Assembly (NCBI GenBank): GCA_027533425.1
Contig: JAPZUD010000006.1
Coordinates: 124,001 to 188,000 of the forward strand
Length of the DNA: 64,000 bases
From: Beijerinckiaceae bacterium
GTDB taxonomy: Bacteria > Pseudomonadota > Alphaproteobacteria > Rhizobiales > Beijerinckiaceae
Direction of reading: 5' to 3'
The notes under the pieces are model-generated. The model saw only the letters and a program-made list of their open reading frames with translations. It searched no databases and was not told the DNA's origin. Positions within the stretch are counted from its first letter, which is position 1. Every line of letters begins with the position of its first letter. Shown piece by piece: positions 1 to 64,000 of the stretch. The translations under genes were made by a program, and so were the position numbers.

Positions 1-947
1 CGGACGGGACCGATTACTGGTCGATGCGCCGCTATCTGAAGCAGTTCCTGTCCGATCGCCGCGTGATCGAAGTGCCGCGCCTGCTCTGGTGGCCGCTGCT
101 GAACCTGATCATCCTGACGACGCGGCCCGGCCGCAAGGGCAAGGACTACGCCACCATCTGGAACAACGAACGGAACGAAGGCCCTCTGAAGACGATTTCG
201 CGCGAGCAGGCCGAGCAGCTGGCCGCACGGTTCGGCGGGGAGGACAAGGTCATCGTCGATTTCGCGATGCGCTACCAGAATCCGAGCACCGAAAGCCGGA
301 TCCAGGCCCTGAAAGACCAGGGCTGTGACCGCATACTTTTCGTGCCGCTCTACCCGCATTACGCTGCAGCGACCACGGCCACCGCCTGTGACGAGGCTTT
401 CCGCGCCCTGATGAAGATGCGTTGGCAGCCGGCTGTCCGCGTGGCCCCGGCCTATGCCGATGAGCCGGTCTATATCGAAGCGCTGGCAAAGTCCGTGCGC
501 GAGCATCTCGCCACGCTGGATTGGGAGCCGGAGGTGCTGGTCGCAACCTTCCACGGCATGCCGCAGAAATATCTCGAAAAGGGCGATCCCTATCATTGCG
601 AGTGCCAGAAGACCGGCCGCCTGCTGCGCGAGGCCCTCGGCTGGGAGAAAGACCGCTTCCGCATCACCTTCCAGTCGCGCTTCGGCAATGATCCCTGGCT
701 CCAGCCCTATACCGACGAGACCGTCAAGGCGCTCGCCGAATCCGGCGTGAAGAAGCTGGCGCTGGTCGCGCCGGGATTCTCGGCCGATTGCCTCGAGACG
801 CTGGAAGAACTCGACGGCGAGAACCGCGAGATCTTCGAGCATGCCGGCGGCGAGCATTTCACCTACATTCCCGCGCTCAATGCCAGCGCGGGCGGCATCG
901 ATGTGATCGAGGCGATCACGCGCCGCGAATTGATGGGCTGGCTCTGA
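1..947 (+). CDS. hemH: Ferrochelatase, 5'-truncated by the window edge
   Basis: Last enzyme of haem synthesis; inserts Fe2+ into protoporphyrin IX. The open frame enters from the left edge reading DGTDYWSMRRYLKQFLSDRR, the conserved N-terminal part of alphaproteobacterial ferrochelatase, so the ATG at 24 is internal and the true start lies outside the window. The metal-binding histidine is in ATFHGMPQKY (near base 553) and the conserved acidic region is GFSADCLETLEEL near the C-terminus. Roughly the last 310 residues are present and the reading frame is intact to the TGA at 945-947. The next gene is convergent, 15 bases away, with no obvious terminator between. Confidence 0.95.
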   Translation, partial: DGTDYWSMRRYLKQFLSDRRVIEVPRLLWWPLLNLIILTTRPGRKGKDYATIWNNERNEGPLKTISREQAEQLAARFGGEDKVIVDFAMRYQNPSTESRIQALKDQGCDRILFVPLYPHYAAATTATACDEAFRALMKMRWQPAVRVAPAYADEPVYIEALAKSVREHLATLDWEPEVLVATFHGMPQKYLEKGDPYHCECQKTGRLLREALGWEKDRFRITFQSRFGNDPWLQPYTDETVKALAESGVKKLALVAPGFSADCLETLEELDGENREIFEHAGGEHFTYIPALNASAGGIDVIEAITRRELMGWL

Positions 948-962
948 GCCAGCCGATTCGCT

Positions 963-1850
963 TCAGGCTTCGCCCGAGGCAAGGAAGCGCGCCGCAGCCC
1001 GATGGACTGAAGGCGCCATGAGGATGCGGCGATGCCCGAAGCCGGGCATCGGCAGCAACTGCACCTGCGGCCCGGCGGAGGCCAGTTTCTCGGCATCAGA
1101 GTAGGGAATTTCCCGGTCATCCGGCGCATGGATCACCAGGGTCGGGATCTGCGTCTCGGTGAGATAGGCCCGCCCGGAAAAGCTGGCCATCGGCCGCCCG
1201 GCAAGTTCGAGCACGCGGTTCTCGAATGCATGATGCCCTTTGCGCGTCAGCCCGACAGCGCGGGAAAACGCCTCGCCATAATCCTGCATGGCATCCGGTG
1301 CAGCCACCGTGACGAGGCGTTCGCAGGGCAATGCCGGAAAACTCTCGACACCGCCTGCCACCGCCGCCATGGCGATCGCGCCGCCGAAGGAATGACTGAC
1401 AATACCCGCCAGCGGCAGATGGTCCCGCACGACCGCACTGACCGCCTCGACGGCCAGCGGCACATTGAGCTGCCGCCCGCCGGAGCCACCATGGGCAGGA
1501 AGATCCAGCGCCAGCACGCGGAAACCCTCTTCCAGCAAGGCCTCGACGAAGCCGCCCATGAAGATCGCCTGTCCGGTCCAGCCATGGATCAGCAGCACCG
1601 TACCGCGGGCGGGGCGAGCGGGCTCGAACGTGAAACTGCGGACATAACCCCGGCAATGGCCGACGGTCCGTGTCTCAGCCCGCTCGAACAGCGTCAGGGC
1701 CTTCCGGATCGCCGGACTGGCCGGATCGACCCGGGCATGGCCGATCGGCGTGCAGAACAGCCGGAAGGCGAGACGTCCGGTGAGTCGCGGCGAGAGCGCA
1801 CTCGACAGGCGGATGACAGGACGGATGACCTTGAGCGCAGGGTATGCCAT
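963..1850 (-). CDS. Alpha/beta hydrolase (serine esterase/lipase-like)
   Basis: A 295-residue alpha/beta-hydrolase-fold protein of unknown substrate. Visible signatures: oxyanion-hole motif HGWTG at residues 89-93, nucleophile elbow SHSFGG with Ser154, acid in HAPDD (about residue 244) and catalytic His in GFGHRR (His273), so the triad is complete. I start at the ATG at 1850 (MAYPALK). The frame also opens at a TTG at 1877, but that codon lies inside a palindromic operator. The gene is divergent from a MarR-family regulator with two operator copies between them, so it is probably the regulator's target. The substrate (ester, lipid or xenobiotic) cannot be told from sequence. Confidence 0.85.
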   Translation of the reverse strand: MAYPALKVIRPVIRLSSALSPRLTGRLAFRLFCTPIGHARVDPASPAIRKALTLFERAETRTVGHCRGYVRSFTFEPARPARGTVLLIHGWTGQAIFMGGFVEALLEEGFRVLALDLPAHGGSGGRQLNVPLAVEAVSAVVRDHLPLAGIVSHSFGGAIAMAAVAGGVESFPALPCERLVTVAAPDAMQDYGEAFSRAVGLTRKGHHAFENRVLELAGRPMASFSGRAYLTETQIPTLVIHAPDDREIPYSDAEKLASAGPQVQLLPMPGFGHRRILMAPSVHRAAARFLASGEA

Positions 1851-1870
1851 GGTGACGGCCTCAGCTTCTT

Positions 1871-1906
1871 TGTTCAATGTTGAACATTATTGTTCAAGTC
1901 TGAACA
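1871..1906. promoter_or_regulatory. Tandem palindromic operator, probable MarR-family sites
   Basis: Two 16-bp palindromes lie between the divergent hydrolase and MarR genes. Site 1 (1871-1886) is TGTTCAATGTTGAACA and site 2 (1891-1906) is TGTTCAAGTCTGAACA. They share TGTTCA-N4-TGAACA and their centres are exactly 20 bp apart, two helical turns, as expected for two dimers on the same DNA face. Most MarR regulators repress their own gene and a divergent target from such palindromes. The assignment to this regulator is by position. Confidence 0.75.
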
Positions 1907-1954
1907 AAGTCAAGCTGCCTTCTCGTGCCTGCCGAACCGCTTTCCGAACCTGCC

Positions 1955-2434
1955 ATGACAGAACCACCGAAATCCGATCTCCCGTGGGACCGCCCGCGCT
2001 TCAGGAACTGGCTCGCTGTCGCCCGGGTACATTCCCTCTGGGCGCAACGCATGGCCCAGGCCCTGCAACCGCTCGGCTTGCGCATGGCGCAGTTCGATAT
2101 CATGGCGAACCTGCTCTACGAGCCGGGCATGACGCAGCAGCGTCTGGCAGAGAAGATCTTCGTCGGGCGTTCGAACCTCTCCATGGCCCTGCCAGACCTT
2201 GAGGCCAGCGGCTGGGTCCGGAGGGATGCCGATGCCGAGGATCGCCGTGTGCGCCGGCTCTACCTCACCGCCGAGGGCGAGGCGTTGGCGCGGCAGGCTC
2301 TGGCCGAGGAAACCCGGCTGCTCGACGAGATGATGCAGGTCCTGACGGAAGAGGAATGCAACCTCGTCGGCACGCTGATGCGCCGCCTGGGCGACAGCCT
2401 CAAGCAGGGCGTCATCGTGAAGCCATCGTCGTAA
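1955..2434 (+). CDS. MarR-family transcriptional regulator
   Basis: A 159-residue winged-helix regulator. The helix-turn-helix covers about residues 55-85 (MTQQRLAEKIFVGRSNLSMA). The beta-wing follows as DADAEDRRVRRLYLTAEGE, with the conserved D-x-R-x-x-R-x-x-x-L-T pattern of the MarR family, and a C-terminal dimerisation helix closes the protein. I chose the ATG at 1955; a GTG at 1925 would add ten residues and neither start has a clear SD. Divergent from the hydrolase, with two palindromic operators just upstream. The sensed ligand is unknown. Confidence 0.85.
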   Translation: MTEPPKSDLPWDRPRFRNWLAVARVHSLWAQRMAQALQPLGLRMAQFDIMANLLYEPGMTQQRLAEKIFVGRSNLSMALPDLEASGWVRRDADAEDRRVRRLYLTAEGEALARQALAEETRLLDEMMQVLTEEECNLVGTLMRRLGDSLKQGVIVKPSS

Positions 2435-2536
2435 TGTGAGGAAACCCGCAGCGTGTGCCGGCGCACTTGTGGAACGATCGACAAAAGGCGATCAGGGACA
2501 CGCTGAAGCTCAGGGCCAGCAAGGAAAGGTTCCGTC

Positions 2537-3520
2537 ATGATTTTCGATACCGGGCAGATTGTCGCCCTGATCTTCCTCGTTTTCGCGATCATCACGCTGG
2601 CGGCGATGGTCCGCCAGGTGCCGCAGGGGCGGCATTACACGGTCGAGCGCTTCGGCCGCTACAGCCGGACCCTCACCCCTGGTCTCGGCCTCGTCATCCC
2701 GTATATCGAGACTGTCGGCGCCAAGGTCGTCATGATGGAGCAGGTGCTCGACGTACCGACGCAGGAAGTCATCACCAAGGACAACGCGACCGTTCGTGCC
2801 GATGGCGTGCTCTTCTACCAGGTGGTGGATGCCGCCCGCGCCACATACCAGGTGGCGCAGCTCGATTACGCGCTCCTCAACCTCACGATGACCAATATCC
2901 GCACCGTGATGGGCGCGATGGACCTTGATTCGCTCCTCTCGCATCGCGACGAGATCAATGTCCGCCTGCTCTCCGTGGTCGACGCCGCCGCCTCGCCCTG
3001 GGGCGTCAAGGTCACCCGTATCGAGATCAAGGACATCGTCCCGCCGGCCGATCTCGTCGGTGCGATGGGACGGCAGATGAAGGCCGAACGTGAACGGCGC
3101 GCCGCCATCCTCGAGGCCGAGGGCGCCCGGCAATCGGCCATCCTCAAGGCCGAGGGTGAGAAGCAGGCCCAGATCCTCGCGGCGGAAGGCCGCAAGGAAG
3201 CCGCCTTCCGCGATGCCGAGGCGCGCGAACGTCAGGCCGAGGCGGAAGCCAACGCGACCCGTGCAGTTTCCGAGGCCATTGCCAAGGGCGACACGGCCGG
3301 GGTGAATTACCTGATCGCGGAAAAGTATGTCGCGGCCTTCGCCAAGCTGGCCACCGCGCCGAACCAGAAGGTCGTCATCGTTCCGGCCGAGATGGGCGGG
3401 CTGGTCGGCACGCTCGGCGGCATCGCCGAACTGGCGAAATCCGCGCTCGGCAATGGCGGGGGCTCCACCGGGGGCGAAACACAGCGTCGGCCCTGGTCCG
3501 ACAAGGGCAGCAAGGAGTAA
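2537..3520 (+). CDS. qmcA: SPFH-domain (stomatin/prohibitin-like) membrane protein, QmcA type
   Basis: A 327-residue band-7 protein. One N-terminal transmembrane helix (about residues 5-25), an SPFH domain to about residue 190 (VPQGRHYTVERFGRYSRTL onward), then an Ala/Glu/Lys-rich helix (about 190-255) predicted to form the oligomerising coiled coil, and a Gly-rich tail. Family members form membrane microdomain scaffolds and modulate proteases such as FtsH. The SD AAGGAAAGG lies before the ATG. The next gene is an NfeD protein starting 7 bases after the stop; SPFH-NfeD pairing is a widespread conserved operon and strengthens both calls. Confidence 0.9.
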   Translation: MIFDTGQIVALIFLVFAIITLAAMVRQVPQGRHYTVERFGRYSRTLTPGLGLVIPYIETVGAKVVMMEQVLDVPTQEVITKDNATVRADGVLFYQVVDAARATYQVAQLDYALLNLTMTNIRTVMGAMDLDSLLSHRDEINVRLLSVVDAAASPWGVKVTRIEIKDIVPPADLVGAMGRQMKAERERRAAILEAEGARQSAILKAEGEKQAQILAAEGRKEAAFRDAEARERQAEAEANATRAVSEAIAKGDTAGVNYLIAEKYVAAFAKLATAPNQKVVIVPAEMGGLVGTLGGIAELAKSALGNGGGSTGGETQRRPWSDKGSKE

Positions 3521-3526
3521 GCCGCG

Positions 3527-3988
3527 ATGCTCTATCTCGGCATTCCCGCCGTCGCCGGCTGGCTTGGCATCGGCCTGATCCTGATCGCGGTCGAGATGCT
3601 GGTCGCGCCGGGCTCCTACCTGCTCTGGATCGGCCTCGCCGCGCTCGCCATGGCGCTGGTCTCGATGCTGGCCTCGCTCGGACCCGGCACGGAAATGGTG
3701 CTGTTCGGCATCCTCTCGCTTGTGGCAGCCATGGTCGGGGTGAAAGTCTACGGGTCCCGCCGCCGGAACGTGGCGGATGCCGGCCTCGACGATCCGGCCG
3801 CCGGACTGGTCGGGCGCGAATTGCAGCTTGTCCAGGCCATCGAGGACGGCATCGGCCAGGCGCGTTTCGGCGATTCGATATGGCGCGTTGCCGGGCCGGA
3901 CCTGCCGGCCGGCGCGCTGGTCAGGGTAACGGCGCTGGACGGCGCTACCCTTGTTGTCGTTGCGAAGGACGGCCCCGCCGCGGCCTGA
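3527..3988 (+). CDS. nfeD: NfeD-family membrane protein
   Basis: A 153-residue partner of the preceding SPFH protein. The N-terminal 75 residues hold two or three hydrophobic helices (around WLGIGLILIAVEMLV and MVLFGILSLVAAMVGV). The C-terminal half has the soluble OB-fold pattern of NfeD (LVGRELQLVQ...ARFGDSIWRV). The SD AAGGAG sits inside the end of the upstream gene, so the pair is probably co-transcribed and translationally linked. It is the short NfeD type, without the ClpP-like protease domain. NfeD is thought to assist microdomain assembly or membrane-protein quality control. Confidence 0.88.
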   Translation: MLYLGIPAVAGWLGIGLILIAVEMLVAPGSYLLWIGLAALAMALVSMLASLGPGTEMVLFGILSLVAAMVGVKVYGSRRRNVADAGLDDPAAGLVGRELQLVQAIEDGIGQARFGDSIWRVAGPDLPAGALVRVTALDGATLVVVAKDGPAAA

Positions 3989-3997
3989 CGTTCCGGG

Positions 3998-4984
3998 TCA
4001 GGCGACGCCGATCCGCAGCAGGTCATGCACATGGACGATGCCGACCGGCTTCTGGCCGGCATCGACCACGAAGAGCGCAGTGATCTTGCTCTTGTTGAGC
4101 TGGTCCAGCGCTTCGACAGCCAGGGTCTGCTCGCGCACGACACGCGGGTTGCGTGTCATCACGTCCTTCACCGGTACTGTCGTCAGGTCCGGCCGCATAT
4201 GGCGACGCAGGTCACCATCGGAGATCACGCCGGTCATACGGCCTTCCCCGTCAACCACCGCCACGCAGCCGAAGCCCCGCGAGCTCATTTCAACGATGGC
4301 CTCGCCCATCCGCGCGGTTTCGGCAATCCGGGGCAGCGCTTCGCCCCGGTGCATGATATCGCGGACATAGGCCAGCTTCGCCCCGAGCTTGCCGCCGGGA
4401 TGGAAGGTGCGGAAATCCTCAGGCGTGAAGCCGCGGGCTTCCAGAAGCGCCACGGCCAGCGCATCGCCAAGCGTGATCTGCATCGTGGTGGAGGTGGTCG
4501 GCGCGAGGCCGTTCGGGCAGGCCTCTTCCACCTTTGGCAGGACCAGCGCGATATCCGCCTCGACCGCGAGCGTGGAATCCGGATTCGATGTGACAGCAAC
4601 CAGCCCGACGCCGTAGCGACGGGAATAGGCGATGATATCGGAAAGCTCCGCTGTCTCGCCGGACCAGGACAGGGCGAGGATCACGTCCTCGTTGCGGATC
4701 ATGCCGAGATCGCCATGGCTCGCCTCGCCGGGATGGACAAAATGCGCGGCCGTACCGGTCGAGGCAAAGGTCGCCGCGATCTTGCGGCCGACATGCCCGG
4801 ATTTCCCCATGCCGGTCACAATCACGCGGCCCGTTGCGGACGAAATCAGCCGCACGGCCTCGGAAAACGCCGCGCCCATTCCGCTCTCGATCGAGGCCCG
4901 CAGCGCATCGAGCCCGGCAATTTCGGTCCGGATGGTCCGCAAGGCGCTGGCGCGCGCGCCATCAAGCGGATGGGTCATGGTCAT
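3998..4984 (-). CDS. kdsD: D-arabinose-5-phosphate isomerase (KdsD/KpsF)
   Basis: Converts ribulose-5-phosphate to arabinose-5-phosphate, the first step to KDO of lipopolysaccharide. The 328 residues give an N-terminal SIS sugar-isomerase domain (GMGKSGHVGRKIAATFASTG, then HPGEASHGDLGM) and two C-terminal CBS domains (about residues 210-328), the usual KdsD layout at full length. It ends convergently close to nfeD and is divergent from an outer-membrane protein gene. Its location next to galU, galE and an outer-membrane barrel suits a role in envelope synthesis. Confidence 0.93.
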   Translation of the reverse strand: MTMTHPLDGARASALRTIRTEIAGLDALRASIESGMGAAFSEAVRLISSATGRVIVTGMGKSGHVGRKIAATFASTGTAAHFVHPGEASHGDLGMIRNEDVILALSWSGETAELSDIIAYSRRYGVGLVAVTSNPDSTLAVEADIALVLPKVEEACPNGLAPTTSTTMQITLGDALAVALLEARGFTPEDFRTFHPGGKLGAKLAYVRDIMHRGEALPRIAETARMGEAIVEMSSRGFGCVAVVDGEGRMTGVISDGDLRRHMRPDLTTVPVKDVMTRNPRVVREQTLAVEALDQLNKSKITALFVVDAGQKPVGIVHVHDLLRIGVA

Positions 4985-5138
4985 GCTCCCGGTCAGGCCC
5001 GGCTCCGGACAGGGCAGAAAGTGCCCAGGCGGAAACCAAGCGTTAACCCTCTCTGTTTACTTCCTATCAAGGGTTGGACCGACGTCCGGACCCTGTCTTC
5101 GCTGGCCGCTCCCGTCCAGCTACCGGGGAAACTGCCTT

Positions 5139-6818
5139 TTGCCGCGCCGCTCTGATACGCGCTTCGGATCGTTCTGGATAGCCCGCACCCTCCCTGCGGT
5201 GTTGACGGGGCTTGCCCTGCTGGGCGCGCTGCGCGAACCGGCCAATGCGCAGATCCTCGGCAACCAGACCCCCGGAACGCCCGGCGCCCTCGACGGCGAA
5301 TTCCGCCCGGCCCGGCCGGCTTCCGCACCGCCCGCGCCGAATCCGGCCGGCCTCCGCGGCCCGGACCCGGATCTGGTCGGTCCGGCGGCCAGCTCGCGCT
5401 TCGGCCTCAAGCGCAACCCCAATCCCGCGGCAAAACGACAGCTCGGTTCCGGCCAGACCCGCCCCGGCGGGTTTCCCGGCGCCTCGCCGGCCGGCAGCAA
5501 TCCGGGCGTTTCGGGCAACCCGGGGCTGCGATCTCCGCGCGATCTCACGGCCACCCGGCTTGGCACCCTGCCCGACCCTGCTGCTGCGGCGCCGCCCCTC
5601 GGCCGGCCTGGTGTGCCCTACACTGTTGCACCGGGATTGCCCGCACCGGCAACGCCGGCGCCGCGCCGGGCCCCGCGGGAGGATGACCCCTACGCCCCGC
5701 TCGGCATCCGGTCCGGTGGCTTCATCCTCCGGCCGGCGATCGAGATTTCCGGCGGCTATGATACCAATGCCGCCCGGTCGGCAACCGCCGCGCGCGGCTC
5801 GCCGCTCTATCGCACTGAAGGTGAGCTGGCCGCCACATCGGACTGGACGCGCCATCAACTCGATCTCGCCCTGCGTGGGGCCTATACCGGCTACACCGCG
5901 ATCGACAATGCCAATCGCCCCGAAGGCGATGTCCGCGCAGCCTTGCGCCTGGACGCCACCCGCGACCTCGCGCTCGAGGCCGCCCTGTCTGCCCGGATCG
6001 ACACCGAAAACCCGACCAATGTGAACCTGCCGGCCGGCACATCGCAGCGGGTTCCCTATTACAATTTCGGAACTGCGCTGGGCGCCACACAGCGTTTCGG
6101 CCGGCTCAGCATCGGACTGCGCGGCACCGTGGACCGGGCCCTCTATTCCGATGTCGAATCCGGCGGGGTGACGGTCTCGCAGGAAAGCCGCAACCTCGTG
6201 ACCTATGGCTTGCGGCTCCGGGCCGGCTATGAAGTCACGCCCGGAATCACGCCCTTCGCAGAAGTCGGTCTCGACAGCCGCGTGCATGATCTTGCGGTCG
6301 ATTCCGGCGGGTTCCGCCGGGATTCGCGCGGGGTGACGCTGCGCGCAGGCTCGACCTTCGAACTGGCGCGGAACCTGACCGGCGAGGCCGGTGCCGGCTA
6401 CACATTCCGCCATTACGAGGATGCGCGCCTCGCCTATCTCCGCGCGCCGGTGGTCGATGCCGCGCTGACATGGTCGGCCTCGCCGCTGACAACGCTCAAT
6501 CTCCGGGCACAGAGCGAGATCGTCGAGACCACCCTCGCCAATTCGGCCGGGGGCATCGCCTATCGCGGCACCATGACGTTGACCCATGCCTTCCTGAGGA
6601 ACTTCACGGCAACGGCCACGCTGGGTCTTTCACGCACCGACTATGAGGGCGTCAACCGTGTCGAGACGGGGCTCAATGCCGGGATGCGCCTCGAATACAA
6701 GTTCAGCCGCCTGGTGGCCCTGCGCGGCTCGTATGCTTTCGAGCGGCTCAACGTCAATACGCCGGGCGAGAACTACCAGGCCCATACCTTCCTGTTGGGT
6801 ATGCGTCTGACGCGATGA
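5139..6818 (+). CDS. Outer-membrane beta-barrel protein with Pro-rich N-terminal linker
   Basis: A 559-residue exported protein. I assign the start to a TTG at 5139 because GGGGAA (5125-5130) is well placed and the result is a good signal peptide: basic PRRSDTR, hydrophobic LPAVLTGLALLGAL, cleavage after ANA (residue 37). Residues about 38-195 are rich in Pro, Ala and Gly and probably form a periplasmic or flexible linker. The remaining ~360 residues alternate polar and hydrophobic residues with many aromatic girdle positions (RAGYEVTPGITPFAEVG), typical of an outer-membrane barrel. It ends in LRLTR-like residues (GMRLTR), not the usual terminal Phe. It resembles the surface beta-barrel proteins common in Hyphomicrobiales; function unknown. 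Confidence 0.75.
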   Translation: MPRRSDTRFGSFWIARTLPAVLTGLALLGALREPANAQILGNQTPGTPGALDGEFRPARPASAPPAPNPAGLRGPDPDLVGPAASSRFGLKRNPNPAAKRQLGSGQTRPGGFPGASPAGSNPGVSGNPGLRSPRDLTATRLGTLPDPAAAAPPLGRPGVPYTVAPGLPAPATPAPRRAPREDDPYAPLGIRSGGFILRPAIEISGGYDTNAARSATAARGSPLYRTEGELAATSDWTRHQLDLALRGAYTGYTAIDNANRPEGDVRAALRLDATRDLALEAALSARIDTENPTNVNLPAGTSQRVPYYNFGTALGATQRFGRLSIGLRGTVDRALYSDVESGGVTVSQESRNLVTYGLRLRAGYEVTPGITPFAEVGLDSRVHDLAVDSGGFRRDSRGVTLRAGSTFELARNLTGEAGAGYTFRHYEDARLAYLRAPVVDAALTWSASPLTTLNLRAQSEIVETTLANSAGGIAYRGTMTLTHAFLRNFTATATLGLSRTDYEGVNRVETGLNAGMRLEYKFSRLVALRGSYAFERLNVNTPGENYQAHTFLLGMRLTR

Positions 6819-6835
6819 AGCCGGGCGCCGGATCC

Positions 6836-7711
6836 TCAGAGGCCGAGGATCGCGGCGGCCTGCTTCCGGAACTCCGGCGCGATTTCCTCGCGGGCCATGG
6901 CATAGGCGACATTTGCCGCCAGGAAACCGAGCTTGGAGCCGGTATCATAGACCTGTCCGTCAAACCGGACGGCATGGAACGACTGGCTCTCGGCGAGCTT
7001 CAGCATGGAATCGGTGAGCTGGATTTCGCCGCCGGCGCCCCGTTCCTGCTTCTCCAGCAGATCGAAGATTTCCGGCTGCAGGATATAGCGGCCGGAAATG
7101 GCGAGATTGGACGGCGCCGTGCCACGCGGCGGCTTCTCGACCATCGCCTCGATCCGCGCAACCTTCTCGCGCGAGCCGCCGACATTGACGATGCCGTATT
7201 GATGCGTCTCGTCGTCGGCCACGGGATAGACGCCGATCAGGTTTCCGCCCTGGCGGCCATGGGCTTCGATCATTTCGGCGAGGCAGGGCTTCTGGCCGAG
7301 ATGCAGCATGTCCGGCAGGAGCAGGGCGAAAGGTTCGTTGCCGATGATATCGCGCGCGCACCAGACAGCATGGCCGAGGCCGAGCGGCTCCTGCTGGCGG
7401 GTGAAGCTGGTCGCGCCCGCCTTCGGGGTATCCTGTTCGAGCTTGGCAAGTTCGGCCGACTTGCCACGCTGGCGCAAGGTGGCCTCCAGTTCGTACTGGC
7501 GGTCGAAATGATCCTCGATCACCTGCTTGTTCCGGCCGGTCACGAAGACGAAATGCTCGATCCCGGCCGCCCGGGCCTCGTCGACAACATGCTGGATCAC
7601 CGGACGGTCCACGACCGTCAGCATTTCCTTCGGGATCGCCTTCGTCGCGGGCAGAAAACGCGTGCCAAGGCCGGCCACCGGGAACACGGCCTTGCGGATA
7701 CGGTGGGACAT
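6836..7711 (-). CDS. galU: UTP-glucose-1-phosphate uridylyltransferase
   Basis: Makes UDP-glucose from UTP and glucose-1-phosphate for surface polysaccharides. The 291 residues carry the nucleotidyltransferase signature [12 protein letters not shown] near the N-terminus, then [19 protein letters not shown] and a C-terminal [13 protein letters not shown] region, all standard for GalU, at the expected length. The start at 7711 ([14 protein letters not shown]) has GAGG upstream; an in-frame ATG at 7726 would add five residues. Divergent from galE, whose product interconverts UDP-glucose and UDP-galactose, so the two probably supply the same sugar-nucleotide pool. Confidence 0.95.
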
Positions 7712-7840
7712 CGAATCTTGCCTCATGATCACAACCCGGGGGTCGGGTCGACACATACGCGTGCTAGGGATTACTGCCTTAACGCTCCTTGAACAACAAG
7801 GCGCTACTCTTGTTATTCTTAATGCTGCAAAGGACTTGGC

Positions 7841-8827
7841 ATGGCGATTCTGGTCACGGGCGGTGCGGGCTACATCGGCTCCCATATGGTTCTGGCACTG
7901 GTCGACCGCGGCGAAACCGTCGTGGTTGTCGACAATCTCTCCACCGGGCATCCCTGGGCCCTGCCACCGGGTGTCGTCCTCCGGGGCGGGGATATCGGCG
8001 ATGCCGCCTTCCTGGAAGCGGTGATCCGGGAGTTCGACATCACGGAGATTGCGCATTTCGCAGCCAAGATCGTCGTCCCGGAATCGGTCGCCAATCCGAT
8101 GCTGTACTATGGCAACAACACCGCAAAGAGCCGGGTGTTGATCGAAACCGCCATCCGTTGCGGTATTGAACGGTTCATCTTCTCCTCGACAGCCGCCGTT
8201 TACGGCGATGTCTCGGGCGACCCGGTGGACGAGGCCACTCCGCCCCTTCCCGTCTCGCCCTACGGCCGCTCGAAGCTGATGACGGAATGGATGCTGCAGG
8301 ATGCTGCGGCGGCCCATGGGCTCAAATTCATCATCCTGCGCTATTTCAATGTCGCCGGCGCCGATCCGCAGGGCCGCACGGGCCAGAGCTTCCCCAACGC
8401 GACGCATCTGATCAAGGTTGCTGTCCAGACGGCCCTCGGCCAGCGCCCGCATCTCGACATTTTCGGAACCGACTATGCCACGCGCGACGGCTCCTGCATC
8501 CGGGACTACATCCATGTCACGGATCTTGCGACCGCGCATGTCGATGCGCTGAACCACCTCCGGCGAGGCGGCGACAGCATGATCCTCAATTGCGGCTATG
8601 GTCGCGGCTTTTCGGTTCTGGAAGTGGTCGACGTCGTTCGCAAGGTGACCGGTGTCAATTTCGAGGCCCGGCTTGTTCCGCGCCGTCCCGGTGACCCGGC
8701 AACCATCGTCGCCAAGTCGGAAAAGATCCGTGCCGCGCTCAACTGGACGCCGAAACACGATGACCTCGAGGAAATCGTCTCGAGTGCCTTCCGGTGGGAG
8801 CGCAAGCTGGCCGGCCGCAATGGTTGA
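7841..8827 (+). CDS. galE: UDP-glucose 4-epimerase
   Basis: A short-chain dehydrogenase/reductase of 328 residues. The NAD-binding GGAGYIG is at residues 7-13, the catalytic Ser/Thr region is SSTAAVYG (about 115-122), and the YxxxK pair is Tyr141/Lys145 in [15 protein letters not shown] and the RDYIHV motif are typical of extended SDR epimerases. The SD is AAAGGA upstream of the ATG. Divergent from galU with a 129-bp shared promoter region. It supplies UDP-galactose for lipopolysaccharide or exopolysaccharide. Confidence 0.94.
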
Positions 8828-8877
8828 TCCCGCGAGCCGCACGCCTACACTCTGCTGATTCTGTGACGAGGCCTGAC

Positions 8878-10137
8878 ATGACCTTGCCTGACATGACGCT
8901 GCCTGCTGTGCCCCGCCTGGTCCGGTCGCTGCTTCTTGCCGGCAGCTTTGCCCTTCTGTCCGCCCTGCCGGGCTCGGCCACGCAACCGCGTGCGCCGGCA
9001 CCCGCCACCCAGCCGGATACGGCGGGCTTCCAGGCCTTCCTGAACCGGCTCTGGTCCGATGCACAGAAGCAGGGCATCACCCGGCAGACCTTCGATCTGG
9101 CCTTCCGCGGCGTCACCCCGGACAGCTCGATCATCGCGCTGACCCGCAAGCAGAGCGAGTTCGTGCGGCCGATCTGGTCCTATATCGATTCCGCGATCTC
9201 CGCCTCGCGCATGGAGCGGGGCCGCGCGGCAGCGGAGCAATATGCCGGCACCCTCGCCGCCCTCGAGCGCAAATACGGCGTCGACCGCCGCATTGTGCTC
9301 GGCGTCTGGGGCATGGAGACCAATTTCGGATCCTTCACCGGCGACAAGGATGTCATCCGGTCGCTCGCGACCCTCGCCTTCAAGCGCTATCGCGACGATT
9401 TCTTCCGGGACGAATTGCTGGTCGCGCTCCGCATCCTCCAGGATGGCCATGTCGAGCGCCCGGCCATGCGCGGCTCCTGGGCCGGCGCGATGGGGCAGAC
9501 CCAGTTCATGCCGTCGAGTTTCATGAAATACGCCGTGGACGGCAATGGTGACGGCACTCGGGATATCTGGGGTTCGATCCCGGATGCGCTGGCTTCGACA
9601 GCCAATTACCTGGCGAGTTTCGGCTGGGAGAGCGGCGTGCCCTGGGGGGTCGAGGTGCGCCTGCCCGAGGGCTTCAACCTCGCCGGGGCGATGGGCATGC
9701 ATGATTTCGGCAAATGGAGCGAGGCCGGGTTGACCCGGATCGGTGGCGGCGCCCTGCCGCGAAAGGGTCAGGCCATGCTCTACCTGCCGGCCGGCATCCG
9801 CGGCCCGGCGCTGCTGGTGACCGAGAATTACCGGGTGATCAAGAAGTACAATTCCTCGGATGCCTATGCGCTCGGTGTCGCCCATCTCGGGGACAGGCTG
9901 CTGGGCGGCGCCGCCTTCCAGGCCGGCTGGCCGCGCAACGAGAAGCGCCTGACGATGGATGAGGTCAAGGACGTACAGCGCAAGCTGGTTGCGATGGGGC
10001 TGCCGGTCGGCAAGGTCGATGGCCGCATCGGCGAGATCTCGCGGGATTCCGTGCGCAAGGCGCAGGCCAGGCTTGGCCTGCCGGCCGATGGCTATCCCGA
10101 CCAGGCCTTGCTGACCCGGCTCAAGAAGGCCCCCTGA
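8878..10137 (+). CDS. Lytic murein transglycosylase, MltB family, with peptidoglycan-binding domain
   Basis: A 419-residue exported enzyme that cleaves the MurNAc-GlcNAc bond of peptidoglycan. Signal peptide in residues 1-34 ([19 protein letters not shown]). The SLT_2 catalytic domain has the expected Glu147 in VWGMETNFG, and [18 protein letters not shown] is the MltB signature. A C-terminal PG_binding_1 domain covers about residues 360-419 ([20 protein letters not shown]). I start at 8878 with GAGG upstream; further upstream the frame overlaps galE. There is no lipobox cysteine, so it is probably periplasmic rather than a lipoprotein. A paralogue lies at 26470. Confidence 0.92.
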
Positions 10138-10186
10138 GGCACGCCTTCCCCTTGCCAGCGCGCCCGCCCCTCGCCAGAGTGCCGGC

Positions 10187-11422
10187 ATGAACCGGATGAA
10201 GCACGCTATCGGCCGCCTGCTGCTCGCATGGGCCTGCCTCCTTCTGGCCCCGGCTCTGCCCCTGCGCGCGGAGGGCGATGCCTCGGTGCAGAGCTGGCGG
10301 ATCATCCAGGCCGCGCCGCGTGTCGCCCCGGCCCAGCCGGGCCAGACCTACCGCGCCCGCCGCCGCTATGACACGCCGCGCAATTTGTATCCCGATGATG
10401 CCACGCTCGGCCTCGTCCTGCCCGAGGTCACCGTGGCCCTGCCCGATCCGGCTGAAGGCATGCGGCCGCGCATTCTCGTCATCGGGGATTCCATGGCCGA
10501 TGCGCTGGCGGCCGGCATGAATGCCGATCCGGCAATCAAGGCCGATCTCGCGCTCTTCCCGAAGACAGTCAGTTCATCCGGCCTCGTGCGCGAGGATTAC
10601 CATGACTGGCCGAAGACCTTGCGCGAGATGTTTTCCGCCACCCCCGATGCAGCCGCCGCGATCGTGATGATCGGGCTGAATGACAGGCAGGCCATCCGCA
10701 GCGGCGAGACCAGCCTTGACCCTCTCGGCGAGCCGTGGCTGGACGCCTACCGCCAGCGCGTCGACGCGATCATCCGCCTGGCTCAGGAAGCCCGGGTGCC
10801 GCTGGTCTGGGTCGGCCTGCCCATCATGCGCTCGCCCCGGCTTTCGCAGGACATGGCGACGCTCAACGCGCTGATCCGCGACCGGGTGACCCAGGCCGGC
10901 GAGACCTTCGTGGAAACCTACGAAAGCTTCGCCGATGGCAGTGGCGGCTTCACCGCGACAGGCCCTGACATTATCGGCGATATCGTGCGCCTGCGCGGTC
11001 CTGACGGCATCCATTTCACGCCGGCCGGGCAGCGCAAGCTGGCCTTCTTCGTCGAGAAGCCGCTTCGCCTGCGCATCCAGGATCGGCTCAACGCCGCTTC
11101 GGCCGCGCTCGCATCACCGGTCTCGGTGCCGGCACAACAGGCCCCGGCCGGAGAGACCATCGCCTCGCTTCCTGCCGGCAGCCTTCTGCCGCCGACCGAG
11201 CGTGCGATCACATTGCCGGCGCCGGCAGCCGCCCCGCCGGCCGTGATCCGGCAACGCCCGGAAATCGGCGAGATCCGCCCGCTATCGGTGCAGAATGCCG
11301 CTCCCGCCCTCGCGGCAAGCCAGGCGCCGGCCATCGCCGACCCGGTCACCCGCGATCTGTTTGACCGTGGCCTCGCTCCCGATCCCCGCCCCGGCCGCGC
11401 TGACGATTTCCGCTGGCGCTGA
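10187..11422 (+). CDS. DUF459-type SGNH/GDSL hydrolase family protein, exported
   Basis: A 411-residue protein with an N-terminal signal peptide (LLLAWACLLLAPALPLRA, cleavage near residue 28). The SGNH core is visible: block I ILVIGDSMADAL with Ser102, block III MIGLND (Asn165), and block V DGIHFTPAG with Asp273/His276. The last 130 residues are Pro/Ala-rich and probably disordered. DUF459 proteins are common in Hyphomicrobiales and are thought to act on cell-envelope acyl groups. It follows the MltB gene by about 50 bases in the same direction, consistent with a peptidoglycan or envelope role. Substrate unproven. Confidence 0.83.
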   Translation: MNRMKHAIGRLLLAWACLLLAPALPLRAEGDASVQSWRIIQAAPRVAPAQPGQTYRARRRYDTPRNLYPDDATLGLVLPEVTVALPDPAEGMRPRILVIGDSMADALAAGMNADPAIKADLALFPKTVSSSGLVREDYHDWPKTLREMFSATPDAAAAIVMIGLNDRQAIRSGETSLDPLGEPWLDAYRQRVDAIIRLAQEARVPLVWVGLPIMRSPRLSQDMATLNALIRDRVTQAGETFVETYESFADGSGGFTATGPDIIGDIVRLRGPDGIHFTPAGQRKLAFFVEKPLRLRIQDRLNAASAALASPVSVPAQQAPAGETIASLPAGSLLPPTERAITLPAPAAAPPAVIRQRPEIGEIRPLSVQNAAPALAASQAPAIADPVTRDLFDRGLAPDPRPGRADDFRWR

Positions 11423-11454
11423 CCCGTTCCGCAACCGGGGAATGCCGTTCGCGC

Positions 11455-12489
11455 TCAGGCTGCGGCGGCCACACCACCATCGGCAAGATGGCAGGCCACG
11501 ATCCGCCCTTCGGCCAGGGTGGTCCGGCGTGGAACCTCGACAGCGCAGCGCGGACCGGCCATCGGGCAGCGCGGATGGAAATGGCAGCCCGGCGGCGGAT
11601 GGAGCGGTGAGGGAATCTCGCCTTTCACGGTCGAGAAACTGCGCTTGCGCGCATCGAGCCGGGGCACATTGTCGAGCAGCGCCCGCGTATAGGGATGGGC
11701 CGGCTCGCGGAAAATCTCGTCGGTTCGCCCGCTTTCGATCACCCGGCCGAGATACATGATGAAGGTGCGGTCGGAAATGTGCCGCACCACGCCGAGATCA
11801 TGGCTGATGAACACATAGGCGAGACCCAGGGCCTCGCGCAGGTCCATGAAGAGGTTGAGCACCTGCGCCTGGATCGAGACATCGAGCGCCGCGACCGATT
11901 CATCGCAGACGAGCAGCTTCGGCTTGACGGCTAGCGCGCGGGCAATGCCGATCCGGGCGCGCTGCCCGCCGGAGAACTGATGCGGAAAGCGCCGGCGATA
12001 GTCGGGGTCGAGGCCGACTTGCCGGAACAGGGTAGACACATACTCCGCCTGCCCGGCCGCATCGACCAGGCCGTGCACGCGCGGTGCTTCGCCGACGATT
12101 TCGCCCGCCCGGATGCGCGGATTGAGCGAGGACATCGGATCCTGGAAGATCATCTGCGCGCCCAGCGTGAAGGCCTGCCGCGCGGCGGAATCCATCCTCG
12201 CAATATCCTGCCCCCGCCAGAAGACACGGCCCTCGGTCGGCTCATGGATCCCGGCAATCACGCGGCCGAGCGTGGACTTGCCGCACCCCGATTCCCCGAC
12301 CAAAGCCACAACCTCGCCTTCAGCCACGGAGAGATCCACGCCGTCCACCGCATGGACAACGGCTTCCCGGTTGCTGGCACCCATCATGTTGGCGATGCGG
12401 CCGGCCAGATCGACCGGCTTTACGAAGCGCTTCGAAATGCCTTCGATGCGCAGGAGTTCCGGTCGCTGGGTTGTTTGCGCAGCCATCAC
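11455..12489 (-). CDS. ABC transporter ATP-binding protein, oligopeptide/dipeptide type (DppF/OppF)
   Basis: A 344-residue ATPase and last gene of a five-gene importer operon. Walker A is GESGCGKST with Lys71, the signature is FSGGQRARIGIARAL, and Walker B is LLVCDESVAALD. The C-terminal oligopeptide-transporter extension with the Cys-rich GCHFHPRCPMAGPRC pattern is present, so it belongs to the peptide/nickel family. The GTG start at 12489 overlaps the upstream stop as GTGA; an ATG lies one codon later. It works with the neighbouring DppD-type ATPase and two permeases. Confidence 0.92.
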   Translation of the reverse strand: MMAAQTTQRPELLRIEGISKRFVKPVDLAGRIANMMGASNREAVVHAVDGVDLSVAEGEVVALVGESGCGKSTLGRVIAGIHEPTEGRVFWRGQDIARMDSAARQAFTLGAQMIFQDPMSSLNPRIRAGEIVGEAPRVHGLVDAAGQAEYVSTLFRQVGLDPDYRRRFPHQFSGGQRARIGIARALAVKPKLLVCDESVAALDVSIQAQVLNLFMDLREALGLAYVFISHDLGVVRHISDRTFIMYLGRVIESGRTDEIFREPAHPYTRALLDNVPRLDARKRSFSTVKGEIPSPLHPPPGCHFHPRCPMAGPRCAVEVPRRTTLAEGRIVACHLADGGVAAAA

Positions 12490-13475
12490 GCGGCCTCCTC
12501 GGCGGGAACGGGGTTGATGCAGCGATAGGCGCGGCCCTGGCTGCCCTGCGCAAGGGGTGGCGCGCCCGCCCGGCAGGTCTCGACCGCGCGGCTGCAGCGC
12601 GGCTCGAAGGCGCAGCCCGGCGGTAGCCGGCCGAGCGAGGGCGTCGAGCCGGGAATCTGCATGAGCCGCTTGCCCGGCATGGCCTCACCCGGCACGGAAC
12701 CGATCAGGCCATGCGTATAGGGATGGAGCGGCCGGTCGAGCACGTCATCGACTAGACCCTGCTCCACGATGCGGCCGGCATACATCACGGCCACGCGGTC
12801 GGCGAGGCCGGCCACGACGGCGAGATCATGCGTGATCCAGACCAGAGCCGTGCCGCTTTCGGCACAGAGTTTCTGCACCTCGGCGAGGATCTGGCTCTGG
12901 ATCGTCACGTCCAGCGCCGTTGTCGGCTCGTCGGCGATGATCAGCGCCGGCCGGTGGATCAGCGCAATGGCAATCGCGACGCGCTGGCGCATCCCGCCGG
13001 AAAACTGGTGCGGATAGGCCGAGAGCCGCTCCTCCGGCGAAGGAATGCCCACCTGCGCCAGCGCCTGCACGGCCCGGTCGCGCGCGGCCTTCTCAGACAC
13101 CTTCTCATGGGCGTGGACGGCTTCCATCATCTGCGTGTCAATGCGCAGGACGGGGTTGAGCGTCATCATCGGGTCCTGGAAGATCATGGCCAGCGAACGG
13201 CCGCGCACGGCCCGCATCTCGGCCTCTGTCCGTCCGACCAGCTCCTCGCCCTTCAGCCGGATCGAACCGGAAACGATTCGCCCGGGCGGGTCGATCAACC
13301 CCATGATCGAGAAGCCGGTCACCGACTTGCCCGAGCCGGATTCCCCCACGAGGCCCAGAACTTCGCCAGGCGCCACCGTAAAGGAGACGCCGTCGACCGA
13401 TTTCACCACCCCGTCACGGGTGAAGAAATGCGTGGCGAGATTGTCGACCGCAAGAACCGGTTCGGCCATGGTCAT
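12486..13475 (-). CDS. ABC transporter ATP-binding protein, oligopeptide/dipeptide type (DppD/OppD)
   Basis: A 329-residue ATPase. Walker A is GESGSGKS (Lys50), the signature FSGGMRQRVAIAIAL, Walker B ALIIADEPTTALD, and the C-terminal oligopeptide extension has PPGCAFEPRCSRAVETC. The start at 13475 overlaps the permease stop as ATGA, implying translational coupling; an ATG two codons later is an alternative. The overlap chain through all membrane and ATPase genes shows one transcript. The substrate class (peptide, nickel or other small cation) cannot be fixed from the ATPases. Confidence 0.92.
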   Translation of the reverse strand: MTMAEPVLAVDNLATHFFTRDGVVKSVDGVSFTVAPGEVLGLVGESGSGKSVTGFSIMGLIDPPGRIVSGSIRLKGEELVGRTEAEMRAVRGRSLAMIFQDPMMTLNPVLRIDTQMMEAVHAHEKVSEKAARDRAVQALAQVGIPSPEERLSAYPHQFSGGMRQRVAIAIALIHRPALIIADEPTTALDVTIQSQILAEVQKLCAESGTALVWITHDLAVVAGLADRVAVMYAGRIVEQGLVDDVLDRPLHPYTHGLIGSVPGEAMPGKRLMQIPGSTPSLGRLPPGCAFEPRCSRAVETCRAGAPPLAQGSQGRAYRCINPVPAEEAA

Positions 13476-14374
13476 TTCTCCAACCGCGGGTTGAGTACGT
13501 CGCGCAACCGGTCGCCGACAAGGTTGATCGCGACGATGGTCAGCAGCAGCGCGAGGCCGGGGAAGAACGAGATCCAGTATTTGCCCGAGAGCATGTACTG
13601 GAAGCCGTTGGCGATGAGCACGCCGAGCGAGGGCTCGGTCTGCGGCAGGCCCACGCCGAGGAAGGACAAGGTCGCCTCCAGGCTGATCGCATGCGCGGTC
13701 TGCACCGTGGCAATGACGATGACCGGCGCGAGGCAGTTCGGCAGGATGTGCCGGAACACCGTCCGGGCATGCGAAAGGCCGAGCGACCGTGCCGCCTCGA
13801 CATATTCCTTGCGCCGCTCCACCAGTGCCGAGCCGCGCACCGTCCGGGCGTAATAGGCCCATTGCACGACAACGAGCGCGAGGATGATCTTGTCGATGCC
13901 CTTGCCGAGCAACGCGACAAGGATCAGTGCCACAAGCACAGAGGGCAGCGAGAGCTGGAGATCGACGATACGCATGATCAGCGTCTCGATGCGCCCGCCG
14001 GCATAGGCAGCGATAAGCCCCAGCACGAGGCCAAGCGTCGCCGCCAGCACGCCGCTGAGCACGCCGACGGTCAACGAGATGCGCAACCCGTAGAGGATGC
14101 TGGAAAACAGGTCACGCCCCATCCCGTCCGAGCCAAGCAGCATGGCGAAACCGTCACCCGCCTTGGTCCCCGGTGGCTGGCGCGAATCCATGATGTCGAC
14201 CCTGCCGAGATCATAGGGGTTCTGCGGCGAAATGAAGGGCGCCAGCAGCGCCATCGCCACAATGACAACCAGGAGGCAGAGGCCGAAGACGGCGACGCGG
14301 TCCTCGGCGAATCGGGAGGCGAACCGGGCAAATTCGCCTTGCGCCGGAACCGGGTTGGAAGTCGCGGCACTCAT
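13472..14374 (-). CDS. ABC transporter permease (DppC type)
   Basis: A 300-residue inner-membrane permease with one N-terminal helix (VFGLCLLVVIVAMALLAPF), the extracytoplasmic loop with a glycine-aspartate region (LLGSDGMGRDLFSSILYGLR) characteristic of DppC, and about five further helices. The EAA coupling loop is recognisable as YVEAARSLGLSHARTVFRHI. It overlaps both neighbours by ATGA (start 14374 over the DppB stop at 14371, stop over the DppD start). Confidence 0.92.
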   Translation of the reverse strand: MSAATSNPVPAQGEFARFASRFAEDRVAVFGLCLLVVIVAMALLAPFISPQNPYDLGRVDIMDSRQPPGTKAGDGFAMLLGSDGMGRDLFSSILYGLRISLTVGVLSGVLAATLGLVLGLIAAYAGGRIETLIMRIVDLQLSLPSVLVALILVALLGKGIDKIILALVVVQWAYYARTVRGSALVERRKEYVEAARSLGLSHARTVFRHILPNCLAPVIVIATVQTAHAISLEATLSFLGVGLPQTEPSLGVLIANGFQYMLSGKYWISFFPGLALLLTIVAINLVGDRLRDVLNPRLEK

Positions 14375-15348
14375 GACTGGCTCCCCGTGAGGCGGACGCG
14401 CGGATCAAGCGCGGAATAGAGGATGTCGACGATCAGGTTGATCGTGACGAAGAGCAGAACCACCACCATCACGTAGCCGACGATGAGCGGGCGATCGAGG
14501 CGCTGGATGGCTTCCAGCAACAGCTTGCCCATGCCCGGCCACGCGAAGATCGTCTCCGTCACCACCGAGAAGGCGACGAGCGAGCCGAATTCCAGGCCAA
14601 GCACCGTGACAATCGGGATCATGATGTTCTTGAGGATATGCACGCCGATGATGCGGCGCGGCGACAGGCCCTTCGCCCGGGCAAATTTGACGTAATCCTG
14701 CAGGCTTGCCTCGCGGGCGCCGGAGCGCGTCAGCCGGATCACCAGGCTGATCTTGAGCAGGGCAAGGTTGAGGGCAGGCAGGAAGAGGTGCCGCCAGCCT
14801 TCGAGACTGAACAGCGAGGTCTCGATGCCGAGGATCGAGATGACCGGCCCGCGCCCCGTGGCCGGCAGCCAGCCGAGCATCACCGAGAACAGCATGATCA
14901 GCATCAGCCCGACCCAGAAGGTGGGCAGCGAGAAGCCGAGGATCGAAACAGCCATGATCCCGCGCGAAACCGGATGATCCGGCTTCAACCCGGCAAAAAG
15001 CCCGAGCGGAATGCCGATCACGATGGCGAGGATCAACGCCGCCAGAGCGAGTTCCAGCGTCGCCGGCATCCGGTCGAGGATGAGGCCGATGGCCGAGGAT
15101 CCATGCACATAGGACCGGCCAAATTCGCCCCGCAACACATCGCCGAGGAAGGTCAGGAACTGGATATAGACCGGCTGGTCGAAGCCGAAGGTGCGGCGCA
15201 CCTCCTCGACCTGCTCCTGCGTGGCATCGCCCGGCACCATCATCCAGACGGGGTCGCCGATCACATAGGTGCCGAAGAAGACGAGAACGACCATGGCGAC
15301 GACGACGAAGAACGCCTGCGCAAGCCGCCGGATGACAAAGGCCAGCAT
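14371..15348 (-). CDS. ABC transporter permease (DppB type)
   Basis: A 325-residue permease with six hydrophobic helices. The N-terminal helix is FFVVVAMVVLVFFGTYVIG, followed by the periplasmic DppB region (PGDATQEQVEEVRRTFGFDQ) and the EAA loop KFARAKGLSPRRIIGVHIL. GGGGAG lies upstream of the ATG. It starts 88 bases after the substrate-binding-protein gene, with a stem-loop between, the usual layout where the binding protein is made in excess of the membrane components. Confidence 0.92.
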   Translation of the reverse strand: MLAFVIRRLAQAFFVVVAMVVLVFFGTYVIGDPVWMMVPGDATQEQVEEVRRTFGFDQPVYIQFLTFLGDVLRGEFGRSYVHGSSAIGLILDRMPATLELALAALILAIVIGIPLGLFAGLKPDHPVSRGIMAVSILGFSLPTFWVGLMLIMLFSVMLGWLPATGRGPVISILGIETSLFSLEGWRHLFLPALNLALLKISLVIRLTRSGAREASLQDYVKFARAKGLSPRRIIGVHILKNIMIPIVTVLGLEFGSLVAFSVVTETIFAWPGMGKLLLEAIQRLDRPLIVGYVMVVVLLFVTINLIVDILYSALDPRVRLTGSQS

Positions 15349-15401
15349 GGAAAACTCCCCGGGGAGGCTGTCGCGCCAGAAAAGAAACGCGCCACGAGGA
15401 C

Positions 15402-15423
15402 AGCGGAGCCGGATGGCCCCGCT
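15402..15423 (-). terminator. Intercistronic stem-loop between binding protein and permease
   Basis: On the minus strand the arms AGCGG and CCGCT (5 bp) plus an inner GCC/GGC around a 4-base loop form a short hairpin just after the substrate-binding-protein stop. There is no T-tract. It probably stabilises the upstream mRNA or partly terminates, rather than acting as a full terminator. Confidence 0.4.
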
Positions 15424-15435
15424 GCCGTTTGGCGA

Positions 15436-17019
15436 TTACCGGCGCACCGACATGGCGAGGGTGTATTCGTCGGTCCGCGGCGTGACCTTGAGGCCCTTCT
15501 TCGCCGCCCAGGTATTCTTCTGGTAGTGGATCGGAATCAACCCGACATCGCCCATCGAGATCTCGGCCGCTTCGGCGAGCAGGACGTTGCGCTTGTCGAA
15601 ATCGACCGTGGAAAGCGCCTTGTCGAGCACGGCATCCATGGCCGGATTCGAGTAACGGCCGCGATTGGCCGAACCGCTCCCCATCTTGGGGTTGAACGTG
15701 CCGAGCAGCGCCCGCAGCGAGTGGCTCGGCTCGCCCGTGCCGGCCGACCAGCCGGCGAGGATCATCGAGAATTCCGGCTGCTTGTCCGGCCCGCCGCTCG
15801 AAGCACGCGAGAAGAACACGGCCGGCGGCAAGGTCTCGACGCTGGCTTCGATACCGACGCGGGTCAGCATCTGGGCGACGGCCTCGATGATCTTGGTGTC
15901 GTTGGTGTAGCGGCCATTCGGGCCATGGATGGTCAGCTTGAAGCCATTCGGATAGCCGGCTTCCGCCAGCAGCTTCCGCGCGCCTTCGACATCATAGGCG
16001 ACAGGCTTCAGCTTCTTCGACGTACCGGCATAGGAATCCGGCAGCATCTGGCTGGCCGGCACGGCCTCGCCTTCCATGATCCGCTCGACAATGGCCGGGC
16101 GGTTGATGGCCTTGTTGATGGCCTGCCGGACCTTCAGATCATGGAACGGGTTCTTGATCTGGCTGCCATCCTTGCCCTTCACGAAGGGGGTTTCGGCGCG
16201 GTAGCGATCCATGTGCAGATAGACGAGGCGGTTCGAGAGCGCGCTCGCGACCGACACTTTCGGATCCTTCGACAGGCGCTGCGCATCCGCCGTCGGAACC
16301 GTCTCGATCACATCGACATCGCCCGAAAGCAGCGCCGCGACGCGCGTCGGATCCGACTTGATGAAGCGGAACGTCACCTTCTCCCAGGGCTCCTTGGCGC
16401 CCCAATAGGCATCGTTGCGCTTGAGAACGAGGCGGTCGCCGGGCACGAACTCGACGAACTGGTAGGGGCCGGTCCCGACCGCGCCCTTGCCGGCATTGAT
16501 ATCCTCGGTCGTCACATTGGCCGAGGCCTTGGCCGACATGATCTCGATATTCGCGAGATGGTTCAGCATCAGCGCTTCTGGATTGGGCGTCTTGACGCGG
16601 AAGACCAGGTCATCAACCTTCTCGATCGTCTTCCCCGTGATGTAGGAGGTTTTCGGCGCCGGGGATTTCGGCACGTTCGGCACGCGGTTGAAGGTGAAGA
16701 TCACATCGTCGACTGTCAGCGGCGAGCCGTCATGGAACTTGACATTGGCCCGGAGCCTGAACTCCCAGGTCGTGTCATCGATAATCTTCCAGCTCGAGGC
16801 GAGCCCCGGCCCGATGGCCTGGTACTCGTCCATGAAGACCAGCGGTTCGTAGACATGCCGCGCGATCTGGTTGTTCGGCGTGAGATTGTGGTAATGCGGG
16901 TCGGCCGAGCTGGGCTCGGAGGACATCGCGATCTTCAGCTCCTGCGCGGCGGCGGGCAAAGCCCAGCCGCAACCGAGCGCAACCGCCATCAGGGCGGGTT
17001 TCAACAGTGTTCGCATCAT
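15436..17019 (-). CDS. ABC transporter periplasmic substrate-binding protein, family 5
   Basis: A 527-residue solute-binding protein of the dipeptide/oligopeptide/nickel family. The signal peptide is residues 1-25 (LLKPALMAVALGCGWALPAAA); no lipobox, so it is soluble in the periplasm. The family-5 signature region is NVKFHDGSPLTVDDVIFTFNR. I start at the ATG at 17019 with AGGGAGA seven bases upstream. It is the first gene of the importer operon. A divergent LysR gene shares the promoter region. The ligand is unknown; nearby ureohydrolase and arylformamidase-like genes hint at a nitrogenous small molecule, but that is inference. Confidence 0.9.
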   Translation of the reverse strand: MMRTLLKPALMAVALGCGWALPAAAQELKIAMSSEPSSADPHYHNLTPNNQIARHVYEPLVFMDEYQAIGPGLASSWKIIDDTTWEFRLRANVKFHDGSPLTVDDVIFTFNRVPNVPKSPAPKTSYITGKTIEKVDDLVFRVKTPNPEALMLNHLANIEIMSAKASANVTTEDINAGKGAVGTGPYQFVEFVPGDRLVLKRNDAYWGAKEPWEKVTFRFIKSDPTRVAALLSGDVDVIETVPTADAQRLSKDPKVSVASALSNRLVYLHMDRYRAETPFVKGKDGSQIKNPFHDLKVRQAINKAINRPAIVERIMEGEAVPASQMLPDSYAGTSKKLKPVAYDVEGARKLLAEAGYPNGFKLTIHGPNGRYTNDTKIIEAVAQMLTRVGIEASVETLPPAVFFSRASSGGPDKQPEFSMILAGWSAGTGEPSHSLRALLGTFNPKMGSGSANRGRYSNPAMDAVLDKALSTVDFDKRNVLLAEAAEISMGDVGLIPIHYQKNTWAAKKGLKVTPRTDEYTLAMSVRR

Positions 17020-17130
17020 CGTCTCCCTGCGGACAGGCCGGGGCTCCTTGAGGACGTCTCCCGGCCGGCAATGCACCATTCTCACGTCAGCCCGGATGAA
17101 TGTCCAAGCGTAAAATGCGAGGCCGGCACG

Positions 17131-17187
17131 ATAACGTGACACTAATATTCAGTTCGGTTATTGTCACTGAAATTGATATAACAATAA
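17131..17187. promoter_or_regulatory. AT-rich divergent control region with dyads, candidate LysR site
   Basis: Between the importer operon and the LysR gene is an AT-rich stretch unlike its GC-rich surroundings. It holds a perfect 7-bp dyad TTATTGT (17158-17164) with ACAATAA (17181-17187), and a second dyad TTCAGT (17148-17153) with ACTGAA (17165-17170). LysR-type proteins bind interrupted dyads in just this position. Assignment is by position and symmetry only. Confidence 0.5.
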
Positions 17188-17198
17188 GGCATGGGTCT

Positions 17199-18137
17199 AT
17201 GCAGGAACCCGCGAATCCCGGCCGACGGCCCACCCTCCGGGAACTGGAAGTTCTCCGGACGCTGATCCTCTTCGGCAAGGCCACGGCTGCGGCCCGGAAG
17301 CTCGGAATCTCGCAGCCCGCCGTGTCGCGTGCGATTCACCAGCTCGAGGGACGCACCGGCCTCACCCTGTTCCGCCGCGAGGGCGGGCGCCTCCTGCCAA
17401 CGGCCGAGGCGCTGGCCCTGCATCAGGAAAGCGAACCCATCTTCCTGACCTTCGAACGGCTGGAACGCGTGCGCTGGCGGCCGGAAGATGCGAGCCCGGT
17501 CCTGCGCGTCGCGGCCCCGCCGACCCTCGCCCATTGGTTCCTGCACCGCCTGCTGGGCGACTTTTCCCGCACCGAGCCGGAAACACGGATCTATGTCGAG
17601 ATCGGTTCCGGCCCGGAAGTCGTCACCATGATGGCCAATGGCAACATGGATCTCGGGCTGGTGGATTCCGGACCCGACCATGCCGGCGTCCGCTATCTCA
17701 CGTTCCGGTCCTCGGATGCCCATGCGATCCTGCCGCCGGGCTCACCCCTCGCCGGCCGGCCATTCCTGACGCCGGAAGACATGCATGACCAGCCCTTCAT
17801 AGCCCTGGCGCGTCGCTTTCCGTCCCGCACCCAGCTGGAGCGCCTCTTTCTCGGGGCAGGTGTCGAACCGCGCATCCTGATCGAGGTCTCGACCGCGGTG
17901 GCGGCCTATGAATTCGTCCGGGCTGGCGTGGGCATGACGATCATCAATCCCTTCCCGATGTCGCTGCGGCAGGACCCGGATATCCGCTTCGTCCCCTTCC
18001 GGCCCAGCATTCCCTACCAGACCTCCTTCGTGCTGCCCTCCATGATGCCGCCCTCGGCAGTGGCCCGCCGCTTTATCGATTTTGTTCGCAAGCACCAACA
18101 GGAAGACGGATACTCGCTGCCGATTCGCTCCCTCTGA
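17199..18137 (+). CDS. LysR-family transcriptional regulator
   Basis: A 312-residue LysR regulator. The N-terminal winged helix-turn-helix is at about residues 12-70 (GKATAAARKLGISQPAVSRA then HQLEGRTGLTLFRREGGRL). The periplasmic-binding-like effector domain follows (DMHDQPFIALARRFPSRTQL, FVRAGVGMTIINPFP). I start at the ATG at 17199, with AAGG about ten bases upstream. It is divergent from the importer operon and upstream of two catabolic-type genes, so it probably controls one or both sides in response to the transported compound. Confidence 0.9.
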   Translation: MQEPANPGRRPTLRELEVLRTLILFGKATAAARKLGISQPAVSRAIHQLEGRTGLTLFRREGGRLLPTAEALALHQESEPIFLTFERLERVRWRPEDASPVLRVAAPPTLAHWFLHRLLGDFSRTEPETRIYVEIGSGPEVVTMMANGNMDLGLVDSGPDHAGVRYLTFRSSDAHAILPPGSPLAGRPFLTPEDMHDQPFIALARRFPSRTQLERLFLGAGVEPRILIEVSTAVAAYEFVRAGVGMTIINPFPMSLRQDPDIRFVPFRPSIPYQTSFVLPSMMPPSAVARRFIDFVRKHQQEDGYSLPIRSL

Positions 18138-18161
18138 GCATCCATGTCAGGATCCCTGCCG

Positions 18162-18980
18162 ATGTCGCCCGATTACGAAGCCGAATACAACAACCGCGCC
18201 CGCGTGCCGGAACATCCGGGCATCATCGCCGGCTGGGCAGCCGATGCCGCAGCCTACAGGGCCACGCGGACCTTCGAGGCGGGCCTCGCCTACGGGCCCG
18301 GAGATCGGCACCGCTACGACTTCTTCCCCGTCGATGGCGATGCCCCGATCGTGCTGTTCATCCATGGCGGCTACTGGCAGGCGCTCGATCGCAGTTTCTT
18401 CAGCCACATGGCCGCCGGGCCCAATGCCCGCGGGCTGGGCGCGGCGGTCATGGAATATGATCTCTGCCCGAACGTACCGATGGCGACGATCGTCGAGCAG
18501 ACGCGGATGGCCATTCTCGATCTCTGGCGCCGGACCGGCCGCCGCATCATACCCTATGGCCATTCGGCCGGCGGCCATCTCACCGCGATGGCGCTTGCCG
18601 TCGACTGGAAGGCGCTCGATCCCGCTGCGCCGGGAAACCTGACACCTGCCGGCCTCGCCATTTCCGGGCTGTTCGACCTGCCGCCGCTGGTCGGCACCTC
18701 GATCAACAAGGCCTTGGGCCTGTCCGAAGACGAGGCGCGCCGGCTCTCTCCGATCGTGCATACACCGCCGGCAGGTCGGCGGCTCATTGCCGCCGTCGGC
18801 GGTGCGGAAAGCGCCGAATATCTCCGCCAGAGCCGCGAGATCTGCCGGGTCTGGATGGGCCATGGCGTGGCCACGACCTGCCTCGAACTTGCCGGCGCCA
18901 ACCATTTCACCGTGATAGCCGGATTGGCTGACCGCGACAGCGAATTGACGGACCGCCTGGTCAGCCTTTGCGGAGCCTGA
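18162..18980 (+). CDS. Alpha/beta hydrolase, arylformamidase (kynurenine formamidase)-like
   Basis: A 272-residue alpha/beta hydrolase. The oxyanion motif HGGYW is at residues 68-72 and the nucleophile elbow GHSAGG has Ser135, the pattern of kynurenine-formamidase-like esterases. The acid/His end is visible as GANHFTVI. The ATG at 18162 has AGGA nine bases upstream; an in-frame ATG at 18144 adds six residues. It lies 24 bases after the LysR gene on the same strand and ends 20 bases inside the convergent ureohydrolase gene. The true substrate may be any N-formyl or ester compound. Confidence 0.82.
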   Translation: MSPDYEAEYNNRARVPEHPGIIAGWAADAAAYRATRTFEAGLAYGPGDRHRYDFFPVDGDAPIVLFIHGGYWQALDRSFFSHMAAGPNARGLGAAVMEYDLCPNVPMATIVEQTRMAILDLWRRTGRRIIPYGHSAGGHLTAMALAVDWKALDPAAPGNLTPAGLAISGLFDLPPLVGTSINKALGLSEDEARRLSPIVHTPPAGRRLIAAVGGAESAEYLRQSREICRVWMGHGVATTCLELAGANHFTVIAGLADRDSELTDRLVSLCGA

Positions 18981-20004
18981 GCGCGATCAGACTGACAATC
19001 TCGAACAGGATCTGCGCGCCGGCCTGCGCCGTGTTGGTCGTGGCATCGTATTGCGGGGCCACCTCGACGACATCGCCGCCAATAATGTCGAGCCCCGCCG
19101 CACCGCGCAGCAGCGCCATCGCCTCGCGCGTCGAAAGCCCGCCGGCTTCCGGCGTGCCGGTCCCGGGCGCGAAGGCCGGGTCGAGGCTGTCGACATCGAA
19201 CGAGAGATAGACCGGCCCCTCGCCCACCACCTTGCGCATCCGGGCAATCGTCTCGTCCACGCCGAGGCGGTGGAACTCCTCGGCATGGATCACCGTCATC
19301 CCGCTCTCGTAGGAGAATTCCCAGAGATATTCGGCATTGCCGCGAATGCCGATCTGGATCACCCGCTCGGGATCGAGCACGCCCTCCAGCACCGCCTGCC
19401 GGAACGGCCCGCCGTGATGGAAACGCGTCCCCTCATAGGGCGCGCTCGTATCGCAATGCGCGTCGATATGGATCATGCCGACCGGCCTCTCGTGCCCGAG
19501 CGCCTTGAGGATCGGCAGCGTGATCGAATGATCGCCGCCGATCGAGACCGGCCGGCACCCTGCCGCCGCGATCGGGCCATAGAAAGCCTCGATATCCTCA
19601 TGGCTTTCCGCAAGATTGTAGCGACTGCGGAAGGGCACGTCGCCGATATCGGCGATCCGGCATTCCGCCAGAGGCACGATGCGATGGACCTCGTGATAGG
19701 GCCCGATCCGCTCGACCTGCCGCACCGCCCGCGGCCCGAAACGCGAACCGGGGCGATGCGTCACGCCGAGATCCATCGGAACGCCGATCAGCGGCACATC
19801 CAGCGCGGAAAACGCCTTTTCCGCCGCGATCTCGGGCCGGTAGGGCGCATCGAGAAAGGTGGAGACGCCCTCGTAAGGCTTGGCCCGGCGGTCCTTGCCG
19901 GTGAAGAGCAGGTCAACGACCTTCTTGAACTCTGGGTCATGCACATCGGTGGCGCCGGCCCCGCCATAACGGGCGCGGAGAGCCTCGAGCTTCTTCGGAT
20001 CCAT
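18961..20004 (-). CDS. speB: Ureohydrolase (agmatinase/guanidino-acid hydrolase family)
   Basis: A 347-residue Mn-dependent hydrolase of the arginase/agmatinase superfamily. Metal ligands are in GGDHS, HIDAHCDT and SFDVDSLDPAFAPGTGTPE, so the binuclear site is complete. It is longer than E. coli SpeB (306), with an N-terminal extension as in many alphaproteobacterial agmatinase-like and guanidinobutyrase/guanidinopropionase-like enzymes, so the exact guanidino substrate is uncertain. The ATG at 20004 begins MDPKKLEALRARYGG. Downstream of kup on the same strand; its 3' end overlaps the convergent arylformamidase-like gene. Confidence 0.85.
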   Translation of the reverse strand: MDPKKLEALRARYGGAGATDVHDPEFKKVVDLLFTGKDRRAKPYEGVSTFLDAPYRPEIAAEKAFSALDVPLIGVPMDLGVTHRPGSRFGPRAVRQVERIGPYHEVHRIVPLAECRIADIGDVPFRSRYNLAESHEDIEAFYGPIAAAGCRPVSIGGDHSITLPILKALGHERPVGMIHIDAHCDTSAPYEGTRFHHGGPFRQAVLEGVLDPERVIQIGIRGNAEYLWEFSYESGMTVIHAEEFHRLGVDETIARMRKVVGEGPVYLSFDVDSLDPAFAPGTGTPEAGGLSTREAMALLRGAAGLDIIGGDVVEVAPQYDATTNTAQAGAQILFEIVSLIALRLRKG

Positions 20005-20092
20005 GGTCAAACCTCGCGTCGCGGCGAAGAGTGACAAGCTCGCGCAGCGAAAACAAGCCCGAGTGGCGAGGAGAAGCAGTCCCGGCCCGCCC

Positions 20093-22027
20093 TCAGACCG
20101 TGACCTGCGCCCCGAGTTCGACCACCCGCCCCGTCGGGATGTGGAAGAAGTCCGTCGCGTTGGCCGCCGTCCGGGACAGGAAGATGAAGAGATTGTCCTG
20201 CCACAGCGGCATTCCGGACGTGGCGGCGGCCTTGATCGTCCGTTTCCCGAGGAAGAACGAGGTCTGCATGATGTCGAAATCCAGCCCGCGGCGGCGCGCC
20301 AGCGCGAGGAAATGCGGCACACGCGGCGTTTCCATGTAGCCGATCCGGACAACGATCCGCTTCACATCATCGCTGAGTTCCTCGATGAGCAGCTTTTCCG
20401 ATTCCGGAACGCGCGGCATGTCCTCGGTGCGGATCGTCAGCATGATGTTGCGCTTGTGGAGCACCTTGTTGTGCTTGAGATTGTGCAGCAATGCCCCCGG
20501 CGCGGTCTCCGGATCGGCCGTCAGGAACACCGCCGTCCCGGCGACGCGGACGGGCTTGGATTTCTCGAGCATCTTGATCAGGTCGACCAGCGGCACCGAA
20601 TCCCGGCGCGACTTCTCGTTGATGATCCGTGTACCGCGGACCCAGGTCCACATCATCAGGATCAGCGCCGCGCCGAAGATCAGCGGCATATAGGCGCCAT
20701 CAGGGATCTTGAGGCAGTTCGCGCCGAAGAAGATCAGGTCGATCGCCAGGAACGGGATGCCGAACAACGCGACGCGCCAGTTCGGCCATAGCCAGACATA
20801 GCGGGCGACAATGAAGAAGAGCCCGGTATCCGCCAGCATGGCGCCGGTCACGGCGATACCATAGGCCGAGGCGAGCGAGCTGGAGGTCTTGAACGACAGG
20901 ACCAGCGCGAAGACGCCGAGCGCCAGCAGCCAGTTGACCTGAGGAATGTAGATCTGGCCCAGCGTGGTCTCGGAGGTATGGCGGATCTCGATGCGTGGCA
21001 GCAGGCCGAGCTGCACCGCCTGCTGCGTCAGCGAGAAGGCGCCGGTGATCACCGCCTGGCTGGCAATGATGGTCGCGACACCGGACAGGATGACCAATGG
21101 CAGCACGGCCCATTCCGGCGCAAGCAGGAAGAACGGATTCTCGATCGCCTTGGGATCGGAGATGTTCTTGAGCACGAACGCACCCTGGCCGAGATAGTTC
21201 AGCGTCAGCGCCGGAAACACGAAAAGCAGCCAGGCAAGCCGGATCGGCCGGCGGCCGAAATGGCCCATATCGGCATAGAGGGCCTCGGCACCGGTAACCG
21301 CGAGAAAGACCGAGCCCAGCACCAGCAGCCCGATGACGCCGTGGCCGGCCACGAACTCGGCCGCGTGATAGGGGTTGAACGCGGCAAGGATGCCGATGTC
21401 ATCCTCGATATGCATGATGCCGAGCACGGCGATCACCGTGAACCAGACCACCATGATCGGGCCGAAGAAGCGGGCCACGCTCTCGGTCCCGCGGCTCTGG
21501 ACCAGGAACAATGCGAACAGGATGGCGATGGCCAGCATGATCACGTTCCACTGGTCGGCAAAGGCCGGGTGGACCAGTTTCAGACCTTCCACGGCTGACA
21601 GCACGGAAATGGCCGGCGTGATGATCGAATCACCGTAGAAGAGGGCAGCGCCCATCACGCCAAGCAGGAAGATGACCGGGCTTCGCCGCCCGAAGGCCTG
21701 CTGCGCCAGCGCCATCAGCGAGAGCGTGCCGCCCTCGCCCTTGTTGTCGGCGCGCATGATGAAGATGACGTACTTGATCGTGACAACGACAATCACCGCC
21801 CAGATCAGCAGCGAGACAATGCCGATCACTTCCGCGCGGGTAATGCCATCCTTCGCGGCGTGATGGACGGATTCCTTCAGCGCGTAGAGCGGCGAGGTGC
21901 CGATATCGCCGTAAACCACCCCGACGGAACCCACGGCCAGCGCGAAGGTGCGCATGGGTCCCGACAATCCGGCCCCGTGCCCGCCATGATCCTCATGCGG
22001 CCCGCCCGTCGACGAATGATCGCCCAT
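20093..22027 (-). CDS. kup: KUP-family potassium uptake protein
   Basis: A 644-residue K+ symporter. It opens with a soluble His/Gly-rich stretch (GGPHEDHGGHGAG), then the KUP signature GVVYGDIGTSPLYALKES and about twelve transmembrane helices to near residue 460, followed by a cytoplasmic C-terminal domain (VPLVDLIKMLEKSKPVRVAG). GAGGGAA lies upstream of the ATG. The length matches the family. It is divergent from leuC. The His-rich N-terminal tail is longer than in E. coli Kup and may be lineage-specific. Confidence 0.94.
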   Translation of the reverse strand: MGDHSSTGGPHEDHGGHGAGLSGPMRTFALAVGSVGVVYGDIGTSPLYALKESVHHAAKDGITRAEVIGIVSLLIWAVIVVVTIKYVIFIMRADNKGEGGTLSLMALAQQAFGRRSPVIFLLGVMGAALFYGDSIITPAISVLSAVEGLKLVHPAFADQWNVIMLAIAILFALFLVQSRGTESVARFFGPIMVVWFTVIAVLGIMHIEDDIGILAAFNPYHAAEFVAGHGVIGLLVLGSVFLAVTGAEALYADMGHFGRRPIRLAWLLFVFPALTLNYLGQGAFVLKNISDPKAIENPFFLLAPEWAVLPLVILSGVATIIASQAVITGAFSLTQQAVQLGLLPRIEIRHTSETTLGQIYIPQVNWLLALGVFALVLSFKTSSSLASAYGIAVTGAMLADTGLFFIVARYVWLWPNWRVALFGIPFLAIDLIFFGANCLKIPDGAYMPLIFGAALILMMWTWVRGTRIINEKSRRDSVPLVDLIKMLEKSKPVRVAGTAVFLTADPETAPGALLHNLKHNKVLHKRNIMLTIRTEDMPRVPESEKLLIEELSDDVKRIVVRIGYMETPRVPHFLALARRRGLDFDIMQTSFFLGKRTIKAAATSGMPLWQDNLFIFLSRTAANATDFFHIPTGRVVELGAQVTV

Positions 22028-22334
22028 GCCGGAATTCCCTCGTTCGATGTGCCGGCAGGAGAAGCCCCCGCTTGTTCCCGCCCGGAGCCCCGCCAGGCCT
22101 TGCTGCAGCGCAAGACAAACCGGTCGGGGCGGCGCGCCTTATACACCCATCGCCCGACAGCGGATAGCCCGGTTTTCTCGGCATGGCGGATAACCGCCCT
22201 GCCCTGCCGCTTTGGAACCTTTCCCAAGAAGGGGCTGGAATCCCTTCGGCGATTGGCGTAAATCACGGCGCCGCGCGGCGGGACGCTGCCGTGCCACGCC
22301 GCCGCCAGGCCTGGCGACGCGAAGGAGAGATGAG
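22028..22334. other. Divergent intergenic region, kup/leuC
   Basis: About 307 bases without a supported gene. It must contain the kup and leuC promoters and leaders. I see GC-rich short complementary stretches near 22265-22320 but nothing that forms a convincing terminator or riboswitch. No Leu-rich leader peptide is present: the one reading frame entering leuC from ATG 22183 is not enriched in Leu. Confidence 0.4.
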
Positions 22335-23744
22335 ATGAGCACGCCGACCACCCTGTATGACAAGATCTTCGACGACCACGTGGTGGATCGCCAGCCGGAT
22401 GGAACCTGCCTGCTCTATATTGACCGCCATCTCGTCCACGAGGTCACCTCGCCGCAGGCCTTCGAGGGCCTCCGCATGACGGGCCGCAAGGTCCGCGCCC
22501 CGGAAAAGACCCTCGCCGTGGTCGACCACAATGTCCCCACTTCCGATCGCTCGAAGGGCATCGAGGAAGAGGAAAGCCGCATCCAGGTCGAGACTTTGGC
22601 GCAGAATGCCGCCGATTTCGGCGTTGAGTATTATTCCGAACGCGACAAGCGCCAGGGCATCGTCCACGTGATCGGGCCGGAACAGGGCTTCACCCTGCCG
22701 GGCACGACGATCGTCTGCGGCGACAGCCACACCTCCACGCATGGCGCTTTCGGGGCCCTCGCCCATGGCATCGGCACGTCCGAGGTCGAGCATGTGCTCG
22801 CCACCCAGACGCTGATCCAGAAGAAAGCGAAGAACATGCGCGTCCAGGTGGATGGCACCCTGCAGGGGGGCGTCACCGCCAAGGATATCGTCCTCGCCAT
22901 CATCGGCGAGATCGGCACGGCCGGCGGCACCGGATCGGTGATCGAATATGCCGGCTCGGCGATCGAGGCGCTCTCGATGGAAGGCCGCATGACCGTCTGC
23001 AACATGTCGATCGAGGGCGGCGCCCGTGCCGGCCTGATCGCGCCGGACGAGAAGACCTATGCCTATCTCGAGGGCCGCCCGAAAGCGCCGAAGGGCGCGG
23101 CCTGGGATGCGGCCCGCCGCTACTGGGATACGTTGCGCACCGATGGCGGCGCGCATTTCGACCGGGTGGTAACGCTGGACGCCAACAACCTGCCGCCGAT
23201 CGTCTCGTGGGGCACCTCGCCGGAAGACGTCGTCTCGATCACCGGCGCCGTGCCGGATCCCGCCCTCATCGCCGACGAGACCAAGCGCGATTCGAAGATC
23301 CGCGCCCTCGCCTATATGGGCCTGACCGCCGGCACGAAAATCACCGATATCGAACTCGACGTGGTCTGGATCGGCTCCTGCACGAATGGCCGGATCGAGG
23401 ACCTGCGCGCCGCCGCCAAGATCCTCGAGGGCAAGACGGTCTCCTCGCGCCTTGACTACGCGATGGTCGTGCCGGGTTCGGGCCTCGTGAAGGAACAGGC
23501 CGAGGCCGAAGGTCTCGACAAGATCTTCATCGCAGCTGGCTTCCAGTGGCGCGAGCCGGGCTGTTCCATGTGCCTCGGCATGAACCCGGACCAGCTCAAG
23601 CCGGGCCAGCGCTGCGCCTCGACCTCGAACCGCAATTTCGAGGGCCGCCAGGGCTTCAAGGGCCGCACCCACCTCGTCTCGCCGCAAATGGCCGCCGCCG
23701 CGGCGATTGCCGGCCGGTTCGTGGATATCCGCACGATCGGCTAA
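22335..23744 (+). CDS. leuC: 3-isopropylmalate dehydratase large subunit
   Basis: Large subunit of the leucine-pathway isomerase, 469 residues. The 4Fe-4S cysteines are in IGSCTNGR and [32 protein letters not shown] is the aconitase-superfamily active-site signature. AAGGAGAG lies six bases before the ATG. The partner small subunit leuD is 2 kb downstream on the same strand, separated by four small genes, so subunit synthesis is probably from separate transcripts. Confidence 0.96.
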
Positions 23745-23804
23745 GGCCATCGCCATCCGAGCCGGTGGCGACCGGCTGATCGCAGAAAAGGCGCCAAACG
23801 ACAG

Positions 23805-23837
23805 GACAGGGGCGGAAGACGGGCTTCAGCCCCTGTC
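23805..23837. terminator. Hairpin between convergent leuC and small exported-protein gene
   Basis: A perfect 9-bp stem GACAGGGGC/GCCCCTGTC with an inner GAAG/CTTC and a 5-base loop. There is no T-tract on either strand, but its position between converging genes suggests a shared terminator. Confidence 0.5.
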
Positions 23838-23844
23838 ATCCGCC

Positions 23845-24123
23845 CTATCGGCAGACGCGCCGGCGCTCGACCCTCACCCCCCAGGGTGTGGGAACAGCGA
23901 AGGATATCCAGCGGCAATGATAGGGGCCGAGCCCCGCCCAGCCGGGCCGGACCGGGCGCATCGCCCCCGGGCCCCAGCCCGGCGCCCAGCGCGCGCAGGT
24001 GCCGCGGACATCGAAGTGCCGGGCCACGCAGACCCGGGCTTCAGCCTCGCGCGGGGCCGCGACCAGCCCCGCCGAGAAGGTTCCGCCCGCCAGAACCGCG
24101 AGCATCAGGAACGAGCGTTTCAT
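23845..24123 (-). CDS. Small exported Cys-containing protein, unknown function
   Basis: A 92-residue protein with a clear signal peptide (MKRSFLMLAVLAGGTFSAGL, cleavage near AEA at 28). The mature part is rich in Trp, Pro, Gly and Arg and has four cysteines (VCVARHFDV, GTCARWAPG, YHCRWIS, RRVCR), suggesting two disulfides in the periplasm. AAGGAGGGATC is a strong SD directly upstream, so the gene is very likely expressed. I do not recognise a family. Confidence 0.7.
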   Translation of the reverse strand: MKRSFLMLAVLAGGTFSAGLVAAPREAEARVCVARHFDVRGTCARWAPGWGPGAMRPVRPGWAGLGPYHCRWISFAVPTPWGVRVERRRVCR

Positions 24124-24272
24124 CGGAGATCCCTCCTTGGCGGCGGAAATGCCGCAGGAGAGGAGAATGCCGCGCTATGGCCCGGACCGCCGTGTGATGC
24201 AGCACCGGCCGGTGGGGGTTGACCTCAGGCCCGGGAAGGCCAACATCGCCCCACTCACCGGAGCTGCCGCCC

Positions 24273-24470
24273 ATGACCGATAAACGCCCTGACGATTCCG
24301 GCACCTTCTTCTCCTCCTCGCTGGCGCGGGCAGGCGAACATTTCGCGGCAAAGGATGCGGAAAAGGCCGATGGCGTAGAGCGCTGGGCCACGCGGATCGG
24401 GCGCGGCCTGTCGCTGATCGCCTTCATCGGCCTCGCATGGTATTTCGGCTACCAGCTGAAATGGTGGTGA
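24273..24470 (+). CDS. Small single-pass membrane protein, unknown function
   Basis: A 65-residue protein. The N-terminal 45 residues are hydrophilic and charged (DKRPDDSGTFFSSSLARAGE) and the C-terminus is one transmembrane helix (GLSLIAFIGLAWYFGYQL) ending in KWW. This is a tail-anchored-like layout. CGGAG lies about ten bases upstream of the ATG. It lies between a small exported protein and a metallopeptidase-like gene; no family recognised. Confidence 0.6.
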   Translation: MTDKRPDDSGTFFSSSLARAGEHFAAKDAEKADGVERWATRIGRGLSLIAFIGLAWYFGYQLKWW

Positions 24471-24575
24471 GCCGGCCCTTCCCCGCGCGGGTGCAAAGGG
24501 CTAGATAGGGGATGTGCGGCGCAATATGCGCGGCGCCCCTGTCGTGTATTACCTTAAAGCGTGCACCCGAAGACC

Positions 24576-25004
24576 ATGGCAACGTCCCGCTTCCCCTCCG
24601 CCTCCTGGGCGCCGATGCAGGCCCCCACGCTCGAGGATTTCGAAGCGATGGCCGACGAGGCCTTCCGGCAATTGCCGGATTCCTTCCGCACCCTCTGTGG
24701 CACCGTCATCATCCGGATCGAGGATTTCCCCGATGACGAGGTGATCGAGGCGATGGAACTCGAGACCCCGTTCGATATTCTGGGCCTGTTCCACGGCCAG
24801 GGTCTGACGGAAGCCGGCGCCATGCCGGAAACCGGGCAGGGCCCGAACATGGTCTGGCTCTATCGCCGGCCGATCCTCGATTACTGGGCCGAGAACGAGG
24901 AAACCCTCGGCGCCGTCATCACCCATGTCCTCGTGCACGAGATCGGCCATCATTTCGGCCTCTCCGATGCCGATATGGAAAAGATCGAGGCCGCCGCCGG
25001 CTGA
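24576..25004 (+). CDS. Metallopeptidase-like protein with MMP-like zinc motif
   Basis: A 142-residue protein with the zinc-protease motif HEIGHHFGLSD at about residues 121-131, where H-E-x-x-H supplies two zinc ligands and the catalytic Glu, and the trailing His/Asp could complete the site. It matches the small family of minimal metallopeptidase-domain proteins with an acidic N-terminal half (LEDFEAMADEAFRQLPDSF) widespread in Alphaproteobacteria. No signal peptide, so cytoplasmic. I start at the ATG at 24576; a GTG at 24561 adds five residues. Substrate unknown. Confidence 0.8.
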   Translation: MATSRFPSASWAPMQAPTLEDFEAMADEAFRQLPDSFRTLCGTVIIRIEDFPDDEVIEAMELETPFDILGLFHGQGLTEAGAMPETGQGPNMVWLYRRPILDYWAENEETLGAVITHVLVHEIGHHFGLSDADMEKIEAAAG

Positions 25005-25016
25005 GCCCGGCGACGT

Positions 25017-25601
25017 TCAACCCATCAGACGGCGCAATTCACGATCGAGCTGGGTCGCTTCCGGCACGCCGGGGAGATGGATCACCTTCTCCAGCCGGTC
25101 ACCATCCGTATCGCGATACTGGCCCAGCGAGAGGCTGAGCGTCCCCGTTCCGGCAGGGCCGTCCTTGCGGGTGATCTCGACAATCCGGGAAGGCGGCACG
25201 CTGGTGACCATCAAGGTCGGGCCGAGTTCCGCCGTGATCAGCCGCGTTTCCGTCAGGACATGCACGATACGGCGGGCCTTGCGCGCTTCGAGAAACGGCT
25301 TCGCCAGCATCCACAGCCCGATCAGCACGAAAGGCAGGCCGAAAAGCGGGAAAATCCAGACGAGAACCGCCCCGACGCCTTCCGGCCTCTGCCCCGGCTC
25401 GGCGGAGAAGAACGCCGCCAGCGCAATCCCCTCCCAGGCCAGCGAGAAGGCGGTCCAGGGCACGGCAAAAAGCCAGAGCAGGGCCGCCCGCCAGAAGGCA
25501 AGCCGCGGCGAGGGCTGACCCGCCCAGAGGATGGGCTCGCCCGCGAGTTCGCGCGTCAACCGCTGGAGCGCGTCACGCGGGAGGGATTGCATGCCGCTCA
25601 T
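25017..25601 (-). CDS. Membrane protein with PH-like C-terminal domain, unknown function
   Basis: A 194-residue protein. The region [20 protein letters not shown] precedes two hydrophobic helices ([25 protein letters not shown] in part, and [16 protein letters not shown]). The C-terminal 90 residues carry a bacterial pleckstrin-like pattern (YxLTETRLI-like [14 protein letters not shown], then [13 protein letters not shown]). The layout fits membrane-anchored PH-domain proteins. The ATG at 25601 has a purine-rich AGGGGGCGAG upstream. It is convergent with the metallopeptidase-like gene. Confidence 0.65.
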
Positions 25602-25758
25602 TCGGAACTCGCCCCCTGAAGGTTTCCGGCCGGAGCCTGCCAGAGGACCCTTAAGGACCGGCAAAGGCGATCGTCGGATGTCCGGCTTCGCCCCGCATGC
25701 CCGGAGGCTTGAATCCGCTGCGGAATGCGGTATCACGCCGGGATCAGGAGTTCCCGCC

Positions 25759-26364
25759 ATGCAGCCGTTCAAGACGCTCACCTCCACCCCGGCCCCGATG
25801 AAGGTGGTCAATGTCGATACCGACATGATCATCCCGAAGCAGTTCCTGAAGACGATCAAGCGCACCGGCCTCGGCAAGTCGCTCTTCTTCGAGATGCGCT
25901 ACACGGAAGACGGCAAGGAAAACCCTGATTTCGTGCTGAACAAGCCGGCCTATCGCAAGAGCGAGATCCTGATCGCCGGCGACAATTTCGGCTGCGGCTC
26001 GAGCCGCGAGCACGCCCCCTGGGCCCTGCTCGATTTCGGCATCCGCTGCGTGATCTCCACCAGCTTCGCTGACATCTTCTACAACAACTGCTTCAAGAAC
26101 GGGATCCTGCCGATCACCGTCTCGCCGGAAGATCTCGACAAGCTCTTCGATGATGCGGATCGCGGCTCGAATGCCACGCTCACGGTTGATCTCGAGGCGC
26201 AGGAAATCCGCGGTCCGGATGGCGGCACGGTGAAATTCGAGATCGATCCCTTCCGCAAGAAGTGCCTGATGGAAGGCCTCGACGATATCGGCCTCACCAT
26301 GGAGAAGGCGCCGAAGATCAACAGCTACGAAGCCAAGGCCAAGACCGAGCGCCCCTGGCTCTGA
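25759..26364 (+). CDS. leuD: 3-isopropylmalate dehydratase small subunit
   Basis: A 201-residue partner of LeuC. It has the swivelling-domain signatures [18 protein letters not shown] and [22 protein letters not shown] sits eight bases before the ATG and the length is typical. It is followed by a strong hairpin. Located 2 kb from leuC and 2 kb before leuB; the separated order is common in Hyphomicrobiales. Confidence 0.96.
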
Positions 26365-26422
26365 TCCGCTGCGGCACCGCGCCGCGCAGGGCGGAAAAGC
26401 CTCTCATGGTGAATCTCCATTA

Positions 26423-26451
26423 ACAACGGCGCCTTATTTTGGCGCCGTTGT
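26423..26451 (+). terminator. Strong stem-loop after leuD
   Basis: A perfect 11-bp stem ACAACGGCGCC/GGCGCCGTTGT closes the 7-base loop TTATTTT, 58 bases after the leuD stop and 18 bases before the next start. Only a short CTTT follows, so it may terminate leuD or cap the next transcript's leader. Confidence 0.6.
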
Positions 26452-26469
26452 CTTTGGAGACTGCCCCGC

Positions 26470-27663
26470 ATGAAGCGTTTCGGCCGCCTTGCTCATCCCG
26501 CTCTTGCCCTCGTCGCCCTCGCCCTGGCTGCGGCCATCGCCCCGGCGCGGGCCGATTTCGCCAGCTGTGTCTCCGGGCTGCGCAGCCATGCCCTCGGGCA
26601 GGGCATCAGCGGCGCCACCTTCGACCGGATGATGTCCGGCGTGACGCCCGACATGAAGATCATCGAGGCGATGAATGCGCAGCCGGAATTCCGGACGCCG
26701 ATCTGGGACTATCTCGCCACCCTCGTCGATGAGCAGAAGATTGCCGAGGGCCGCGCCATGCTGGCACGACACGCCTCCGTCCTCTCCCGCATCGAGCAGG
26801 CCTATGGCGTTGACCGGCATACGGTGGTCGCAGTCTGGGGGGTCGAGAGCGATTACGGCCAGGTGCCCGGCCGCTGGTCTCTGCCGCAGGCGCTCTCCAC
26901 GGCCGCCTGCTTCGGTACGCGGCGGCGCGAATTTTTCCGGACCGAACTCGTCTCGACGATGAAAATCGTCCAGCGCGGCGATCTCGATGCCGAGAAGCTG
27001 CGCGGCTCCTGGGCCGGCGCCTTCGGCCATACCCAGTTCATCCCCTCGACCTATCTCCGGCTGGCGGTGGATTTCGACGGCGACGGGCGGCGCGATCTCG
27101 TGGATTCCATCCCCGATGCCCTCGCCTCGACGGCGAATTACCTGAAGAAGTCCGGCTGGATCACCGGGGCGAGCTGGGGCTACGAGGTCCGTCTTCCCGC
27201 TGGTTATGCAGGGCCATCCGGCCGCACCGGCAAGCAGGATCTCGCCAGCTGGGCGGGCCGCGGCATCACGCGGATCGACGGCAGCGCCCTGTCCGGCCTG
27301 CCGGCGGCGGGGCTGCTCCTCCCGGCCGGCCGCAACGGCCCGGCCTTCCTCGTCACGAGGAATTTCGATGCCGCCTATGCCTACAACGCCGCCGAAAGCT
27401 ATGCCCTCGCCATCTCGGTCCTGTCCGACCGGCTGCGCGGCCGCCCCGGTATCCGCACGCCCTGGCCGACCGATGATCGCGGCCTTTCCCGCGCCGAGCG
27501 CAAGGAATTGCAGGAGCGGCTGGTGCGCGCGGGCTACGATGTCGGCAAGCCCGATGGCGCGATCGGCCCCCTGACCCGTGCCGCGATCAAGGATGTCGAG
27601 GCCAAACTCGGTATGCCGCAAACCGGGCGTGCCGGCGGCAAGGTATTTGATTCGCTGAGATAG
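26470..27663 (+). CDS. Lytic murein transglycosylase, MltB family (second copy)
   Basis: A 397-residue paralogue of the enzyme at 8878. Signal peptide in residues 1-29 (ALALVALALAAAIAPARA). The catalytic Glu is in VWGVESDYGQ and the signature RGSWAGAFGHTQFIPSTY is present. A C-terminal PG_binding_1 domain is at about residues 335-397 (LQERLVRAGYDVGKPDGAIG). TTGGAGA precedes the ATG. It shares domain order with the first copy but differs clearly, so the duplication is old. Confidence 0.92.
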   Translation: MKRFGRLAHPALALVALALAAAIAPARADFASCVSGLRSHALGQGISGATFDRMMSGVTPDMKIIEAMNAQPEFRTPIWDYLATLVDEQKIAEGRAMLARHASVLSRIEQAYGVDRHTVVAVWGVESDYGQVPGRWSLPQALSTAACFGTRRREFFRTELVSTMKIVQRGDLDAEKLRGSWAGAFGHTQFIPSTYLRLAVDFDGDGRRDLVDSIPDALASTANYLKKSGWITGASWGYEVRLPAGYAGPSGRTGKQDLASWAGRGITRIDGSALSGLPAAGLLLPAGRNGPAFLVTRNFDAAYAYNAAESYALAISVLSDRLRGRPGIRTPWPTDDRGLSRAERKELQERLVRAGYDVGKPDGAIGPLTRAAIKDVEAKLGMPQTGRAGGKVFDSLR

Positions 27664-27690
27664 GATCGACCGTCCGCGGGCCGCCGGTGC

Positions 27691-28215
27691 TCAGAACTTG
27701 ATGTAGCCGAAGCCCTGCCGCTGGAGATGGACCAGTTCGGCGACGCCAGCCTGGACGAGATCCGTCTCGTTCACGCCATGCAACGTATCAAGCCCTACCC
27801 TGTAGGCTTCGAGCGTGTTGGCGCAGACGCGGAACCGCACACCGCGCTGGCGAAGGGAATCAACCGACCGGGCAAGATTGGGATTGCTGCTGGCCCGCCG
27901 GAGAATATCGATTCCATCACCCTGGAGGATCACCTGGATCTCGGCCGGATCCGGCTCGACCGCCTGGAGATGGTTGTTGAGCACAGCGATCAACCGGCGG
28001 GCCTCGCTCTCGCGATCGCGCCAGGAGCCCCGGGTCGAGACATGATAGACGACCTTCTGCACCCCGTAATCGACCATCGGCGCACGGGAAACCGGCACCG
28101 CGACAGCGTCCGGCGCGGAAGCGAGCACGGCCGGACCGAAGACGATGGCGGCCCCGGCCAGGGCTACGAGCATCAGCGACAACGCGGCGCCAGCCAGGAA
28201 GGCTCGAATCGGCAT
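27691..28215 (-). CDS. Exported or membrane-anchored DsrE-like protein
   Basis: A 174-residue protein with an N-terminal hydrophobic segment (residues 8-33, signal peptide or anchor) and a DsrE/DsrF-like fold: KVVYHVSTRG at the start of the domain, IQVILQGDGIDIL in the middle, and a conserved cysteine in FRVCANTL (Cys131), the position used for persulfide transfer in Dsr/Tus proteins. The C-terminus VAELVHLQRQGFGYIKF matches periplasmic DsrE-family proteins. The role is likely sulfur or redox related; not proven. Confidence 0.78.
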   Translation of the reverse strand: MPIRAFLAGAALSLMLVALAGAAIVFGPAVLASAPDAVAVPVSRAPMVDYGVQKVVYHVSTRGSWRDRESEARRLIAVLNNHLQAVEPDPAEIQVILQGDGIDILRRASSNPNLARSVDSLRQRGVRFRVCANTLEAYRVGLDTLHGVNETDLVQAGVAELVHLQRQGFGYIKF

Positions 28216-28392
28216 GGATCACCTCTTCCCCGCATGCAGCATTTCCTCCTTGTCACACACAGACAGAAGGAGCCAGCCAAAGGAAGAATTTACCTTAATC
28301 GAATGACGCTTGCGGCCGGCCCCGGGCTTCTGTAGTCAACCCCTGCCGCGCCGTGACGGCGCCACTGGGTTTCTGTCGGAAAGGGTTTGACC

Positions 28393-29502
28393 ATGGCCTC
28401 CTTCAACCTCCTGCTGCTGCCCGGTGACGGGATCGGGCCCGAAGTGATGGCCGAGGTGAAGAAGGTTGCGGATGCGCTCGGCAAGGCCGGCCTCGGCACG
28501 TTCGAAACCGAGACCGATCTCGTCGGCGGTGCAGCCTATGATGCCCATGGCAAGGCCGTCGCGGACAGCACCATGCAACTCGCCCTGTCGGCGGATGCCG
28601 TGCTGTTCGGCGCCGTTGGCGGGCCGAAATGGGCGAAGGTGCCCTACGAGCACCGCCCGGAAGCCGGCCTCCTGCGCCTGCGGAAGGACCTCGCCCTGTT
28701 CGCCAACCTGCGGCCGGCCGTCTGCTATCCGGCCCTGGCCGAGGCCTCGTCCCTCAAACGCGAGGTGATCGAGGGGCTCGACATCATGATCGTCCGGGAA
28801 TTGACGGGCGGCGTCTATTTCGGCGAGCCGAAGGAAGTGGTGACGCTGGAAAACGGCCAGAAGCGCGCCGTCGATACGCAGGTCTACACCACGCATGAAA
28901 TCGAACGCATCGCCCGTGTCGCCTTCGACCTCGCCAAGGTGCGCCGTGGCAAGGTCACCTCGACCGAGAAGCATAATGTCATGCGCTCCGGCGTGCTCTG
29001 GAAGGAAGTTGTGACGCGCATCGGCGCCGAGGAATATCCGGATATCGAGCTGGAACATCACCTTGCCGATGCCTGCGGAATGCAGCTCGTGCGCTGGCCC
29101 AAGCAATACGATGTCATCGTCTGCGACAACCTCTTCGGCGACATGCTCTCCGACGTTGCCGCCATGCTGACCGGCTCGCTGGGCATGCTCCCCTCCGCCT
29201 CGCTCGGCGCGCCGGATGCGGCTACCGGCAAGCGCAAGTCCCTGTACGAGCCGGTCCATGGCTCGGCGCCGGATATTGCTGGCCAGGGCCTTGCCAATCC
29301 GATCGCCATGATCGGCTCGTTCGGCATGGCCCTGCGCTATTCCCTCGACCTTGGCCAGGCGGCGGATCTCGTCGATGCCGCGATTGCGGATGTGCTGGCT
29401 TCGGGCCTCCGTACGCGCGACATCGCTGCAAAGGGCGCCAACGCGGTCGGCACGGTCGAGATGGGCGATGCCATCGTTGCCGCCCTCCGCAAGCGGCTCT
29501 GA
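28393..29502 (+). CDS. leuB: 3-isopropylmalate dehydrogenase
   Basis: Oxidises and decarboxylates 3-isopropylmalate in leucine synthesis. The 369 residues have [16 protein letters not shown] at the start, the substrate region [13 protein letters not shown], the metal-binding [15 protein letters not shown], and the NAD-binding [17 protein letters not shown]. Length is standard. I start at the ATG at 28393; GGAAAGGG lies upstream. A strong terminator follows. Isolated from leuC and leuD by other genes. Confidence 0.96.
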
Positions 29503-29529
29503 TCTCGGCATTTGCACAGCCGGAACGAC

Positions 29530-29554
29530 AAAGGGCGCCGTAAGGCGCCCTTTT
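29530..29554 (+). terminator. Rho-independent terminator after leuB
   Basis: A 10-bp stem AAAGGGCGCC/GGCGCCCTTT with the 4-base loop GTAA, ending in four T's (29551-29554), 27 bases after the leuB stop. The A-run on the other arm lets it act on the minus-strand transcript too, for the convergent gene ending at 29582. Confidence 0.8.
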
Positions 29555-29581
29555 GCTGGAACCGGACGTTTGTGGCGCGGG

Positions 29582-29857
29582 TCAGCGCCAGAAAATCGGC
29601 GATTCGAACGGGATGCCACGGCCCGAGGAGAAACGGTCAGGCAGGAGCGAGGGCGAGCTGCCGCGCGCGCCGAACCGGGCGGCATCGGAACTGCCTTGCG
29701 TATCGTAGATGTAATTCTGCATCGACCCGACAGGAACCTGCCGGCCGGCATCAAGCCAGGAACGCGGCTTCACCTCGATGACGAGGCGGTTTGCGCTCTG
29801 CGCGAATGCGGAGCCGGCCAGAAAGACGGTAAAGGCGGCAAGGGCAACAACGCGCAT
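29582..29857 (-). CDS. Small exported protein, unknown function
   Basis: A 91-residue protein with a signal peptide (MRVVALAAFTVFLAGSAFAQ, cleavage after AFA at 19). The mature part reads LVIEVKPRSWLDAGRQVPVG and ends Ser/Arg-rich; no cysteines. AAGGAG is well placed before the ATG. A TTAA-N7-TTAG site (29901-29915) lies about 45 bases upstream. No family recognised. The convergent leuB terminator probably ends it. Confidence 0.72.
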   Translation of the reverse strand: MRVVALAAFTVFLAGSAFAQSANRLVIEVKPRSWLDAGRQVPVGSMQNYIYDTQGSSDAARFGARGSSPSLLPDRFSSGRGIPFESPIFWR

Positions 29858-29900
29858 GGAACTCTCCTTGTATGGCTGGATTAACCATGACAAGGAGTGC

Positions 29901-29915
29901 TTAACACCTCGTTAG
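29901..29915. promoter_or_regulatory. Candidate CtrA box (TTAA-N7-TTAG)
   Basis: TTAA (29901-29904), seven bases, TTAG (29912-29915), matching seven of eight positions of the alphaproteobacterial CtrA consensus TTAA-N7-TTAA. It is about 45 bases upstream of a small exported-protein gene on the minus strand. Such short motifs also occur by chance. Confidence 0.4.
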
Positions 29916-29948
29916 CGTAACGCAATTCTGAATCCCGCACGGGCCGCA

Positions 29949-31028
29949 TCAAGGCCGTCGCTGTGATGTTTTCAGCGCAGGCAGGGGCGCCTCGTGATCC
30001 AGCCAGGTCATCTTCCGGCCCGGCTGGCGCTGGCTCTGGCACCCTTTCCGCTGGCGTTCGGCCTGCGCAAAGAGGCGGCGGAGGGGTTGGTCCTGCCCCG
30101 CGCCGACCAGATCGATCCGGTCGATGAAACAGGCGAAGCTGACCCGGTCTGCCGGGCGCTCCTTCGTGCCGCAATACCAGCCGGCCAGAACCAGGCCAGA
30201 TGTGTCGTTCCGGCGGAAGGCGAGGCAAGCCATGCGGCTGCTCTCCGAGGCGAGGTGGGCCTCGGCGACCTCCATCGAGCCGAACTTGGTGATGACCTCC
30301 TGCGCTGCCTGCAGGCGCTCGATCGACACGCCGATTTCCGCGGCACGGCGCGCAAGGTCGGGGAAGAGCGGCCGGGTTGTGGGAAGTCCGTTTTCGTAGC
30401 GCTCGATGACGAGATGGATTGCGGGCCGCTGCAACGAATTCGGCCTCGGCTGGCTGTTGGTCCAGAGGAAGCTGTCCTGCCGGGTCTGCCGGTCTTTCGT
30501 CGCCACCCGATGGACAAGATCCGCCTGCTCGATTTCCGGCGCCTCGACATGATAGACGGCGAAGGGCTTGCGAACGGGCGTCCAGACATCCCGGGCCGGC
30601 GGCGCAAGCACCACCCGGAAAGGCTCGGGTGCAGGCTGGCCAGGCAGGACCTGTTGGGAAAGATCCGGTGCGGCCGGATCCTTCGCAGGCTCGCCCGCGG
30701 TGGTGGGTCCGGCCGGTGCCGGGCTCGATGCCACAGCCGGCGCGATCGCGCCCGGCTCCCGCTCGGGCAGGATCATCGCGGCCAGCCAGGCCGAGAAGAC
30801 AAGCGAGAGGACGATCGTGATTGTGGTGGCAGCCCGATGGTTCCGGGCGGCCCGGGAGAACATCAGCGAGAACCTGGCTGCCAGCGCAACGAGGTTCAGC
30901 CAGCAGGCCGAGGCAATGGCTGCGAGCCGGGAGGCGCGGCGACGTTGGCCCAGCGCCTGTTCGACGGTCATGCTGGGTACCGGCGGAAAATCGGCTGCCT
31001 CTGCAAGCAGCCTTGCCATGCCTCTCAT
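29949..31028 (-). CDS. Single-pass membrane protein with periplasmic C-terminal region, unknown
   Basis: A 359-residue protein. The N-terminal ~70 residues are basic and cytoplasmic, followed by one transmembrane helix (ATTITIVLSLVFSAWLAAMI, about residues 67-86), an Ala/Pro-rich linker, and about 230 residues of mixed sequence with scattered cysteines (RMACLAFRR, GWYCGTKE, SFACFIDR). AAGGGG precedes the ATG. I recognise no family. It is convergent with nothing and ends about 90 bases before the small exported-protein start, so the two could share a transcript. Confidence 0.65.
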   Translation of the reverse strand: MRGMARLLAEAADFPPVPSMTVEQALGQRRRASRLAAIASACWLNLVALAARFSLMFSRAARNHRAATTITIVLSLVFSAWLAAMILPEREPGAIAPAVASSPAPAGPTTAGEPAKDPAAPDLSQQVLPGQPAPEPFRVVLAPPARDVWTPVRKPFAVYHVEAPEIEQADLVHRVATKDRQTRQDSFLWTNSQPRPNSLQRPAIHLVIERYENGLPTTRPLFPDLARRAAEIGVSIERLQAAQEVITKFGSMEVAEAHLASESSRMACLAFRRNDTSGLVLAGWYCGTKERPADRVSFACFIDRIDLVGAGQDQPLRRLFAQAERQRKGCQSQRQPGRKMTWLDHEAPLPALKTSQRRP

Positions 31029-31171
31029 CTGTCAACGCCCCTTGCAGGCTTCGCCCGCTTCCCCGACCGGCTGCGAGGATGGCGCGAAAAGGCAAGCAGG
31101 GCCTTACCGGCCGCGGAGTACCTTCCGGGATGGTAAATGCGCCGTTCCCGGCCCTTCTGCCCAAGGTCGGA

Positions 31172-31200
31172 TTGACTTTCCGGCCCTTTGCGTGTTTCTG
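31172..31200 (+). promoter_or_regulatory. Candidate promoter of the asd leader
   Basis: TTGACT (31172-31177), 17-base spacer, TTTCTG (31195-31200). The -35 is good and the -10 is weak. A start near 31207 would place the leader-peptide SD (31223-31229) about 16 bases into the RNA. Confidence 0.4.
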
Positions 31201-31236
31201 CTGGCGCATCGGCATTCCAGCCGGGGAAAGCGTTCG

Positions 31237-31305
31237 ATGTCGGCCCTGATGACGAAAAAACCGACGACGACAACCACGACCGCCAAAGGCGGCTTCGTGC
31301 GCTGA
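31237..31305 (+). CDS. Threonine-rich leader peptide of asd (candidate attenuator peptide)
   Basis: A 22-codon open frame, ATG at 31237 and TGA at 31303-31305, preceded by GGGGAAAG at good spacing. The core is MTKKPTTTTTTAKGG with six consecutive Thr codons (acg acg aca acc acg acc) and a seventh just before. The next gene, asd, makes aspartate semialdehyde, the precursor of threonine. A short peptide loaded with codons for the end product, followed by competing hairpins, is the hallmark of ribosome-mediated attenuation, as in the enterobacterial thr operon. I know of no described case for asd in this group. Confidence 0.6.
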   Translation: MSALMTKKPTTTTTTAKGGFVR

Positions 31306-31319
31306 CGCTTGTCCTCGCT

Positions 31320-31384
31320 CTCGGGCCCTCCCCCGGCGGGGGATAGGGCGAGACCCGGCCACCGGGTCCACCACCCCGGGGGAG
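31320..31384 (+). promoter_or_regulatory. Competing RNA hairpins between Thr leader peptide and asd
   Basis: Hairpin A is GCCCTCCCCC (31325-31334) with GGGGG and AGGGC (31338-31349), a 10-bp stem with a 2-base bulge, extended by CTC/GAG at 31320-31322 and 31350-31352. Hairpin B is GACCCGG/CCGGGTC (31352-31368). CTCCCCCGG (31328-31336) can instead pair perfectly with CCGGGGGAG (31376-31384), which excludes A. Such mutually exclusive folds are expected of an attenuator. There is no U-tract, so control could be at translation or by Rho. Confidence 0.5.
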
Positions 31385-31410
31385 ATCTCGATCAGAACAG
31401 GAAGTCCATC

Positions 31411-32445
31411 ATGGGTTACAAGGTCGCAATCGCGGGTGCCACCGGCAATGTGGGCCGGGAAATGCTCAATATTCTGGCGGAACGCGCCTTTCCGGTCTCG
31501 GAAGTCGTCGCGCTCGCCTCCAGCCGGTCAATCGGCAAGGAGGTCTCCTTCGGCGACAGGACGCTGAAGGTCCAGTCGCTCGAGCATTACGATTTCTCCG
31601 ACACGGATATCTGCCTGATGTCCGCCGGCGGCGAAACCTCGAAGGCCTGGTCGCCGAGGATCGGCGCGCAGGGCTGCGTCGTCATCGATAACTCCTCGGC
31701 CTGGCGCTACGATTCGGATGTCCCGCTGATCGTGCCGGAAGTGAATGCCGAGGCTGTCCGCGGCTTCACCAAGAAGAACATCATCGCCAATCCCAACTGC
31801 TCCACCGCCCAGCTCGTTGTTGCGCTGAAGCCGCTGCATGACCGTTTCGGCATCAAGCGGGTGGTCGTCTCGACCTACCAGTCGGTGTCCGGCGCCGGCA
31901 AGGACGGCATGGACGAACTCTTTGACCAGACCCGCGCCATCTTCTCGGCCGGCGAGCCGAAGACCAAGAAGTTCACCAAGCGGATCGCCTTCAACGTCAT
32001 CCCCCATATCGACGTCTTCATGGAGGATGGCTTCACGAAGGAAGAATGGAAGATGACGGCCGAGACCAAGAAGATTCTCGACCCGAAGATCAAGCTCACC
32101 GCCACCTGCGTGCGCGTGCCGGTCTTCGTCGGGCATTCCGAGGCGGTGAACATCGAATGCGAGAAGCCGGTCACGGCCGAGGAAGCGCGCAACATCCTGC
32201 GCGCCGCGCCGGGCGTGCTGGTGATCGACAAGCGCGAACCGGGCGGCTACATCACGCCGCATGAGGCGGCGGGCGAGGACGCGACCTACATCTCCCGCAT
32301 CCGTGAGGACATCACGGTCGAGAACGGCCTCGCTTTCTGGTGCGTCTCTGACAATCTCCGCAAGGGCGCCGCGCTGAACGCGATCCAGATCGCGGAATGC
32401 CTGATCAACCGCAAGCTGATCCAGCCCCGCAGCAAGGCGGCCTGA
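31411..32445 (+). CDS. asd: Aspartate-semialdehyde dehydrogenase
   Basis: Reduces aspartyl phosphate to aspartate semialdehyde, the branch point to Lys/DAP, Met, Thr and Ile. The 344 residues carry GATGNVGREML for NADP binding, the catalytic Cys130 in NPNCSTAQL, and GYITPHEAAGEDATYISRIR. AGGAAG precedes the ATG at 31411. A Thr-rich leader peptide and hairpins lie just upstream, and a strong terminator follows, so asd is probably a monocistronic unit with its own control. Confidence 0.96.
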   Translation: MGYKVAIAGATGNVGREMLNILAERAFPVSEVVALASSRSIGKEVSFGDRTLKVQSLEHYDFSDTDICLMSAGGETSKAWSPRIGAQGCVVIDNSSAWRYDSDVPLIVPEVNAEAVRGFTKKNIIANPNCSTAQLVVALKPLHDRFGIKRVVVSTYQSVSGAGKDGMDELFDQTRAIFSAGEPKTKKFTKRIAFNVIPHIDVFMEDGFTKEEWKMTAETKKILDPKIKLTATCVRVPVFVGHSEAVNIECEKPVTAEEARNILRAAPGVLVIDKREPGGYITPHEAAGEDATYISRIREDITVENGLAFWCVSDNLRKGAALNAIQIAECLINRKLIQPRSKAA

Positions 32446-32470
32446 AGCCGGAACCTTTGACTGACCAGGA

Positions 32471-32500
32471 CGGCCCGCCCTCGCGCGGGCCGTTTTTTTT
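32471..32500 (+). terminator. Rho-independent terminator after asd
   Basis: An 8-bp GC stem CGGCCCGC/GCGGGCCG with a 6-base loop, followed by eight T's (32493-32500), 25 bases after the asd stop. It is the most canonical terminator in the window besides the sRNA's. Confidence 0.92.
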
Positions 32501-32709
32501 ATGGCGCCGCCAGCGCAAACGGCGGTTATGCGGCACAACCACCAATCGATTTTCGGGGGTTAATCACACCATTTTTCGCGATATTGCCCGGAATTCAGGC
32601 GTTTTCTCTGGCGAAACAGGAGGTGATGGCTAAGGATCCCGCTCCGCGCCCGCTGCTTCAGAGCAAGAACAGCGCAGCCGGGCATGTCGCTGAAGAGAGG
32701 AGAGCCACC

Positions 32710-32958
32710 ATGGCCACGCAAGCCGAATTTATCGATGCCTTCGCCAAGTCCGCAGGCCTGACCAAGGCCGAGGCGGATCGCATCGCCCGCGCCTATGCGG
32801 AAGTGGCGGTCGCGCAGGCAAAGACCGGTTTCGCGGTCCTGCCGGATCTGGGCCGCTTCAAGGCCGTGACCAAGCCGGCCCGCAAGGCCCGCAACCCGCG
32901 CACCGGCGCGATGGTCGATGTTCCGGCCAAGACCACGCTCGTCCTGAAAGTCGGCTGA
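32710..32958 (+). CDS. Short HU-family DNA-binding protein
   Basis: An 82-residue HU-like protein. The N-terminal helices ([20 protein letters not shown]) and the DNA-contacting arm with [10 protein letters not shown] (HU consensus R-x-x-R-N-P-x-T-G) are present, but it ends at [12 protein letters not shown], lacking the last helix (GKxLKxAV) of a normal 90-residue HU. GAGGAGA lies six bases before the ATG. An in-frame ATG at 32626 overlaps a near-perfect anti-SD match (AGGAGGTGAT) but is too close to it to be a normal start; it would add 28 residues. It probably binds DNA as a dimer in the nucleoid. Confidence 0.85.
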
Positions 32959-32965
32959 TCAGAGC

Positions 32966-32994
32966 GGCGGAACCTGGCATTGCCGGGTTCCGCC
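32966..32994. terminator. Hairpin between convergent HU-like gene and gltD
   Basis: A 9-bp stem GGCGGAACC/GGTTCCGCC (32966-32974, 32986-32994) with an inner GGC/GCC. No T-tract. Its position just after the HU-like stop and just before the gltD stop suggests a shared terminator. Confidence 0.55.
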
Positions 32995-33007
32995 CTGTTC
33001 TCGCCGC

Positions 33008-34429
33008 TCAGCGCGGCAGTACGGACGAGCCCATCAGGAACTCGTCGATGGCCCGCGCCGCCTGCCGCCCTTCGCGGATCGCCCAGACCACGAGGCTCTG
33101 GCCACGGCGCATATCCCCCGCGACGAACAGCTTGTCCTGCGATGTCAGGTAATTCTCGTCATTCGCAACGACATTGCCCCGCTTGTCGAGCGCGGCGCCC
33201 GACTGCGCGACGAGGCCTTCCTTGACCGGGCCGGCAAAGCCGATGGCGAGAAAGACAAGATCCGCCTTGATGATGAATTCGGTCCCGGCAATCGGCCGGC
33301 GCTTCTCGTCGACGCGGGCGCATTGCACCCCGGTCACGCGGCCATTCTTGCCAACCACGCCGAGCGTTGCCGCCTGGAATTCCCGGTCCGCCCCCTCCGC
33401 CTGGCTGGACGAGGTGCGGAACTTGGTCGGCCAATAGGGCCAGATCACCAGCTTGTCTTCCAGTTCCGGCGGGCGCGGGCGGATATCGAGCTGCGTCACC
33501 GACAACGCTCCCTGGCGGAAGGCCGTGCCGACGCAATCCGAGGCCGTATCGCCGCCGCCGATCACCACGACATTCTTGCCGCCTGCGAGAACCGGCCGCT
33601 CGGCTTCCGGCTCGCCCCCGACCCGGCGGTTCGACTGGACGAGATAGGGCATCGCGAAATGGACGCCCTCGAGTTCCTGCCCCGGCAGTTCAGGATCACG
33701 CGGGGCCTCGGCACCGCCAGCCATCAGGACAGCATCGAAATCCCGCTTCAGGTCGTCGATGGACTTGGTGACGCCGATATTGACACCGTAATGGAATGTC
33801 ACGCCCTCCGCCGTCATCTGCGCGACGCGGCGGTCAATATGGTGCTTTTCCATCTTGAAATCAGGAATGCCGTAGCGGAGCAGGCCGCCGGCCCGTGGCT
33901 CGCGCTCGAACACATGGACCTCGTGGCCCACGCGGGCCAGCTGCTGCGCGGCGGCGAGGCCCGCCGGACCTGACCCGATGACGGCGACGCGCTTCCCGGT
34001 CAGCTTTTCCGGCGCTTCGGGGCGGATCCAACCATTCTTCCAGCCGGCATCGGCAATCGCCTGTTCGATCGTCTTGATCGTCACCGGCGAATTCTCGAGG
34101 TTCAGCGTGCAGGCTTCCTCGCAGGGCGCCGGGCAGATGCGGCCGGTAAATTCCGGAAAGTTGTTGGTCGAATGCAGGTTGTCCAGCGCAAGCTGCCAGT
34201 CATCCTGGTAGACGAGGTCGTTCCAGTCCGGGATCTGGTTGTGGATCGGGCAGCCGGTCGGTCCATGGCAATACGGAATACCGCAATCCATGCACCGCGA
34301 CGCCTGCTCGCGGACGTCCTTCTCGTCCATCGGCAGGACGAATTCGCGGAAATGGCGGATGCGGTCGGAAGCCGGCTGATACTTCGACTCCCGCCGGTCG
34401 ATTTCAAGAAACCCAGTGACCTTGCCCAT
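33008..34429 (-). CDS. gltD: Glutamate synthase (NADPH) small subunit
   Basis: The 473-residue FAD/Fe-S subunit that passes electrons from NADPH to GltB. The N-terminal cluster cysteines are in [11 protein letters not shown] and [11 protein letters not shown]. The FAD motif is [17 protein letters not shown] and the NADPH motif is [11 protein letters not shown]. The C-terminus has the [15 protein letters not shown] signature. It is downstream of gltB with a 128-base gap, the common gltBD order. Confidence 0.96.
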
Positions 34430-34557
34430 ATGTCTTCCCTGCCTTTCGGCAGACCTCTGTTCCGGCAGCCTGAAAGCCCCGCTTCCGGCGCCTCGATACC
34501 CTGTTTTCGTGTGGATCGCGAGCGGCGCTCCTCAAGCGCCGCCCGACCGGATCGTCC

Positions 34558-39309
<4,752 letters not shown>

Positions 39310-39747
39310 GGTCTCGCTCCTGGCTCAAGGCCCAAAGAAACTTGCAGTTCTGTTTTCGCCGCCATGTCTGGCCGGCGCCCTCGTTGGCTCTCAGACACGT
39401 CGAGCCCGATTTCCGACGGCAGGCCGGGGGAGACCAGCCGGCCACCGGAAACCGGGCTCGGAGAGTAGGTCAGCAACACTGTCCTATCCGAGCCGCACAT
39501 AACCAGAAACCAATCGGCCTTACAAGCACTCTTTAGAAGAATTTTATCCCTTTTATTGCGGAAACTGCCCAAAAATGCGCAACAAAATTACTTTTGCCCC
39601 CTCTGAGAAACAATATTGCGTCGAAAACGGGCCGGACAAGGGGCTGCGGCCTTCTGGCCCGGAAGGCCACCGCCGGGCAGCGATGCTTGCACCGCCGGAG
39701 GATTTGCGCCTTGATGGTGGCAACCCCTCCAGCCATTCCGGAATCCC
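39310..39747. other. Intergenic region with gltB leader and ltaE upstream region
   Basis: 438 bases without a supported gene. The gltB side (39310-39530) is GC-rich and holds two large hairpins described separately. From about 39530 to 39610 the DNA turns AT-rich, probably the divergent promoter zone. A minus-strand frame ending in ATGA over the gltB start is Pro/Ser-rich without family features, and I do not call it. Confidence 0.4.
39363..39459 (-). promoter_or_regulatory. Structured leader RNA of gltB, two large hairpins
   Basis: Read on the minus strand, hairpin 1 pairs GAGCCCGGTTTCCG (39459-39446) with CGGAAATCGGGCTC (39415-39402): 14 bp with one G-U. It encloses an inner GGCCGG/CCGGCC stem. 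Hairpin 2 pairs GTGTCTG (39398-39392) with CAGACAT (39369-39363), 7 bp with one G-U. Both G-U pairs would be A-C mismatches on the plus strand, so the fold favours the gltB transcript. No known riboswitch class recognised. Confidence 0.5.
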
Positions 39748-40815
39748 ATGAACTTCGTCAGTGACAATATCGTTGGCGCCAGCGCCAAGGTCCTCGCCGC
39801 CATCGTCGCCGCCAACGAGGGGGCCGCCGGCTCCTACGGCGCCGATCCCTGGACCGCGCGCGTGGATGCGCAACTGGATGCCTTTTTCGGCCGCAAGGTA
39901 ACAGCCTACCTCGTCACGACCGGAACAGCGGCGAATGCGCTGGCCGCCTCGGCCATCTGCCCGCCCTGGGGCTGCCTGCTGACCCATCGCGAGAGCCACG
40001 TGATCGATGATGAATGCGGCGCGCCGGAATTCTTCATGGGTGGCGCCAAGCTCGCCGGCCTGCCCGGGATCGGCGGCAAGCTCACGCCTTCCATCATCGA
40101 GGCACATCTGGCGGCGGAACCCGGCGGCACCCGCCGTCCGCCGATCAAGGCGCTGTCCATCGCCCAGGGCACGGAATTCGGGCTGATCTACACGCCGGAG
40201 GAGGTAAGCGCCCTTACGGCCTGCGCCCGCGCCAACGGCATGCGCACCCATATGGACGGCGCCCGCTTCTCGAACGCACTGGTAGCGCTCGGCTGCACGC
40301 CGGCGGAAATGACCTGGCAGGCCGGGATTGATGTGCTCTCGCTCGGCGGCACCAAGAATGGATGTCTGATGGCGGAGGCCGTGGTGTTTTTCGACGAAGC
40401 GCTGGCTGAGGAATTCCGCTTCCGCCGCAAGCGCGCGGGGCAGACCCTGTCGAAGCAGCGGCTGATCTCGGCTCAGTTCGAGGCCTTCTTCGATGGCGAT
40501 CATTGGCGCGACCTCGCAACCCATGCCAATGCGATGGCCAGGCGGCTGGCCGATGGCCTCTCCGCCATTCCCGGCATCCGCTTCGGTTGGGAGCCACAGA
40601 TCAACGAGGTCTTTCCGATCGTCAGCGAGTCCCTCTGGAACCATTTGACGGCAGCCGGCCTGAAATGTGTCGATTGGTCAGACCTGTCCCTGCCACCGGA
40701 ATCGGCCTTGCGCGAGGGCGAGGCGGTTCTGAGGCTGGTCACCTCCTTTGCCACGCGTCCGGAAGATGTCGACGCCCTGATCATCCAGGCGCGGGGTTTC
40801 CGCGCCGCGGCGTGA
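39748..40815 (+). CDS. ltaE: Low-specificity threonine aldolase family PLP enzyme
   Basis: A 355-residue fold-type-I PLP enzyme of the beta-eliminating lyase/threonine aldolase family. The PLP lysine is Lys203 in LSLGGTKNG and the PLP-ring Asp is Asp170 in HMDGARF. YGADPWTARVD near the N-terminus matches the threonine aldolase start. It would split threonine or allo-threonine to glycine and acetaldehyde. Divergent from gltB. It could use other beta-hydroxy amino acids such as phenylserine. Confidence 0.88.
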   Translation: MNFVSDNIVGASAKVLAAIVAANEGAAGSYGADPWTARVDAQLDAFFGRKVTAYLVTTGTAANALAASAICPPWGCLLTHRESHVIDDECGAPEFFMGGAKLAGLPGIGGKLTPSIIEAHLAAEPGGTRRPPIKALSIAQGTEFGLIYTPEEVSALTACARANGMRTHMDGARFSNALVALGCTPAEMTWQAGIDVLSLGGTKNGCLMAEAVVFFDEALAEEFRFRRKRAGQTLSKQRLISAQFEAFFDGDHWRDLATHANAMARRLADGLSAIPGIRFGWEPQINEVFPIVSESLWNHLTAAGLKCVDWSDLSLPPESALREGEAVLRLVTSFATRPEDVDALIIQARGFRAAA

Positions 40816-40873
40816 CCCAGCGCACGGCGGGCTCCATCATTTCGCCCCAAAACCATTGCCTGTTCAGCGAAAC

Positions 40874-40888
40874 TTAATCGCCCGTTAG
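40874..40888 (+). promoter_or_regulatory. Candidate CtrA box (TTAA-N7-TTAG)
   Basis: TTAA (40874-40877), TCGCCCG, TTAG (40885-40888): the same seven-of-eight match to the CtrA consensus seen at 29901. It lies 55 bases before the start of an exported-protein gene, where an activator overlapping the -35 would sit. Confidence 0.4.
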
Positions 40889-40943
40889 GCATGCTCGCAG
40901 AATGGGGCGGCTCGATGCCACGGCATCCAATGGAGAGTTCGTG

Positions 40944-41531
40944 ATGGTGATTGCAAAGGCAACGCGCATGGCTGGCCTCGCCGGCCTGCTGACCGCGATG
41001 GCAGGTCTCGCCGCGACGGAGGCCTCGGCGCAGTATTATCCGCGCCCGTTCTTCTATGGCGGCTATTATTCCGGCCCGATCGTCGTGCCGGTTCCGAGGC
41101 GGCCAATCGGCACATCGGTGGGCGATATCTTCGAGGATCTGCGCGATCAGGGCTATCGCAGCCTGACGCTGTCCGGTCGCCGCCCGGATGTCCTGGTCGT
41201 TGACGCGATCGATCGGAACCGCCAGCCGGTCCGGCTGATTGTCGATGCCTATGACGGCGAGGTTCTGGAACGGTTCCAGCGCGATGCCGGCACGCCGTCG
41301 CCCCGGGGGTCGGCCGCGCTTAACCCCGATCCGCGCTTCCCGCGTGACGCGCCCCGCACCCGCCAGGAAATGCCTGCCGGCGAGGCGGCCAATCCACTGC
41401 CGCCACGCCGTCCGGATGCCGTCGCGCAGGGGCCGGGATCCGGCGCGGCCGCTGGCCGACCGGCTCCGGTCGCCCCGGCGCGCGACCCTTCGCTCTGGGC
41501 GCCTCAAACCTCCGGCGCCGGCACGCAGTAA
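40944..41531 (+). CDS. Exported protein with Pro-rich C-terminus, unknown function
   Basis: A 195-residue protein with a signal peptide (MAGLAGLLTAMAGLAATEASA, cleavage near residue 29). A Tyr-rich segment YYPRPFFYGGYYSG follows, then a PepSY-like short domain (LRDQGYRSLTLSGRRPDVL, RLIVDAYDGEVLERF), then ~85 residues rich in Pro, Ala and Arg. GGAGAG is correctly placed before the ATG at 40944. A candidate CtrA box lies upstream. Domain similarity to PepSY is only a resemblance. Confidence 0.7.
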   Translation: MVIAKATRMAGLAGLLTAMAGLAATEASAQYYPRPFFYGGYYSGPIVVPVPRRPIGTSVGDIFEDLRDQGYRSLTLSGRRPDVLVVDAIDRNRQPVRLIVDAYDGEVLERFQRDAGTPSPRGSAALNPDPRFPRDAPRTRQEMPAGEAANPLPPRRPDAVAQGPGSGAAAGRPAPVAPARDPSLWAPQTSGAGTQ

Positions 41532-41608
41532 CGCGGGCCAGGCACGGTGCCGGGGATCGTCGGCACAGGGTGCTGGAGCGCGACCCGGCAACAGGAATGG
41601 CGGGCATG

Positions 41609-41634
41609 AAAAAGGGGCGTCCTGGACGCCCCTT
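41609..41634 (-). terminator. Terminator of hsp20, also between convergent genes
   Basis: A 9-bp stem AAGGGGCGT/ACGCCCCTT with a 5-base loop. On the minus strand it runs into TTTTT (plus-strand A's 41609-41613), so it is a proper terminator for hsp20; on the plus strand the T-tract is weak. Confidence 0.75.
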
Positions 41635-41657
41635 CGTCTTGTCGGCTCAAGCCGGCT

Positions 41658-42116
41658 TCAGGCCGCGAGATGCTCGACAGCCTGTCCGGCCGGCGCGCTG
41701 ATCGGAATCACGCGGGGCTTCCGGGCTTCCGGCACTTCGCGCACCAGATCCACATGGAGCAGGCCGTTTTCCAGCCGGGCCGAAGTCACGCTCACGTAAT
41801 CGGCAAGTTGGAACCGGCGCTCGAACTGACGCGAGGCGATCCCCTGGAAGAGGTAAGCGCCGTCACGCGGGGTGCCGCTGGCCTTGTCGCCCCTGATGAT
41901 GAGCGAATTCGGTTCTGCTTCGATCGTGAGATCGGCCTCCGTGAACCCGGCGACGGCGAGCGAGATGCGATAGGCATTCTCGCCGGTCTTCTCGATGTTA
42001 TAGGGCGGATAGCTGGGGGCAGACTGCTCGAAACCGGCAACCTGATCCATCAGCGAGAAAAGCCGGTCGAAGCCGACGGTCGAGCGATAAAGGGGAGCAA
42101 GATCATAGGAACGCAT
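41658..42116 (-). CDS. hsp20: Hsp20/IbpA-family small heat-shock protein
   Basis: A 152-residue holdase chaperone. The alpha-crystallin core runs from about residue 35 (YPPYNIEKTGENAYRISLAV) to 135 (ARLENGLLHVDLVREVP), with the LENGLL motif. The start MRSYDLAPLYRSTVGFDRLF is the standard alphaproteobacterial IbpA opening, with AAGGAGGATATGCC directly before the ATG. The SD is buried in a hairpin of a ROSE-type leader and a CTTGAA heat-shock promoter lies above it, so both transcription and translation should be heat-induced. Confidence 0.94.
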   Translation of the reverse strand: MRSYDLAPLYRSTVGFDRLFSLMDQVAGFEQSAPSYPPYNIEKTGENAYRISLAVAGFTEADLTIEAEPNSLIIRGDKASGTPRDGAYLFQGIASRQFERRFQLADYVSVTSARLENGLLHVDLVREVPEARKPRVIPISAPAGQAVEHLAA

Positions 42117-42200
42117 GGCATATCCTCCTTGAAGCGACATGCAGGTGACGTCCGCCCAAAGGGCCGGACAGGGAATGTGCCGCCAGCTCTGGCCGGCACA
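42117..42200 (-). promoter_or_regulatory. ROSE-type RNA thermometer in the hsp20 leader
   Basis: Three consecutive hairpins on the minus strand. H1: TGTGCC and GCCAG against CTGGC and GGCACA (42177-42200), with one bulged G. H2: GTCC-G-GCCC against GGGCGGAC (42150-42169), with one bulged G and a TTT loop. H3: GCATGTC (42142-42136) against GATATGC (42124-42118), enclosing TCGCTTCAAGGAG, so the SD is sequestered. TCGCT matches the U(U/C)GCU anti-SD motif of ROSE elements, which pairs with AGGA leaving a bulged G. Confidence 0.8.
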
Positions 42201-42206
42201 TCAGGG

Positions 42207-42235
42207 AGGTGGGAAGCGGATTTCCGGATTTCAAG
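42207..42235 (-). promoter_or_regulatory. Candidate heat-shock (RpoH) promoter of hsp20
   Basis: CTTGAA (42235-42230) with CCCACCT (42213-42207) 16 bases downstream, just above the first leader hairpin. CTTGAA is the sigma-32 -35 element; the -10 is only a partial match. Confidence 0.55.
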
Positions 42236-42381
42236 AGCCGTGATCGCACCTGTCGCAGCGCCGGGGAACGATGCCCGCCCCATGAATGACAGATGAACCC
42301 CGGGCTTGCATCCGGTTCAGCCCGAACCTGCCAGAACCATCATTATCGGGCGCAGTCACGGCCCGGATCGAGGTTTGCTTC

Positions 42382-42789
42382 ATGCCACGCGCACAGGGCG
42401 CCGGCTACCCGGTTTCGGGCAGCGCGGAGAGAACGGGTTTTTCGGATCGGCTCTGGCCGCGGCACGTCCTTGTGGGCGTGCTCGTGGCAACGATTCTGGG
42501 CGGCTTCGGCCTGATGGCCCTGTCGAGGAGCCCTGCCATGACCGATGCGCCGGCCAGCTCGCGCCTCGTCGAAAACCGCACCATGGCCGAGCTCGGCACA
42601 CTTCCGGGCTTCCAGCGGCGCGGCAACAGTGTGGTCGGCGAAGTCTGCACGCGCGATGGCCAGGCCCTGCGCCTTGTGCTCGACGCCCGCAACCAGACGC
42701 TGATCGGTTTCCGGTTGCTGGAAACAAACGAAGTCCGCCCCGGCTGCCCCGCCTCCCCCTTGCCGAGCGCCCGGACTCCTGCGAACTAG
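42382..42789 (+). CDS. Small single-pass membrane protein, unknown function
   Basis: A 135-residue protein. The N-terminal 25 residues are hydrophilic, then one transmembrane helix (HVLVGVLVATILGGFGLMAL, about 27-46) and a periplasmic C-terminal part with two cysteines (VVGEVCTRDGQ, VRPGCPAS) that could form a disulfide. The segment GQALRLVLDARNQTLIGFRL looks like a small beta domain. GAGG lies eight bases before the ATG. Divergent from hsp20. No family recognised. Confidence 0.62.
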   Translation: MPRAQGAGYPVSGSAERTGFSDRLWPRHVLVGVLVATILGGFGLMALSRSPAMTDAPASSRLVENRTMAELGTLPGFQRRGNSVVGEVCTRDGQALRLVLDARNQTLIGFRLLETNEVRPGCPASPLPSARTPAN

Positions 42790-42868
42790 ACGCGACGGAC
42801 CGGAATCGGCGCGCCAGGGCGGCTTTCCGGATTGCCGCCAGCGGAAGGGGCGAGACGCTTGACGGTCC

Positions 42869-43885
42869 ATGCTTGAATTTCTAGTCCAGCCGCCAGATGG
42901 CGTGCCCTTCTCGGACCGGATCGAGATTGCCTGCCTGAGAACCGCAGATGGAATTGGCATCCGGGCCGCCTTTGCGCTGCCGGAAGGCCAGCCGGCCGGC
43001 ACCGTCGTGCTGCTGCAGGGCCGCGCCGAGTACATCGAAAAATACGGCGAGGTCTTTTCCGAGCTGATGACCCGCGACTTCGCGGTCGCCGCGCTCGACT
43101 GGCGGGGCCAGGGCGGCTCCGACCGGCAGGTCGGCAACCCGCGCAAGGGCCATGTCGAGGATTTCAACGACTACCTGCTCGATCTTGACGCCCTCCTCGC
43201 AGAGAGCCGCCGCAGAGGCCTGCCGGAGCCTTACCACCTCCTGGCCCATTCGACGGGTGGGGCCATCGCCCTCCTTGCCCTCGCCCGCCAGCCTGCCCCG
43301 TTCACGCGGGCGATCCTTTCCTCGCCGCTCGTCGCTATTGCCGGACTGCGCTGGCCCGATGCCAGCCGGGTGCTCGCCCGCATCCTCGCAAGCCTCGGCC
43401 TCTCGACGGCCTTCATTCCCGGCGGCCGGCGGATCACGATCGCGGATGGCCCCTTCGAGGGCAACCCGCTGACCAGCGATCCGGAACGCTTCGCCCGGAT
43501 GGCGCTCTGGCAGAAGCAGGAACCCCGCCTTGCCATCGGCGACCCGACGATCGGCTGGGTGGACGCGGCCTTCGAGGCCATGGCCCGCTTCGAGGATGAC
43601 CGGTTCGGCCTCGAGAATCGCACGCCCTGCCTGTTCGTGCTGGCTGGCGCCGATCGCGTCGTCGATTCCCGGGCCGCCGCCACGCTCGCAAAGCGGATGC
43701 GCGGCACCAGTGCGATCACGCTTCTGGGCGCGCAGCATGAAATCCTGATGGAGCGCGGCCGGATCCGGCAGCAATTCTGGGCTGCCTTTGATGCCTTCTG
43801 CCGGGAACCTGTGCTGGAGGGTGCGGCCCTGCCGGAGCGGGGCGGCGAACCGGCTTCAGCCGCCTCGCCGGGAGAGCAGGCCTAA
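42869..43885 (+). CDS. pldB: Lysophospholipase-like alpha/beta hydrolase (PldB type)
   Basis: A 338-residue alpha/beta hydrolase. GRAEYIEKYGEV and DWRGQGGSDRQ are the signature blocks of the monoacylglycerol lipase/PldB group, the nucleophile is Ser128 in AHSTGG, the acid is in LAGADRVVDS, and the His in GAQHEILME. The triad is complete. No signal peptide, so likely cytoplasmic or membrane-peripheral. It overlaps the convergent hisN 3' end by 30 bases. Confidence 0.85.
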   Translation: MLEFLVQPPDGVPFSDRIEIACLRTADGIGIRAAFALPEGQPAGTVVLLQGRAEYIEKYGEVFSELMTRDFAVAALDWRGQGGSDRQVGNPRKGHVEDFNDYLLDLDALLAESRRRGLPEPYHLLAHSTGGAIALLALARQPAPFTRAILSSPLVAIAGLRWPDASRVLARILASLGLSTAFIPGGRRITIADGPFEGNPLTSDPERFARMALWQKQEPRLAIGDPTIGWVDAAFEAMARFEDDRFGLENRTPCLFVLAGADRVVDSRAAATLAKRMRGTSAITLLGAQHEILMERGRIRQQFWAAFDAFCREPVLEGAALPERGGEPASAASPGEQA

Positions 43886-44644
43886 CGCCTGCGCATGGAG
43901 TTCTGCATTGGCAGCGGCCACGACGGCACCGCCCTTCGTGGCAGCCTCTCCGTCCCATGTCGTGATGACGCCGCCCGCCCCCTCGATAACGGGGATAAGC
44001 CCGACAATATCATGCGCCTTGAGCCCGGATTCGATGACCAGCTCGACCTGGCCCGAAGCCAGCATCGCATAGGCATAGCAATCGACCCCGTAGCGCGAGA
44101 GCTTCACCTGCTTCTCGACGCGGAGGAACGCCTCAGCCTCGTCACCGCGGAAGAGCCGGGGATCGGTTGTCATGAGGTTGGAATCGGCGAGCCGGGTCTT
44201 GCTGGATGTCATCAGCGTGCGTTGCCCGCGCGGCCCCTTGAGCTTCGCCTGCCGGCCATCGCCGAAGAACAGCTCGCCGGTATAGGGCTGGTTCATGACG
44301 CCCATCACCGGATTGCCGTCACGCATGAGGCCGATCAGCGTTCCCCAGACCGGCAACCCGCACAGGAAGGCACGCGTCCCGTCGATCGGATCGACAACCC
44401 ATTGATATTCGGCTTCCGGGTTGACGTCGTCGAATTCCTCGCCCCGGATGCCATGCGTCGGAAAGGTCGCCTGGATCAGCCGGCGGATCACGGTTTCTGC
44501 GGCGCGATCTGCCTCCGTCACTGGGTCGAACCCGTCACTGCCCTTGTCAAGAACGCTGAGTTCGGTGCGGAAGAACGGCAGGATGGCCTCGCCGGATTGC
44601 TGGGCAAGCCGTTCGAGAAAGGCCGAGAGTTCGACTGGACGCAT
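43856..44644 (-). CDS. hisN: Histidinol-phosphatase, inositol-monophosphatase family
   Basis: A 262-residue Mg-dependent phosphatase. The metal site is visible: GEEF, then WVVDPIDGTRAFLCGLPVWG, and the second site SGLKAHDIVGLIPVI. The CGLPVWGTLIGL segment and the YAYAMLASGQVELVIE region match the HisN branch that dephosphorylates histidinol phosphate in bacteria lacking HisB phosphatase, rather than SuhB. No other his gene is in the window, so the call rests on sequence. Confidence 0.85.
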   Translation of the reverse strand: MRPVELSAFLERLAQQSGEAILPFFRTELSVLDKGSDGFDPVTEADRAAETVIRRLIQATFPTHGIRGEEFDDVNPEAEYQWVVDPIDGTRAFLCGLPVWGTLIGLMRDGNPVMGVMNQPYTGELFFGDGRQAKLKGPRGQRTLMTSSKTRLADSNLMTTDPRLFRGDEAEAFLRVEKQVKLSRYGVDCYAYAMLASGQVELVIESGLKAHDIVGLIPVIEGAGGVITTWDGEAATKGGAVVAAANAELHAQALGLLSRRGG

Positions 44645-44775
44645 GGATCCTCGCGGGAGGGATATCGGTGATTCTCCTTAGCGGAGACCGGCTGCCGTGG
44701 CCAGAAGCCCGCGCATTCCGGCGCCTGGCGAAAGGCGGAAACCGCCCCCGGAACAACGCTTTCTTAGCGATGAAT

Positions 44776-44805
44776 AAAAAAAGGGCCCGTCGATCACGAC
44801 AGGCC
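44776..44805 (-). terminator. Minus-strand Rho-independent terminator
   Basis: On the minus strand GGCCTGTCG/CGACGGGCC (9 bp, one T-G) with loop TGAT is followed by C and seven T's (plus-strand A's 44776-44782). The only minus-strand gene above it is the N-formylglutamate amidohydrolase family gene ending at 45020, so its trailer would run about 215 bases, antisense to the sRNA. Confidence 0.75.
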
Positions 44806-44833
44806 TTGTCTTTTGTGCGCCGCAATATATATT
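44806..44833 (+). promoter_or_regulatory. Promoter of the sRNA
   Basis: TTGTCT (44806-44811), 16-base spacer, TATATT (44828-44833). A start near 44839 would begin the RNA at the base of its first hairpin. Confidence 0.6.
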
Positions 44834-44838
44834 CGACT

Positions 44839-44923
44839 TGTCACGACGGTTCGCCCTCGTGACATGCCCTCCTTGGGCGTTTCCTCCCTAGACTTTCAGG
44901 CCGCTTCGTGCGGCCTTTTTTTT
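44839..44923 (+). ncRNA. mmgR: Small RNA, probable alpha-r8 (MmgR-like) family
   Basis: An ~85-nt independent transcription unit. Hairpin 1: TGTCACGA/TCGTGACA (44839-44846, 44857-44864), a perfect 8-bp stem. Hairpin 2: GCCC/GGGC (44866-44869, 44875-44878). Then unpaired TTTCCTCCCT (44880-44889), then the terminator AGGCCGC-TTCGT-GCGGCCT with eight T's (44898-44923). The ten-base pyrimidine motif, overall size and order match what I recall of the alphaproteobacterial alpha-r8 family, whose Sinorhizobium member MmgR limits polyhydroxybutyrate accumulation. The exposed CCUCCC is suited to base-pairing with SD sequences. Family assignment is from memory. Confidence 0.75.
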
Positions 44924-45019
44924 GTCCGGAATCAGGAATTCCGGCATTTCTGCAGGGCTGCCCTTGGCTCGGATGCCCTGTTCGGATCGTTTCGCCACCG
45001 GATCAGGCAGCGCGCGCCC

Positions 45020-45931
45020 TTATTCAGCAGCCTTCTGAGAAAAATGCAAGGCCGATTTGCGTGAATCGAATGCCTGCTCTGCGACAAGTTGCGTCACGAT
45101 TTCGCAGAGCGCCTCGGAGAGGCCCGCGAACCCGTCATGTGGCTCCAGTCGCGCTTCGTCCATGTACAGCGCACGGTTCACCTCGATCTGGATGGCGTGC
45201 CAGCCAAGGCCGGGGCGCCCGTAATGCTCGGTGATGTAACCGCCGGCATAGGGCTGGTTCCGCTCAACCCGGAAGCCGGCGCAGCGCGCCAGATGTTCGA
45301 GCTGCTCGACCAGCACCGCCGCAGCGCTGCTGCCGAACCTGTCGCCGATGACGAGGTCCGGCATGTTCCGGTGCGGGCGCGGCAAGGTCTGCGAGGGCAT
45401 GGAATGCAGGTCGAGCAACAACACCATGCCATGGTCGCGATGGCGCCGGGCGAGTTCCCGGTGAAGCCGGAGATGATAAGGCACGTAATGGGCCTCGATG
45501 CGGGCCAGCGCCTCCTCGAGCGGCAACTTCCCGGCATAGATCTCGACCTGGTCGCCGATCACTCTGGGAATCGTGCCCAATCCGCCGGCAACCCGCAAGG
45601 ATCGCGTATTCGCATCCACCGGCAGGTTTCCGGCAATCAGCCGCGGGTCCAGTTCGAGAGGCTCGCGGTTCAGGTCAAGATAGGAGCGTGGCAGACGCGC
45701 CGACATCAGCGGCAGGCCTGCCGCGACGAGCGGCCGGAACAGACTGTCGACATAAAGGTCGGAGGCGCGGCGGAGGGCTGACCTCGCCAGTTGGCTCCGG
45801 GCCAGGAAATGCGGCGGGAAGAGATCCCCGGAATGGGGAGAATTCAGGAAGAGCGGTGTGGTCCGGTTTTCCTCGCCCTCGAGAATGAAGGGCGGGAGAT
45901 CGGCCGGATCGAGCGGAACCTGACCCGCCAT
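45020..45931 (-). CDS. N-formylglutamate amidohydrolase family protein
   Basis: A 303-residue protein of the N-formylglutamate amidohydrolase family. Visible family blocks: NSPHSGDLFPPHF near the N-terminus, DLNREPLELDP, LLLDLHSMPSQTLPR and GGYITEHYGRPGLGWHAIQIEVNRALYMDE, which contain the conserved His/Asp/Glu metal-site residues. It is divergent from cpdR, with 154 bases between. A paralogue lies at 50897. No hut genes are nearby, so a role in histidine breakdown is not supported by context. Confidence 0.88.
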   Translation of the reverse strand: MAGQVPLDPADLPPFILEGEENRTTPLFLNSPHSGDLFPPHFLARSQLARSALRRASDLYVDSLFRPLVAAGLPLMSARLPRSYLDLNREPLELDPRLIAGNLPVDANTRSLRVAGGLGTIPRVIGDQVEIYAGKLPLEEALARIEAHYVPYHLRLHRELARRHRDHGMVLLLDLHSMPSQTLPRPHRNMPDLVIGDRFGSSAAAVLVEQLEHLARCAGFRVERNQPYAGGYITEHYGRPGLGWHAIQIEVNRALYMDEARLEPHDGFAGLSEALCEIVTQLVAEQAFDSRKSALHFSQKAAE

Positions 45932-46085
45932 GAATGCCCTCTCTGCTGAACGTTCCGCGCAACATGGCGCGCCCGTTCCGGGCGGTCCAGCCCCCTTGCC
46001 CCTTTGCCGGAAAAATACACCCGATATTTACCATGACGGCCTAACCCTCGTTGCCAGTTTGCGCGGCAAGCCCGAAGAGACCGAC

Positions 46086-46445
46086 ATGAGCAAGATTCTC
46101 CTCGCCGAAGACGATAACGACATGCGCCGCTTTCTCGTGCGGGCGCTCCAGAATGCGGGCTACGATGTCGCGTCCTTCGATAATGGCCGCTCGGCCTATC
46201 ACCGGCTGCGCGAGGAGCCGTTCGAGCTTCTGCTGACCGACATCGTGATGCCGGAAATGGACGGGATCGAACTCGCGCGCCGCGCGACCGAGCTCGACCC
46301 TGACATCAAGGTGATGTTCATCACCGGCTTTGCAGCGGTCGCGCTCAACCCGGAATCGAACGCGCCGAAGGATGCACGCGTCCTCTCGAAGCCCTTTCAC
46401 CTCAAGGACCTCGTCAACGAGGTGAAGCGGATGCTCGCCGCCTGA
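46086..46445 (+). CDS. cpdR: CpdR-type single-domain response regulator
   Basis: A 119-residue receiver with no output domain. The phosphoryl-accepting aspartate is Asp52 in LLTDIVMPEMDGIELARRA, with acidic pair EDD at 8-10 and a conserved Lys in LSKPFHLKDLV. The sequence, including ITGFAAVALNP, is nearly diagnostic of CpdR, which when unphosphorylated directs ClpXP to degrade CtrA, PdeA and other substrates in the alphaproteobacterial cell cycle. GAAGAGA precedes the ATG. Confidence 0.95.
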   Translation: MSKILLAEDDNDMRRFLVRALQNAGYDVASFDNGRSAYHRLREEPFELLLTDIVMPEMDGIELARRATELDPDIKVMFITGFAAVALNPESNAPKDARVLSKPFHLKDLVNEVKRMLAA

Positions 46446-46479
46446 GTCGATTTTCTCGTCGGGCGGCTGCCAAAAAGCC

Positions 46480-46508
46480 TTGCCCTTTCCCCGCGCTCTG
46501 ACTATACG
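46480..46508 (+). promoter_or_regulatory. Promoter of the tRNA-Val gene
   Basis: TTGCCC (46480-46485), 17-base spacer, TATACG (46503-46508), about 43 bases before the tRNA. Well-formed sigma-70-type promoter. Confidence 0.6.
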
Positions 46509-46550
46509 GGCGCTTCCCAATTTCGACGCGGCGTCTTCGGCTTCGCGTTC

Positions 46551-46625
<75 letters not shown>

Positions 46626-46658
46626 TTTTTAACCGGGTCACCGGATGGAGTTGAGACG

Positions 46659-46784
46659 ATGAAGGTCAGGAATTCGCTCAAGGCGCTGATGAAGCGGCAC
46701 CGCGACAACCAGATGGTTCGCCGCCGCGGTCGCGTGTACATCATCAACAAGACGCAGAAGCGCTACAAGGCCCGCCAGGGCTGA
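46659..46784 (+). CDS. rpmJ: 50S ribosomal protein L36
   Basis: A 41-codon gene. The product begins [20 protein letters not shown] and continues [19 protein letters not shown], the alphaproteobacterial L36 of the form that lacks the four zinc cysteines. GGAG lies eight bases before the ATG, and a terminator follows 27 bases after the stop. It lies 33 bases after the tRNA-Val gene and may share its transcript. Confidence 0.95.
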
Positions 46785-46811
46785 GCCCTTCCCGCATCGT
46801 CCGGCATGCTG

Positions 46812-46833
46812 AAGCGCCCTTGCGGGCGCTTTT
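46812..46833 (+). terminator. Terminator after rpmJ
   Basis: An 8-bp stem AAGCGCCC/GGGCGCTT with loop TTGC, followed by TT and C, then a GTTTT run a few bases on; 27 bases after the rpmJ stop. Confidence 0.8.
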
Positions 46834-46903
46834 CGCGTTTTCGTGATGGCTGCCTCGCCTGCGCGAGGCTTGACGCCTTCCCCGACCGGGCTAACTTCGG
46901 ATC

Positions 46904-47518
46904 ATGCGTTCATCCATGATCCTCGCCGCTTTCCTGGCCAGCCTGCTCAATCCGGCCCTTGTGGCTGCGCAGAACAACCCGGCGCCAGCGCCGCCAGCCG
47001 CACCCGAAGCCCCCACGCCTGATTCGACGACGCGTGCTGCCCAAAGGCTCGACAAACTCTTCGAGAAGCTCAAGGAATCAGAAAGCCCGACAGCGGCACG
47101 GATCGTTGCGGCTGATATCGAGCGGGCCCTCGAACAATCCGGCAGCCCGACAACCGACCTGCTCTTCACCCGGGCCAAGGACGCGATGACCGCGCGCGAT
47201 TTCGATCTCGCCCTCGACCTGCTTGATTACATCGTGACGCTCAAGCCGCAATGGGCCGAGCCGTTCCACCGGCGGGCCATGATCCATTTCCTGCGCAATG
47301 ATCGCGATGCCGCCTATCGGGATATCCGCGAGGTCCTGTCCCGTGAGCCACGCCACTATATCGCCCTGTCCGGGCTGGGCGGCATCCTGCGGGCCAGCGG
47401 CAACGCCAAGGGCGCATACAAGGCTTTCAGTCGCGCGCTCGAGATTCATCCCTTCCTTGCCGACCTGAAGCAACAGCTGGAGCGGATGAAGGTCGAGGTC
47501 GAAGGCCAGCCGATCTGA
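46904..47518 (+). CDS. Exported TPR-repeat protein
   Basis: A 204-residue protein with a signal peptide (MILAAFLASLLNPALVAA, cleavage near residue 22), a Pro/Ala-rich linker (PAPAPPAAPEAPTPD) and a helical C-terminal part with about three TPR-like repeats (FDLALDLLDYIVTLKPQWAE, DAAYRDIREVLSREPRHYIA, KGAYKAFSRALEIHPFLADL), which show the W/G/Y/A/P TPR pattern. It probably acts as a periplasmic scaffold. It ends 6 bases before the convergent pyk stop. Confidence 0.82.
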   Translation: MRSSMILAAFLASLLNPALVAAQNNPAPAPPAAPEAPTPDSTTRAAQRLDKLFEKLKESESPTAARIVAADIERALEQSGSPTTDLLFTRAKDAMTARDFDLALDLLDYIVTLKPQWAEPFHRRAMIHFLRNDRDAAYRDIREVLSREPRHYIALSGLGGILRASGNAKGAYKAFSRALEIHPFLADLKQQLERMKVEVEGQPI

Positions 47519-47524
47519 AGCCGG

Positions 47525-48955
47525 TCAGCTTGCGCCGCCGGCTCCGACGAACGCGATCCTCAGCATGTTTGTCGCGCCCGGGGTCCCGAAAGGCACGCCG
47601 GCAACGAGGATGACACGCTGCCCCGGGCTGGCGAATTCCTGCTCGCGAGCCACCCGTGCGCCGAGCCGCGCCATGTCATCGACATCCGCCGGATCCTGAC
47701 CCACCACCGCATGGACCCCCCAGACCAGGGCAAGGCGGCGGGCCGTCTGCATGCTGGTTGTCAGGGTGAGAATGGGCGGATAGGGTCGTTCCCGCGCGAT
47801 CCGGAGCGCGGTTGCACCGCTCGCTGTCCAGGCCACGATGCATTTGAGATCGAGCGTCTCGGCAACCGAGCGCGCCGCCGCGGCGATCGCATCCGCGCCG
47901 GTCGGCTCGGGCGGCGAACGCTGGCCTGCGAGCAGGACCGTGTAGTTCGGATCCTTCTCGACCGCTTCAGCGATCCGGCTCATCGTCTCGACGGCAACGA
48001 CCGGATATTGCCCGGCCGCACTCTCGGCCGAAAGCATCACGGCATCGGCGCCTTCGAACACGGCCGTGGCCACGTCCGAAACCTCGGCGCGGGTCGGCAT
48101 CGGGCTGACGATCATCGATTCGAGCATCTGCGTGGCAATCACCACCGGCTTGCCGAGCTTGCGCGCCAGACGCGTGATCCGCTTCTGCAGGCCCGGCACC
48201 ACCTCAAGTGGCATTTCCACGCCGAGATCGCCGCGCGCGACCATCAGCGCATCAGACAATTCCATGATCTCGTCGAGCCGGTCGATCGCCTGCGGCTTTT
48301 CCAGTTTCGACATGACAAGCGCCCGGCCGCGGGCGATCTTGCGCACCTCCGCCACGTCGTCGGGCCGCTGCACGAAGGACAGGGCAATCCAGTCAACCCC
48401 CGCCTCCAGCGCGGCAGTCAGGTCTGAGCGGTCCTTGTCGGTCAGGGCGGAACTCGGCAGGAGGCTGTCCGGCAGGCTGACACCCTTCTTGTTCGAGATC
48501 GCCCCGCCGACCTCGACCACGATCTCCGCCCGTTTGGCCGTGGCACTCGTGACGCGGAACAACAGCTTGCCGTCATCGATCAGCACCCGGTGCCCGGGTT
48601 TCAGCGCCTGCAGGATTTCCGGATGCGGCAGATGCACACGGTGGGAATCCCCGGGCTTGGGGTCGGAATCGAGCACGAATTTCTGACCGGTCTCCAGCAT
48701 GACCGGCGGTGCGGCGAAGGTGCCGACCCGAAGCTTCGGGCCTTGCAGGTCGGCCAGAATGCCGATCGGGCGGCCAAGTTCCTGCTCGATCCGGCGGATC
48801 TGCGCCACGCGCTGGTTCAGCACGTCATGGCTGGAATGGCTCATATTGATGCGGAAGAGATCGGCACCAGCCTCGAAAAGCCTTTTGACGACGGCATCAT
48901 CCTGCGAGGCGGGCCCCAGCGTCGCGATGAGTTTTGTCCGTCTGTTGCGCCGCAT
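47525..48955 (-). CDS. pyk: Pyruvate kinase
   Basis: A 476-residue glycolytic enzyme, phosphoenolpyruvate to pyruvate with ATP. Visible: RRTKLIATLGPAS at the N-terminus, DLQGPKLRVG, SKLEKPQAID with the active Lys region, MVARGDLGVEMPLEVVPGLQ and IATQMLESMI. Length matches bacterial Pyk type. It is followed upstream on the same strand by DUF1036 and a glycerate kinase, so a small metabolic operon is plausible. Confidence 0.96.
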   Translation of the reverse strand: MRRNRRTKLIATLGPASQDDAVVKRLFEAGADLFRINMSHSSHDVLNQRVAQIRRIEQELGRPIGILADLQGPKLRVGTFAAPPVMLETGQKFVLDSDPKPGDSHRVHLPHPEILQALKPGHRVLIDDGKLLFRVTSATAKRAEIVVEVGGAISNKKGVSLPDSLLPSSALTDKDRSDLTAALEAGVDWIALSFVQRPDDVAEVRKIARGRALVMSKLEKPQAIDRLDEIMELSDALMVARGDLGVEMPLEVVPGLQKRITRLARKLGKPVVIATQMLESMIVSPMPTRAEVSDVATAVFEGADAVMLSAESAAGQYPVVAVETMSRIAEAVEKDPNYTVLLAGQRSPPEPTGADAIAAAARSVAETLDLKCIVAWTASGATALRIARERPYPPILTLTTSMQTARRLALVWGVHAVVGQDPADVDDMARLGARVAREQEFASPGQRVILVAGVPFGTPGATNMLRIAFVGAGGAS

Positions 48956-48995
48956 GCCTTGTCCCCCGAATCCCCGAATTCATACGATGAATATA

Positions 48996-49466
48996 CTACC
49001 GGTTTGAGACAAGGCCGCCATCGCCAAGTTCCACCGTCCAGTCCGCCTGCTGCCCCGTATCCACCTCGATGAACCCGGCCCGGTCAAAGCCGCGGGCATA
49101 GCAATCCAGCGGCCCGCGGATTGAAAACTCGACATCCCGGACGCAGAGAATATTCGGGCCGCTCCAGTCGCCTCCGCGATCGTAATCCACCGCATGGATA
49201 TAGAAATAGCGTGAGGTCAGCCGCCCGCGAACAATCGTCTCGCAGCGATTCGGCTTCAGGTTGAACCAGCCTTCCGTCACCCAGACCGGGCCGTCGAGAT
49301 AACCGATCGCCACGCCGACCCGGCCCGATGTCGCATTGCAGACGCGCAGATCGGCCCGGGCCTCGACCGTGCAGGTCAGGCCCGCAATAAGCGCGAGGGC
49401 CGCAAGACGCAGCCATCGCCCGGGAAGGCGGATATCCGCCGGGATGGTATTGGAAGTCGCGCGCAT
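48996..49466 (-). CDS. DUF1036 exported protein
   Basis: A 156-residue exported protein. The hydrophobic signal segment is LRLAALALIAGLTCTVEARA. The DUF1036 core is DLRVCNATSGRVGVAIGYLD, EGWFNLKPNRCETIVRG, YFYIHAVDYD and NILCVRDVEF, with paired cysteines, probably a beta-sandwich in the periplasm. I take the ATG at 49466, five bases after the upstream glycerate kinase stop begins; an ATG at 49508 would extend into that gene. Function unknown. Confidence 0.85.
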   Translation of the reverse strand: MRATSNTIPADIRLPGRWLRLAALALIAGLTCTVEARADLRVCNATSGRVGVAIGYLDGPVWVTEGWFNLKPNRCETIVRGRLTSRYFYIHAVDYDRGGDWSGPNILCVRDVEFSIRGPLDCYARGFDRAGFIEVDTGQQADWTVELGDGGLVSNR

Positions 49467-49470
49467 CGGG

Positions 49471-50775
49471 CTAGGGCCCCAGCAGGATGACACGGAGATC
49501 ATTCGCATTGGTCAGGGTCGGCCCGGTCTGGAGCAGGTCCTCCAGGGCCGCGAAGAACGGCGTCGAATCATTGCGCTCCAGGGCGGATAGCGGATCGAGC
49601 CCAACTGTCTCGGCCCGGGTGAGCGTGGTCGGATCGACCAGCGCCCCGGCTGGATCGCTGGCCTTGCCGGCGCCGCCATCCGTCCCGTCCGTATCGGCCG
49701 AAAGCGCCACGATATCCGGCGTGCCGCCAAGGGCCATGGCCAGTGCAAGGGCATATTCCTGGTTGGGCCCGCCGGTGCCATCGCCCCGAATGGTCACCGT
49801 CAGTTCCCCGCCCGACAGCAGGGCGATGCGTTCACTGCCCTGGGCTTCGCGGAGCGCGACGGCCGCATGCTGGACGGCAATATCGCGTGCCTCGCCCTCG
49901 AGGTCATTGCCGAGATTGATAACCCGGTAGCCAAGCGCTTCTGCTTCGGCGCAGGCGGCGGTGAAAGCATCGAGTGGCCGCGCCGCGATCACCGCGCGAG
50001 AGCCGTCAAAGGCGGGGTCACCCGGCTTCAGCGTCTCGTTCGCCGGATCCTCAAGCGCCGCCCGGACCGAATCCGGCACGGTGATCCGGTAACGCTCGAT
50101 CACAGCCCGCGCATCCGCGAGGGTGGTGATATCCGGCAGGGTCGGGCCGGAACCGATCGTCGCGAGATCATCACCGGGCACATCCGACAGGGCGATGGTC
50201 TCCAGCCGGGCCGGCGCGATCCGCGCGGCAAGGCGCCCGCCCTTGATGCCGCTGATATGCTTGCGGACGGTGTTCATCGCGTCGATCGGCGCGCCGGAAC
50301 GGAGCAGCGCCTTGTTGAAGGCCTTCTTCTCCTCCAGCGTGATCCCGCTGACCGGCAGGACAAGATTGGCCGAAGCCCCGCCCGAGGCAAGAAACACGAC
50401 GAGATCGCCTGCACCGGCTTCGTCCGCCAGGCGCAACAGCGCATTGGCCGCCATTTCGCTCTGCGAATCGGGCACCGGATGCCCGGCCTCGATCACGGTG
50501 ACGACGCGCGTCGGCACGCCATAGCCATGCCGCGTGGCCACCAGCCCGCGCAGGCGTTCGCGCGGAAAACCGATCGTGTCGAGGTAATGCGCTTCGGCGG
50601 CTGCAGCCATCGAGGCAGCGGCCTTGCCGGCCCCCATCAGGAACAGGCGCCCGGTTTCCGGCGGGACCGGCAGATGGGCCGGCAGGAAACGGGCAGGCGA
50701 AACGGCCTGGACGGCCGCCTCGAAAATCGAAAGACAATGGCGGCGGCGCGTGCGGATCTTCATGCCTTCAAACAT
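49471..50775 (-). CDS. Glycerate 2-kinase (MOFRL family; formerly hydroxypyruvate reductase TtuD)
   Basis: A 434-residue protein with the DUF4147 N-terminal domain (FLMGAGKAAASMAAAAEAHY, FLASGGASANLVLPVSGIT) and a C-terminal MOFRL domain (LLSGGELTVTIRGDGTGGPN, VALSADTDGTDGGAGKASD). This family phosphorylates D-glycerate to 2-phosphoglycerate, upstream of enolase and pyruvate kinase, which fits pyk two genes downstream. No clear SD for the ATG at 50775; an ATG at 50763 is an alternative. Confidence 0.9.
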   Translation of the reverse strand: MFEGMKIRTRRRHCLSIFEAAVQAVSPARFLPAHLPVPPETGRLFLMGAGKAAASMAAAAEAHYLDTIGFPRERLRGLVATRHGYGVPTRVVTVIEAGHPVPDSQSEMAANALLRLADEAGAGDLVVFLASGGASANLVLPVSGITLEEKKAFNKALLRSGAPIDAMNTVRKHISGIKGGRLAARIAPARLETIALSDVPGDDLATIGSGPTLPDITTLADARAVIERYRITVPDSVRAALEDPANETLKPGDPAFDGSRAVIAARPLDAFTAACAEAEALGYRVINLGNDLEGEARDIAVQHAAVALREAQGSERIALLSGGELTVTIRGDGTGGPNQEYALALAMALGGTPDIVALSADTDGTDGGAGKASDPAGALVDPTTLTRAETVGLDPLSALERNDSTPFFAALEDLLQTGPTLTNANDLRVILLGP

Positions 50776-50896
50776 GCGTCGGACTTTAGCCAATCCGTCG
50801 GGCGAGGCCAATGCCTGAAATCCGGAAGACAGGCCGGGCAAGGCTTGCCAGCGCCGCGGGATTGCGGCAGGGCAGGATGACAAGAAAGGACTTGCC

Positions 50897-51718
50897 GTGC
50901 CCCGGACCACCGCCCGTTTCAACGAGGATTCCCACGAGATCGTCGAGGGTTCGACCGAATCCGGCCTCGTCTTCCTCTGTGACCATGCCACGGCGCGGAT
51001 CCCCGCAGAATATGCCGGACTGGGCCTCGATCCGCGCGAACTCGAACGGCATATCGCCTACGATATCGGAGCGGAGACCGTAACGCGCAGCCTCGCCCGG
51101 CATTTCGACGCACCAGCCGTTCTGAGCCGGTTCTCGCGCCTGCTGATCGATCCGAATCGCGGCGAGGATGATCCGACATTGGTGATGCGGATCGCCGATG
51201 GCGCGATCATTCCCGGCAACGCGACGATCACGCCGGATGAGATCCGCCGTCGTATCGACCGCTTCTACCGGCCCTATGACGTGGCGATCGACACGACGCT
51301 CTCCGCCATTGCTGCGACCGGACAGCCGCCGATTGTCGTGGCCATGCATTCCTTCACGCCCGAGATGAAAGGCGTGAAGCGGCCCTGGCATGTCACGGTG
51401 ATCTGGGATTTCGACCCGCGCCTGAACCGCCGTCTGCTCGATTCGCTTGCAGGAGACCAGGAATTGATCGTCGGCGAGAACGAACCCTATCAGGGCGGCT
51501 ATGCCGGCGACACGATCGACCGGCATTGCCTCGGCACTGGCTATGCCCATGTGCTGATCGAGATCCGACAGGACCTGATCGCGACGCCGGAAAACGCGGA
51601 GGCCTGGGGTGATCGGCTCGCACGGCACTTGCGCCCGCTCGTTTCACACCCAGATTTACGGGAGGTGCGCCGGTTCGGCGCGCATCCGCAGCCCCGTTCG
51701 AGAGGAAAGCGCCCATGA
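50897..51718 (+). CDS. N-formylglutamate amidohydrolase family protein (second copy)
   Basis: A 273-residue member of the N-formylglutamate amidohydrolase superfamily. FLCDHATARIPAEYAGLG holds the first His-x-x region, LLIDPNRGEDDPTLV matches DxNR, and AMHSFTPEMKG and GTGYAHVLIEIRQDL complete the site. It is shorter than the copy at 45020 and only distantly similar. GTG start with AAAGGA six bases upstream. Its stop overlaps the DUF1244 start as ATGA, so the two are co-translated. Confidence 0.86.
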   Translation: MPRTTARFNEDSHEIVEGSTESGLVFLCDHATARIPAEYAGLGLDPRELERHIAYDIGAETVTRSLARHFDAPAVLSRFSRLLIDPNRGEDDPTLVMRIADGAIIPGNATITPDEIRRRIDRFYRPYDVAIDTTLSAIAATGQPPIVVAMHSFTPEMKGVKRPWHVTVIWDFDPRLNRRLLDSLAGDQELIVGENEPYQGGYAGDTIDRHCLGTGYAHVLIEIRQDLIATPENAEAWGDRLARHLRPLVSHPDLREVRRFGAHPQPRSRGKRP

Positions 51719-52032
51719 CCGAAACCCCGAAGCTTCTGGATGCCGAAACAATCCGCAATCTCGAGGCCGCCGCCTTTCGCCGGCTTCTGCAGCACCTGCG
51801 TGACAAGCCCGAGGTCCAGAATATCGATCTGATGAATCTCGCCGGGTTCTGCCGGAACTGCCTCTCCAACTGGATGGAGGATGCCGCGCGGGATCAGGGC
51901 GTCCCGCTCGACCGGAACGGCGCACGCACCCATGTCTACGGCATGCCCTACGAGGAATGGAAGGCGCGCCACCAGCGGGAGGCCAGCGCCGCCCAGCAGG
52001 CTGCCTTTGCCAGCCGCGAGCCCGGCCACTGA
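51715..52032 (+). CDS. DUF1244 protein
   Basis: A 105-residue cytoplasmic helical protein of the DUF1244 family. Signature FCRNCLSNWMEDAARDQGV followed by VYGMPYEEWKARHQ. Two cysteines in FCRNC could bind metal. The ATG overlaps the upstream stop (ATGA). Conserved in Alphaproteobacteria and some Gammaproteobacteria; function unknown. Confidence 0.9.
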   Translation: MTETPKLLDAETIRNLEAAAFRRLLQHLRDKPEVQNIDLMNLAGFCRNCLSNWMEDAARDQGVPLDRNGARTHVYGMPYEEWKARHQREASAAQQAAFASREPGH

Positions 52033-52175
52033 GCCAGAGCGGCTCCGGATCGAAGCAGGAACGCCAGGGCGAAATTCCGGGTTGACCGGACCCCTCCCCC
52101 GGGGCCAAGGAAGGGTGGCAGGAAAGGCCGCAGCTTCTGCCGCCCTTGCCTTTCATTCCAGTTTCGGAGCCCTCC

Positions 52176-52421
52176 ATGGAAGACGTGAATCCCGCTACCG
52201 CCGGCCAGCTCAAGGCCTTCATCGAGCGCATCGAGCGCCTAGAGGAAGAAAAGCGCCAGATCGCCGACGATGTGAAGGATGTCTATGCCGAAGCGAAGGC
52301 GAACGGCTTTGACGCCAAGATCCTGCGGAAGATCGTCTCGCTGCGCCGGCAGGATGCCGATGAGCGGCGCGAGCAGGAAGAACTCCTCGAGACCTATCTC
52401 CGCGCTCTGGGCATGGAGTGA
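52176..52421 (+). CDS. gapR: GapR nucleoid-associated protein (DUF2312)
   Basis: An 81-residue alpha-helical protein that matches GapR throughout: [40 protein letters not shown] and [19 protein letters not shown]. In Caulobacter GapR binds overtwisted AT-rich DNA ahead of forks and RNA polymerase. GGAG lies six bases before the ATG. Single gene with its own leader; convergent with the DUF882 gene. Confidence 0.95.
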
Positions 52422-52439
52422 TCAGCCGTCCGGCCGCGC

Positions 52440-54413
52440 CTACTCGCCCGCCCGGGTGAAGCTGGCGCCGAGGGGCCGGATGAAGCTCCCCGTGAAACCC
52501 GATGCCGGCGCCGCAGCCGTTCCCACCGCGGCAAGCGGCGAGGCCGTCACGGCACTGCGCAACTCCCGCCCGACTGGCGGTTCGGCAACCTGCGTGACCT
52601 GGCTCGGCCGGGTCTCGACGGCCGGACGCGCCGCCACCATCGCCATCGGATTGGTCGGACGTGGCACGAAAGCCGGCCGCGCCTCACGCGGGCGGACGGG
52701 CTGGGGCGGGGCTTGCGCTGCTGCCGGAGGGGGCGGCACAGCCGAGGGGGCGGCAGCGGGCCAAGACGGTGCAACAGCGGCAGTGGCCGGCGCAGGAACC
52801 GGCCGGCTCGGCGGGATCGGGGCCGGCACGGCGGCATAGGCCTGGACCAGCGGCGCGGCAGGGCGCTCCGGCTCGGATACACGGCTGACGATAGGCGGCA
52901 ATGCCGGTTCGGGCGCGGCCGCGACTGGCAGGGAGGAGCGCAGCGGCGGCAGCGGTGCCACGACAGGGCTCGGCGCAACCGCCACGATGACAGGCGCTTC
53001 TGCAGCCGCCGGAGCCGCAGGACGAAGCGGCGGCATCGGCACATTGGCGACGGCAACAGGGGCAGGCGAAGGAACAGGTACGGACGCTGCACCTGGCGGC
53101 TGCCGTTCGTCCGGTGCGCCTGTTGCCGGACGGACCGGAGGCAACGGCATGTTCGACACGGCGGCAAGGGTCACCGGCTCGGCCGGCGCGGGAACCGGGG
53201 CGGCGCTGGCCGCGAGGTTCGGAACCGGCGAGGTCAGGCCAAGGCCCGAGGGGCGGATCGGCGGCAACGGCTCGGTAGCGGCGACGAGGCTTGCGAATTG
53301 CGCGCCCTTCGGACGAATCGGCGGGATGGGCAGGGACGCCACCTGAAGCGGCGCACGCTGGGGCTCGGCAGCGGCAGGCGTCGCCGGCGCAGCCGGTGGG
53401 GGCGCCGCAGCGACTTCGGGCTCAGGCGATGGCGTGGCAATGACCGGCGCCCGCGTGACGCGAGGCTGCGGAGCGGCGGTGAGCCCGGCAACACCCCAGG
53501 CACCGGGGCCATCGCCGGTCGTTGGCAGAGCAGCAACCTGTTCGGTCGCCGCATTGCCCCGGCTCCGCGTGGCTACGCGGGCATTCCGGCCACCACGGCC
53601 GACATCCCGGGCAATATCCTCGTCTTCGTCGCCGCCGAACAGCAGGGCCCACAGGCTCTTGCCACGGGTGGTCGTGACTGTCTGGTAATCCAGCGCCGAG
53701 CCACCACGAGCCTGCACCTCGGCAAGGGCCGCCTGATAATTCGCCAGCGGAATGCCATCCTTCGGCAGATGCACGGTCTTGCCATCCGGAAACAGGCGTT
53801 CGAGCTGCTCGCGCGGCATGCGCGGCCAAGACCGGACAGAGCCGACATCGAGATGCACGAAGGGCGAGCCGGCGCTCGGATAATAACCGACACCACCGCG
53901 CTGGAGACGCATGCCGATCTCGCGCACCCGCGCCATGGATACGCCGGGAATGTGGATATCCATGGCGTTGCCGCGCATGTGCTGGCTTTCTTTCGCCACA
54001 GCTCGCGACCGCCGCCGGAGCATGGCATTGGTGCCGGGCGAACGATAGGCCGACATGACCTTGATCGGCTCGGTAGCCCCGACCTCGCGATAGACAAACC
54101 AGATCACGTCGAAAAGTTGGGGCGCCATGCTGGTTGGCTCGTCGGCGCGCCAGTCCCTCAGGAACCAGTTGAGCTTCTCGAGCGCAGCGGAATCAAAGGA
54201 ACCATCCCGCTTGAAAGTGATGGTGATCAGCTCGTTCGTATGGGCGTGATGCATCGTCAGCGAACGCGTCTCGCCATTGGCATTCGCATCCTGCGTCGCG
54301 GTGGAAAAGGACAAGCAGAGGACGCTGGCACAGAGCACGGCTCCAGCCATCCGCAGAGCGCGCGAGAAACCTGCCCCGGACCGGGCCCGGAAGGCAGCAG
54401 GTGCGAAACTCAA
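52440..54413 (-). CDS. DUF882 (YcbK-like) exported peptidase-family protein with Pro-rich repeat tail
   Basis: A 657-residue exported protein. Start chosen at a TTG at 54413 because AGGGGGGAG lies about five bases upstream; an ATG at 54464 has no SD. Signal: MAGAVLCASVLCLSFSTATQ. The DUF882/M15-like domain (about 50-200) has SAYRSPGTN, SQHMRGNAMDIHIPG and SPFVHLDVG, supplying the His/Asp/His zinc ligands. The last ~370 residues are Pro/Ala-rich, with seven recurring PPxRP-like units (IPPIRPKG, LPPIRPSG, LPPVRPAT, MPPLRPAA, LPPLRSSL, IPPSRPVP, PQPVRPRE). Most homologues are far shorter. Likely peptidoglycan-associated; next to an L,D-transpeptidase. Confidence 0.83.
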   Translation of the reverse strand: MSFAPAAFRARSGAGFSRALRMAGAVLCASVLCLSFSTATQDANANGETRSLTMHHAHTNELITITFKRDGSFDSAALEKLNWFLRDWRADEPTSMAPQLFDVIWFVYREVGATEPIKVMSAYRSPGTNAMLRRRSRAVAKESQHMRGNAMDIHIPGVSMARVREIGMRLQRGGVGYYPSAGSPFVHLDVGSVRSWPRMPREQLERLFPDGKTVHLPKDGIPLANYQAALAEVQARGGSALDYQTVTTTRGKSLWALLFGGDEDEDIARDVGRGGRNARVATRSRGNAATEQVAALPTTGDGPGAWGVAGLTAAPQPRVTRAPVIATPSPEPEVAAAPPPAAPATPAAAEPQRAPLQVASLPIPPIRPKGAQFASLVAATEPLPPIRPSGLGLTSPVPNLAASAAPVPAPAEPVTLAAVSNMPLPPVRPATGAPDERQPPGAASVPVPSPAPVAVANVPMPPLRPAAPAAAEAPVIVAVAPSPVVAPLPPLRSSLPVAAAPEPALPPIVSRVSEPERPAAPLVQAYAAVPAPIPPSRPVPAPATAAVAPSWPAAAPSAVPPPPAAAQAPPQPVRPREARPAFVPRPTNPMAMVAARPAVETRPSQVTQVAEPPVGRELRSAVTASPLAAVGTAAAPASGFTGSFIRPLGASFTRAGE

Positions 54414-54539
54414 CGGGCTCCCCCCTGACTGAGATGCCGATCCTTCGCTTTGCCGGACAACCATGGCGAAAAAATGCTCACAGCCTCAAGCCTGCCCGGT
54501 GATACAGGCAGGCAAAAGGGATGACAAGATTGCAGGAAA

Positions 54540-56501
54540 TCAGAGCTGGAGCGCCGAGCGCACCCGCGCGTCATGGCCGTAGAGGTCGCGCCGTTCCTGG
54601 AGCTTGCCCTCGGAATCCACGAAGAGCGTGAAATAGCTCAGATGGACCGGGATTTTCCGCGGCAGCCGGACCATCCGCTCGCCCCTGCCGATCATCCCGC
54701 GGAGATAGCCTTCCGAATAACCAAGGCTTGTGGACAGGAGTTTCTCTGCAAAGGCGAAGGGCTTGTCGACGCGGACACAGCCATGGCTGAAGGCCCGGAA
54801 TTCGTTGCCGAACAACGAGCGATTCGGCGTATCGTGCAGATAGACCGAATGATTGTTCGGGAACATGAATTTCACGAAGCCGAGCGCATTCTTCTCACCC
54901 GGCGGCTGCCGGATCGAGATCGAATTGCCCCGGCGGATCACCTCGAAGCCGCGCCGCGTCGCATAATCCGGATCAGCGGCCAGCTTGGGCAGGAATTCCT
55001 TCTTCAGGATCGACGGCGGTACCCCCCAGGACGGATTGACGATCAGATGCTCCATCTCGTCCGAGAAAACCGGCGTCTGTGTCTGCGGCTTGCCGACAAT
55101 GACCCGCGTCTCGTGTACACTCCGGCCGTCCTGGACGATCTGGAGCTTGAAGTCGGGCACATTCACGAAAACATGGAAATCGCCGAGATCGACCGGCAGC
55201 CAGCGCCAGCGCTCCATATTCGCGATGATCGTGTTGGCCAGGACCTGCTTGTCCGGCTTGCGCTCGGATTCGGTCAGGGGCGTCTGCGGATTCTCGAGCG
55301 CGGCGCGCGTCCTGGGCGTGATGCGCCCGTTCGGCGTCAGCCCGTTGACACGCTGGAAGGATTCCACCGCCTTGCGCAGCTCGGCATCATAGATCTCGCC
55401 ACCATCGGCCGGCAGGCCGAGCCGGCTGCGCAGATGCAGCACCCGCGGATCAGATTTGCCGAAGGCCAGCGCAGGGCCTTCGAGCCATTTGGGCGGCAGG
55501 CCGGCTGTGGCCGGCTGCGGCGCGCCGGCCAGCCCGGCCACGGAGCCGGTGAGGATCGGCGCGGACATCTCCTCGCGCAGCTTGATCAGTTCAGCCCGCA
55601 GGGCACGATAGCCTGCATGGCGTGGATGATAGCTGTGCAGCGACGCCGTGAGTTTGTCCGCCGGCAGCTCGGCGATCGAGGCCAGCAATTCTGCCGGGTT
55701 GGGCAGGGTCAGTTCCGGCGTCAGCATGCCGGAGAGCCGCGAGGGCTCGATCCGCCCGCCACGGGCATCCCGGGCATAAAGGAACGCCCCGACGCTGATG
55801 GCGAGTTCCGTCTCCATCAGCCGCTCGGCAGGGATGACACCCTGGATCCGGACCGGCAGCGCCGAAAGCAGGCGGACGGCATCGAGCCCCTCCTGCTCGG
55901 CATCGGTGGCCAGCCTGGAGAGCGCCGCGACGCGGGGCTGGACGAAGGCCCCGTCAGGGCGGGCTTCAAGCCAGACCGGGCGGAAATCCCGGGCAGCATA
56001 GAAGCCGGCCAGCGCGTCCATTTCCGCGGCCTTGAACCGGTACCGGGTCCGGGCGGGTTCCAGTGCAGCGCGGATTCCGGCTTCGTCGGCCGGCAGCACC
56101 AACGCAGGCGGAGGGGGCAGATCGACCGCGACAGTGACCGTCGGCGGTTCCGGCAGGTCGAGTTTCGGCACCCGCGTTTCAGCCTGCTGAACGGGAGCAG
56201 CTGGAGCGCGGAGATCCTCGGCAAGTTCAATTTCGGGCGCCGCAGGCAGGGTGATCTCGGCCTCGGCAGCGCGGGCAGGGGCTTCGTCAGAATCGACCTG
56301 GAGCGTCACATCGGGAACGGCGGGAAGATCCAGCCGCAACAGCTCCGAAGCGTCCTTCTCGATGATCGCCTCGGCCGGTGCGCGGGTGTCGTTGCCCTGG
56401 GCGGTAACGGGGGCCACCAGCGCCATCAGGGCCAGCGCGGAAACCAGCGCCAGAAGGCCGGCGCGATACTTTGAGGATCCGTTAACCTTCTGTGCAATCA
56501 C
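54540..56501 (-). CDS. L,D-transpeptidase, YcbB (LdtD) family
   Basis: A 653-residue exported enzyme making 3-3 peptidoglycan cross-links or anchoring proteins. I use a GTG start at 56501, with GAGGGG upstream and a good signal peptide (YRAGLLALVSALALMALVAP). Next come an Ala/Pro-rich region, a large N-terminal scaffold domain, a PG_binding_1 domain ([20 protein letters not shown]) and the YkuD catalytic domain with SHGCVRVDKPF carrying the nucleophilic Cys. Length and order match YcbB. Same strand as the DUF882 gene downstream. Confidence 0.92.
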   Translation of the reverse strand: MIAQKVNGSSKYRAGLLALVSALALMALVAPVTAQGNDTRAPAEAIIEKDASELLRLDLPAVPDVTLQVDSDEAPARAAEAEITLPAAPEIELAEDLRAPAAPVQQAETRVPKLDLPEPPTVTVAVDLPPPPALVLPADEAGIRAALEPARTRYRFKAAEMDALAGFYAARDFRPVWLEARPDGAFVQPRVAALSRLATDAEQEGLDAVRLLSALPVRIQGVIPAERLMETELAISVGAFLYARDARGGRIEPSRLSGMLTPELTLPNPAELLASIAELPADKLTASLHSYHPRHAGYRALRAELIKLREEMSAPILTGSVAGLAGAPQPATAGLPPKWLEGPALAFGKSDPRVLHLRSRLGLPADGGEIYDAELRKAVESFQRVNGLTPNGRITPRTRAALENPQTPLTESERKPDKQVLANTIIANMERWRWLPVDLGDFHVFVNVPDFKLQIVQDGRSVHETRVIVGKPQTQTPVFSDEMEHLIVNPSWGVPPSILKKEFLPKLAADPDYATRRGFEVIRRGNSISIRQPPGEKNALGFVKFMFPNNHSVYLHDTPNRSLFGNEFRAFSHGCVRVDKPFAFAEKLLSTSLGYSEGYLRGMIGRGERMVRLPRKIPVHLSYFTLFVDSEGKLQERRDLYGHDARVRSALQL

Positions 56502-56611
56502 GTCTTTGGCCCCTCGACGATGCGAAAGTTGCTCTCGTGAAATCCGGTTTGCGTCAAGTGCGCTGGCGCACAAACCGGGTCCGTTCGCGGAAAAACGGAT
56601 GGCCGCGACAT

Positions 56612-58114
56612 TTATGCGACGCGGCTATCCTCCATACCTTCTTCGGAATCCTCGGTCTCGATGCCGAGATCCTTCAGCTTGCGATAAAGCGTTGAACGCC
56701 CGATCCCGAGCTTGCGCGCCACTTTCGACATCTGGCCGCGATAATGCTCGAGCGCGAAGCGGATCGTATCGCCCTCGACCTGATCGAGCGGGCGGACATC
56801 GCCGGTCTGGTCGAGCAGGGTCAACGCGCTCGGATCCTTGATCTCGACGCGGACAATCTCGCGCTCCGGCCGGGCCGGCATCAGCGGCGCGGTGGCAAGC
56901 GGCGGAATCTCGACCGAATAGCCTTCGACCGCCTGGGCGACCTGCGGGAAATCGCTCAGGGTCAGCGTGTCCCCCTCGCAGAGAATGACCGCGCGGAACA
57001 TGGCGTTTTCCAGCTGGCGCACATTGCCCGGCCAGTCGAACCGGCAGAGCAGCGCCATCGCCTCTTCGGAAATGGCACGGATCGGCCGGCCCTCTTCGGC
57101 GGAGAAACGGGCGAGGAAGCGCCGCGCCAGCGCCGGAACATCCTCGCGGCGGTTCCGCAGCGGCGGGATCGAGATCGGGAACACGTTCAGGCGGTAATAG
57201 AGATCCTCACGGAACCGCCCTTGCCGGACGGCCTCGATCAGGTCGCGGTTGGTCGCGGAAACGAGGCGGATATCCACCTTCACGGTCTTGCGCCCGCCGA
57301 CCGGATCGACCTCGCCTTCCTGGATCGCACGAAGCAGCTTGACCTGCGCCTCCAGCGGCAATTCGCTCACCTCGTCGAGGAAGAGCGTGCCGCCATTGGC
57401 CTCGACAAACTTGCCGGCATGCCGCTCGGTCGCCCCGGTAAAGGCGCCCTTCTCGTGGCCGAACAGGATGCTCTCGACGAGATTGGCCGGGATGGCCCCG
57501 CAATTCACGGTGACGAAGGGTTTGCCACGCCGGTCGGATGCGCCCTGCAACGCCCGGGCAAAAACCTCCTTGCCGACGCCGGATTCGCCTTCCAGAAGCA
57601 CCGGAATGCCGGATTTCGCGGCCCGTTCGCCAAGCCGGACCGCCCGCGCCATATCCGGCGAGGCGGAAGTGAGATCGGTGAAGCCCAGCGCACCATTCGC
57701 CCGCTTGGCGAGCCGGCGTACTTCCCCTTCCAGCGCGTCGACGCGCAGGGCATTGGTCAGCGAGACCTGCAGGCGCTCGGCACCGACCGGCTTGACGACG
57801 AAATCGATGGCCCCGGCCCGCATGGCGCTGATCACGGTCTCGATCGAGCCATGCGCGGTCTGGACGACGACCGGCGGGCGGGCCTCCATCTGGGCCAGCC
57901 GCTCCAGCACGGCCATGCCGTCGAGTTCCGGCATCACCAGGTCAAGCACCATGGCGTCGACAGGCGCGAGGTTGCGGTCCTGCACGCGCTTCAGCGCATC
58001 GGCGCCGTTGTCGCAGACTTCTGCCGTGTAGCCGGAACGCTTGACCATCTCCGTCAGCAGGCGACGCTGGACGGGATCGTCGTCGACAACCAGGATAATT
58101 GCACTCATCGACAT
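56612..58114 (-). CDS. Sigma-54-dependent response regulator, NtrC family
   Basis: A 500-residue three-domain regulator. Receiver (1-125) with Asp58 in AMVLDLVMPELDG. AAA+ domain with Walker A GESGVGKE (Lys182), the sigma-54-contacting GAFTGA loop (223-228), and Walker B GGTLFLDEV. C-terminal Fis helix-turn-helix (MSKVARKLGIGRSTLYRKL). Start at the ATG at 58114; an ATG two codons later is possible. There is no histidine kinase gene nearby, so it is an orphan. Upstream of the L,D-transpeptidase and DUF882 genes on the same strand, which it might control. Confidence 0.93.
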   Translation of the reverse strand: MSMSAIILVVDDDPVQRRLLTEMVKRSGYTAEVCDNGADALKRVQDRNLAPVDAMVLDLVMPELDGMAVLERLAQMEARPPVVVQTAHGSIETVISAMRAGAIDFVVKPVGAERLQVSLTNALRVDALEGEVRRLAKRANGALGFTDLTSASPDMARAVRLGERAAKSGIPVLLEGESGVGKEVFARALQGASDRRGKPFVTVNCGAIPANLVESILFGHEKGAFTGATERHAGKFVEANGGTLFLDEVSELPLEAQVKLLRAIQEGEVDPVGGRKTVKVDIRLVSATNRDLIEAVRQGRFREDLYYRLNVFPISIPPLRNRREDVPALARRFLARFSAEEGRPIRAISEEAMALLCRFDWPGNVRQLENAMFRAVILCEGDTLTLSDFPQVAQAVEGYSVEIPPLATAPLMPARPEREIVRVEIKDPSALTLLDQTGDVRPLDQVEGDTIRFALEHYRGQMSKVARKLGIGRSTLYRKLKDLGIETEDSEEGMEDSRVA

Positions 58115-58306
58115 CTTTTCTGCGTTGCCGCCGCCGGGAACGGGGCGGTGTCTCGTTTCGAAGCAGTGTCGCTGAGCCGCGTAAACAGGTTGTAAATCCT
58201 GACGAGAAGAAACCGACCCGATTGAAAGCCCGGCCGGCTTGGGCCATGGATGATGCCGAAGCGGCCCGGTCATCCCGCCGGAGCCTACCCTGCATCTGGA
58301 CCCATC

Positions 58307-60142
58307 ATGATCGAACGCGCCCCGCTCCCTGTCCATGCCAGCACCGCCGCCGGCGGCGCCGAACTCGGCGACCTGCCGGTCTGGACGCTCGATCATCTCT
58401 ATCCCGGCATGACCTCGCCGGAATTCCTCGCGGATCTCGAGGCCATGGCCAGCGAATGCGCCGCCTTCGCCGCCCGCTACAAGGGACAGCTGGCCAGCCT
58501 CGCGGCTCGGCCGGATGGCGCTGCGGCGCTCTGCGAGGTGATTCGCACCTATGAGGCGATCGAGGACAGGATGGGGCGCATCATGTCCTATGCCGGGCTG
58601 ATCTATGCCGGCGACACGACAAAGCCGGCCCATGGCAAGTTCTACGGCGACACGCAGGAAAAGGTGACGGCCGCCTCGAGCGACCTCCTCTTCTTCCAGC
58701 TCGAGCTCAACCAGCTTGACGATGCGCTCGTCGACCGCCTGATGGCCCAGCCGCCCCTGGATCATTTTGCACCCTGGCTGACCGACCTCCGCAAGGACAA
58801 GCCCTTCCAGCTCGAGGACCGGATCGAGCAGCTCTTTCACGAGAAATCGACGACAGGTCGCGGCGCCTGGAACCGCCTGTTCGACGAGTCGCTGGCCACG
58901 TTGCGCTTCGAGATCGACGGCGAGAGCCTGACGCTGGAACCGACCCTGACGCGCATGCAGGATCCGGACGAGAACAAGCGCCGCAGCGCCGCCATGGCGA
59001 TCTCGAAGACGCTGTCGGCCAATGCCCGCCTGTTTGCGCTGATCACCAATACGCTTGCCAAGGACAAGGAAATCTCGGACCGCTGGCGCGGTTTCACCGA
59101 TGTCGCCGACAGCCGCCATCTTGCCAACCGCGTCGAGCGCGAAGTGGTGGATGCCATGGTCGCGGCGATCGAGGCGGCCTATCCGCGCCTCTCGCATCGC
59201 TATTATGCGCTGAAGGCCCGCTGGTTCGGCAAGGACAAGCTGGAATTCTGGGATCGCAACGCGCCACTGCCGAAGGTTCCGCAGGCGACGATCGGCTGGA
59301 AGGAAGCCCGCGCCCTGGTGCTTGACGCCTATGGCGATTTCTCGCCGAAAATGGCCGATATCGCGCGGCGCTTCTTCGATGAAGGCTGGATCGATGCCCC
59401 GAGCCGGCCCGGAAAATCACCCGGCGCCTTCGCGCATCCCACCGTTCCGTCGGCCCATCCTTACGTGCTGCTGAACTATCTCGGCAAGCCACGCGATGTG
59501 ATGACCCTGGCCCATGAACTCGGCCACGGCGTGCATCAGGTGCTGGCCGGCGGCAATGGCGCGTTGATGGCACCGACGCCGCTGACATTGGCAGAAACCG
59601 CCTCCGTTTTCGGCGAAATGCTGACGTTCCGGCGCCTGCTCGACCGCACGAAGGAACCGGCGGCCCGCAAGGCGCTGCTGGCTGGCAAGGTGGAGGACAT
59701 GATCAACACGGTTGTCCGGCAGATCGCGTTCTACACCTTCGAGCGGAAGCTCCATACCGAACGGCGGAACGGCGAACTCACCGCCGAGGCGATCAACGAC
59801 ATCTGGATGAGCGTGCAGGCGGGCAGCCTCGGCCCCTCGATCCGCCTCTCGGAAGGCTACGAGGTCTACTGGAGCTACATCCCGCATTTCGTGCATTCGC
59901 CGTTCTACGTCTATGCCTATGCGTTCGGCGATTGCCTCGTGAATTCGCTCTATGGCGTCTACCAGAAGGCCGATCCGAAATTCGTGGACCACTATTTCGC
60001 CCTGCTTTCGGCTGGTGGCACCAAGCATCATTCCGAAGTGCTCGCCCCCTTCGGTCTCGATGCGCGCGATCCCGCCTTCTGGCAGATCGGGCTTTCGGTG
60101 ATCGAGGGCATGATCGTCGAGCTCGAGGGCATGGAGGCCTGA
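58307..60142 (+). CDS. pepF: Oligoendopeptidase F family (M3) zinc metallopeptidase
   Basis: A 611-residue cytoplasmic oligopeptidase. The zinc motif HELGH is at residues 403-407 in TLAHELGHGVHQVL; the third ligand is the Glu in ETASVFGEMLTF. FKDxxxx-like N-terminal helices and the substrate-binding SEGYEVYWSYIPHF C-terminal block fit the PepF subgroup of M3. Full length. The ATG at 58307 has no strong SD; an in-frame ATG at 58250 adds 19 residues. It degrades short peptides. Confidence 0.92.
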   Translation: MIERAPLPVHASTAAGGAELGDLPVWTLDHLYPGMTSPEFLADLEAMASECAAFAARYKGQLASLAARPDGAAALCEVIRTYEAIEDRMGRIMSYAGLIYAGDTTKPAHGKFYGDTQEKVTAASSDLLFFQLELNQLDDALVDRLMAQPPLDHFAPWLTDLRKDKPFQLEDRIEQLFHEKSTTGRGAWNRLFDESLATLRFEIDGESLTLEPTLTRMQDPDENKRRSAAMAISKTLSANARLFALITNTLAKDKEISDRWRGFTDVADSRHLANRVEREVVDAMVAAIEAAYPRLSHRYYALKARWFGKDKLEFWDRNAPLPKVPQATIGWKEARALVLDAYGDFSPKMADIARRFFDEGWIDAPSRPGKSPGAFAHPTVPSAHPYVLLNYLGKPRDVMTLAHELGHGVHQVLAGGNGALMAPTPLTLAETASVFGEMLTFRRLLDRTKEPAARKALLAGKVEDMINTVVRQIAFYTFERKLHTERRNGELTAEAINDIWMSVQAGSLGPSIRLSEGYEVYWSYIPHFVHSPFYVYAYAFGDCLVNSLYGVYQKADPKFVDHYFALLSAGGTKHHSEVLAPFGLDARDPAFWQIGLSVIEGMIVELEGMEA

Positions 60143-60207
60143 GGCCGGACAGCGCAGGCGAGGCAAGGGGACTCAACAAACACCCGGTCGAGCCCCATAT
60201 CCCTGGC

Positions 60208-61581
60208 ATGAGCGATTCCGAACAGAACCGATTTTCCGCCCGCGCCACACGCTATGCCCGCGTCGGCGCCAATATGGGCGGCGTTGCCGCCCGCATCGCC
60301 GGCTCGCTGCTGACGGGCCGGTCGAGCGAGGCCGACCGACGCAATGCCGCAGCGTTGACCCGCGCCCTCGGTGGCCTGAAGGGTCCGCTGATGAAGGTCG
60401 CCCAGCTTCTGGCCACGATCCCGGAAGCAATTCCGGCCGAGTATGCCGAGGAACTCCGGCAACTCCAGTCCGAGGCGCCGCCCATGTCCTATGTGTTCGT
60501 GCGCCGCAGGATGGCCGCCGAACTCGGCCCGGACTGGCTCTCGCATTTCGGCAGCTTCGAGAAGGAACCGGCCGCGGCAGCCTCGCTCGGCCAGGTCCAT
60601 CGCGCCACCCTGCCGGATGGCACCCCCCTCGCCTGCAAGCTGCAATATCCCGACATGGAATCGGCGGTGGAGGCGGATCTCAACCAGCTTAACCTGCTCT
60701 TTTCGCTGCACCGGCAGATGGACCGTGCCATCGACACGCGCGAGATCAAGGTCGAGATCGGCGCCCGCATCCGCGAGGAACTCGATTATGGCCGCGAGGC
60801 CAGGCATGCCGCTCTCTATGCGCATATGCTGGCTGACGAACCGCTGATCCGCGTGCCCCCGATCATCGAGGCGCTCTCGACGCGGCGTCTGCTCACCATG
60901 GGCTGGCTCGAGGGCGAGAAGATCCTCAACTTCAAGGACGCCGACAAGGAAACCCGCAACCGGCTGGCCCTCGCCATGTTCAAGGCGTGGTGGCATCCGT
61001 TCAGCCATTTCGGCGTGATCCATGGCGATCCGCATCTCGGCAACTACACCGTCTTCCGGGGCGAGGACCGCGTCCCCGCCGGGATCAACCTCCTCGATTA
61101 CGGCTGCATCCGGCTGTTCACGCCGAAATTCGTCGGCGCTGTCGTCGATCTCTACAAGGGCATCCTCGAGAATGACGAAGCCCGGATGGTCCATGCTTAC
61201 GAGACCTGGGGCTTCCGCAACCTGAAGAAGGAGCTGATCGACGTTCTGACCATCTGGGCGAAGTTCATCTACGGCCCGCTTCTGGATGACCGGACACGCA
61301 CGATCGCGGACGGCATCTCCCCCGGCGCCTATGGCCGGAACGAGGCAGCCCGCGTGCATCAGGAGCTGAAGGCGAAGGGTCCCGTCACGATCCCGCGGGA
61401 ATTTGTCTTCATGGACCGCGCTGCGATCGGACTCGGCGGGGTCTTCCTGCATCTCGATGCGGAGCTGAACTTCTACCGGCTGTTCAACACCGAGATTGAC
61501 GGTTTCAGCGTCGATACCGTTGCAGCACGGCAGGATGACGCGTTCGGACGGGTGGGTCTCGACCGGATGTCTGCCGTTTGA
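60208..61581 (+). CDS. ABC1/UbiB/AarF-family kinase-like protein
   Basis: A 457-residue ABC1 atypical kinase. The N-terminal motif reads KVAQ (63-66) in place of the usual K-x-G-Q. The A-rich loop is AAAASLGQVH (122-131), the nucleotide lysine is in ACKLQYPD (Lys144), and HGDPHLGNYTV and LLDYGCIRLF give catalytic and DFG-equivalent (DYG) motifs. The nearest well-known member, UbiB, supports ubiquinone synthesis; this shorter form without C-terminal membrane helices is a separate branch. Downstream of pepF on the same strand. Confidence 0.88.
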   Translation: MSDSEQNRFSARATRYARVGANMGGVAARIAGSLLTGRSSEADRRNAAALTRALGGLKGPLMKVAQLLATIPEAIPAEYAEELRQLQSEAPPMSYVFVRRRMAAELGPDWLSHFGSFEKEPAAAASLGQVHRATLPDGTPLACKLQYPDMESAVEADLNQLNLLFSLHRQMDRAIDTREIKVEIGARIREELDYGREARHAALYAHMLADEPLIRVPPIIEALSTRRLLTMGWLEGEKILNFKDADKETRNRLALAMFKAWWHPFSHFGVIHGDPHLGNYTVFRGEDRVPAGINLLDYGCIRLFTPKFVGAVVDLYKGILENDEARMVHAYETWGFRNLKKELIDVLTIWAKFIYGPLLDDRTRTIADGISPGAYGRNEAARVHQELKAKGPVTIPREFVFMDRAAIGLGGVFLHLDAELNFYRLFNTEIDGFSVDTVAARQDDAFGRVGLDRMSAV

Positions 61582-61693
61582 TCCGGGCAAAGCCCACCAC
61601 GAAACCCATGGAAACAATTGCGAAGCCGGCCGAGTTCCGCTAGAGGCCAACAGCTACTGGTAACAAACTCGACAACCGCTTTCGGGGGAAAAG

Positions 61694-61906
61694 ATGGCAG
61701 CTGATCCGCATCACCACGATGTCCCGGCGATGGACTATGCCGAACACGAGAAAACCTTCGATCTCTTCGCCAACCTGGTGAAATGGGGCACCGTGGTCTC
61801 GCTCGTGATCACCCTGCTGGCCGGCGCGGCCACGGGCACGATCTCGTGGATCTTCTTCCTCGCGGTGACGGTTGCCATGATCGCGATCGTGGTGAAGTTC
61901 TTCTGA
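61694..61906 (+). CDS. aa3-type cytochrome c oxidase subunit IV
   Basis: A 70-residue single-pass membrane protein. The motif MDYAEHEKTFDLFANLVKWG followed by a helical pair TVVSLVITLLAGAATGTISW and IFFLAVTVAMIAIVVKFF is characteristic of the bacterial aa3 oxidase subunit IV family. GGGGGAAAAG precedes the ATG. The other cox genes are not in the window. It lies directly upstream of the transhydrogenase operon. Confidence 0.92.
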   Translation: MAADPHHHDVPAMDYAEHEKTFDLFANLVKWGTVVSLVITLLAGAATGTISWIFFLAVTVAMIAIVVKFF

Positions 61907-61994
61907 TCGCCTGACCCCCGCATCGCCGGGCCTTCCTTCGCGGGGCCCGGTTCAGGGGAACAGCCCTTTCCCAAACCGAAGGACGGGTAGCGGA

Positions 61995-63131
61995 ATGCGC
62001 ATTGCAGTTCTGGACGAATCCAAGGCCGGCGAACCGCGCGTTGCGGTCACCCCGGAAACCATCGGCAAAATGAAGGCCTTCGGTGGCCAGGTCGTGGTTG
62101 AGAAGGGTGCGGGCGCTGCGTCGTCCATCCCCGATGCGGCTTTCGAGGCGGCCGGCGCCACGCTCGCCAAGAATGCAAACGAAGCGCTGAAGGATGCCGA
62201 TATCATTCTCGCCGTGCGCCGTCCGAAAGGCGAGCTGGCCGGCAAGATGAAATCCGGTGCCGTGCTGCTGGCCATCATGGATCCCTATGGCAATGGCGAG
62301 GCCATCCAGCCCTTCGCCGACAAGGGCGTGGCCAGCTTCTCGATGGAACTCATGCCGCGCATCACCCGTGCCCAGGTGATGGACGTGCTTTCGTCGCAGG
62401 CAAACCTCGCCGGCTACCGCTCGGTGCTCGATGCCTGCGAGGTCTATGGCCGCGCCTTCCCGATGATGATGACGGCGGCCGGCACGATCCCGGCTGCCAA
62501 GGTCTTCGTCATGGGCGCCGGTGTGGCGGGCCTGCAGGCCATCGCCACCGCGCGCCGGCTCGGCGCAGTGGTCACCGCGACCGATGTCCGTCCGGCGGCG
62601 AAGGAGCAGGTCCTCTCGCTCGGCGCGAAATTCATTGCCGTCGAGGATGACGAATTCAAGCAGGCCGAGACGGCAGCGGGCTATGCCAAGCCGATGTCGG
62701 CCGAATACCAGGCCAAGCAGGCCGCCCTCGTGGCCGAACATATCGCCAAGCAGGATGTGGTCATCACCACGGCTCTCATTCCGGGCCGTCCCGCCCCGCG
62801 CCTTGTCTCGAAGGCAATGGTCGAATCGATGCGGCCGGGCTCGGTCGTCGTCGATCTCGCCGTCGAGCGCGGCGGCAATTGCGAGCTTTCGGTTGCCGAC
62901 AAGGTGACCGACCATAACGGCGTCCGGATCATTGCCTGGTCGAACACGCCGGGACGCCTTGCGCCCAGCGCCTCGGCGCTCTACGCCCGCAACCTGCTGT
63001 CCTTCCTCGACACGATGGTCGACAAGAAGGAAGGCAAGCTCGCCATCAACTGGGACGACGAACTCGTCAAGGCGACCTGCCTGACGAAGGACGGTGCCCT
63101 CGTCCACCCGATCTTCGCCCCCAAAGCCTGA
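61995..63131 (+). CDS. pntAA: NAD(P)+ transhydrogenase alpha subunit part 1
   Basis: The 378-residue NAD(H)-binding domain I of the proton-translocating transhydrogenase. [20 protein letters not shown] is the Rossmann motif, with the N-terminal [20 protein letters not shown] and [14 protein letters not shown] blocks typical of AlaDH/PntA. Alphaproteobacteria split alpha into PntAA and PntAB, as here. It gives NADPH from NADH using proton motive force. Followed 35 bases on by pntAB. Confidence 0.96.
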
Positions 63132-63166
63132 TTCGGACCCCCAGCCCAACGCCGGAGGAGGCGGTC

Positions 63167-63616
63167 ATGTCCACGCAGTCAGCCCAGCAACTCATTGAAC
63201 AGGCCAAGGCCGCCCAGGCAGCGGCCGATGCCGCCCTCGCCAAGGCCCAGGCCGCGCTTGCCGCCGCAGAGAAACTTGCCGATGCCGGCGGCGCTGCGGC
63301 AGCCGCGGCCACCGGCGGCGCCATTGACCCGACGGTCTTCCGCTTCGCGATCTTCGTGCTGGCAATCTTCGTCGGCTACTACGTGGTCTGGTCGGTCACC
63401 CCGGCCCTGCACACCCCGCTCATGTCCGTCACCAACGCGATTTCCTCGGTCATCGTGGTCGGCGCGCTGCTCTCGGTGGGCGTTCCGTTGCTTTCGGAAG
63501 GCACCACCGCCGCCCGCGGTTTCGGCTTCCTTGGCCTGGTCCTCGCCAGCGTGAACATTTTCGGCGGGTTCCTCGTCACCCAGCGCATGCTGGCCATGTA
63601 CAAGAAGAAGGGCTGA
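63167..63616 (+). CDS. pntAB: NAD(P)+ transhydrogenase alpha subunit part 2
   Basis: A 149-residue membrane component (domain II part). The N-terminal ~45 residues are an Ala/Gln-rich helix, then about three transmembrane helices ([55 protein letters not shown]) ending MYKKKG, which is diagnostic. The stop is 4 bases before pntB, so the operon is tightly coupled. Confidence 0.95.
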
Positions 63617-63620
63617 GCCG

Positions 63621-64000
63621 ATGAGCGCGAATATCGCCAACCTTCTCTACCTGGCCTCAGGCGTCCTCTTCATCCTCGCCCTGCGCGGGCTGTCGCATCC
63701 TTCCACATCACGCCAGGGCAATTTCTTCGGCATGGCCGGGATGGGCATTGCCGGCCTGACGACTTTGCTCCTCTCGCCGCCCGCCGGGTTCTCGGGCTGG
63801 CTGCTGACCCTCCTCGGCCTCGGCATCGGGGGCGGGATCGGCGCGGTCATGGCAAAGCGGGTCGAAATGACCAAGATGCCGCAACTCGTGGCCTTCTTCC
63901 ACGCGCTGGTCGGCCTCTCGGCCGTCTGCGTCGCGGCCGCGGCGCTCTATGCGCCGCAGGCTTTCGGAATCGGCACGATCGGCAACATCAAGGCTGCCTC
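63621..64000 (+). CDS. pntB: NAD(P)+ transhydrogenase beta subunit, 3'-truncated by the window edge
   Basis: The first 126 residues of PntB: MSANIANLLYLASGVLFILA, then SHPSTSRQGNFFGMAGMGIA and GIGGGIGAVMAKRVEMTKMP with QLVAFFHALVGLSAV, the conserved N-terminal membrane part. The reading frame is open to base 64000. It starts 4 bases after pntAB. The remaining membrane helices and NADP-binding domain III lie outside the window. Confidence 0.95.
   Translation, partial: MSANIANLLYLASGVLFILALRGLSHPSTSRQGNFFGMAGMGIAGLTTLLLSPPAGFSGWLLTLLGLGIGGGIGAVMAKRVEMTKMPQLVAFFHALVGLSAVCVAAAALYAPQAFGIGTIGNIKAA

Follow-up and report, generated by a model that had tools for sequence, protein, structure and literature searches.

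The asd gene in the window (the whole 64,000-nucleotide stretch of Beijerinckiaceae DNA analysed here) is preceded by a short ORF with a run of threonine codons and by an RNA strand that can pair with either of two downstream segments. Judged from sequence comparison, this region likely controls asd by ribosome-mediated attenuation in response to charged tRNA-Thr and, probably, charged tRNA-Lys. The original prediction had proposed a threonine attenuator at this gene. That interpretation is supported by the leader, which was found to recur across the order Hyphomicrobiales, and by the co-evolution of both of its alternative folds. The combination of leader and folds at this asd gene lies far above chance.

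Leader ORF and codon content

The gene downstream of the leader is asd, encoding aspartate-semialdehyde dehydrogenase (positions 31411 to 32445, plus strand). In agreement with the predicted identity, it matches TIGR01296 (473.5 bits; cutoff 324.2). Its Shine-Dalgarno (SD) sequence, AGGAAG, was read from the sequence at positions 31399 to 31404. The asd start is separated by 382 nucleotides from a divergent minus-strand ORF (29949 to 31028). This ORF of 359 amino acids sits between leuB and asd and has no NCBIfam match.

The leader ORF occupies positions 31237 to 31305 of the plus strand, with its stop codon at 31303 to 31305, and encodes the 22-codon peptide MSALMTKKPTTTTTTAKGGFVR. It has an SD-like sequence of its own, GGGGAAAG, at positions 31223 to 31230, with 6 nucleotides between the end of the SD and the ATG. 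Codons 10 to 15 (31264 to 31281) are six consecutive threonine codons (ACG ACG ACG ACA ACC ACG), and codon 6 is a further threonine. Direct reading of positions 31223 to 31305 thus confirms both the ORF with its SD and the threonine run with one earlier codon. Six ACN codons in a row occur once in the 3.75-Mb genome, both strands counted, and that occurrence is the leader's threonine run. The backward control pattern occurs 9 and 2 times in the same genome. A small hairpin (CGGC-loop-GCCG, 31210 to 31223, plus strand) lies 5' of the leader SD and was recognized by eye in several relatives.

A promoter-like sequence, TTGACTTT ... GTGTTTCTG, is located at positions 31172 to 31200 of the plus strand, with its TTGAC box 65 nucleotides 5' of the ORF start. 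A simple sigma-70 consensus scan gave no promoter match. Of the 64 non-redundant leaders, 49 have TTGAC between −110 and +30 relative to the leader start, compared with 5.5 expected from mononucleotide shuffling, and the boxes are mostly 45 to 110 nucleotides 5' of the ORF start. Because of this box, the transcript probably starts 5' of the leader ORF and includes it.

Conservation was assessed in the asd upstream regions of the best 80 named contigs listed and of genomes of the order Hyphomicrobiales, the latter being part of 397 genomes searched. A leader was counted when an ORF of 8 to 70 codons, with at least 4 threonines in any 10 residues, lay no more than 300 nucleotides from asd. Leader starts were chosen by a simple start-codon rule, and the N-terminal parts of the listed peptides may be wrong. 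A leader is present at 104 of 180 in-order loci and at 1 of 180 in the reverse-strand control. The refuting outcome named with the prediction, a lack of conservation of the ORF or its threonine run, was thus not observed. Raising the threshold to at least 5 threonines in 10 leaves 87 of the 180 loci, and at least 6 in 10 leaves 51, with none on the reverse strand in either case. The 180 loci include some genomes twice; 171 upstream regions are distinct, and the positives comprise 95 distinct and 64 non-redundant leaders. When the 171 distinct regions are sorted by amino acid at 5 in 10, threonine accounts for 80, arginine for 33, alanine for 21, and the others for at most 9 each.

At the threshold of at least 4 threonines in 10, at least one leader occurs in 22 of the 40 family codes sampled, two of which (f30 and f43) are represented solely by weakly anchored loci. 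The remaining 76 of the 180 loci fall below the threshold, and for some of them the reason is an upstream region that is truncated or wrongly anchored; the truncated ones, L040 and L076 among them, are scored as negatives among the 180. The asd start is weakly anchored at L109, L155, L161, L165, and L318; L109 is positive, and the negatives among these loci are unreliable. The threonine leader was not found in the 13 Bradyrhizobium loci examined or in the six loci of family f33 (L115 to L120).

The closest named Asd relatives, among the matches listed, are from Beijerinckiaceae and Hyphomicrobiales MAGs and from Rhabdaerophilum. Within the window's genus, the leader is present at 16 of 17 asd loci, and the seventeenth (L318) could not be anchored. 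A coding pattern taken from one genus member proved too narrow, as it matched 1 of the 17 genus genomes, and was rejected. At locus L004, whose Asd is 90% identical, no threonine leader ORF was found near asd, and the upstream region differs.

Family f22, which includes Mesorhizobium sp. L-8-3, reaches 4 threonines in 10 at 28 of 30 fetched loci. The peptide ends in KTV in 23 of these 28 leaders, and several leaders (such as L272 and L289) have six threonines and three lysines in the last 14 residues. The coding motif KTTTKTV-stop was found in 27 of 91 f22 genomes, one copy each, and all 27 copies are located just 5' of asd on the same strand. The backward control for this motif gave no occurrence in the f22 genomes.

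The codon content of the leaders is not limited to threonine. In the last 18 codons of the 64 non-redundant leaders, threonine makes up 38.9% and lysine 15.0%, compared with 5.2% and 6.6% in asd. Lysine codons alternate with threonine codons, and at least one is present in the last 18 codons of all 64 leaders. The prediction of a threonine-codon sensor therefore holds with respect to threonine enrichment and is incomplete with respect to lysine, whose codons are enriched as well. The lysine codons of the 64 leaders are AAA in 148 cases and AAG in 22, a preference that is reversed in asd (71 AAA, 894 AAG), counted where the sequence of the 64 loci extends far enough to read asd. Threonine codons are shifted from ACC toward ACG (237 ACG and 174 ACC in the leaders, 257 and 453 in asd). 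This codon bias might heighten sensitivity to limitation, or it might help the RNA to stay open. The product of Asd feeds threonine, methionine, and lysine synthesis. Lysine is a probable second signal alongside threonine because that product leads to lysine as well as to threonine, and the TIGR01296 assignment places asd in the pathway of the sensed amino acids.

A comparable ORF has been described in Sinorhizobium meliloti. SEP5 is a short ORF with six threonine and three lysine codons near its 3' end, located in the 5'-UTR of a gene called aspartate dehydrogenase-encoding (Hadjeras et al. 2023, PMC10117765). Its translation was seen by Ribo-seq and Western blot, and it was proposed as a possible leader peptide and called conserved in Sinorhizobium only (PMC10117765). 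In our reading, SEP5 would be the asd leader of Sinorhizobium, although the gene name given in the passages on SEP5 differs. The f22 leaders fit its threonine and lysine pattern, several of them with the same number of both residues. They differ from it in that the passages on SEP5 describe no RNA switch, whereas the leaders described here are spread over the order and carry a co-evolving two-way fold.

The peptide itself, rather than tRNA charging, might act, either by nascent-chain arrest or as a functional small protein. A Western blot of S. meliloti showed SPA-tagged SEP5, confined to the soluble fraction, which is in line with this reading (PMC10117765). Against it, the predicted leader peptides differ widely in length and sequence apart from threonine and lysine, and an effect of the peptide would not require the lysine codon bias of the leaders. 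Peptide action is accordingly considered improbable, and sensing of tRNA charging is retained as the preferred reading.

Alternative pairings in the leader RNA

Downstream of the leader ORF, two hairpins and a 9-nucleotide complement are present on the plus strand where they had been predicted. Hairpin 1 (P1, 31325 to 31349) pairs arm A with arm B, and hairpin 2 (P2) lies at positions 31352 to 31368. Arm A is CTCCCCCGG, at positions 31328 to 31336, and can pair instead with arm E, the purine-rich CCGGGGGAG at positions 31376 to 31384. As A is shared by both pairings, the A:E helix excludes hairpin 1, as had been claimed.

Ten fixed regions were defined in each leader by their distance from the leader stop and from the asd ATG. 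For any two regions, the length of the longest helix without gaps was compared with that obtained after one partner had been swapped between species. In 63 leaders (44 where the middle region, M, was used), 45 region pairs were examined in this way. The strongest pair is A-E, with 7.33 versus 6.37 after swapping (z 6.6, reached by 0 of 200 swaps). A-B is second (6.10 versus 5.56, z 4.4, 0 of 200), and B-M, which holds hairpin 2, is third (z 3.4, 1 of 200). All remaining pairs have z values from −2.1 to 2.4. When swaps are confined to families, A-E, A-B, and B-M are again at the top of 36 pairs, each with 0 of 300 swaps; this set contains 50 leaders (37 for M), and the family labels of named loci were assigned by hand, some of them loosely.

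Family f22 gave a set of 30 leaders, of which 26 are new and 4 are shared with the 63-leader scan, and these also show co-evolution of A-E (z 3.7, 0 of 500) and A-B (z 2.7, 2 of 500). Arm A with the asd SD region gives z 3.4 (0 of 500) in the same set. The B-M co-evolution, and with it that of hairpin 2, is not repeated in these 30 leaders (z 0.6). The covariance check on the two alternative folds is thus positive for A:B and A:E in the 63 leaders, within families, and in f22.

The co-varying A:E helix of the window's relatives is CTCCCCCGG:CCGGGGGAG. Others are GGGATTTCCCCCG:CGGGGGAAATTCC, TTCTCTCCCTTC:GAAGGGAGAGAG, CGCTCTTTCC:GGAAAGGGCG, and ATGCTCTCCCG:TGGGAGAGCAT. In 48 of 64 leaders, the best A helix begins 18 to 24 nucleotides 3' of the leader stop; the E arm of these 48 ends 12 to 43 nucleotides before the asd ATG (26 nucleotides in the window). 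On the evidence of co-evolution, the two exclusive pairings of arm A look like selected features.

Three other approaches were set aside. The folding energy of the whole leader does not stand out (z −0.24 and +1.03 relative to dinucleotide shuffles). The energies of gapped duplexes formed by post-stop and pre-ATG sequence give a weak signal (mean z −0.92, with p ≤ 0.05 in 9 of 64) because C-rich and G-rich sequences pair anyway, and ungapped helices with partner swaps took the place of this test. A MAFFT alignment across genera misaligned the arms and was left out of the pair counts. Support for the leader RNA is conservation and covariation, not stability.

A further hairpin, P0, lies within the end of the ORF at positions 31275 to 31299 of the plus strand. 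The original inventory of folds, correct in its two hairpins, had missed it. P0 covaries in 16 genus sequences, where none of the 500 shuffles and none of the six slides reaches its covariation score of 0.221. The shares of paired cells (72.3%) and of cells changed on both sides also exceed all 500 shuffles. Five of the 10 pairs are changed on both sides, a value reached by 61 of the 500 shuffles, and the number of pair types is reached by 34 of 500. The mean z of the P0 fold is −2.19 in 40 grouped leaders (the window's family and f18), which include related sequences and were not made non-redundant, and −0.81 in 40 others. P0 might act as a pause hairpin by which polymerase and ribosome are coupled.

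A pyrimidine-rich segment, X, begins within the stop codon (31304 to 31318, plus strand) and is strongly conserved in the genus. Across the 64 leaders, the first 16 nucleotides 3' of the leader stop have a C fraction of 0.48 to 0.53 and an A fraction of 0.04 to 0.05. X was considered as the partner in a ribosome-sensed pairing and rejected in that role. Neither X:B (z −0.2 and −0.8; 0.9 in f22) nor X:E (z −0.3 and −0.1; 1.7 in f22, 24 of 500) co-evolves. X can also pair with the leader SD region (31220 to 31234, plus strand). In the 12 genus leaders tested of 16, this pairing has a mean z of −2.33 with 8 of 12 at p ≤ 0.05, compared with 3 of 12 for the control region and 2 of 58 in other lineages. 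In the window's genus, it could limit re-initiation on the leader.

A chance ORF with chance complementarity in GC-rich DNA would be in keeping with the ordinary folding energy of the whole leader. It is refuted by conservation, and also faces the rarity of the threonine run, the lysine codon bias, the co-evolution of A-E and A-B, the KTTTKTV motif, and the covariation of P0. Chance is considered next to impossible, and a selected leader RNA is retained.

Output and sign of control

In the proposed mechanism, a ribosome supplied with plentiful threonine and lysine would reach the stop codon, melt P0, and cover X. Arm A would then pair with E close to the ribosome-binding site of asd, and initiation on asd would be poor. 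When either amino acid is short, the ribosome would stall on the threonine or lysine codons, and A would stay in hairpin 1. E and the asd site would be left open, and asd would be expressed. Translation initiation is the likeliest point of output, a choice held with less than even confidence. Rho-dependent termination ranks next and is less probable, and intrinsic termination is unlikely here.

No terminator-like site was found on the plus strand between positions 30800 and 31800 in a simple scan, and no U-tract follows the hairpins. The genome does appear to use U-tract terminators, since just 3' of asd (32471 to 32500) a GC hairpin leads into a stretch of T, which makes the absence of such a terminator in the leader informative. 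No intrinsic terminator was found in 63 of the 64 in-order leaders, and the one candidate has a 5-base-pair stem. Allowing longer loops still gives 1 of 64. The predicted lack of a U-tract terminator is therefore upheld both in the window and across the leaders.

Outside the order, 88 asd loci (68 + 20) were examined, of which 10 reach 4 threonines in 10. Three of these (L196, L197, and L249) look unrelated, and seven remain. L224, L250, and L251 have a threonine/lysine leader and a GC hairpin with a U-tract by the script rule, and L220 has one with a longer loop. At these four loci, the first 16 nucleotides after the stop hold a 6- to 7-nucleotide complement to the hairpin region, and the leader ORF ends 123 to 140 nucleotides before asd. 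No terminator was found by the script rule at the other three (L187, L189, and L230). The four alphaproteobacterial loci apparently carry a classical asd attenuator, so the threonine/lysine leader appears to be joined to two kinds of output. They share with the in-order leaders a threonine/lysine leader before asd and a post-stop arm complementary to the next hairpin, and differ in their GC hairpin with a U-tract, as the in-order leaders have no terminator. Transcription attenuation of the classical kind, with its intrinsic terminator, thus appears outside the order, but with 1 of 64 in-order leaders carrying a candidate and none on the plus strand here, it is very improbable for the window. 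By analogy, the terminator-bearing loci suggest the usual sign of control.

The same sensor might act through Rho, with the pyrimidine-rich X and A serving as a rut-like site that is hidden by the stalled ribosome or by the choice of pairing. The 32 nucleotides 3' of the leader stop in the 64 leaders are 45 to 57% C, 17 to 25% G, and 4 to 7% A, which favors this output, as does the absence of a U-tract terminator from nearly all of them. However, both alternative folds engage A, and the choice between them does not by itself expose it. In addition, the window's run has its last threonine 7 codons ahead of the stop, and a ribosome that stalls at this codon leaves X uncovered; pairing with the G-rich arms B and E demands a pyrimidine bias as well. 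Rho output is considered rather unlikely, and the translational output remains the one preferred.

Folding with a ribosome placed at the threonine stall or at the stop was calculated for 58 leaders. On stalling, A:E is lower in 11 and higher in 5, A:B is up in 8 and down in 13, and the accessibility of the asd site is up in 11 and down in 20. In 30 f22 leaders, stalling lowers A:E in 9 and raises it in 2, raises A:B in 7 and lowers it in 2, and lowers the opening cost of the asd site in 8 and raises it in 14. These constrained folding runs do not settle the sign of control.

A:E is tentatively taken as the off state with a translational output. The A:E counts of both folding sets agree with it. 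Three observations count against this assignment: the ribosome-placed folding does not bear out the inferred sign, as the A:B counts of the 58 leaders and the asd-site values of both sets indicate; the 26 nucleotides between E and the ATG in the window are far for blocking a 30S subunit; and A lies farther away than a ribosome on the stop codon was assumed to reach.

The wider reading is that, across much of Hyphomicrobiales, the leader is a dual threonine/lysine sensor of asd whose output moved from intrinsic termination to a translational switch. This is put forward as a possibility, on balance doubtful. Under this dual-sensor reading, a CU-rich, anti-SD-like strand, usually 18 to 24 nucleotides after the stop, would toggle between a hairpin and the purine element, and intrinsic termination would persist outside the order.

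Relation to known leaders

The thr operon attenuator of Enterobacteriaceae, thrL, has threonine and isoleucine codons before thrABC and an intrinsic terminator. Both thrL and the asd leader have runs of end-product codons before a biosynthetic gene and mutually exclusive hairpins. The asd leader differs in its threonine and lysine codons, in its lack of a terminator, and in that the shared strand is the first arm and not the middle one.

A comparison of the leader region with the covariance models of 4227 Rfam families, which presumably include the threonine leader, T-box, and riboswitch families, gave no match at the gathering score. At E ≤ 5, whalefall-1 alone was reported (17.4 bits versus 37, minus strand). 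Elsewhere in the window, Rfam identified a suhB/mmgR small RNA at positions 44859 to 44930 (66 bits; gathering score 41) and a tRNA gene at positions 46551 to 46622.

Two other leader-peptide systems are known from the same bacterial class and involve other amino acids. The trp attenuator of S. meliloti, rnTrpL (with its peptide, peTrpL), is both a leaderless mRNA and an attenuator sRNA according to the passages that describe it (PMC10117765). An ilvB leader peptide in alphaproteobacteria is mentioned by Corbino et al. 2005 (PMC1273637), and the term asd is absent from that paper (PMC1273637). Like rnTrpL, the released asd leader RNA might also act in trans as an sRNA through its CU-rich, anti-SD-like segments. 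X and A resemble in this respect the aSD motifs described for alphaproteobacterial sRNAs in the relevant passages of PMC7143759. A 3' end from which such an RNA could be released is not in evidence, and action in trans, as an addition to attenuation in cis, is considered quite unlikely.

It had been stated with the prediction that no such report was known for asd in Alphaproteobacteria. This stands in that no report of a threonine/lysine leader at such a gene other than SEP5 was found in searches of the open literature, and needs correction in that SEP5 had been proposed as a leader of this kind in the passages cited (PMC10117765).

The sensing principle is that of the textbook. What was unexpected is the breadth of the leader, its two-way covarying switch, and the differing outputs among relatives. 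The finding extends the range of a leader peptide that had been reported from Sinorhizobium only. If the proposed mechanism is true, a single peptide responds to two of the end products made from the aspartate branch point. This would show leader-peptide sensing of the aspartate family (threonine, lysine, methionine, and cell-wall diaminopimelate) across a large bacterial order. With related leaders that do and do not carry an intrinsic terminator, a change of output mechanism would be traceable.
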